IMG/VR virus record: IMGVR_UViG_3300025000_000301 | Span: 1-32,360 of that record | From: a virus | Reading direction: 5' to 3' (one strand) | Length of the DNA: 32,360 bases | Shown here: positions 1-32,360 of the stretch, one piece after another | Layout of the letters: each line of letters opens with the position of its first letter | Numbering within the stretch: position 1 is the stretch's first letter | Program-made: the position numbers and the translations under genes | The notes under the pieces: generated by a model | What the model was told of the DNA's origin: nothing | The model's input: only the letters and a program-made list of their open reading frames with translations | Databases searched by the model: none

Positions 1-2
1 AA

Positions 3-890
3 TATGAAAAACTTAAAACTGTTTTAACACATATTAATACTTCTACCGTAGCAGAAGATTTAAAGAAACATAAAGAAATTATTATGAATATGAGTATTGA
101 ATTACAACATTTTAAATACCTTTCTGAGAATTATAAAGAATCTTTGACAATTATAGATTTAATAGATGAATTAACTGCAAGGTTTAATGATACAAATTAT
201 ATGGAATATGAAAAAATCTATAGTTTGTATAAATTGTATTTTAATAAAATGAAATTTGGATTAGGGTATAATTGTAAATCTGATGAGCAGAAAATAGAAG
301 ATAATGTCAATATAGAATTTGGTTGGTTAAGAGTTATTAATAATAGATGGTTTTTTGTTGGAACAAATTATAAAACTTATCCTATTATTAATGTTGTTCC
401 GTATATGAAAAATGGAATTCCTGCAAAAGCAATTGTAGAATTTGGATTAGCAAAATTAATTAAAGCATTTCAATATTATAGTTTTGATTATGACATGTAT
501 GAAGAAAATTCATTATTTATTAATAAATATAAACGTAAAAATAACAACACTGATGAATATGTTAATTTTGGTAATTTCACAGTTTTAATTGTTGGTTCAC
601 AATATAAGAATCAATATATGAGCAGATTAAGAAAGCATGGATTAAATGTATTATGGTTTGATTCATTTGATGTAGATGATGTAAATAAATTAGAAGTTAT
701 GATTAAACATTCAGATATAGTTATTATTTGTAGAAGACATACCAGACATTATGTTAATAATTTGGTAAATAGGTCTTTTAAAGATGATGATAAATTTCAA
801 TTTATAGAAAAGGATAACGAAGATAGTATTGTTGGGAGGGTAAGATTTGCTGGAATTAAATTAGGATTGATTAAAATAGATAGTGATTGA
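3..890 (+). CDS. 5'-truncated protein with DUF2325-like C-terminus
   Basis: The frame is open from position 3 without a stop, so the gene very probably begins before the window; the first in-frame ATG (84) has no good ribosome site. The last ~100 residues read as a hydrophobic strand and glycine turn (VLIVGS), then a basic helix (MSRLRKHGL), a second strand (VLWFDSF) and a further strand followed by basic residues and histidine (DIVIICRRHTRHYV). This alternation resembles DUF2325 proteins, small Rossmann-like folds of unknown role. The middle part, with WLRVINNRWFFVGTNYKTYP, is not recognised. It sits upstream of the tail chaperone gene and is separated from it by a terminator, so it may be the end of another transcription unit. 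Family assignment is inference; coding status is strong. Confidence 0.6.
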   Translation, partial: YEKLKTVLTHINTSTVAEDLKKHKEIIMNMSIELQHFKYLSENYKESLTIIDLIDELTARFNDTNYMEYEKIYSLYKLYFNKMKFGLGYNCKSDEQKIEDNVNIEFGWLRVINNRWFFVGTNYKTYPIINVVPYMKNGIPAKAIVEFGLAKLIKAFQYYSFDYDMYEENSLFINKYKRKNNNTDEYVNFGNFTVLIVGSQYKNQYMSRLRKHGLNVLWFDSFDVDDVNKLEVMIKHSDIVIICRRHTRHYVNNLVNRSFKDDDKFQFIEKDNEDSIVGRVRFAGIKLGLIKIDSD

Positions 891-920
891 TTGATAATAT
901 TTTAGACATGATTATGATTA

Positions 921-955
921 TTAATTGTTAATTGTTAATTGTTAATTGTTAATTT
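921..955. repeat. tandem 7-bp repeat, five units
   Basis: The unit TTAATTG occurs four times perfectly, with a fifth copy ending in T instead of G. It lies in the 181-bp gap after the DUF2325-like gene, just before a terminator. A seven-base unit would shift a frame if it were coding, but here it is non-coding. It may be simple slippage in AT-rich DNA. Confidence 0.9.
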
Positions 956-971
956 AATATTAGTAATATTT

Positions 972-1009
972 AAGAATATAGATTTTTTCTATGTTCTTTT
1001 TTTATTGTT
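972..1009 (+). terminator. intrinsic terminator after the truncated first gene
   Basis: A 10-bp stem (AAGAATATAG with CTATGTTCTT, one G-U pair) encloses a seven-base loop and runs into a T-rich tract. It closes the upstream unit ahead of the ribosome site of the gene at 1072. Confidence 0.75.
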
Positions 1010-1071
1010 TTTTTTAAAAATTTTTCTTTAAAAATACAAAAATAAAAAATAAAACGGAGGAATTAATTATT

Positions 1072-1659
1072 ATGCAAATTCAAGAATTAAAAGAAAGAAT
1101 CCCTGACTCTGGCTCTAACAACAATATTTTTGATATAACACAAATTTTAGGAGGAGTAGAAATTAAACCCTATCTTCCTGTAGCAGAAAAGAAATTAATT
1201 GCAGATAGTATTATTAATAGTTGTATAGAAATAGATGAAAATTCAGTCATGAAAATTGATTATTTTAACAAAATTATAATTTCTAATATGTCTTTTATAA
1301 TAAACTATACAAATTTGGAATTCTCAGAGGATTCTATTGAGGATTATGATTTCTTATGTAAATATAAAATTTTAGATTATATTATTAATTCCATAGATAT
1401 TGATGAGTTGAATTTTATTAATAAATTAGTTGAAGATGAATTAGAGCAGATGATTAAAATTGAAAATAGTATAGAAGGAATTATTGCTAAAGGATTAAAT
1501 AAATTAATTGAGAAAATTCCAGACGAAAAGAAAATAAAATCACTTAGTAAAAATTTAATAAAAGATTTAAATAAACTTGATATGAGTAAATTTTCTGAAT
1601 TAAAAGATGTATTCAATACAGTTAAAGGTGAAAATATTGGAATTGAAATTACTAAATAA
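1072..1659 (+). CDS. probable tail assembly chaperone
   Basis: The ATG follows a strong CGGAGGA site. The 195-residue protein is acidic and helical. Its first half, from VEIKPYLPVAEKKLIADSII through a run of hydrophobic helices and YTNLEF then YDFLCKY, has the pattern I associate with small Bacillota phage proteins encoded before the tape measure gene and annotated as tail assembly chaperones (established genome position, from memory). Such chaperones coat the tape measure during tail assembly. Here the tape measure gene lies 10 kb downstream, past an accessory island. The last residues (GIEITK) reappear in an orphan fragment at 3361-3480, so the 3' end may have been replaced when the neighbouring nuclease gene arrived. 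No clear slippery site for the classical frameshift product was found. Coding is certain; the role is a moderate inference. Confidence 0.6.
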   Translation: MQIQELKERIPDSGSNNNIFDITQILGGVEIKPYLPVAEKKLIADSIINSCIEIDENSVMKIDYFNKIIISNMSFIINYTNLEFSEDSIEDYDFLCKYKILDYIINSIDIDELNFINKLVEDELEQMIKIENSIEGIIAKGLNKLIEKIPDEKKIKSLSKNLIKDLNKLDMSKFSELKDVFNTVKGENIGIEITK

Positions 1660-1687
1660 GTTATAATTAAAAATTAAATTTAGATAG

Positions 1688-1752
1688 GTTAAGTCTAGCT
1701 AACTTAACTGATAAGAGTGGGAATCCTTGTACCCACTCTTCTTTTATTTTTT
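1688..1752 (+). promoter_or_regulatory. two-hairpin leader with terminator, shared with 9649
   Basis: Hairpin 1 pairs GTTAAG (1688-1693) with CTTAAC (1703-1708). The linker TGATAAG follows, then a 9-bp hairpin AAGAGTGGG (1713-1721) with CCCACTCTT (1732-1740), ending in a T-rich tract. It lies 44 bases upstream of a nuclease start. A leader with the same order and the same linker, but different stem sequences, precedes the nuclease gene at 9789. The second hairpin should act as an intrinsic terminator; an attenuator role is inference. Confidence 0.7.
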
Positions 1753-1795
1753 AGAAAAATACAAGGGAAATAAAACACGACAAGGAGTGATAATT

Positions 1796-3355
1796 ATGCC
1801 TAGAAAATTAACAGATGAAGAAATAAAAATATACGTAGAAAATAATAATTATAAATTAATTAATATACATAGAGAAGATAAAATATTCATAGAAGTAGAA
1901 TGTCCTAATTCTCATATTTACAAAACATCATGGAATAATTTTAAAAGTGGTAGCAGATGTATGAAATGTAGAGTAAATAACTCAAGGTTAAGTTTTGATT
2001 ATGTTAAAAATTTTATTGAAGTTGAAAGTAATTCTGATTGTGAATTATTAAGTGATATTTATATAGATAACACAAAATTATTAACAATTAAATGTAAATG
2101 TTCAAATAAATTTTATACAACATTTGGTAATTTTCAACAAGGTAAACGTCAATGTAATGAATGTGGTATTAAAATTAGAAGTGACAAGAAAAGGTTGTCT
2201 TATGAAGAAGTTAAAACTTACATAGAATCAATAGAAGGATATAAATTATTATCAAAAAAATATTATGGTATAGACAAATATTTAAAAATATTATGTCCTT
2301 ATGGACACGAATTTAAGATGGCATTTGGAAATTTTAAATATGGTGGTGAAAGATGTTCAGTATGTGCTGGTAGACAAAAAACAATAGAAAATATTTATAA
2401 TATTATAAATATTGAAGGATATCAACTTTTAACTAAATTAACTAAAACACCTAAAAATATAGATAAATTAGAAATAAAATGTCCAGTAGGACATATTTTT
2501 CATATGTCTTATTCAAAATTTCAACAAGGACATAGATGTGGAGAATGTAATAATCATTTTATGCATAAAGACACTGAATATTTTAAGAATGAAGTTTATC
2601 AATTAGTTGGAGATGAATATTCTGTATTAGGTGAATACGAAAAAGCAACAATTAAAACAAAAATAAAACATAATATATGTGGTTACGAATGGGATATTAC
2701 TCCTGATAATTTTTTATCTAGTGGTCGTAGATGTCCAATGTGCCAACATAGAAGTTGGGCGAAAACTACAGAAGAATTTAAACAAGAAGTCTTTGATTTA
2801 GTTGGAGATGAATACATAGTTTTAGGAGAATATACAAAAAATGATATTGATATTAAAATGTTTCATAATGAATGTAAAAAAGAATTTTATATAAGACCTG
2901 CTAATTTTTTATATGGAGGAAATAGATGCTCGCATTGCAAAAAATCAAAAGGTGAAAATAAAATTAATGAAGTTTTTATTGATAATAATTGGATTGAAAT
3001 ATCGCAAGAAGATTTTGATAATTTAAATGACAAAAATAAATATAATAAAAAATATTTTATACCTCAAAAAAAATTTGAAGGATTAAAAGGCACTGGTGGA
3101 AGAGTGTTGTCGTATGATTTTTATGTACCAAAATTAAATCATCTTATAGAATATGATGGAGAATTTCATTATAAAGTAATTAAAATTAAAGATGAACCAA
3201 TTGAATGTGCAGAAGAAAGATTAAGAAAGCAACAAATACACGATAGGTTAAAAAATGAGTATGCTAAAAATAATAAAATAAATTTATTAAGGATACCTTA
3301 TTGGGATTTTGATAATATAGAAAAAATATTATTAAAAGAATTAGTATTAGATTAA
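1796..3355 (+). CDS. zinc-ribbon nuclease A (homing-type, EDxHD/PD-(D/E)xK end)
   Basis: The start is ATG 1796, eight bases after AAGGAG; an upstream TTG at 1727 has no site and lies inside the terminator. The 519-residue protein has six repeats of about 60 residues, most ending in a CxxC after a GN/NF-x-x-G-x-RC pattern (for example NNFKSGSRCMKC and GNFKYGGERCSVC), read as zinc ribbons for DNA contact. A linker with KSKGENKINE follows, then a nuclease-like end: YDFYVPKLN, IEYDGEFH, QQIHD and LLRIPYWDFD. The E-x-D...H and HD residues fit the EDxHD/Vsr-like fold known from phage homing endonucleases such as I-Bth0305I (family knowledge). The end is paralogous to gene 4743. It follows a hairpin leader, and its insertion probably disturbed the neighbouring tail gene. 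No flanking group I intron core was recognised, so it may be free-standing. Confidence 0.75.
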   Translation: MPRKLTDEEIKIYVENNNYKLINIHREDKIFIEVECPNSHIYKTSWNNFKSGSRCMKCRVNNSRLSFDYVKNFIEVESNSDCELLSDIYIDNTKLLTIKCKCSNKFYTTFGNFQQGKRQCNECGIKIRSDKKRLSYEEVKTYIESIEGYKLLSKKYYGIDKYLKILCPYGHEFKMAFGNFKYGGERCSVCAGRQKTIENIYNIINIEGYQLLTKLTKTPKNIDKLEIKCPVGHIFHMSYSKFQQGHRCGECNNHFMHKDTEYFKNEVYQLVGDEYSVLGEYEKATIKTKIKHNICGYEWDITPDNFLSSGRRCPMCQHRSWAKTTEEFKQEVFDLVGDEYIVLGEYTKNDIDIKMFHNECKKEFYIRPANFLYGGNRCSHCKKSKGENKINEVFIDNNWIEISQEDFDNLNDKNKYNKKYFIPQKKFEGLKGTGGRVLSYDFYVPKLNHLIEYDGEFHYKVIKIKDEPIECAEERLRKQQIHDRLKNEYAKNNKINLLRIPYWDFDNIEKILLKELVLD

Positions 3356-3360
3356 TATAA

Positions 3361-3480
3361 TTTATATTATATAATGTTTTTTATAATAGTCAAAATAAAC
3401 AACAATATTTTATGGGTGGATTGAGTAGAGATATCGTTAAGAATGATATTAAGAATGATGGGATTGAGATTACTGAATAA
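3361..3480 (+). pseudogene. orphan C-terminal coding fragment resembling the end of gene 1072
   Basis: Directly after the nuclease stop the frame is open and ends in double stop codons. It includes NVFYNSQNKQ, then MGGLSRDIVKND, and finishes GIEITE. The tail-chaperone-like gene at 1072 also passes through DVF and finishes GIEITK; the last 21 bases agree at 17 positions. There is no ribosome site before the ATG at 3412. I read this as the old 3' end of the chaperone-type gene, stranded when nuclease A arrived, with the current 3' end supplied by the insert. Alternatively it is a separate short gene. Confidence 0.4.
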
Positions 3481-3483
3481 TAA

Positions 3484-3534
3484 ATGAGATATAAATGTAC
3501 TTTTTGCAAATATAATTATTACAAAGGTAGGTGA
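3484..3534 (+). other. 16-residue CxxC micro-ORF
   Basis: An ATG two bases after the double stop of the preceding fragment opens a 16-codon frame reading RYKCTFCKYNYYKGR, with one CxxC pair. It stops in the same frame as the following gene and overlaps that gene's ribosome site. Small zinc-knuckle ORFs occur in phage genomes, but the length and weak ribosome site make this uncertain. Confidence 0.25.
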
Positions 3535-3540
3535 AATAAA

Positions 3541-4020
3541 ATCGCTAGTCTTCAACAACAATTAAGAATCATAGAGCAGAAAATTAAAAAGCAAATTGAT
3601 GATAGTCTTCGGAAAGAAATGTCGAAATATGTAAAAGAAGAAATAATGAGTGCAGTATCAGATACAGTTTATGGAGCAGGTATCCCCGAATACTACGACA
3701 GACGAGCAGGTAATACCTATGGTGGAATGGGAAATGCCTATGGTACAGGTAGTTTAGGCGATCCGTTAGAAATGGAGCATAGTGTTTCCAATGGAATTCT
3801 TATGGTAATGGATACTGCTTTGCCTAGTAAACCTGAATCTTTAAATATGGATTTAACTTCAGCAATTGTACATGGTTATTGGGATAAAAGTGAATGGTGG
3901 AATATGCCAAGAGACTTTATTACAGCAACTAAAAAAAATATAAAGGAAACTGGTGGACATATAGATGTAATGAGATGGGCATTGGAAAAAAGACTTGGGA
4001 AAGGGAATGTTGGTAAGTAA
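3541..4020 (+). CDS. small phage structural/tail protein, apparent ATC start
   Basis: The frame is open and plausible from 3541 (ASLQQQLRIIEQKIKKQIDD), well before the first ATG at 3619. The ribosome site GGTAGGTGA (3526-3534) has the right spacing for a start at 3541, but the codon there is ATC, not ATG. With that start the protein is 159 residues. The N-terminus is a charged helix. It continues VYGAGIPEYYDRR, a glycine-rich stretch (TYGGMGNAYGTGSLGD), then PRDFI and a helical end (VMRWALEKRLGK). The Y.P..Y.RR...GG..D...PR.FI layout is typical of small head-tail or tail proteins of Bacillota phages (inference). It lies between nuclease A and the HU-like gene. Either translation begins at a near-cognate ATC, or the start codon is lost and a 133-residue form begins at 3619. 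Confidence 0.6.
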   Translation: MASLQQQLRIIEQKIKKQIDDSLRKEMSKYVKEEIMSAVSDTVYGAGIPEYYDRRAGNTYGGMGNAYGTGSLGDPLEMEHSVSNGILMVMDTALPSKPESLNMDLTSAIVHGYWDKSEWWNMPRDFITATKKNIKETGGHIDVMRWALEKRLGKGNVGK

Positions 4021-4096
4021 GGTGTTTTGTATATTGCTCATAAAAAATAATTTTCAAATTCCCAATAATAAATTTAAATATATTTCAAAATACCCA

Positions 4097-4125
4097 TTGA
4101 CAGAATACTAATATAATTATATAAT
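4097..4125 (+). promoter_or_regulatory. consensus sigma-A promoter of HU-like gene
   Basis: TTGACA (4097-4102), a 17-base spacer and TATAAT (4120-4125): perfect elements at ideal spacing. It reads into the HU-like gene, 65 bases before its start. Confidence 0.9.
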
Positions 4126-4133
4126 ACAAACAA

Positions 4134-4153
4134 CCTCAGAAAACGAACTGAGG
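4134..4153 (+). promoter_or_regulatory. 5'-UTR hairpin before the HU-like gene
   Basis: CCTCAG pairs with CTGAGG around an eight-base loop, immediately downstream of the predicted transcription start. There is no T-run, so it is more likely a transcript-stabilising 5' hairpin than a terminator. Confidence 0.6.
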
Positions 4154-4189
4154 AATAAAAATATAAATTAAAAGGAGAAATGATTTAAC

Positions 4190-4522
4190 ATGGAAAAAAT
4201 GTGCAAACCCGATTTAGTTAGTGCTGTATCAGAAATGACAGAGGAAACAAAAAAATTATCTGAAAAAATGGTCGATGCAGTATTAGCAAGTATTACTAAG
4301 GCATTAGGTGAAGGGAAAAAAGTACAATTAGTGGGATTTGGTAATTGGGAAATTATTGGTAAAAAGGCCAGATCGGGTCACAATCCTAAGACTTTAGAAA
4401 AAATTGATATTGAAGCAAAAAATAAAATTAAATTTAAGGAAGGTAAAGAACTATTAGATGCAATTGCAGATTTAGAAGTTAAACCTGTTAAAGAAAAGAA
4501 AAAGAAAGGTGAAGATGAGTAA
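4190..4522 (+). CDS. HU-family DNA-binding protein
   Basis: ATG follows AAGGAG. The 110-residue protein shows the HU/IHF pattern: an N-terminal helical part (LVSAVSEMTEETKKLSEKMV), then VQLVGFGNWEIIGKKARSG, the arm region NPKTLEKIDIEAKNKIKF and a last helix GKELLDAI. The usual arm motif (RNPxTG) appears as HNPKTL, so the DNA-intercalating proline is kept but the following residues differ. A lysine-rich tail (VKEKKKKGEDE) extends it beyond the usual ~90 residues. HU proteins bend and compact DNA as dimers. It has its own consensus promoter and 5' hairpin, so it is transcribed independently of the tail genes. Confidence 0.9.
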   Translation: MEKMCKPDLVSAVSEMTEETKKLSEKMVDAVLASITKALGEGKKVQLVGFGNWEIIGKKARSGHNPKTLEKIDIEAKNKIKFKEGKELLDAIADLEVKPVKEKKKKGEDE

Positions 4523-4588
4523 TATGGAAGGATAGAAATATAAGTAGAGAGATTAATTAATTGATTAGTTAGATACATAGATTAATAA

Positions 4589-4627
4589 AATATAGTGAAG
4601 ATATTTTATTCTTGTCTTCACTATATT
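4589..4627. terminator. strong hairpin after HU-like gene, possibly bidirectional terminator
   Basis: A perfect 13-bp stem (AATATAGTGAAGA with TCTTCACTATATT) surrounds a 13-base loop. Downstream bases are A-rich rather than T-rich, so termination on the plus strand is weak by rule; on the minus strand T residues follow. It ends the HU transcript by position. Confidence 0.6.
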
Positions 4628-4696
4628 AAAATAATAAATGTATTCAAATCATTAAACTTAAATCTTAAAATTTAAAATTAAAAAGGAGAAATTAAC

Positions 4697-4780
4697 ATGA
4701 CTACAGAAACTATGACAATCCATAAGGTAAACAAATATTTTAATGGAGGTAATTATTATAGGGAAGAAATTTACATATGA
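4697..4780 (+). pseudogene. 5' remnant of a small phage gene broken by nuclease B
   Basis: A strong AAAGGAG site is followed by ATG and MTTETMTIHK, which matches the conserved start of a small phage protein family I recall as DUF6847 (usually continuing into an ALxELK helix). After lysine 10 the frame becomes unrelated sequence and stops within nuclease B, 27 residues in all. No downstream half was found in the window. The simplest reading is that nuclease B inserted after codon 10 and the rest was lost. Family recall is from memory. Confidence 0.45.
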
Positions 4781-6146
4781 AGAAGTGAGAAAATATATTG
4801 AAAATTTAGGATATATTTTAATTAGTAAAGAATATATAAATAATAATACTAAATTAATATTAAAAGATTATGAAGATTATTTATATTTTGCTAATTTTAT
4901 TAGTCTTTCAAGTTACAAAATGATTAGACTAAGGTTTCACAAAGCAAATCCTTATACAATAGATAATATTAAATTATGGTTAAAATTAAATAATTTTGAT
5001 TTAGAATTGATTAGTGAAAAATATGAAAATGCTCATAAATATTTATTATTTAAAACTAAAGAAGGTTATTTATGTATAGCAAAATGGAATAGTATACAAC
5101 AAAAGGAAATACCAAGGAAATTTCATAGATCAAATCCATATACAATTCAAAATATTAAATTATGGTGTAAATTAAATAATAAATCTTTTGAATTATTAAG
5201 CGATACATATAAAAATAATATAAAAAAACTTAAATGGAAATGTTTAAAAGATAATTGTAAAGAAGAATTTGAAGCAGATTGGAATAGTATATTTGATGGT
5301 GGTGGTTGTCCTTATTGTCATGGACTACAAGTTGGTTTGTCTAATAACTTAGCAAATATATTTCCTGATATAGCCAATCAATGGCATCCTACTAAGAATG
5401 GTAATTTGACACCTTATGATGTTACTTATAGTAGTAATAAATATGTTTGGTGGCAATGTGATAAAGGACATGAATGGTACATAAGTATAAATACCAGAGT
5501 TAAAAATAATTGCCCTTATTGTTCTGGATTTTATCCTACGAAAGAAAATAATTTATTAATTAATAATCCTGAATTATGTGAAGAATGGGATTATAATAAA
5601 AATAATAAAAGACCAGAAGATTATACTCCTAGAAGTAGTCAATATGCTATGTGGAAATGTAAAGAATGTGGACATGAGTGGAGAGCAAAGATTTCTGATA
5701 GAAATGGAAAAATAAAATCTGGCTGTCCTGAATGTAAAAAATCTAAAGGTGAAAAGAAAATTAGTAATGATTTAATTAGTAAAGGTTTTATTAAAATATC
5801 CCAAGAAGAATTTGATAAATTGGTAGACAAATATAATGAATATTATTTTATACCACAAAAAACATTTAATGGACTATTAGGTTTGGGTGGTAAAAATTTA
5901 TTATGTGATTTTTATTTACCTAGATTAAATTTAATTATTGAATACGATGGTGAATTTCATTTTAGAGTAATAAAAAATTACAAAAAAGAACCTATTAAAT
6001 ATGCAAAAGAAAGATATAAAAAACAACAAATACATGATATACGAAAAAATAAATATGCGATGGATAATAATATAGATTTATTAAGAATACCTTATTGGGA
6101 GTTTAATAATTTAGAAGAGATATTAAATTATTATATTAAAATTTAA
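4743..6146 (+). CDS. zinc-ribbon nuclease B (homing-type, EDxHD/PD-(D/E)xK end)
   Basis: The only canonical upstream start, ATG 4743, overlaps the ribosome site itself (ATGGAGG). Spacing and homology put initiation at ATA 4758: GKKFTYEEVRKYIEN there matches PRKLTDEEIKIYVEN at the start of nuclease A. The N-terminal repeat units keep the NPYTIxNIKLW spacing, but the first two have lost their zinc cysteines. The third (CPYCHG) and two treble-clef units of DUF4379 type are intact: WHPTKNGNLTPYDV with WWQCDKGHEW and CPYC, then WKCKECGHEW and CPEC. The nuclease end (CDFYLPRLN, IEYDGEFH, QQIHD, LLRIPYWEF) is paralogous to nuclease A. It lies inside the broken gene at 4697 and is followed by a structured RNA region. 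Probably a homing endonuclease; target unknown. Confidence 0.75.
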   Translation: MEVIIIGKKFTYEEVRKYIENLGYILISKEYINNNTKLILKDYEDYLYFANFISLSSYKMIRLRFHKANPYTIDNIKLWLKLNNFDLELISEKYENAHKYLLFKTKEGYLCIAKWNSIQQKEIPRKFHRSNPYTIQNIKLWCKLNNKSFELLSDTYKNNIKKLKWKCLKDNCKEEFEADWNSIFDGGGCPYCHGLQVGLSNNLANIFPDIANQWHPTKNGNLTPYDVTYSSNKYVWWQCDKGHEWYISINTRVKNNCPYCSGFYPTKENNLLINNPELCEEWDYNKNNKRPEDYTPRSSQYAMWKCKECGHEWRAKISDRNGKIKSGCPECKKSKGEKKISNDLISKGFIKISQEEFDKLVDKYNEYYFIPQKTFNGLLGLGGKNLLCDFYLPRLNLIIEYDGEFHFRVIKNYKKEPIKYAKERYKKQQIHDIRKNKYAMDNNIDLLRIPYWEFNNLEEILNYYIKI

Positions 6147-6239
6147 ATCTAAAAGTTTAAATCTCAAACTTCAAAGATAAAAGTTTATTTTTTATTAAAG
6201 TTTAAATAGTAAAGATTAAATCTGAAAGTTTTATAAAAT

Positions 6240-6390
6240 CCATGACATAAGGTTTGGGATGATTGTACTTGCCCATAGATTTACCTCATGGCTGGAAAGT
6301 GGTAAATAACTAAAATTTTATTATAATAAAGGTATGGGTCAGATGCCTCATATGTACAGTTAGTAGATTAAAGTATTTAGTTATGTTTAG
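6240..6390 (+). ncRNA. candidate structured RNA downstream of nuclease B
   Basis: This lies in a 366-base gap (6147-6512) with no convincing ORF. CCATGA (6240-6245) pairs with TCATGG (6286-6291), stacked on GGT/ACC (6251-6253 with 6283-6285), and TGGG/CCCA (6255-6258 with 6272-6275) caps it. A second domain is closed by ATAACTAAA (6306-6314) with TTTAGTTAT (6376-6384) and contains a TATGGG/CTCATA hairpin. The G/C content is locally above the surroundings. It does not match any riboswitch, group I core or ribozyme I can recognise. The preceding part (6147-6239) holds only AAGTTTAAAT-like direct repeats. Structure is inferred by eye. Confidence 0.4.
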
Positions 6391-6394
6391 TGTT

Positions 6395-6427
6395 AGAGTA
6401 GTAGAAATTAATCTACTACTCTTTTTT
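6395..6427 (+). terminator. intrinsic terminator before tyrosine recombinase
   Basis: An 11-bp stem (AGAGTAGTAGA with TCTACTACTCT), a six-base loop and TTTTT. It ends the transcript carrying nuclease B and the structured RNA. Confidence 0.9.
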
Positions 6428-6512
6428 GTTTATTGTAGATTAATATTCATTATAAAAGTGGATATTTTTGTATTATAAATATATTAAATTAATTAAAGAA
6501 GGATGTGGTTTA

Positions 6513-7535
6513 ATGCCAAGAAAAATATACAGAAATACAATTACTAGTCCTGAATTATGGGAAAAAGTAAACATAAAAAATATTCAACTTATGCAAAGGT
6601 TTTTAAAAGATAAAAATAATAAATGCTCTGATTTAACAATAAATGGGTATGATTCAGATTTGCGTATTTTCTTCACATGGAATTTATTATATAATGAAAA
6701 TAAAGTTTTTCAAGAAATTAAGAAAATTGAATTTGCAGATTTCTTTAGTTTTGGCACTATTGAATTACAATGGAGTTCTAGTAGATTTGAAAGACTTCGT
6801 TCATGTCTAAGTAGTTTATCTGATTTCTTTGAAAAATTTTATGGAGAAGATTATCCTAAATTTAGAAATGTAATATTAAAAGTTATTGATAAAGTACCAA
6901 AGAGTGCAAAACATGAAAAGACTATTCTTTCTGAAAAACAAGTAAATGATTTACTTAATTATTTATCTAAAGAAATTAATAGACCACAAGAAGCATGTCT
7001 TTTAGCATTGGCAATAGGTTGTGGTGCTAGAGTTTCAGAATTACTTAGAATTAACATATCATTAATTGATGAAAATAATCTTGCATTTGATGATATTTTT
7101 ATTGAAACATTAAAAGAGATCAAAACAAAAGGACAGGGTAAAAAAGGTAAGCCTTTGTATAAATACATAATTAAAGATATATTTATACCTTATTATAACG
7201 TATGGTTAGAAGAACGTGAAAAGATAATGAAAAGAAATAGTAAAGAACACGATTATTTATTTGTAAAATCAAATGGAGAACCAGCTAAAGTATCTACTAT
7301 TAGAAGTTGGATTACTAAATGGGAAGATTTCCTTAATTTACCATTTTACCCGCATTGTCTAAGACATTATATAACGACTTATTTGACAAGACTTGGTTTA
7401 AGTAGTGATTTTATTATTGAAATTATGGGATGGGGTTCGTCTGAAATGTACCACATCTACAATGACTTGACAGCAAAAGAACGTAAATGGAAAGATTTAG
7501 ATAAATTGAAAGATGCTTTGAGTAAAAATAAATAA
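6513..7535 (+). CDS. tyrosine recombinase/integrase
   Basis: Start ATG 6513 is nine bases after AAGGA; a TTG at 6468 lacks a site. The 340-residue protein has an N-terminal SAM-like core-binding part (LTINGYDSDLRIFFTWNLLY) and a C-terminal catalytic domain with ARVSELLRI (first arginine), the basic KTKGQGKKGK region, PHCLRHYITTYL (H-x-x-R), IMGWGSS and a final MYHIYNDL (nucleophile tyrosine). The second histidine is tryptophan (GWG), a substitution known in active members. Such enzymes integrate, resolve or invert DNA. Placement inside the late tail region, away from a lysogeny module, is unusual; no matching core sites were found in the window, so its substrate is unknown. Confidence 0.85.
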   Translation: MPRKIYRNTITSPELWEKVNIKNIQLMQRFLKDKNNKCSDLTINGYDSDLRIFFTWNLLYNENKVFQEIKKIEFADFFSFGTIELQWSSSRFERLRSCLSSLSDFFEKFYGEDYPKFRNVILKVIDKVPKSAKHEKTILSEKQVNDLLNYLSKEINRPQEACLLALAIGCGARVSELLRINISLIDENNLAFDDIFIETLKEIKTKGQGKKGKPLYKYIIKDIFIPYYNVWLEEREKIMKRNSKEHDYLFVKSNGEPAKVSTIRSWITKWEDFLNLPFYPHCLRHYITTYLTRLGLSSDFIIEIMGWGSSEMYHIYNDLTAKERKWKDLDKLKDALSKNK

Positions 7536-7601
7536 ATTAATTCATTACCAAACACACATTTTGTCGCAATTTTTAGTTTTATAAAGTCAATAAAATCAAG
7601 G

Positions 7602-7619
7602 GTTTACGGCATCGTAAAC
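7602..7619. repeat. perfect inverted repeat downstream of the recombinase
   Basis: GTTTACG (7602-7608), spacer GCAT, CGTAAAC (7613-7619), 66 bases after the recombinase stop. No T-run follows, so it is a poor terminator. It could be a recombination core or a protein-binding site; nothing else in the window matches it. Confidence 0.5.
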
Positions 7620-7664
7620 TCATAAAAATTTATCAAATTAATAAAATAAAAATATAATAATATC

Positions 7665-7698
7665 TTGACATACTCTTTCTCATATAGTATAATACTAT
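7665..7698 (+). promoter_or_regulatory. consensus promoter with overlapping palindrome (TA operon)
   Basis: TTGACA (7665-7670), 17 bases, TATAAT (7688-7693). The -10 lies inside a perfect 15-base palindrome ATAGTAT-A-ATACTAT (7684-7698), a natural operator position. A wider repeat, CATATAGT (7681-7688) and ACTATATG (7716-7723), reaches the ribosome site. Autoregulation by the antitoxin is expected for such pairs but is inference. Confidence 0.85.
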
Positions 7699-7740
7699 TA
7701 ACCAATAAACTACAAACTATATGGAGTGTGAATAATAAAT

Positions 7741-8004
7741 ATGAGAAGGACAACAAGAAGATCACGAAGAAATATTGGCACATCAAGGCATAAACTTAAA
7801 CCTTTAGTAAAGGGGGTTAGAATATTGACACCATTAGTAATTAAATCAATAGATAATGAATTAGATGATAATGAATTAGATGATAATGTGAAATTAACTT
7901 GTATGAGTAATATTAAAAATAGAGCAAAAGCAGCTAGAAAAGGACAAAGACTTACTGTGCAAGATGCAAAAATGATTTTGGAGGCAGTAAGAAATGAGAG
8001 ATAA
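7741..8004 (+). CDS. antitoxin of a type II toxin-antitoxin pair
   Basis: ATG follows TGGAGTG. The 87-residue protein begins very basic (RRTTRRSRRN), then has a tandem acidic repeat (DNELDDNELDDN) encoded by a 15-bp direct duplication (7852-7881), and ends in a charged helix (LTVQDAKMILEAVRNE). It overlaps the start of the PIN gene by 11 bases, the usual coupling of antitoxin to toxin. Consensus promoter and palindrome upstream suggest autoregulation. The family was not recognised; the antitoxin role rests on position, size and coupling. The basic N-terminus could instead bind DNA or RNA directly. Confidence 0.7.
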   Translation: MRRTTRRSRRNIGTSRHKLKPLVKGVRILTPLVIKSIDNELDDNELDDNVKLTCMSNIKNRAKAARKGQRLTVQDAKMILEAVRNER

Positions 8005-8452
8005 AAAGAAAGTGGTTATAGACACTAATATATTTGTAAAAGGTTGGTATAGTGAAAATAAATATTGTAATATTATTATGGATATGATTGATAATAGAAA
8101 ATTACAATTATTTTTTAGTCAAGATACCATTGGTGAATTAGTATATATTATAAAAGGATTTGCTAGAAGATATTATAAAAATAAATCTGATTCCATAAAT
8201 GATTTAAAAGATATAATGGAATTATTTTATTATGGTACAACAGTTAATACCTCTCACACTAAATCACCTGAGATTAATGATAAATATGATGATATATTTT
8301 TGAAATGTGCAATTGAAGGTGATGCGAATTATTTAATTTCAGATGATTTTAAAAGTGGTATGCATGATATTAATAAATTTGGATTTAAAGTTTTGAATTC
8401 TAAAGATTTTTGTAAGATGATGGAAGAATGTAATGTTAGTAATGTTAATTAA
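7994..8452 (+). CDS. PIN-domain toxin (ribonuclease-like)
   Basis: The 152-residue protein opens with KKVVIDTNIFVKG, the classic PIN start carrying the first acidic metal ligand. SQDTIGELVYII gives the conserved glutamate, DKYDDIFLKCAIEGDA the third acidic group, and YLISDDFKSG the last. These four acidic positions hold Mg2+ or Mn2+ in PIN ribonucleases, which in toxin form cut tRNA, rRNA or mRNA (family knowledge). It resembles the COG1569 type more than classical VapC. The start overlaps the antitoxin end, so the two are translationally coupled. In a phage or plasmid-like prophage it would serve maintenance or exclusion of rivals (inference). Confidence 0.85.
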   Translation: MRDKKKVVIDTNIFVKGWYSENKYCNIIMDMIDNRKLQLFFSQDTIGELVYIIKGFARRYYKNKSDSINDLKDIMELFYYGTTVNTSHTKSPEINDKYDDIFLKCAIEGDANYLISDDFKSGMHDINKFGFKVLNSKDFCKMMEECNVSNVN

Positions 8453-8497
8453 ATAATTATTAGATTGATTAAATATTTAAATAATTAGAAATAAGTG

Positions 8498-8526
8498 ACT
8501 AAGATTATAGTGAAATAAATCTTAGT
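8498..8526 (+). terminator. hairpin after the toxin gene
   Basis: ACTAAGATT (8498-8506) pairs with AATCTTAGT (8518-8526), nine base pairs with an 11-base loop. No T-run follows, so terminator strength is doubtful; position after the TA operon supports a 3'-end role. Confidence 0.5.
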
Positions 8527-8578
8527 TGCTACTTGTGATTATTTAGTAGAAACAAAAACTCTCTATCTACCCCTACTT

Positions 8579-8607
8579 TTGATAAATACATACTGATAGT
8601 GTATAAT
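8579..8607 (+). promoter_or_regulatory. promoter of HTH gene
   Basis: TTGATA (8579-8584), 17 bases, TATAAT (8602-8607), ending 23 bases before the GTG start. The surrounding CTACTTTTGATAAATACATA resembles the sequence before the ribbon-helix-helix gene near 26609. Confidence 0.8.
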
Positions 8608-8630
8608 ATATAATAGGAGTGTGATTTATA

Positions 8631-8966
8631 GTGAGTAAAATAATAAAGATAATAGATGGTACAGAAATTCATAAAGTCCTTGAAAAACATTTTAAAAAAA
8701 TTGAACAACAAATAAGTGTGGATATTGAAGTTAAAATTAAAGATAAAGTTGAAGAATATCAAAAGAAAACAGGCATTACTAAAGCATTTATAGCTGATAA
8801 ATTGGGTATATCTCGTCAGGCATTATCCGAAGCCTTTAAATCTAATAATCCAAGATTAGAGACATTAATTAAATTTGCTATATGTTTAGATTGTAAAGTT
8901 GAAGATTTATATGAATATAGTCAAACAAGTGGGTTTAAAAATAATTCAGATATTCCTGAAAAATAA
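8631..8966 (+). CDS. XRE/Cro-type helix-turn-helix regulator
   Basis: GTG start after ATAGGAG. The 111-residue protein has an N-terminal charged helical part (VLEKHFKKIEQQISVDIEVK), then a clear HTH: KTGITKAFIADKLGISRQALSEAFKSNNPRLETLIKFAICLDCKVEDLYE. This is the XRE/Cro fold with recognition helix SRQALSEAF. It has its own promoter and stands alone between the TA pair and two small genes, each unit with a separate promoter. It may regulate itself or the neighbouring moron promoters; no repeated operator was established. Confidence 0.85.
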   Translation: MSKIIKIIDGTEIHKVLEKHFKKIEQQISVDIEVKIKDKVEEYQKKTGITKAFIADKLGISRQALSEAFKSNNPRLETLIKFAICLDCKVEDLYEYSQTSGFKNNSDIPEK

Positions 8967-8978
8967 TCAAGATATAAC

Positions 8979-9007
8979 TTGACATTATTTATTGATGCCT
9001 TTATAAT
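8979..9007 (+). promoter_or_regulatory. consensus promoter of small-gene pair
   Basis: TTGACA (8979-8984), 17 bases, TATAAT (9002-9007). It drives the genes at 9077 and 9419. Confidence 0.9.
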
Positions 9008-9019
9008 ATAGTTTATAAG

Positions 9020-9046
9020 GTGATTGTTGGAATTATAGACAATCAC
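9020..9046 (+). promoter_or_regulatory. 5'-UTR hairpin of the 9077 transcript
   Basis: GTGATTGT (9020-9027) pairs with ACAATCAC (9039-9046). It begins about 13 bases after the -10, so it would sit at the 5' end of the message, like the hairpin of the HU-like transcript. Confidence 0.6.
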
Positions 9047-9076
9047 GATATAGATTAAATTATGGAGGTTTTATTT

Positions 9077-9400
9077 ATGAATTATCATCAACTAACTAAA
9101 TTGCAATTTGAAGAAATTATGGACGAGTTATTAGGAAAACCTGTATGGTTGGAAGTTAGGACAGATACGGTTAGTGTGAACGTGCTGTATGATGGATTTG
9201 AATTTCTTAATTTTTTGAATGGTAAGTATCAATTTGGTTTTGAAAATTATGATGAAGAAAAAGAGTATAAGAATTTGTTAATTAATCAATCTGATATTCT
9301 GGACATACATAGGAATCCTTTTGCTCCTAGTATGAATGCTGAACAAATTGTTTTAAGTATGATTGATTTTACGGAAATATTTGTTGAGTATAATTATTAG
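9077..9400 (+). CDS. small unknown protein, possible relative of 27175
   Basis: An ATG at 9062 is part of the ribosome site ATGGAGG, so the start is ATG 9077. The 107-residue acidic protein was not recognised. Residues GKPVWLEVRTDTVSVNVLYDGFEF then NQSDILDI follow the same strand pattern as VNHKVEITTRDSRITFIYQDF then LNEITDV in the product of 27175, and both genes share an identical 19-base stretch before the start (ATTAAATTATGGAGGTTTT). Probably paralogues with different C-termini; the later one adds a zinc ribbon. It shares a promoter with 9419. Confidence 0.65.
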   Translation: MNYHQLTKLQFEEIMDELLGKPVWLEVRTDTVSVNVLYDGFEFLNFLNGKYQFGFENYDEEKEYKNLLINQSDILDIHRNPFAPSMNAEQIVLSMIDFTEIFVEYNY

Positions 9401-9418
9401 GAGTAGGAGGTATTGAAT

Positions 9419-9622
9419 ATGTTGACGAGAAAACCGATTATTTGTGCAGAGGGTTCAGAAAATTTGTTGCTGTGTAATTATAAATATTTTCATATAGGGT
9501 ATGCGTTGAGTGTAGAAATAAAATTTTTTACTGATTTAAAATATAAGGAATTTGAAAATTTATTGGATGGTAAGTATACTGGACAACAGATTGAGAAGTT
9601 TGAGTTGACTGGTAGGTTTTGA
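9419..9622 (+). CDS. small unknown protein
   Basis: AGGAGG at 9405-9410 is eight bases from ATG 9419; the TTG at 9413 is too close. The product has 67 residues and no recognised domain: TRKPIICAEGSENLLLCNYKYFHIGYALSVEIKFF is mostly strand-like, with a charged end (KFELTGRF). It begins 18 bases after the stop of 9077 and is surely co-transcribed with it. It is followed by the structured leader of nuclease C. Confidence 0.6.
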   Translation: MLTRKPIICAEGSENLLLCNYKYFHIGYALSVEIKFFTDLKYKEFENLLDGKYTGQQIEKFELTGRF

Positions 9623-9648
9623 TTATTATTGATTGAGAAAATAATTTT

Positions 9649-9727
9649 ATAGGGATAAGGTTAGTCCGTACAACTAACTGATAAAGGGGTTGATAATCTC
9701 CTCATAACCCCTCCCTATTATTTTTTT
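9649..9727 (+). promoter_or_regulatory. three-stem leader before nuclease C, shared with 1688
   Basis: Outer stem ATAGGGA (9649-9655) with TCCCTAT (9712-9718) encloses GTTAGT (9660-9665) with ACTAAC (9673-9678), linker TGATAA, and AGGGGTT (9685-9691) with AACCCCT (9706-9712). A T-run follows. The order, the GATAAGGTTA start and the CTAACTGATAA core match the leader at 1688 while the stem bases differ, which suggests conserved structure. Both lie before zinc-ribbon nuclease genes. Confidence 0.65.
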
Positions 9728-9788
9728 AATGATGGTTTTATAAATGAGGAGAGATGTAAAAATAAAATTTTAAGAGGAGAGGATTTTT

Positions 9789-10964
9789 ATGGGTAAACTT
9801 TGGTCAGATGAAGAAGTGTTGTTTTTAAAAGAAAATTATATGACTATGACAGATGAAGAAATTGCAGATGTATTGGGTAATAAAACTAAAAAACAAGTGA
9901 AAAGTAAAAGAGGACATTTAAGATTGACAAATAATTTTAGTAATAAACCACCTACCCAAGAATATGTGAATAAGTGTTTTGAAGAAAAAGGATGTATATT
10001 ATTAACTCCTTATATTCAATCACATATAAATTTAAAATATATTTGTAAGTGTGGTACACCAAGAGAAACTACTTTTGGTAAATTTATGAATCAAAAACAT
10101 GGTTGTAGAGTATGTACTGGATTAGAAAAATATACTCAAGAGCAAGCCGAAAAATATTTTGAAGACAATGGATGTAAATTAATAAGTGAATATACTGGAG
10201 CAAATGATGATTTATCTTATATTTGTTCCTGTGGCAATGAAAGTAAAATAACTTTATGGAATTTTAGAAAAGGCAATAGATGCAAACTATGTGGATTAAA
10301 GAAATTAAGCGATCAACTTAAATATGATATTGAGCATGTAAGACAAATTTTTATTGAAGGTAATTGTGTTCCGTTATTTACAGAATATAATAATAGTAAG
10401 GAACCATTGGATTATATATGTGAATGTGGGAATCAGGCAAAAATTGCTTTATCTGATTTTCAAAATGGTAAAAGATGCAATAAATGTAGAGTAGAAAGAA
10501 TTCATAAAACAATGTATGAAAATGGGACACAACAATGTTCTACACAGCAAAGATATATACATAGTTTAATTGGTGGAGAATTAAACTACCCAATTAAAGA
10601 ATCTTCTCTTGATATAGCTTTTATAAATGATAAATTATATGTAGAATACGATGGAGGCGGTCATGATTTAAGTGTTAAATTAGAATCTACGACTCAGGAT
10701 GAGTTTGATAAAAAAGAAAGAAATAGGAGATATGCTTTATATCGTAGTGGTTGGAAAGAAATAAGAATTATTAGTAAAAAAGATTATTTACCAAATGATA
10801 ATATAATATTAGAGATGGTTAATTATGCAAAAGAGTATTTAAATACTGGACATTCGTGGATTAAATTTGATATTGATAATCAATTAGTTAAATGTAGTCA
10901 ATTTAATATAAAATATAATTATAATACATTAAGACGAATTAATAAAGAATTAATTAATTTATAA
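9789..10964 (+). CDS. zinc-ribbon nuclease C (EDxHD homing-type)
   Basis: ATG follows GGAGAGGA. Residues 1-46 (KLWSDEEVLFLKENY ... EEIADVLGNKTKKQVKSKRGHL) form a SANT/Myb-like helix-turn-helix, common as a DNA-reading arm in phage homing enzymes. Three zinc-ribbon repeats follow, with cysteines near 86/88/106/109, 146/148/165/168 and 211/213/230/233. The nuclease region has SLDIAF (acid near 275) and YVEYDGGGHD (E286, D288, H292, D293), a close match to the EDxHD signature of I-Bth0305I-like enzymes. Its C-terminus differs from nucleases A and B, which share each other's tails. It lies between the two small genes and the lipoprotein. No split host gene was identified at this site, so it may be free-standing. 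Confidence 0.75.
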   Translation: MGKLWSDEEVLFLKENYMTMTDEEIADVLGNKTKKQVKSKRGHLRLTNNFSNKPPTQEYVNKCFEEKGCILLTPYIQSHINLKYICKCGTPRETTFGKFMNQKHGCRVCTGLEKYTQEQAEKYFEDNGCKLISEYTGANDDLSYICSCGNESKITLWNFRKGNRCKLCGLKKLSDQLKYDIEHVRQIFIEGNCVPLFTEYNNSKEPLDYICECGNQAKIALSDFQNGKRCNKCRVERIHKTMYENGTQQCSTQQRYIHSLIGGELNYPIKESSLDIAFINDKLYVEYDGGGHDLSVKLESTTQDEFDKKERNRRYALYRSGWKEIRIISKKDYLPNDNIILEMVNYAKEYLNTGHSWIKFDIDNQLVKCSQFNIKYNYNTLRRINKELINL

Positions 10965-10971
10965 AAATATC

Positions 10972-11000
10972 TTGCATATTCTTCCTATATCATATAATAT
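10972..11000 (+). promoter_or_regulatory. promoter of lipoprotein gene
   Basis: TTGCAT (10972-10977) with TAATAT at 17 bases (10995-11000), or TATAAT at 15 bases (10993-10998). The context resembles other moron promoters here. It starts only eight bases after the nuclease C stop. Confidence 0.65.
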
Positions 11001-11036
11001 ACATATAAAAATACAAAAACAAATGGAGGAATATAT

Positions 11037-11690
11037 ATGTATAATAATATAAATTTATATTTTTTATTTTTTATAATATTATTTTCAAGTGGTTGTAGTC
11101 CTAATAATACATATCAATCAAATACAAATAATATAGACAATACAATAAACACAACAAATGAGCAATCCAACAAAATCCTAGATAAGAAATTACAAAGTTT
11201 AATTGAACTTGCTAAAACTTACAAAGGGAAACAAGGAAATTTATTAAATGAGAATAAAATTGATCTTGGTGGTATAAATGGATATATAGTAATATTCACT
11301 CCTTATTTTGAAGTGACGTTAGACGCATTAAAAAATATTCAAAATTATCAAGATTATAATTTAGAAAATGCTAAAAACAAATATTATGAAACTAAAGACA
11401 TATTTGCTATTTTTTGCTTTCTTTATGGTAATGAACCTGATTTTATGAAAAATCCTACAACAGTTATTAAAATTGGAGATAAAATAATTCATCCTACAGA
11501 TAGTAGTGGTCAACAATTTTCTAATACATCTGAATATTTCCCTGATCCTGCTTATATTGGTGGATGTATTTCTTATTTTAATATTTCTGATTTAGGAGAT
11601 GTAAAGAATTTTCAATTTGCTATTGTTATTAATGGAAATGAAACTAATTTTGATGTTGATTTAAGTAAAATTAAATTTAATGAATTTTAA
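11037..11690 (+). CDS. membrane-anchored lipoprotein moron
   Basis: ATG follows TGGAGGA. The protein of 217 residues begins with a hydrophobic signal (LYFLFFIILFSSGC) and a lipobox-like SSGC; serine at the -3 position is less common, but the cysteine and the following polar, asparagine/threonine-rich linker fit a type II lipoprotein. The rest is a soluble domain of unknown family (GINGYIVIFTPYFEV, then a strand-rich end). It has its own promoter and a strong terminator, so it is a separate cassette directly before the tape measure gene. Phage lipoproteins such as Ltp of TP-J34 block superinfection by acting on the tape measure protein (established example); a similar job here is only inferred from position. 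Confidence 0.75.
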   Translation: MYNNINLYFLFFIILFSSGCSPNNTYQSNTNNIDNTINTTNEQSNKILDKKLQSLIELAKTYKGKQGNLLNENKIDLGGINGYIVIFTPYFEVTLDALKNIQNYQDYNLENAKNKYYETKDIFAIFCFLYGNEPDFMKNPTTVIKIGDKIIHPTDSSGQQFSNTSEYFPDPAYIGGCISYFNISDLGDVKNFQFAIVINGNETNFDVDLSKIKFNEF

Positions 11691-11720
11691 GAGTTGGTTA
11701 AGTACCAACTCTTTTTTATT
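11689..11720 (+). terminator. intrinsic terminator between lipoprotein and tape measure
   Basis: AAGAGTTGGT (11689-11698) pairs with ACCAACTCTT (11704-11713), then a T-run. It overlaps the lipoprotein stop codon and leaves only 27 bases before the tape measure start. Confidence 0.9.
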
Positions 11721-11747
11721 TTTAATATAAAGGAGTTGGTAAAATAA

Positions 11748-14700
11748 ATGTCAAATCAAAACGACCTTGCTATATATTTAAAAATCTTGATCGAAAATAA
11801 TTCCAAATCAAACATAGTCACAGAAACAGATAAACTTATTCAGACACTTCAGCAAAAACTAAATAAAATAACGATTGCTCCTACTATAAAACTACCATCA
11901 ACCGCAAATATATCAGATATAGTTAATAAAATAAATAAATTATTATCTGCAAGAATTGAAGCAAGTGTTAATTTAAAAAATATTAATTTAGGTAATTCTG
12001 GTAATATCCAAGCACCTGTTTCAAAACAACATACTCAAATAGTTAAAGAACTTGATGGTACTGTAAAAAAATATTCTGAAACAGTAAAAAAAAATGGTGA
12101 AATAGTACAAAAAACTACTGAAATTATAGATAAAAATAAAATTACTAAACAGCAATCTGCATCATCTCAAGTAGTAAATAATATTAATAAAGAAACTGAT
12201 GTAGTAAATAAATTAAATAATGAATATGGTAAATTAATTAGAACTGTTAAATTAAAAAAAGCTAATGGTGATCCATTAAGACAAGATCAAACTTATTTAA
12301 ATTCTCAAACTGGAGTTAAAACTACTGTCACTTCTAGACCAAATCAAGAAAATATTTATAGAACAGATAGTGATTTTGGTGCTAAGAAAAATGCTGATGC
12401 TTTAAAAGAACAGATGAAATTAGCAAGGGAATCTGCAAAAATTGCTAAACAGTCAAATGATTATCATCAATCGTATTATAAAGTACAACAAAAACAATTT
12501 GATGATAATAATAAGGAATATTTACGTGGAGTAAAATTAAGAGAAAAAGCAGATTTAGAATCAACAAAAAATAGACAAAAATATATTCAAAATAGAGTTA
12601 AACAAATGCAACAAGAGCAAAAACAACAACAAATAACTACTCAAAATAATGTTAAATTAATGCGTCAAGAAGCAGAGGCAAGATTAAAATATTATACTAA
12701 TAGTCAAAAAATAAAAGGTACTGATTTTAATGCTGAAAATGCTGAATATCTCAGAGGTGTTAAACTTAGAGAAAAAGCTGAACAAGATGCCCAAAAAATA
12801 AAGCAAAAACAAATTCAAGATAGTGTTAAATTACTACAACAAGAGCAAAAAGAAAGAGAAAAAAGTGAACAAAATTATATAAAATCTCTAAGACAAACAG
12901 CAGAAGAAAAATTAAGATTACATCAAACAAGTGTTAAATTAATAGATCAAGAAAATTCTGAATTTCTCAGAGGAATGAAATTAAGAGAAGCAGAACAACA
13001 AAAATTTATTGCAAATCAAGAAAGAATAGCCAAACAACTCAATACAAAAACCCAAAATGCTTTAGGTTTAGGTGTAAAATTTAATAACTTATCACCAGAA
13101 CAATTAGCACCTTTAGAAAAAGCATTAAATAGATATAAAACATTAATAAGTAGTATGCAACAAAAAAATATATCTGGTCAAGTAGTTTCTGATAAAGATT
13201 TAGAAAGATTATCTAGATTAGAAAATGCAATTAAAAGAGTTTATGATTTAACTAGAATTGCTAGTAAAGATTCAAGAGGATTTAATTTTGAACAATATCC
13301 TAAAATGCAAAATGCCGTACATGGTGCTACTAACGCTCAAAATTATTATAATCAATCTATTATGCATGGTAAAAAATTACTAGAGGCCAATGTTCAAGAA
13401 ACTGAAAAATACATAAAAGTAACACAAAGATTAAGAGATGGTTCTAAAATAACAAATGTAACTGCTTATGTTAATAAATTAACTGGTGAAACTCACAAAT
13501 TTAGTGAATCCATGAAAGATTTAATGACTAGAACTTATGATATGGGTTCTGCGTTTAAAACTGCACTAAATAAAATTATGTTGTGGGCTGGTGCAACTGG
13601 TATTTTTTACAATGTTACCAATGGATTAAAGCAAATGGGTAAAGAAATAATAGAAATTGATACAAAATTAACCGAATTAAGTAAAGTATTAGATAATAGT
13701 ACTGATTGGCCTAAATTGATGCGTGATACTGCTGAAAGTGCTAACAAAATGGCAAGATCACTTACTGAAGCGTTGGATGCTGAGATCGAATTCGGTAAAC
13801 AAGGTTTTGAAGCAACTCAAGCAGTAGAATTAGCAAGAACAGCAATGTTAGGAGCCAACGTAACTGGCTTGAAAACAGGTGAGATGGCTAACTATCTTAC
13901 TGGAGCATTAGCACAATTTAATATTGAAGCAGAAAAAAGTTCGACAATAATCGACAAAATAAATGAAGTAGACAATAATTTTGCGGTGACAAGTATCGGA
14001 TTAGCACAAGCGATAAATAAGTCTGGCGAAGCAGCACAACAATTTGGTTTAACACTTGATGAATTAATTGGTTATGTGACAGCCGTACAAACTTCCACTA
14101 GGGAATCAGGTTCTCAAATCGGGAATATGATGAAATTTTCGTTCGCTAGAGTAAATATGGATAAAACACAAGAAGCACTTGCATCTATGGGTATTGCAGT
14201 AAAAGATGTTACTGGTGAGTTATTACCACTAGGAAATATTTACAGTTCCGTTGCCAGTAAATGGGAGTCGATGACTCGTGCAGAAAAAACATATATTTCG
14301 GAAAGTCTGGCGGGCAAGCATCATATTACAAGAATGATGGCATTATTTGACAACTGGGAAATATCTTTAAACGCAACTGCTACAGCACAAACATCTTTAG
14401 GTTCAGCAATTGAAGAAAACTACAAACATTTAAACTCCTTGGAAAGTAAAATAAATCTTAATAAAGCAGCATTTCAGGAATTTTCTTATGCTTTAGGTGA
14501 ATCAGGTGTAAAAGGTGCTATGATTGTTGTATTAGGTGTTATTGCTCAATATATAAATGGTTTTACAGAACTTACACAAAATTATAATGGACTAACTTCG
14601 GCAACTTCTATTTTAGGAGTAGCATTAATTCTTTTAATTCCTAAAATAAAATTAGAATATACTAATTGGATTTTAAGGAATAATCTTGTAGCTACAGCTA

Positions 14701-17700
14701 TTCCATTAAATCATAGACTAGCAATATCTTACACTATGCTTGGTAATATGATTAAAGGGGCAACTGTAAGTTTAATTGCTTTTTCTAAAGCAATGTTAAA
14801 AAATCCTTTAACATGGATAATTGTTGCAATTACTGCTATTCCTATGTTCTTGGGACATTTAAAACAAGTTAGAGAAGAACAAGAGCAGTTAAATAGAACA
14901 TATGAAGAAACTAAGCAAAAATTAGATGAAATTCTTGAAAGAACAAATAAAATTGGTCAAACATCATTACAAGATATTAATGATATTGATGCGATTGTTA
15001 AAAAATTAGATGAATTAAAAAATAAACTTCAAGAAATAAATCAAGAACATAGGTCTAGTGCTTTTGGGTTTCAATCAGCATCAGTAAAAGGTTTGTCAAA
15101 AGAATTAAAAGATTTGGCAGCACAAATGGGAATAAATATTACACAATACCATACAGTAGATGAAGTTTTAGAAGCAATAAAAATAAAGCAGGATGAATTA
15201 TCAGGAAGTATAGGCAATGCAAAAGATAATTCAACAGAATATCAAAAAACATTAATAGATCAAGCTAGTAACCAAACAAAAGTTGCCGATAATAATGTTA
15301 AATTAATTGATACATATCAAGAATTGAGTAATAAAAGTAATTTAACAGCAGAAGAGCAAAAGAAATTAAATGATATAACTGCAATATTAACTCAAAGTTA
15401 TCCACATTTAATAGATGCTAAAGGCGATACTATAACCATATCTAATAAAGTTATTGAAGCAATAAGAAAAGAAGCACAGCAACAAAAGAAAACAGCAGAT
15501 GAGAATGAAAAAGCAACAAAAAGACAAATCATAAGCAATAGAGGAAAACTTCAAGATCAAATTAAGACAAGTTTAGGTATAATAAAATCCCTTAGTGGGG
15601 AGATAGCAGCATTACAAGCATTAAATAATGCTAAAATTGACACAGATTATTTATCTAAAGCACAAGTACAAAATACTTTAGATAGAATGCAAGGGAAAAA
15701 TACACCATATTCTAGTGGTGTTGATATATTATTAGGGGAAATAAAAAGTCCTAATTCTACTAAATTAAATGCATTGCGTAACAAATATAAAGAAGAAAAA
15801 AATATATTAAAAGAAGCATATGATAGTATAGCGAGTATCGATGATGCTTTAAGTAGTTCAATATCAGATTTAACTCAATCAACTAAAGATAGTGCAGATT
15901 CATCAAACTCCACATCAGATGCAAAATCAGCAGAATCCTTAGCATGGGAAATAGTAACAAATAATATCAAGTCATATGACAATGCTCTTAAATCACTAGA
16001 AGACACCACTTCTAATATGATTAAAGGTTCAAAGGCACGTAGAGATTCCCTACATGCTGAAAACTTAAAAATAAAAGAACAAATTGAATATTTAAAGCAA
16101 CAAAGAAGTGGATTAAATAGTACATCTGTTTCTTCTAATTCCAATATATATACTCCAACATCTACAGGTAAGGCAAAAGGTATATTAGATATAGCATTAG
16201 ATTCATTAGGTACTCCTTATAAATGGGGAGGCAATGATCTTAAAATTGGTGTGGATTGTTCAGGTTTAGTACAACAAGCATATAAAGAAGAAGGAGTAAG
16301 TGTTCCTAGAGTCACATACGATCAATATAAACAAGCACCAATTAAAGGATTAAAACAAAATGAGTTACAACCTGGAGATTTAGTATTCTTCAATAATTTA
16401 GCACATGTTGGAATATATATGGGTAATGATAAATTTATTGAAGCACCTCGTACTGGTTTAAATGTAAGAACATCAACATTATCTTCAAGAAGTGATTATT
16501 ATGCTGGAGCAAGATATTTATCTGGTGAAGGTACATCATCTGTAACTTCTTCTTCCTCTAATTCAAATCTAACATACGAAAAATTAGCAGAAGATCGTAT
16601 TAAACATCAAGAAGAAATAAACTCTAAGATATTAGAATTAGAAAAGAAATTTGCTGAAAACTCTAAAGAATGGTACACAGATTTATGGTCAGAGTCGGAT
16701 AACATCATTAATGAATTTGAGCAGAAAAGTAATTTCTCTAAAATGTTTTCTGAGAGTATGTTTAAGTCATCACCTGAATATAGAGAACAATTAGACATAC
16801 AAAAAAATAGCACAATAGGTATCCAGAAACAATTAGCAGAACAAGCTAAACAAATGGATCAAGCTATTGAAAATATGAAAAAAGGTATTGTTGAAGGTAC
16901 TTTTAAGGATGAGCAATTTTTAAATGAAACAATAGAAAAAAGGAAAGCATTATCTGCTGAATGGTGGAATAAACAAAAAGAAATAGTTGATAAACAAGCA
17001 GAAATAACATCCAGCGAAGTTGAAGAAGTAACAAATAAGATAGATAAATATAATAATATAATTGCTATTTCTCAATCACAACAGGAAATGAATGAAAAAG
17101 GGTCTATAGAATATAATAATGCTTTAAAAGATGAAGTTATTCAATATTCTAATATAGCATCTGCTCTTAAAGCAAAACAAGCAATATATCAGAAAGAATT
17201 AGCTGATACTCTTGTTGGGACTTTAAGATATGAGGAATTACAAAGAGCAATTTCAGATACTACTAAAGAAATAATAGATAATGAAAAAGCACTATATGAT
17301 AAGAAAAAACAAATTATAGACGATACTATATCTATAATCAAAACTGCTTATGAAAAAGAAAAAGATATAGCATTAGATGCAATTGATGAACAAATGAAAG
17401 CAGAAGATAAAAGACATGATCAGGTAAAAGAAAATTTAGATGATGAATTAGATCAATATAAAGATTCTATTAATCAAAAAATAAAATTACTAGATGAATT
17501 ATCTGATACCGAAGATTATGAAGATAATATTAAAAAACTAAATGAAGAAAAACTAGATATTCAAAAACAAATTGAATCTTATGCAAATGATGATTCTTAT
17601 GAAGCAAATCTAAGAAAAGAAGAATTATTAAAAGAATTATCAGATAAAGAATTAGAGATTCAAAAAACACAAAAAAGTAGAGAAAAAGAATTAAGAAAAA

Positions 17701-18644
17701 AATCTTTAAATGACCAATTAGATGCCTATGAAAAAGATGTTAAAGAAAAGCAAGATGCAGAAGATGATAAATATGATGCTGAGAAAGAAAAATTAGAAAA
17801 AATTAAGAATGTAAAAGAAAAATATTATCAAGATATGATTGATAACGAACTTAATTTTTCTAATATAAGTAAAGAGTTAATGAAGGGGAATGTTGATAAT
17901 ACTATATCAGAATTACAAAGATTATTAACATTTGTAAAAAACAATATTAGTAATTTAGGTTCAGGTGTAGGAAATACTTTAACTAGTGAAATAAGTAATA
18001 GTATTGGGCAGTTAACTGGTAAATTAGGTAGTAATAACGGTAGTAATTCTAATAGTAATAATAATTCTAGTAACAGTAGCAATGGAACTCAACATAGTCA
18101 ATATTATCCTTATAGAACACAAATAAATAATATTATTTATGATAAAAAAATGTGGAAGCAAGGGTATGAGACTGGCAATCAGCAAATGATGACTGATGCT
18201 GAAAATGAAGCGAAAATATATTATGAACAAATCCCTAATGATGTTAGAAGTCTATTAAAAAGTATGGATTATATTTCTGCCAAAAGTTGGTTTGATAATA
18301 ATATTTATCATGATGGAGGTGTAGTTGGTGGAAGTGAAAAAGGATCAAGAATAGCAAATATTATAGATAAATTATTTAATAAAGGTCAGAATGAACAAAT
18401 ATCTAAATTACTTAATGATGAAGTAGTATTAAGTAAAAAAGGAATTAATAATTTTGTTCCAATGTTACAAAATATGATGTCTGGTTTTACTTTACCTTCT
18501 TTTAATCTTAAATCACAAGTTTCAGGTGCAGGTAATGTGAATTATAATTTAACATTAAATATAGATAATTTAAATGGAACAAAGAAAGATGCTAATGTGG
18601 TATTTACCGAAATAGTAAGTGGGTTAAAAAAATTAGGTAAATAA
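11748..18644 (+). CDS. tail tape measure protein with NlpC/P60 peptidase
   Basis: ATG follows AAAGGAG. At 2298 residues this is the longest gene; tape measure length sets tail length, so a long siphovirus-type tail is expected. The N-terminus is coiled coil, with three diverged repeats carrying EYLRGVKLREKA-like motifs. The tape measure core follows (EIDTKLTELSKVLDN, MANYLTGALAQFN, QLGLTLDELIGY-like region, TRESGSQIGNMMK). Hydrophobic stretches near 940-1060 (IVVLGVIAQYINGF, SILGVALILLIP, PLTWIIVAITAIPMF) could enter the membrane. An NlpC/P60 domain lies at about 1475-1590 with catalytic cysteine 1504 (GVDCSGLVQQAY) and histidine 1553 (AHVGIYMG), predicted to cut peptidoglycan during DNA entry. 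Coiled coil and a Ser/Asn linker follow. It is isolated by terminators on both sides. Confidence 0.95.
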   Translation: MSNQNDLAIYLKILIENNSKSNIVTETDKLIQTLQQKLNKITIAPTIKLPSTANISDIVNKINKLLSARIEASVNLKNINLGNSGNIQAPVSKQHTQIVKELDGTVKKYSETVKKNGEIVQKTTEIIDKNKITKQQSASSQVVNNINKETDVVNKLNNEYGKLIRTVKLKKANGDPLRQDQTYLNSQTGVKTTVTSRPNQENIYRTDSDFGAKKNADALKEQMKLARESAKIAKQSNDYHQSYYKVQQKQFDDNNKEYLRGVKLREKADLESTKNRQKYIQNRVKQMQQEQKQQQITTQNNVKLMRQEAEARLKYYTNSQKIKGTDFNAENAEYLRGVKLREKAEQDAQKIKQKQIQDSVKLLQQEQKEREKSEQNYIKSLRQTAEEKLRLHQTSVKLIDQENSEFLRGMKLREAEQQKFIANQERIAKQLNTKTQNALGLGVKFNNLSPEQLAPLEKALNRYKTLISSMQQKNISGQVVSDKDLERLSRLENAIKRVYDLTRIASKDSRGFNFEQYPKMQNAVHGATNAQNYYNQSIMHGKKLLEANVQETEKYIKVTQRLRDGSKITNVTAYVNKLTGETHKFSESMKDLMTRTYDMGSAFKTALNKIMLWAGATGIFYNVTNGLKQMGKEIIEIDTKLTELSKVLDNSTDWPKLMRDTAESANKMARSLTEALDAEIEFGKQGFEATQAVELARTAMLGANVTGLKTGEMANYLTGALAQFNIEAEKSSTIIDKINEVDNNFAVTSIGLAQAINKSGEAAQQFGLTLDELIGYVTAVQTSTRESGSQIGNMMKFSFARVNMDKTQEALASMGIAVKDVTGELLPLGNIYSSVASKWESMTRAEKTYISESLAGKHHITRMMALFDNWEISLNATATAQTSLGSAIEENYKHLNSLESKINLNKAAFQEFSYALGESGVKGAMIVVLGVIAQYINGFTELTQNYNGLTSATSILGVALILLIPKIKLEYTNWILRNNLVATAIPLNHRLAISYTMLGNMIKGATVSLIAFSKAMLKNPLTWIIVAITAIPMFLGHLKQVREEQEQLNRTYEETKQKLDEILERTNKIGQTSLQDINDIDAIVKKLDELKNKLQEINQEHRSSAFGFQSASVKGLSKELKDLAAQMGINITQYHTVDEVLEAIKIKQDELSGSIGNAKDNSTEYQKTLIDQASNQTKVADNNVKLIDTYQELSNKSNLTAEEQKKLNDITAILTQSYPHLIDAKGDTITISNKVIEAIRKEAQQQKKTADENEKATKRQIISNRGKLQDQIKTSLGIIKSLSGEIAALQALNNAKIDTDYLSKAQVQNTLDRMQGKNTPYSSGVDILLGEIKSPNSTKLNALRNKYKEEKNILKEAYDSIASIDDALSSSISDLTQSTKDSADSSNSTSDAKSAESLAWEIVTNNIKSYDNALKSLEDTTSNMIKGSKARRDSLHAENLKIKEQIEYLKQQRSGLNSTSVSSNSNIYTPTSTGKAKGILDIALDSLGTPYKWGGNDLKIGVDCSGLVQQAYKEEGVSVPRVTYDQYKQAPIKGLKQNELQPGDLVFFNNLAHVGIYMGNDKFIEAPRTGLNVRTSTLSSRSDYYAGARYLSGEGTSSVTSSSSNSNLTYEKLAEDRIKHQEEINSKILELEKKFAENSKEWYTDLWSESDNIINEFEQKSNFSKMFSESMFKSSPEYREQLDIQKNSTIGIQKQLAEQAKQMDQAIENMKKGIVEGTFKDEQFLNETIEKRKALSAEWWNKQKEIVDKQAEITSSEVEEVTNKIDKYNNIIAISQSQQEMNEKGSIEYNNALKDEVIQYSNIASALKAKQAIYQKELADTLVGTLRYEELQRAISDTTKEIIDNEKALYDKKKQIIDDTISIIKTAYEKEKDIALDAIDEQMKAEDKRHDQVKENLDDELDQYKDSINQKIKLLDELSDTEDYEDNIKKLNEEKLDIQKQIESYANDDSYEANLRKEELLKELSDKELEIQKTQKSREKELRKKSLNDQLDAYEKDVKEKQDAEDDKYDAEKEKLEKIKNVKEKYYQDMIDNELNFSNISKELMKGNVDNTISELQRLLTFVKNNISNLGSGVGNTLTSEISNSIGQLTGKLGSNNGSNSNSNNNSSNSSNGTQHSQYYPYRTQINNIIYDKKMWKQGYETGNQQMMTDAENEAKIYYEQIPNDVRSLLKSMDYISAKSWFDNNIYHDGGVVGGSEKGSRIANIIDKLFNKGQNEQISKLLNDEVVLSKKGINNFVPMLQNMMSGFTLPSFNLKSQVSGAGNVNYNLTLNIDNLNGTKKDANVVFTEIVSGLKKLGK

Positions 18645-18648
18645 ATTT

Positions 18649-18682
18649 AAGAGTAGTTAATTTAATAACTACTCTTTTAATT
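18649..18682 (+). terminator. intrinsic terminator between tape measure and Dit-like gene
   Basis: AAGAGTAGTTA (18649-18659) pairs perfectly with TAACTACTCTT (18666-18676), followed by TTTTAATTTT. The next start codon is only 25 bases further on. Confidence 0.9.
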
Positions 18683-18706
18683 TTAAAACAAAGAAGGTGA
18701 AATCAT

Positions 18707-19480
18707 ATGACAATTCGTGCTTCAGAATATTTTATATTTAATAATGAATATTCAACTAATTATGGAATAAAAAATTGTAATATACAATCTGGAATGCAAG
18801 AAGAAACATTTATACATTCAAGAGAAATTTTATCTATACAAATTAAAGGAAAAGAATCACCATATTTGCAATATATTAAACCATCTCCTTTAAAACTAAG
18901 TGTTACGTTAATGTTTGAAGATGGTTTTAATTTTGATAAATTAAATAATCTTGCATATTTATTAAATCAACCATATTATGTTCCAATGATATTCTCTGAA
19001 GATTTACATAAAATATATTATGTATTATTATCAGACGATAGTAATTTAAATCATAATTGTTTAAATCAGGGATATGTTACACTTACATTTATAACTAATT
19101 CTCCATATAGTTTTTCTTCAATTTATGAAAGTCCTTTGTATGATTTAACAATTAACCCAACATACACAGATATTGAATTTATTAATTCTGGATTTGTAAA
19201 TTGTACGCCAGAATTATATTTAAAAAAAATAGGAAATGGTAATTTTTCATTAGTTAATTTATCAGATAGCGGTAAAGAATTTAAATTTACTAATTTAGTT
19301 GATGGAGAAGAAATAAGTATTAATAACGAATTGAAGATTATTATAACTTCATTATTAGCAACAAATCGCTATGATAATTTTAATTTTAATTTTCTTAGTA
19401 TAAATCGTGGCAAAAATATATTAAGAGTTACAGGAACAGCAATATTTAAATTTAGATATCAATTTAAATTTTTATCTTAA
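18707..19480 (+). CDS. distal tail protein (Dit-like)
   Basis: ATG follows AAGAAGGTG. The 257-residue protein begins with the usual Dit-type sequence: FIFNNEYSTNYGI, a glycine/glutamine turn (QSGMQEETFIHSREI), IKGKESPYLQYI and LKLSVTLMFED. The C-terminal half is strand-rich (YVTLTFITNSPYSFS; CTPELYLKKIGNG), consistent with the galectin-like end. Dit forms the hexameric hub joining tail tube to baseplate. It lies directly after the tape measure gene, the standard order, and is followed by a TnpB element where a tail gene start would be expected. Confidence 0.85.
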   Translation: MTIRASEYFIFNNEYSTNYGIKNCNIQSGMQEETFIHSREILSIQIKGKESPYLQYIKPSPLKLSVTLMFEDGFNFDKLNNLAYLLNQPYYVPMIFSEDLHKIYYVLLSDDSNLNHNCLNQGYVTLTFITNSPYSFSSIYESPLYDLTINPTYTDIEFINSGFVNCTPELYLKKIGNGNFSLVNLSDSGKEFKFTNLVDGEEISINNELKIIITSLLATNRYDNFNFNFLSINRGKNILRVTGTAIFKFRYQFKFLS

Positions 19481-19584
19481 AGTTATAAAAGGAGAAACCA
19501 CACAATTCCCAAAAAACATAGACAAATGTGTTTAAGTATATACAAATATACTTAAAAAATTTATAGAAAGGATGATATTTTTAT

Positions 19585-20752
19585 ATAAAAGCATATAAAA
19601 CTGAAATAAATCCATCTTCCGAACAAATTGTTAAAATACATAAAACTCTTGGTACTTGTAGATTTATTTATAATTTTTATATATCGCATAATAAAGAAAT
19701 ATATGAAAAAGAAAAGAGATTTGTTTCAGGGATGGAATTTTCTAAATGGTTGAATAATGAATTTATACCAAGTAATTTAGAATATAAATGGATTAAAGAA
19801 GTATCAAGCAAAGCAATAAAAAAGGCAATTATGAATGCTGAAATTGCATTTAAAAGATTTTTTAATGGTAAATCTAAGTTTCCTAGATTTAAAAAGAAAA
19901 AGGATCAGAATGTAAAAGCATATTTTCCAAAAAATAATAAAACAGATTGGACCGTTGAAAGACATAGGGTTAAAATACCAACATTTGGTTTTATTAGATT
20001 AAAAGAAAAAGGTTATATTCCTGTTAATACTAAAGTGACAAGTGGCAAGTGGCACTATCTCTTATAAAGCAGGAAGATATTATGTTTCCGTATTAGTTGA
20101 TGAAAATAAACAAATTAATAATTATCAATCTTGTAATGAAGGAATAGGAATAGACCTTGGGTTAAAAGAGTTTGCAATAGTAAGTAATAGTATTGTTAAA
20201 CAGAATATTAATAAAACAATAAAAGTTAAAAAACTAGAAAAAAAACTTAAACGTGAGCAGAGACGTTTATCAAAAAAGTATGAGAATAAAAAGAAAAGAG
20301 GTGGAAAATCTGTCGCTAATTCTGCAAATATAGATAAACAAATATTAAAAATCCAGAAAATTTTTCAAAGGCTTAATAATATTCGGACTGACTATGTAAA
20401 TCAAATAGTTAGTGAATTGGTGAAACCCAAACCAGAATTCATTACTATTGAAGATTTGAATATTAAAGGCATGATAAAGAATAAGCATTTATCAAAAGCA
20501 ATTGCACAACAAAATTTCTATACATTTAGAACGAAACTTCAAAGTAAATGTAAATTATATAATATTGAATTAAGAATTGTTGATAGATTTTATCCTTCAA
20601 GTAAATTATGTTCAGCATGTGGTGGAATTAAGAATGATTTAAAATTATCAGATAGAGTTTATATTTGTAGTGAATGTGGATTAGAAATTGATAGAGATTT
20701 GAATGCTGCAATTAATTTAAAAAATGCTAAAGAATATACAATTGCTTGTTAA
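19585..20752 (+). pseudogene. tnpB: tnpB relic, frameshifted
   Basis: The N-terminal frame reads IKAYKTEINPSSEQI ... CRFIYNFYISHNKEIYEKE, a typical TnpB beginning, but the codon at its start is ATA (19585); loss of one G from ATGATAAAA would explain it. The frame breaks at 20041-20054, where AGTGGCA is present twice in tandem. With one copy removed the protein reads through VTSGTISYKAG, giving about 386 residues, the normal TnpB size. The C-terminal part keeps the RuvC acids (GIGIDLGLKEF, ITIEDLNIKGM, DRDLNAAINL) and a zinc finger (CSACGG ... CSECGL). TnpB is an RNA-guided nuclease; this copy should be inactive unless the duplication reverts. The second fragment (ATG 20042-20752) may still be translated alone. 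Confidence 0.85.
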
Positions 20753-20860
20753 AATTGCATTGTACATATGTACCGATGGTCAGTTGGGAATTTACGATTG
20801 TGGAGTGTTACATCAAACTGTAGTAGGATTCGTTCAAGGCAGGACACGATGAACCAATAA
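20753..20860 (+). ncRNA. degraded guide-RNA (omega/reRNA) scaffold of the TnpB element
   Basis: Sequence after tnpB includes GGATTCGTTCAAGGCAGGAC followed by ACGATGAACCAA, which I recognise from the 3' scaffold of many IS605-type elements, where GTTCA pairs with TGAAC. In intact copies a GAATCC partner and terminal hairpin come next, before the guide; here AATAATTTTCTGG replaces them. The RNA end therefore seems truncated. Recognition is from memory of the family. Confidence 0.5.
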
Positions 20861-20868
20861 TTTTCTGG

Positions 20869-20901
20869 AATATAGATTATGAGTACATTTGTCTATATTT
20901 T
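20869..20901 (+). terminator. terminator-like hairpin at element right end
   Basis: AATATAGA (20869-20876) pairs with TCTATATT (20892-20899), a 15-base loop, then TTT. The right arm overlaps the 12-base inverted repeat shared with the element's left end. It sits 17 bases before the next tail gene start. Confidence 0.55.
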
Positions 20902-20917
20902 TAGTGGCAAAAATTAA

Positions 20918-21988
20918 ATGCAATATACTGACAATATAAATCTTAAAAAACCAGATGGGATAGACCCAGCTTCAATAACAGATATTAATAACAATAGCGA
21001 TATAATAGATCAAATAATAAATAGTATTACTACTGTACTTAATGGAGACTATCTTGTTACCCCATATACTATTTCAGGTGAAACAATAAAAATATTTAAA
21101 ATTCAATCAAAAACAAGTAATGAATATACTATTGCAGAAATAAGAGCACCAGAAACTAATTCAAAAGAAGCTACTTTAGCTTTAATGCTACCACAAGGCG
21201 ATATTAATGGTAATTCTTATTTTGTTGATTTTTCTATGCTCACATATGAGGATATACCTAGAGCTACTATTGTATTACAAACAAGAGGTGGCATACTATA
21301 TCCTTTACATATTACTACAAGTGATGGAGATCAAATCAAAAATCTAGTATCATTTAACCCAGATGGGACATTTGAATTAAAAAAAGATTTGTCTACTGAT
21401 AATAGGAAAATTAAACTTGGCGGTTATGGGGTTATTCAAGATAGACTTCATTGGAATAATGAAGAATATGCTGGGTATCGTAGAACATGTATAATGTTTA
21501 ATTGCTATTATTCAACCCAACATGAAGATGAATACACACGTATAAGTAATTGGGTAGATTGTTACAAAATGGAATTTGATGGTACTGATAGTACAGGAGG
21601 TATAACTTTTTATCGAATACCTGCTGGTGAAGGAGTGTTTTATGGAGCAGATTGGGTACAAATTGGCAAAATAGATGCCACTGGAATATATGAAGGTCAA
21701 AATACATTAGAGTCAAAATACTATCAAAATAATAATATAATAGATGCGTCAATCACTTACGATCCTCCATCTTTAACAACTACTACATCAATTACAACAA
21801 CATTAGACGTTATGGGAGTTAATATTGGTGATTTTGTAATAGCTAGTTTTAGCAATGTACTTCAAGGTATTAATTTATTTGCAGAAGTTACTGCACAAGA
21901 TATAGTAACTGTAACATTTTCTAATCAAACAGGAAATACAATAGATTTAAATTCTGGCATATTGAGAGTTAAGGTGTTTAAAGCATAA
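20918..21988 (+). CDS. tail fibre/receptor-binding-type protein
   Basis: ATG 20918 opens MQYTDNINLKKPDGIDPASI, then DINNNSDIIDQIIN, a beginning I have seen in Bacillota phage fibre-like tail proteins (LKKP...D..DIN.N...ID). The product has 356 residues. The middle is strand-rich (QSKTSNEYTIAEIRAPETNS) and the end holds a Thr-rich strand segment (PSLTTTTSITTTLDVMGVN), consistent with a trimeric fibre. There is no ribosome site before it; the likely original site lies 1.4 kb upstream, across the TnpB element. Expression may be reduced, depend on a weak internal start, or come from a different message form. Located between Dit- and Tal-like genes, it probably belongs to the baseplate or fibre. 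Confidence 0.7.
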   Translation: MQYTDNINLKKPDGIDPASITDINNNSDIIDQIINSITTVLNGDYLVTPYTISGETIKIFKIQSKTSNEYTIAEIRAPETNSKEATLALMLPQGDINGNSYFVDFSMLTYEDIPRATIVLQTRGGILYPLHITTSDGDQIKNLVSFNPDGTFELKKDLSTDNRKIKLGGYGVIQDRLHWNNEEYAGYRRTCIMFNCYYSTQHEDEYTRISNWVDCYKMEFDGTDSTGGITFYRIPAGEGVFYGADWVQIGKIDATGIYEGQNTLESKYYQNNNIIDASITYDPPSLTTTTSITTTLDVMGVNIGDFVIASFSNVLQGINLFAEVTAQDIVTVTFSNQTGNTIDLNSGILRVKVFKA

Positions 21989-22014
21989 TACTATATAATA
22001 AGGAGCAGTGAAAT

Positions 22015-25000
22015 ATGAATACTTGGAATTATATAGATGATTATAAATGGAATGATTTAGATAATACTGTTTGGAGTAGTATTGCACAAAATCAAACAAG
22101 TGATAAACCATTTGAAATAGATTTGTCAAAAATTAATGAACAACCACAATTATATGTATGTAAACCAGATAATAATTTTACAACCGTTGGTATATTAAAT
22201 GATGCATTTAATATAAAATTAAATTTAAAATTATCGCAAATAAATGAGTTAAATTTTTCAATATTTACAGATATTGAAATTAATCATAAGTTAGTAAGAA
22301 ATCCTAATTATGATTTATTAAAATTTAGATATTTAATAAGGTTTGAATATGGTACATATAAAGAATATTTTATAATTAATGTTCCAGAAGATGTATCAGA
22401 TGAATCTGGCTATATAAAAAATATAACTTGTTATTCCTTGGCGTATTCATTAAATAATGAAATAATAAATGGGTATAAATCAAATAGTTCAATAAATGCA
22501 ACGCAAGTATTAAATGATATATTAATAAATACTGCATGGAGTATAGGAGATATAGATGTAAGTTTTGATATTATGTACAGACAATTTGATATATCAGGAA
22601 AATCTGCACTAGATGCTATTTATGATATTGCTAATACATTTTCTGCTGTAGTTGTATTTGATAGTATGAATTATAAAATACATTTACGTAAAATAGAAGA
22701 TGGATTAGATAGGGGACTTGTTTTTGATTACGGCAAATATATTGAAAATATTTCTAACAAGATAAATCCTGATAATTTTGCCACAGAATTATATATTTAT
22801 GGCAAGGATAATTTAACTATTAGTACTGCCAATGTTAATGGAGGCCCATATCTACAAAACTTTATGTTTTATATATATCCTTTTGAAAGAGATGAAAATA
22901 GAAACGTATTAAAACAATCTGATTATATGAGTGATAATTTATGTCATGCTATATTAGATTACAATATATTGTTAGAAAGTAAAGATGGAGAATATAATGT
23001 TTTATATAATAATAAAATAACTTATCAAGATAGTATTAATACTAAAACAACTGAATTAATAGATTTAAGAACTGAAATGTTTATTATACTTGACTCTCTT
23101 GACTTAGCACAAGCAAATAATTTACCAATTTCTGAGTTGATTTTACAAAGAAATAATAAACAAATAGAAATTGATAATAAATTAAAAGAAATTAATTCTA
23201 TATTATTTGATATAAATATTACTAATGGATGTATTGCTGATGGTAGTATTAATATAACTATTGATGATAAGATTATAGATATTCCATTAACATTAGGCGA
23301 TACAATAAATAATGTTGCTACAAAAATAATTAATTATATTAATAATAAATATTATAATTATAATAATAAATTCCCTTTAATTCCTACACTGAAATGTAGT
23401 GTTATTGATAATGTTATTAGTATAATTTATTTTACAACGAAAGATAAAATAGATTTCAATGTTACATTTGCTGATACAGATAGTACAGGTGTTATTTGTT
23501 CCATTGGGAATAGAACAAATAATGGTTTAGAAAATCATATTAGTGATATAAATAATCAAATAACTACATTAGTTAATTTATTGTCTATGGAAAGTAATTT
23601 TAGTTCAGATGAAATTCTAGAATTAAAAAGATCGTTTATTATTAAAAAAGAAATAAGAAATGAATACATTTCAGATGCTAAAGAATTGCTTATATGGGGT
23701 AAGAAGGAATTTGAGAAATATTATTATCCTCCAACAGTTATTGAAATAGGGATTGTAGATTTATTTAGTTGTATTGATATTGGATGTCAATATGATCGAG
23801 ATAAATTACAATTAGCAGAAACAGTTAGAGTAAAGTATGATAAATTCAATTTAGATATTAAAGCAAAAATAATAGAAATTACATATGATTTTGAGAATAA
23901 CAATATAGATTTAGTTATTAGCAATATTAAAGAAATAAGCAAAGATAAAGATAAGTTTGTAAAAATGTTGAATCAGAGTATAAATAGCGGAATGATTGTT
24001 GAAGCAAATAAAGATAGTTGGAATGATATATCTACCACAAACAACCAATTAGCAAATGTAATAGATAAATTAAGTGGAAATATAAAAAATGAATTATTAT
24101 TAAACGTTAATGAAAATGTTGAAATATCTAAAAGAGGTATTTATATAACTTCTCCTGATAATCCATTAAATGTATTAATAATTCAAAATGGTGTTTTAGC
24201 TATTAGTAATGATGGAGGTAATACTTGGGGACATTGTATCTCGACATCGGGAATTTTGGGACAAAAAATTATAGGAAAACTACTTTGCGGTCTAAATTTA
24301 GAAATTGATGCATCTGATGCAGAAGGTAATAAAACATTTATTGTTAATCAAAATGGTGTGCAGATTTTTAATATGATAATGTCATTAATACGTTCAGATA
24401 AGAAAACACAAATTTTACTCGATCCAACTTCTGGTTTTAAGATCCAAAAAAATACCGGAACAGTAGATATTCCAGTATGGACAGATATATTCTATATAAA
24501 TAACGATGGTGATTTAATATCTACAGGAAATATACAAATAGGAACTGGTAATTCTATTTTCAAAGCAGACGATCAAGGTATTTATCTAGGAAATAATGAG
24601 TTTAATTCAGCACCATTCCGTGTTGATCTTTCAGGAAACGCATACATGTCAAAATTAACAGCAGAAAATGCAGATATTAAAGGGAATATTGACTGTGATT
24701 CATTAAAAATAAGTGGTACTAATATTCTTGATGAATTAAATCAAAAAATTAATGGTACTTATTTGGCAGATAGTAGTGTTGGTGCATCAAAAATAAAAAC
24801 CAACGAATTGATCGTTGGAACAAATATTACTATGGGAGCGAATGCAACTATAACTTGGGGGCAAGTAACAAGTCAACCGTTTATACCTTCGTCTGCAAGT
24901 GACGTTGGAGCATTATCTACAACATGGGCTAATGGACTTAGTTCTTTGCCTACATTTATTACTTCAACAAAAATAACTCAAACAACAATTGAAAGTCCTA

Positions 25001-25275
25001 ATATTATAGGTGGTACAATTACAAGTAATACAACTATTGATGTTGGAACAGATGCAAAAATAGGACGCAATTTAATTCTAACAGCAGAAGAATTTAGTAC
25101 AATATTATGGAAAGATTCTCTAAATGTAGTATATGGAAAAATAGAAATGGATTCACCTGCAAAGAGTTTATCAATATATGGCACTAATTCAACTCAAATT
25201 GGCACAACAGGGAAAAATACATATATAGATGGCAATGTTATATTTGAAAATCCTGTAGTTGCAGTATTAGGCTAA
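22015..25275 (+). CDS. Tal-like tail protein (baseplate hub plus fibre)
   Basis: ATG follows AAGGAGCAGTG. The 1086-residue protein starts with a gp27-like hub (LNLKLSQINELNFSIFTDIE; KEYFIINVPEDV; ALDAIYDIANTFSAVVVFD), as in prophage tail endopeptidase or Tal proteins. Near residues 405-490 a compact domain GSINITIDDKIIDIPLTLGD plus VATKIINYINN is inserted; this GDT-x-x-x-x-A pattern occurs in tail sheath and flagellar hook-associated proteins. After the hub end (YYPPTVIEIGIVDLFSCIDIG), a long strand-rich fibre runs to the C-terminus (LTAENADIKGNIDCDSLKI; LIVGTNITMGANATITWG). The hub closes the tail tube and the fibre likely contacts the host. No obvious catalytic motif was seen; the peptidoglycan enzyme lies in the tape measure protein instead. 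Confidence 0.85.
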   Translation: MNTWNYIDDYKWNDLDNTVWSSIAQNQTSDKPFEIDLSKINEQPQLYVCKPDNNFTTVGILNDAFNIKLNLKLSQINELNFSIFTDIEINHKLVRNPNYDLLKFRYLIRFEYGTYKEYFIINVPEDVSDESGYIKNITCYSLAYSLNNEIINGYKSNSSINATQVLNDILINTAWSIGDIDVSFDIMYRQFDISGKSALDAIYDIANTFSAVVVFDSMNYKIHLRKIEDGLDRGLVFDYGKYIENISNKINPDNFATELYIYGKDNLTISTANVNGGPYLQNFMFYIYPFERDENRNVLKQSDYMSDNLCHAILDYNILLESKDGEYNVLYNNKITYQDSINTKTTELIDLRTEMFIILDSLDLAQANNLPISELILQRNNKQIEIDNKLKEINSILFDINITNGCIADGSINITIDDKIIDIPLTLGDTINNVATKIINYINNKYYNYNNKFPLIPTLKCSVIDNVISIIYFTTKDKIDFNVTFADTDSTGVICSIGNRTNNGLENHISDINNQITTLVNLLSMESNFSSDEILELKRSFIIKKEIRNEYISDAKELLIWGKKEFEKYYYPPTVIEIGIVDLFSCIDIGCQYDRDKLQLAETVRVKYDKFNLDIKAKIIEITYDFENNNIDLVISNIKEISKDKDKFVKMLNQSINSGMIVEANKDSWNDISTTNNQLANVIDKLSGNIKNELLLNVNENVEISKRGIYITSPDNPLNVLIIQNGVLAISNDGGNTWGHCISTSGILGQKIIGKLLCGLNLEIDASDAEGNKTFIVNQNGVQIFNMIMSLIRSDKKTQILLDPTSGFKIQKNTGTVDIPVWTDIFYINNDGDLISTGNIQIGTGNSIFKADDQGIYLGNNEFNSAPFRVDLSGNAYMSKLTAENADIKGNIDCDSLKISGTNILDELNQKINGTYLADSSVGASKIKTNELIVGTNITMGANATITWGQVTSQPFIPSSASDVGALSTTWANGLSSLPTFITSTKITQTTIESPNIIGGTITSNTTIDVGTDAKIGRNLILTAEEFSTILWKDSLNVVYGKIEMDSPAKSLSIYGTNSTQIGTTGKNTYIDGNVIFENPVVAVLG

Positions 25276-25279
25276 TAGT

Positions 25280-25822
25280 TTATTTCTTTAAAATAACATT
25301 TAAAAAATAATCATATTTTACATATGTCCTATCTTTATGAGCAATATAATTAATATTGTCTATTTTCATACCTGTGCCATTAAATATACCTGGATATTTA
25401 TTATTTAAATTACTACAATTAGCAAATATAATATTATTTACTTCAATAAATTTTACATTGTCTTTAATATAAGTTTGTGTTACATTATCAACATTTACAA
25501 TAGGTTCTTCAGGTAAAGTAGGATTAACAATCGGTGTGGTAGCAGGAGGTGTAATTACACCACTTCCACTTCCATCACTATCACCAAAAATAAAATTTCC
25601 TGTCTCGCTATCCCATTGAAAAATTAATCCAGATTGTGTAACAAATTTTGCATTAATATATAGTTGACCATTTTGGAATTCAGGATTGGTTTTTAGTTGA
25701 TCAAACATTAATTGTAATTTATCTATTGATGGTAGATTTGTATTTGCAAAAGCGAATGAAGCGTTGAATAAAATTGTTGCTGGAACGACAGTAAGCATAA
25801 TTAATTTTTTTAGTTTTTTCAT
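25280..25822 (-). CDS. secreted protein of unknown function, reverse strand
   Basis: The only convincing minus-strand gene, with a site AAAGGAG before its ATG. The 180-residue product begins with a signal peptide (MKKLKKLIMLTVVPATILF, then ASFAFA with a probable cut after it). An N-terminal part contains GQLYINAKFVTQSGLIFQWD, followed by a Gly/Ser- and Pro/Thr-rich linker (GSGSGVITPPATTPIV) and a C-terminal domain with VKFIEVNNIIFANCSNLNNK and DRTYVKYDYFLN. The layout is like small host-surface stalk or pilot proteins, but no family was recognised. Its stop is four bases from that of the Tal-like gene, so the two converge. It has its own promoter and is probably a lysogenic conversion-type cargo gene (inference). 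Confidence 0.75.
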   Translation of the reverse strand: MKKLKKLIMLTVVPATILFNASFAFANTNLPSIDKLQLMFDQLKTNPEFQNGQLYINAKFVTQSGLIFQWDSETGNFIFGDSDGSGSGVITPPATTPIVNPTLPEEPIVNVDNVTQTYIKDNVKFIEVNNIIFANCSNLNNKYPGIFNGTGMKIDNINYIAHKDRTYVKYDYFLNVILKK

Positions 25823-25859
25823 AGATATTCAACTCCTTTTTGTTTTTAGTTTTAGGTGC

Positions 25860-25888
25860 ATTATACCATAGTTTATATGAAGATGCAA
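25860..25888 (-). promoter_or_regulatory. promoter of the reverse-strand secreted protein
   Basis: On the minus strand: TTGCAT (25888-25883), 17 bases, TATAAT (25865-25860). Ideal spacing; ends 38 bases before the ATG. Confidence 0.85.
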
Positions 25889-25972
25889 GCATTGGCATTA
25901 TAACTATTAAATTATTAAAATAATTTTTTATTTAATATTAATTTCAATTAATAAAATAATAAAATAAATATA

Positions 25973-26025
25973 TTGACATCTATTTTCCTTTATAGTATTA
26001 TATCATTAATAAAAAACTATAAAGG
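25973..26025 (+). promoter_or_regulatory. promoter with inverted repeat for the metallopeptidase gene
   Basis: TTGACA (25973-25978), 17 bases, TATTAT (25996-26001). A 10-bp inverted repeat, CCTTTATAGT (25987-25996) and ACTATAAAGG (26016-26025), spans from the spacer to the ribosome site. A similar TATAGT...ACTATA layout occurs at the toxin-antitoxin promoter (7681-7723). Confidence 0.8.
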
Positions 26026-26036
26026 AGAATACAAAT

Positions 26037-26555
26037 ATGTTATATTTAAATCAAGTTGAATTAAGTGATAGTATTTTAAATGATATTAATAATTTTTTAA
26101 ATTGTTTTAAATTAAATGATATTAATATTATTATTGCAAATGTTAATGAAAAAGAATCTTATTGGACACAAGATAATTATTTTAAATCTATACCATTTCC
26201 TGGTAATAATGTCTTTCGAGCATGGAGCAAACCAACAGAAAATAAAATTATTATTTTTCAAGATCAAGCAGAAACAGAATTAAGTATTTTTTGGTTAATT
26301 ATTCATGAAATAACACATATAAAATTAAGGACTGAATGGTTTTTACTTTATAATACTATAAAAATTGAAACTGAATCTTTAAGGAAAAGATTAAATATTT
26401 CAGAAGAAGATTGTTTAATAAAAGAAATATATGATAATGATTTTAGAAATAATGATCCAGAAGAAGTTTTATGTGATAGAGTGGCAAATGCAATTATCGG
26501 TGAAGTGTTAGATCGTAATTGGTGGAAAAATAGAATAGATAATATTGATAATTAA
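26037..26555 (+). CDS. ImmA/IrrE-like zinc metallopeptidase
   Basis: ATG follows AAAGGAG. The 172-residue protein has the zinc peptidase motif H90-E91-x-x-H94 in FWLIIHEITHIKL, preceded by a strand (NKIIIFQDQ) and followed by a helix with NNDPEEVLCDRVANAIIGE supplying the expected third acidic ligand region. This is the ImmA/IrrE (DUF955) arrangement, whose members cut repressors or regulators in phages and integrative elements (family knowledge). Usually a partner HTH repressor is adjacent; here the next gene encodes a ribbon-helix-helix protein in the same orientation. It has its own promoter and terminator, so it is an independent cassette. Substrate unknown. Confidence 0.75.
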   Translation: MLYLNQVELSDSILNDINNFLNCFKLNDINIIIANVNEKESYWTQDNYFKSIPFPGNNVFRAWSKPTENKIIIFQDQAETELSIFWLIIHEITHIKLRTEWFLLYNTIKIETESLRKRLNISEEDCLIKEIYDNDFRNNDPEEVLCDRVANAIIGEVLDRNWWKNRIDNIDN

Positions 26556-26562
26556 ATTTTAT

Positions 26563-26602
26563 AAAGTATTAATATAAATATACTGTTTATATTAATACTT
26601 TT
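26563..26602 (+). terminator. strong intrinsic terminator after the metallopeptidase gene
   Basis: A 16-bp stem from AAAGTATTAATATAAA (26563-26578) with its complement at 26586-26601, a seven-base loop and TTTTC. Confidence 0.85.
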
Positions 26603-26661
26603 CTCCCACTTTTAAAAAATACATAAATGATATACAATAATAAGATGGGAGAGTGATTTTT

Positions 26662-27015
26662 ATGGATGAAAATAATGTACATGGATACTTATTATCTAAT
26701 AAAACTTCATCAACTAAAAACAAAACAAAGAATAAGGATGATAAGATAGTTGTTAGAATAGGTGCAGAATTAAAAGAACAATTTACTAAGTATGTTGAAA
26801 ACAAAGGGGCTACTGTTTCAGATTATATTAGGCAAATGATTGTACAAGAGATGCATGAAAATCTAACTCAAGAGAATGTAGGTTCTGTAAAAGAATTTTT
26901 GTCAGAATATTATAATCCAGAAGCAAATATTTCTAAAGACATTCAAACTCTTAAAGAAAAAATGATTTTGTTAGAATATAGATTAAATGAAAGGTTAAAT
27001 GAAAATAAAGAGTAA
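26662..27015 (+). CDS. ribbon-helix-helix DNA-binding protein with coiled-coil tail
   Basis: GGGAG at 26647-26651 suits ATG 26662; the GTG at 26653 is too close. The product of 117 residues has a lysine/threonine-rich leader (TKNKTKNKDDK), then IVVRIGAELKEQFTKYVENKGATVSDYIRQMIVQEM, the strand-helix-helix of CopG/MobC-type RHH proteins. The C-terminal part (IQTLKEKMILLEYRLNERLN) is coiled coil. Such proteins act as repressors, partition factors or relaxosome helpers. It follows the metallopeptidase gene but after a strong terminator; a TACAAT (about 26633) could be its -10. The DNA before it resembles the promoter of the HTH gene at 8631. Confidence 0.8.
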   Translation: MDENNVHGYLLSNKTSSTKNKTKNKDDKIVVRIGAELKEQFTKYVENKGATVSDYIRQMIVQEMHENLTQENVGSVKEFLSEYYNPEANISKDIQTLKEKMILLEYRLNERLNENKE

Positions 27016-27092
27016 TTCTATGCAAATAAGTGTTATTTTAAGATAGTAGTAAATAAATCCATTATATGCTTTGTTATCACATTGGGTGAACG

Positions 27093-27134
27093 TTGTAATA
27101 ACAAATTGAAACCTCTATAATATGTTTATAGGGT
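27093..27134 (+). promoter_or_regulatory. promoter and 5' hairpin of zinc-ribbon gene
   Basis: TTGTAA (27093-27098), 17 bases, TATAAT (27116-27121). The -10 falls in an 11-bp stem AACCTCTATAA (27110-27120) with TTTATAGGGTT (one G-U pair). Upstream, TGTTAT...ATAACA (from 27071) forms a further imperfect repeat. Confidence 0.55.
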
Positions 27135-27174
27135 TAATATTCATTATAAATATTAAATTATGGAGGTTTTTATT

Positions 27175-27648
27175 ATGTTAAACTTTATTCAAAATCCTAT
27201 TTCAAACCTTATTTCAAATCTCAGCCAATTCGTTAACCACAAAGTAGAAATCACCACCAGAGATTCAAGAATTACATTTATCTATCAAGATTTTAACTAT
27301 GATATTTGTGATAATGATTTAGTTTTGATGGATGAAATAGAAACTGATTGTAGAGTATACATACCCTTGAATGAAATTACAGATGTTACTAACCTTACTA
27401 ATGATTTATATTCTACAGTTGTGGATGTTAAGCATGGAGATGAATTAGAAAATAAGATGATTTCTATTTGTTGTGCGGAGCATAAACCCATTCCAGTTAC
27501 ATGTAGTAAATGTGGATATGTATTTGGAATTGAGGAGCAAGTATGGAGAATTGAACAGCAGGGACAATATGGAAGTGCGTATGATGGTGATTGGATATGT
27601 AAAAAATTGTGTGACAAATGCGTTAGTACATTAATAGAAAGTGATTGA
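27175..27648 (+). CDS. small zinc-ribbon protein, possible relative of 9077
   Basis: ATG 27160 is part of the ribosome site ATGGAGG; the start is ATG 27175. The 157-residue protein has a strand-rich N-terminal domain (HKVEITTRDSRITFIYQDF; VYIPLNEITDV) resembling the product of 9077. A cysteine-rich end follows (CCAEHKPIPVTCSKCGYVF; then WICKKLCDKCVSTL), a likely zinc ribbon or treble clef. The identical 19-base leader of the two genes supports common descent. Function unknown. It is a single-gene unit closed by a strong terminator. Confidence 0.7.
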   Translation: MLNFIQNPISNLISNLSQFVNHKVEITTRDSRITFIYQDFNYDICDNDLVLMDEIETDCRVYIPLNEITDVTNLTNDLYSTVVDVKHGDELENKMISICCAEHKPIPVTCSKCGYVFGIEEQVWRIEQQGQYGSAYDGDWICKKLCDKCVSTLIESD

Positions 27649-27681
27649 AAATATAGGGTGTGAAATATCACCCTATATTTT
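27648..27681 (+). terminator. intrinsic terminator after zinc-ribbon gene
   Basis: A perfect 13-bp stem, AAAATATAGGGTG (27648-27660) with CACCCTATATTTT (27669-27681), eight-base loop. The T-tract is within the stem. Confidence 0.85.
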
Positions 27682-27757
27682 AGTATTAATTTTTGTTCAA
27701 TAATAACAGGTGAGTAAGATGATTAATTTAGCAGGAATAAAGTAAGGGGAATTTTAA

Positions 27758-27991
27758 TTGTATAAATTAAATATAGATATGATTGATGAAATGAATTATG
27801 AGATACATATTGATAATGATAATATTGCTATTAATAATATTGAAAATTATATTTATGGGTATATTAAGGAATATGGTTATGAACCAGAATTTATAGAATT
27901 ATATGAAGTTATTAATCAATATATTGATGATTTAGATTTTTTCAATCTATATAGATTAAAACGGATTACAACAAATTTATATGATATTTAA
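27758..27991 (+). CDS. small acidic protein of unknown function
   Basis: TTG start after AAGGGGA. The 77-residue product is acidic and tyrosine/isoleucine-rich (NIENYIYGYIKEYGYEPEF; VINQYIDDLDFFNLYRL) with no recognised family. The stop is followed at once by AAGGAG, the site for the broken nuclease gene, so the two probably form one operon. Small acidic proteins before nucleases can be immunity or antitoxin partners, but nothing in the sequence proves that here. Confidence 0.6.
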   Translation: MYKLNIDMIDEMNYEIHIDNDNIAINNIENYIYGYIKEYGYEPEFIELYEVINQYIDDLDFFNLYRLKRITTNLYDI

Positions 27992-28005
27992 GGAGATGAT
28001 AATTA

Positions 28006-28364
28006 TTGGTCATATATTGATTATTTATTAGCATTAATTAATGAACGGAGAGAAAATATTTTTACTGTTGAAAGTATATTAAATGGGTATATTGTTAGTA
28101 ATTTTAAGTTAATTTTTCCAAAATATATTTTTATTGAAAAAGAATTTAAAATAGATAAATATAGAATAGATATATTGGCTAAAGAAATAGAATTAAATAG
28201 AGATGTAATAATTGAATTAAAAAAAAGACAATAAAAATACAACAAGTCAATTATTACAATATAGTAAGTATTTTTCTAATCCTGTATTAATTTCGGTAAA
28301 TAATGGTAAGATTAAAAATAAAAGTAAAGATATTATATATTACGGAATTATTTTAAATAAATAA
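28006..28364 (+). pseudogene. PD-(D/E)xK nuclease split by a frameshift at an A8 tract
   Basis: The first frame reads SYIDYLLALINERRENIF, then FPKYIFIEKEFKID, YRIDILAKEIELNRDVIIELKKR, and stops at 28232. The next frame gives NTTSQLLQYSKYFSNPVLIS and ends at 28364. Joined, it reads D...ExK then QxxxY, the nuclease core of NucS/DUF91-like and other restriction-type enzymes. The break lies at an eight-adenine run (28219-28226); seven adenines would restore the frame. The start is also unclear: TTG 28006 would fit the ribosome site AAGGAG, but one extra G puts it out of frame. It is either a decayed gene or one that needs transcript slippage. Confidence 0.65.
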
Positions 28365-28479
28365 CACTTGTAATAATTCAATTGAGAATGTTAATTAATT
28401 AATTGAAAGAGGTCTTTATTATTTGTATTATTAAAGAAATTCAAAATAACAATTAAAATAATGAGGAGGTAATTTATTT

Positions 28480-28761
28480 ATGAGTATCAATAATGAATTA
28501 ATTTGTGGTGCTTTATCAAATAGACCTGCACCAAAAAGAAATGTAATAGACAATGTAGAATTAATTAATAATAATGGTGCATTTGTAATAAAAAAAACAA
28601 AAATTGTTGAATTAGAAGAAACAGTAGATATCAATAAAATAAATAATATTATAAATGAAATAGAAAATAAAAAGCAATTATTATTATTAGAAATAGAAAA
28701 CTTAAATAATGAAAAATTAAAATATGAAGATTATTTATTACAAATTAAAAAAGATAAGTAA
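28480..28761 (+). CDS. small coiled-coil protein
   Basis: ATG follows GAGGAGG. The 93-residue protein has a short N-terminal segment (CGALSNRPAPKRNVIDN) and a strongly helical C-terminal half of leucine/glutamate/lysine heptads (NIINEIENKKQLLLLEIENL). It lies 31 bases before the protease-fibre gene and probably shares its message. It could be a virion or assembly protein; not recognised. Confidence 0.65.
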   Translation: MSINNELICGALSNRPAPKRNVIDNVELINNNGAFVIKKTKIVELEETVDINKINNIINEIENKKQLLLLEIENLNNEKLKYEDYLLQIKKDK

Positions 28762-28792
28762 TTAAAATAATAAGGAAGGGAGGTGATAAATT

Positions 28793-30367
28793 ATGTCATA
28801 TTATCCAACTTATTATCCAATGGTTACTTGTCAGTATAAAGATTCGACAACAGAAATACCAAGTTGTTTAGCAAATGCACTCGCCACAATGTTAGAAATA
28901 TTTACTTATAGAGAACATGGTTCAACAGCGGTATATAAATATTATGAAAACTGGTATACGCAAGGTACATTCTCATATAAATGGATTTATGGAAACAGAA
29001 TATTAAATACAGATACAAATGAAGGAATGTATATAAGTCAAACATTACCAGATTTAGTAAATGATGGTGCTCCTGTTTATATACATTTAAAAGGTATTGA
29101 TACTTATCCTAATTGTGATATTGCAGTTAGTGCAGTATATAGTAGTTTAATAGATGAAGCAAGGAATTATAAAATATCTAGTTATTTTCAAACATTTGAT
29201 ACTACTGAAGTTAAAACTGCCATACAAAATAATGGTGGAGTTCTTATTGAAATGCATAACGGCGATCACTTATGGAATGTTTCTAATGATGGCATGATAG
29301 CACCTGTTAATAATGTTGATGAAAATTATACACACGTTATGGTTGTGATTGGATGGACAACTATAAACAATGTAGAACATTGGATAATACACAATAACTG
29401 GGGTGATTGGTGGGGAGACAGTGGTTTATTATATTGTCCTACAAATCATTCTCAAATACTAGAATATTGGGTACTAACAGATGATGTGTCTAATTATATA
29501 ACATATACATTATTCCCATCTGATGAACCAAAAGTTATTAGTAGAAATGATAAAGGTTTCACAGTAGATTGGTCAAGTATCCCTAATAAAGATAAATATG
29601 GTGGAGAACTTGTATATCGCTTATATTATATAGAAACAAATCGTGTACTTAGTTTAGATACACAATATACATTTGATAATTTATCTTATGGGACACAATA
29701 TAATTTACATATTGAAGCAATAGATATTTATAATAATGATGAAGTCAGAGATATATCATATACACAAATAGCAACAGTAAATCCTTGTCCACCAACATTA
29801 TCATTAATAAGTAAGACAGATAATTCAATTAGTGTTAAAGTTGATTATATGTCAGGATTGGCAGAAGGTGATATTGTATATATTTCTCCTTCTGGAACAC
29901 AATCTTCAATAGAAACATATCCTGGGCAAGAAGTTACTTTTACTGGTTTAACACAAGGAATTGAATATGAATTACATGCAGTATCATGGGTAACTGGTGG
30001 AGATAGTTCAAGACTATACAGTCTTACTAATGGTGCATCAATATATATAACTCCTACTAGTAGACCAAGTAATTTTAGTTGGACAACACCAAAAATTTCA
30101 GGAGATCCTGCAACAAATTTAACTGCTACAGAATGGAATGGATTATGTACAAGAATTAATGAGTTTAGGCAATATAAAGGTTTGTCTGCTAGTACCTTTA
30201 CTACAGCAAGTAGTGGGGGTATTTTTTATGCAAGTATGTTTAATCAAGCAAGGAATTCAATATATGATATGAATTCTACGGGGTTGCCAAGTGTAAAAAG
30301 TTCTGGAGATTATTTATTTGCTAGTGATTTGAATTCTTTGGTTAGTTGTTTAAATGCAATAGTATAG
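28793..30367 (+). CDS. papain-like protease with fibronectin-type modules
   Basis: A very strong site (GGGAGGTGAT) precedes the ATG. The 524-residue protein opens with CQYKDSTTEIPSCLANALA, matching the papain (C1) oxyanion glutamine and nucleophile cysteine (C25). THVMVVIGW holds the catalytic histidine (H181), and HNNWGDWWGDSGLLY mirrors the NSWGxxWGxxGY asparagine region (N201). No signal peptide is present. From about 245 two fibronectin type III-like modules follow (GFTVDWSSIPNKDKYGGEL ... YGTQYNLHIEAID; SISVKVDYMSGLAEGD ... GIEYELHAVSW), then a C-terminal part with TATEWNGLCTRINEFRQY. It sits among fibre genes, so a virion-borne or tail-linked protease is likely (inference). A host-surface or capsular protein substrate is possible. 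Confidence 0.8.
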   Translation: MSYYPTYYPMVTCQYKDSTTEIPSCLANALATMLEIFTYREHGSTAVYKYYENWYTQGTFSYKWIYGNRILNTDTNEGMYISQTLPDLVNDGAPVYIHLKGIDTYPNCDIAVSAVYSSLIDEARNYKISSYFQTFDTTEVKTAIQNNGGVLIEMHNGDHLWNVSNDGMIAPVNNVDENYTHVMVVIGWTTINNVEHWIIHNNWGDWWGDSGLLYCPTNHSQILEYWVLTDDVSNYITYTLFPSDEPKVISRNDKGFTVDWSSIPNKDKYGGELVYRLYYIETNRVLSLDTQYTFDNLSYGTQYNLHIEAIDIYNNDEVRDISYTQIATVNPCPPTLSLISKTDNSISVKVDYMSGLAEGDIVYISPSGTQSSIETYPGQEVTFTGLTQGIEYELHAVSWVTGGDSSRLYSLTNGASIYITPTSRPSNFSWTTPKISGDPATNLTATEWNGLCTRINEFRQYKGLSASTFTTASSGGIFYASMFNQARNSIYDMNSTGLPSVKSSGDYLFASDLNSLVSCLNAIV

Positions 30368-30460
30368 ATGAACAGTAGTAAAATAATTATTTAAAATCTA
30401 AAAATATAAAATAAAAATAAAACAATAATAATATTAATTAATAAAAAGGAGGTATAAAAT

Positions 30461-30637
30461 ATGTTATATGAAATTAGTGACCAAGTTAAGAATAATATAT
30501 TAGTATTTTTAGATAGAGTAAGTTATGTTGGATTTAGGGAAATTACTGTGGTGAATGAAGTATTAAATGTGTTAAACAATCCAATTAAAGAATCAATGCT
30601 CAAAGAGAAAGGAGTAGATGATAAAAAGAAAATATAA
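30461..30637 (+). CDS. 58-residue conserved phage small protein
   Basis: AAGGAGG precedes ATG 30461. The product reads LYEISDQVKNNILVFLDRVS, then YVGFREITVVNEVLNVLNNP and a charged end. The NNILVFLDRV...G..E...V..VLN pattern is that of a small protein often found near phage fibre genes; its role is unknown. Coding is supported by the site, the codon pattern and the family resemblance. It lies in the short gap between the protease and the next fibre gene. Confidence 0.75.
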   Translation: MLYEISDQVKNNILVFLDRVSYVGFREITVVNEVLNVLNNPIKESMLKEKGVDDKKKI

Positions 30638-30696
30638 TAATTATATAAAATATTAATCATATAATATAAAAATTATAAATAAAGGAGGTAGATTAA

Positions 30697-31338
30697 TTGT
30701 CAATATTTTCTCCATACAACGAATTTTTTCAAATACTCTGGTTCACTGATGATAATGGAAATAAAATATCAGTTCAAAGATTAAATGAACAACATAAAAT
30801 CGTAAATAATAGAATTATATTAAAAAATGTTCCAGATTCTTTTTATAAAGTATCAATAACATCTAAATATGAGATAGATATAAATCAAGCAATAACTGGA
30901 ACATCATACTATAAAGTTGACTATGAAACAGGATATGTTTTTTTTGATTCTTCGCTTGAAGGTCAAACAATAACAGTAGCACAATATTTCGGTCGTGGGA
31001 TCGTTTATATAATGGCAAAACGCACACAATTACAAAACGTAAATAATTTGTATACTTCCGATAATGTTGAAGATTTTGCCAATGAAATAACACAAAGAGT
31101 AGATAATTTAGTTTTAAATTCTGGTTCTGGTGATGCAGAAATTATTGATAGTAGAACTTCTACTCCAACAGGTATTACATATTCAACTTTAAAAAATAGA
31201 TTAGATTTAGAATATGATGATTTTGTTAATAAACAAGGTGATAATAATATAACTGGTTCATTAAGTTTTAATAATAGATTTAAATTTGTATATAATTCAA
31301 CAACTGATTCTCTAGATATAGAAATAATACCAAATTAA
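30697..31338 (+). CDS. tail fibre/baseplate-type protein
   Basis: TTG start after AAAGGAGG. The 213-residue protein begins with a strand-rich domain (IILKNVPDSFYKVSITSKYE; YYKVDYETGYVFFDSSLEGQ), then DAEIIDSRTSTPTGITYSTL with KNRLD, the EVVDAR...G.TY.TL..R motif seen at the collar of many Bacillota phage fibres. The C-terminal part (NNITGSLSFNNRFKFVYNS) continues as repeat strands. It is followed 21 bases on by another fibre-like gene. Probably a baseplate or fibre component of the same late operon. Confidence 0.75.
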   Translation: MSIFSPYNEFFQILWFTDDNGNKISVQRLNEQHKIVNNRIILKNVPDSFYKVSITSKYEIDINQAITGTSYYKVDYETGYVFFDSSLEGQTITVAQYFGRGIVYIMAKRTQLQNVNNLYTSDNVEDFANEITQRVDNLVLNSGSGDAEIIDSRTSTPTGITYSTLKNRLDLEYDDFVNKQGDNNITGSLSFNNRFKFVYNSTTDSLDIEIIPN

Positions 31339-31359
31339 AAAGTAGGTGATAATGATAAT

Positions 31360-31692
31360 ATGACAGTTATTGCACGTTTATTTAGAAATGGAAATCTACA
31401 TATTGCAGGAAATTTATATACAACAGAACCTACATTTGATGATACAGAATTAATTGATGATACTACTTTATTAGATGATGCATATGTTTTTGATACTGCA
31501 AATGAATTTGATACATTTTTTAGTTATTTATTTAGTTTAACAATCTCTCAATTAAATGTAGATACTTTTAGAATTGATTCACATGGCAATTTAATAACTC
31601 CACAATTAAATCAATCTGCAAGTAATATTAATATAAATAATAATAAACATTTATCAATTACTGGTGTCTTAACTGAGAACACCAGTTTTTAA
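31360..31692 (+). CDS. small fibre-like structural protein
   Basis: ATG 31360 follows AGGTGA at about 11 bases. The 110-residue product opens VIARLFRNGNLHIAGNLYTT, has a run of acidic DDT/DDA units (FDDTELIDDTTLLDDAYVFD), and ends with strands (TFRIDSHGNLITPQLN). The opening and the G-N-L repeats are typical of fibre or collar proteins. Its last codons lie in a terminator hairpin. No family assigned. Confidence 0.65.
   Translation: MTVIARLFRNGNLHIAGNLYTTEPTFDDTELIDDTTLLDDAYVFDTANEFDTFFSYLFSLTISQLNVDTFRIDSHGNLITPQLNQSASNININNNKHLSITGVLTENTSF
31660..31690 (+). terminator. terminator overlapping the end of the fibre-like gene
   Basis: ACTGGTGT (31660-31667) pairs with ACACCAGT (31679-31686), followed by TTTT. 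The stem covers the last codons and the stop. Confidence 0.8.
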
Positions 31693-31722
31693 TTTTTATA
31701 ATAAATTAAGGAGAGTGAGAGT

Positions 31723-32360
31723 ATGGCACAAAATCCTTTAAGTGATTTTTTAACTACGTTTAAAAATGGCACATCAAAAGCATTGCGAGTTGTTTCTGAA
31801 AATTTTGTTACAGGTGGATATTCCCCTGCTAATTTAACAATGCAAAATGCTGTAACAGCAGATGGCAATGGAACAAATTTAGATGTAAATGATTATGCAA
31901 CTGCTATACTAGAAGTTAGAGGTACTTTTTCTGCAACAATTAATTTTGAAGGTTCAATTGATGATACAAATTGGTATCCTATAGTAGCAACGAAAAATGA
32001 TAGTACACAAAGTAGTACGACTACTACGGTAGGGTTATATGAAATAAAAGTTGCTACTATAAAATCTGTACGTGCAAGAGTTAGTGGTTACGCTAGTGGT
32101 AGTATTACTGTAATTGGTAAGGTTAGTCCGTTGGTTAATTCTGAGAAGAGTATCCAACTAACTGGTAGTAAAGTTGCAGAAGGAATAGCAGATTTTGTAC
32201 TAAATGCAGAAGGTACGTTGTTAGCAAGTGCTACAAGAACTAGCACTACAACCAGCCCAAATATGACGAATAAAAATGCAAAAGGGATTTTAGTATCACT
32301 AAACGTAACTGTTGCATCTGGCACAGGTGGTTTGCAAGTTGTTATAAGAGGACATGACCC
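31723..32360 (+). CDS. virion structural protein, runs off the window
   Basis: AAGGAGAG precedes ATG 31723 and the frame stays open to the window end, so the gene is 3'-truncated here (212 residues visible). It is threonine/valine-rich and strand-like: YATAILEVRGTFSATINFEG, then SIDDTNWYPIVATKNDS and VRARVSGYASGSITVIGK. This resembles the repeated beta-sandwich of phage fibre or decoration proteins; NF.GS.D...W.P is a common phage pattern. GC content is slightly higher than in its neighbours. Likely part of the same fibre cluster. Confidence 0.7.
   Translation, partial: MAQNPLSDFLTTFKNGTSKALRVVSENFVTGGYSPANLTMQNAVTADGNGTNLDVNDYATAILEVRGTFSATINFEGSIDDTNWYPIVATKNDSTQSSTTTTVGLYEIKVATIKSVRARVSGYASGSITVIGKVSPLVNSEKSIQLTGSKVAEGIADFVLNAEGTLLASATRTSTTTSPNMTNKNAKGILVSLNVTVASGTGGLQVVIRGHD

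Follow-up and report, generated by a model that had tools for sequence, protein, structure and literature searches.

What is the structured RNA that lies between a nuclease gene and a recombinase gene in the DNA of a virus, and to which of its neighbors, if any, does it belong? The window analyzed here is the whole 32,360-nucleotide stretch of IMG/VR record IMGVR_UViG_3300025000_000301. Within it, positions 6240 to 6427, between the gene for nuclease B (4743 to 6146) and that for a tyrosine recombinase, had been marked in an initial annotation as an unassigned structured RNA that could be part of the nuclease B element, a small regulatory RNA, or a leader of the recombinase. Having compared the locus with its relatives, we see evenly balanced chances that this is a conserved noncoding RNA that goes together with a small helical protein, referred to here as geneX, inside the tRNA arrays of phages and some bacteria, and that the copy in the window is an orphan.

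A covarying core hairpin

Structure by itself was not evidence, because single-sequence folding energy was no better than that of dinucleotide shuffles: z was -1.5 when the terminator was included and +0.2 when it was left out. The core hairpin domain (6230 to 6306, plus strand) contains three stems, which pair 6240-6244 with 6287-6291, 6250-6253 with 6283-6286, and 6256-6258 with 6272-6274, along with a 5-nt bulge at 6245-6249. Across 55 sequences, these stems had a covariation score of 0.583, compared to 0.156 when shuffled and 0.09 to 0.13 when slid, and 139 double-change cells, compared to 43 in shuffles. Stem 1 was the criterion for choosing sequences, which makes its pairing partly circular; the fair test is therefore provided by stems 2 and 3, which were not used for selection. 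In these two stems, 87.3% of cells were paired (62.7% when shuffled), double-change cells numbered 90 (32.9 when shuffled), and covariation reached 0.647, a value attained by none of 500 shuffles (0.211 when shuffled and 0.10 to 0.16 when slid). For example, the GGG/CCC of the window is AGT/ACT in loci L045 and L046, and A-U pairs within CCATG/CATGG and AGGT/ACCT are C-G in L046. Double changes preserved pairing even among the few relatives compared, and all pairs in the window copy are standard. Thus, the CCATG(A)/(T)CATGG, AGGT/ACCT, and GGG/CCC stems drawn in the initial annotation all covary in homologs, and its reading of an unassigned structured RNA is upheld by compensatory changes. Judged from these alignments, the conserved structured RNA is real, with hairpin pairing kept by covariation.

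At 6292 to 6302, where the conserved GGCTG element has its 3' end, lies a possible 3-bp mini-hairpin, CTG/TGG, that resembles a tRNA D-arm. It pairs in 91.5% of cells, with one-sided changes only, such that covariation gives it no support; mimicry of a D-arm is therefore no more than suggestive. G-U cells outnumbered A-C cells (19 versus 7, p = 0.03), an excess that suggests that the RNA strand is the geneX strand. Model R1 matched the window once, at 6230 to 6306 (84.1 bits, E = 1.6e-15), the window being one of its training rows. It also recovered held-out copies where they were expected in cyanobacterial, Herelleviridae, Bacillus, Brevibacillus (Jenst), Clostridioides (phiCDIF1296T), and Lactococcus 949 sequences, with no further match at E <= 1 in 247 kb.

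The edges of the RNA were drawn differently at first. The three stems do fall inside 6240 to 6427, but the conserved part begins near 6137, and 6363 to 6427 lie outside the conserved RNA. Downstream of the core is a lineage-specific extension (6307 to 6362, plus strand), in which TAACT/AGTTA (6307-6311/6358-6362) closes a hairpin, AGGTAT/ATGCCT (6330-6335/6343-6348); it is common only to L007/L013 and L015, and from 6328 onward also to L006. A longer stem, ATAACTAAA/TTTAGTTAT, had been proposed and was rejected as specific to the window, since its 3' arm has no counterpart in any relative and homology ends at 6362 to 6364; relatives keep the shorter TAACT/AGTTA instead. The window-specific 3' end (6363 to 6427, plus strand) has no homology to relatives and carries an intrinsic-terminator-like hairpin at 6395 to 6422, in agreement with the strong terminator noted earlier (2 sites in a terminator scan, compared to 0.3 in shuffles). 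In line with the lack of an ORF that had also been stated, no ORF of at least 60 amino acids covers the core. A micro-ORF, MAGKW (6288 to 6305), was discarded, as L015 lacks its start codon.

The RNA likewise remained without a known family, as first reported. When Rfam 15 was searched at gathering thresholds, neither a riboswitch, a group I or II intron, nor any other family matched over the RNA, and matches there at lax thresholds were attributable to chance. The window contained no tRNA or tmRNA gene (ARAGORN, RF00005) and no match to Y RNA-like (YrlA, RF02553). RAGATH-27 (RF03100) had no match in the window at its gathering threshold of 76.1 bits and none around the RNA up to E = 10. Similarly, the skipping-rope covariance model (RF02924) had no match in the window, and elsewhere matched only at L020 3634-3711. 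We considered and set aside a group I intron core and an insertion in an anticodon loop: in L015, the genes on either side of the RNA are complete, and none of the intron families matches.

Nuclease B in the place of geneX

Scans for the recombinase and for short strings of the RNA led to the close relatives L007/L013, L015, and L006/L014. With blastn, neither the window RNA (against phages) nor the L007 RNA (against phages and plasmids) gave a convincing homolog, similarity being too low. In L013 and L015, an HU-like gene is followed by geneX, which is 213 amino acids long, and then by the RNA. The window retains codons 1 to 10 of geneX (MTTETMTIHK; 4697 to 4726, plus strand), with 9 of 10 residues identical to L013 geneX by tblastn and an upstream flank that is homologous to L007 and L013. 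From codon 11, the place of geneX, of the RAGATH-27-like 5' domain, and of the start of the heptad tract is occupied by nuclease B, a plus-strand gene of 467 amino acids with DUF4379 treble-clef fingers (Pfam E = 3e-42) and an EYDGEFH motif. At the same place, L013 has an intact geneX and a RAGATH-27-like domain (53 bits, below gathering). Homology between the window and its relatives resumes at 6137, where that with L007 begins, and breaks at 6362 to 6364, with no counterpart to the terminator beyond. Because nuclease B took the place of geneX and the 5' domain, and unrelated sequence that of the 3' end, the window copy is an orphan. On the level of homology and gene order, these comparisons show that the window RNA is the orphaned 3' part of a conserved RNA linked to geneX.

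The arrangement is shared with a second contig, L012, which is 99.7% identical over 12.7 kb. In L006, both geneX and the core hairpin are lost, while the later part of the RNA and the recombinase are kept. The window copy itself has the three covarying stems plus the AATCC...GGCTG that mark the element. It lacks a geneX immediately upstream, and no other geneX occurs in the 32-kb record, which may be a fragment. The RNA is thus not strictly dependent on geneX in cis, since it persists in this record without it. Its intact stems argue against long decay; the orphan could be decaying, or it might be supplied in trans with the protein of another element.

Two of the roles first offered for the RNA fare poorly in light of these comparisons. 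Relatives have the RNA without nuclease B, 3' of geneX, which places nuclease B outside the RNA element as judged from gene order. Were the RNA a leader or regulator of the recombinase, this would account for the position of the window RNA and its terminator directly 5' of that gene. However, the hairpin precedes other genes in relatives (in distant phages and cyanobacteria, these are tRNA genes, a macrodomain-like gene, or others), and in L006 the recombinase is present although the core hairpin is missing. We consider such a leader to be highly improbable, with room only for lineage-specific regulation. A trans-acting small RNA, or an RNA that works with geneX, fits best.

The window encodes three large stand-alone nuclease-like proteins (1727 to 3355, 4743 to 6146, and 9789 to 10964), which are possible homing endonucleases shaping the region; two match DUF4379 treble-clef fingers, and an EYDGEFHY/F-type motif is common to the C-termini of the first two. 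Related nucleases precede the recombinase in L006 and L015. In addition, an HNH_repeat nuclease ORF (L013 3969-5312, L007 1660-3000) extends from the truncated 3' end of the RNA across a deletion-like junction.

geneX, a linked RNA, and a 7-nt repeat

Relatives of geneX were found by tblastn in 706 phage records, including that of T5, where the gene is T5.085 (PHROG 1491, annotated "tail fiber"); elsewhere it is often annotated as "tail fiber" or hypothetical. The predicted structure is mostly helical (pLDDT 84.5), with no known RNA-binding fold. A geneX profile matched PDB 3KDQ, also the top fold match, but weakly (E = 4e-4). This is a remote likeness to the DIP1984 family (NF038048; PF20935/DUF6847), although every family match of geneX fell below curated cutoffs, as with the 13.6 bits scored by L130 against the 70 bits of NF038048.

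Scans with geneX yielded 76 viral and 26 genome loci, including Calothrix, Symploca, Prochloron, Lachnospiraceae, and an Acholeplasmataceae metagenome-assembled genome. The geneX-RNA pair occurs in T5, Vequintavirinae, Herelleviridae, Lactococcus 949, Clostridium-type phages, and cyanobacterial chromosomes. A noncoding gap of the same anatomy lies 3' of geneX in T5, PVP-SE1, EspYZU15, Av-05, BM15, phiPsa315, VPG01, Lactococcus 949, Mydo, MadMel, Jenst, and phiCDIF1296T, and the RNA lies approximately 190 to 610 nt (mostly 250 to 400) downstream of geneX. In T5, the gap after T5.085 spans 43,141 to 43,505 on the minus strand of its record. When required to pair exactly, the hairpin AA(T/C/A)-CCnnG-...-CnnGG-C(T/A)G followed geneX at 81 of the 90 unique loci; shuffled sequences averaged 0.2, and the reverse strand gave 1. 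It was not seen at geneX loci L064, L100, and L136, the last of which is too short to judge. The hairpin at L119 is a chance match, the real element being further downstream or lost, and pattern-search matches at L016, L017, L023 to L027, L030, and L031 were rejected as chance matches in coding sequence.

Most loci were found through geneX, and RNAs without it would consequently be undersampled. R1 matched exactly once in each of six whole genomes, at the geneX locus. When 291 genomes of one class were searched, the same three contained both geneX and the RNA, which starts 308 to 350 nt after the geneX match; one of the three is the seed and two are new.

Between geneX and the core lies a second conserved feature. 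The heptad tract (6137 to 6229 in the window, plus strand) is approximately 95 nt long, with the family consensus TYAAAGN. In the 97 nt 5' of the hairpin at 84 loci, autocorrelation of AAA was strong at lags 7, 14, and 21 (z = 31, 24, and 19, respectively), and lag 7 was the best self-match among lags 4 to 11 in 71 of the 84. It is also the best in the window, where the tract is directly 5' of the core hairpin (z = 4.3). The repeat unit changes while its period does not: a TTGAGTA-like heptad occurs in L099, L102, L104, L105, and L109, which form one clade of the geneX tree, and TAATCNT occurs in L115, which has the most divergent geneX. Clade-specific heptads with a constant period would fit a protein that reads the repeats, though shared descent alone could suffice.

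Repeats beside a hairpin also raise the possibility of a DNA element, that is, iterons and an inverted repeat acting as a replication origin, packaging site, or recombination site. Direct repeats next to an inverted repeat do resemble an oriT or iteron origin, and homing-type nucleases surround the region in several relatives. Yet, a period of 7 bp would put the repeats on different faces of the helix, and in cellular genomes the element is single copy and tied to geneX. Moreover, the imperfect three-part hairpin with its fixed bulge, its excess of G-U over A-C, and the conserved GGCTG are better suited to RNA. We find a DNA element to be quite unlikely.

The 5' domain of the RNA, which the window has lost, connects the element to a pair of orphan motifs in Rfam. 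The first, RAGATH-27, directly follows geneX and precedes the heptads in L018, L022, L047, L051, L053, L054, L065, and L120, but its 86-nt model covers the 5' domain only and leaves the heptads and hairpin outside. Skipping-rope, which Rfam lists as a candidate RNA and which contains a pseudoknot (PMC7779021), takes the same place after geneX in Brevibacillus phage Jenst (L020); its 80 nt likewise cover only the 5' domain, no part of which is in the window. Across the loci, the order of the element is geneX, often RAGATH-27 or skipping-rope, approximately 95 nt of heptads, and the three-part covarying hairpin ending in GGCTG. Its 5' domain is already in Rfam; the RNA-plus-protein element as a whole was described in no open-license paper that we found and may be new. 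A tRNA or apparent half-tRNA is present between the RAGATH-27 domain and the heptads in L121 (2139-2440) and L065 (2248-2348), and a YrlA-like match (44.5 bits, compared to a gathering threshold of 69) falls between geneX and the heptads of Erwinia phage MadMel (L041 2753-2816).

tRNA arrays and candidate functions

Most geneX-RNA loci lie in or beside tRNA arrays; no tRNAs were found in the sequence examined at geneX loci L123, L126, and L096. On Calothrix chromosomes, geneX and the RNA are found among up to 13 tRNA genes and are followed by a macrodomain-like gene, which we take to resemble the TIGR02452 family on our own reading of the sequence rather than a profile search. TIGR02452/PARG-like macrodomain genes follow the RNA in the cyanobacterial arrays of L130 (2403-3248) and L128 (2400-3254), and RtcB is near the geneX-RNA locus of Dulem virus 39. 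The setting is the same as that of the Anabaena trn operon, an array that is induced by translation stress, raises survival under such stress, and is under a repressor that it shares with both RtcB and a protein of the TIGR02452 family (PMC10272220). It differs in that the passages of that paper that we consulted do not mention an associated structured RNA.

Given this setting, the RNA could be a cis element of the tRNA-array transcript, such as a processing, stability, or antitermination leader, with geneX merely the gene upstream. A tRNA is often directly 3' of the hairpin (tRNA-Gln in L118, tRNA-Asp in L042, and tRNA-Thr in L032), and tRNAs or half-tRNAs can occur between geneX and the heptads. 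However, the RNA is conserved where no tRNA follows it in the sequence examined (T5, Lactococcus 949, phiPsa315, VPG01, L013, and L015), and it tracks geneX rather than any single tRNA. A cis leader therefore seems rather unlikely to us. Alternatively, geneX and the RNA could be a toxin and its RNA antitoxin, similar to type III systems, with the repeats as antitoxin. A small protein gene does adjoin a repeat-containing RNA on phages and mobile arrays, and an orphan antitoxin could persist, like the window RNA, in the absence of geneX. In type III systems, however, the antitoxin repeats precede the toxin gene and are longer, at about 35 nt, and geneX matched no toxin family in Pfam or NCBIfam. 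We regard this reading as very unlikely.

Linkage, co-occurrence, and clade-specific heptads instead suggest a partnership in which the geneX protein would bind the RNA, with one subunit per heptad, and the hairpin would act as an end-cap or nucleation site for the resulting particle. The idea resembles TRAP, whose RNA sites are regularly spaced triplets with a period of about 5 nt, one per subunit of an oligomer. The likeness is one of mechanism only: the element has a period of 7 nt, another sequence, and a separate covarying hairpin, and no sequence relation was found between TRAP and geneX proteins. More speculatively, the particle might serve the phage tRNA array by protecting or maturing its tRNAs, or it might be a decoy for host defenses that cut or modify tRNA. 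Taken together, this would be a new ribonucleoprotein of phages and cyanobacterial tRNA arrays, made of oligomeric geneX at 7 nt per subunit with a hairpin cap, that works with phage tRNAs against the shutdown of translation by the host, a proposal that we offer as tentative and somewhat doubtful in its full form. A protein with relatives in hundreds of phage records seems to come with a structured RNA of its own, in which a 7-nt repeat is strictly kept; two orphan Rfam motifs are now joined to a larger element, and a candidate protein partner is available in the classical laboratory phage T5. The pair is set in tRNA arrays, and what these do in the conflict between phage and host is under active study.

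Elsewhere in the window, a small gene and a PIN-domain gene (7994 to 8452, PF13470) form a toxin-antitoxin-like pair at 7741 to 8452. A TnpB-like gene with OrfB_IS605 and TNB domains (19732 to 20752) is split into overlapping ORFs (19732 to 20067 and 20042 to 20752). The only Rfam match at gathering in the whole window, a RAGATH-18 RNA at 20797 to 20860 (59.9 bits), begins 45 nt after this gene and may have some connection to a guide RNA of TnpB.
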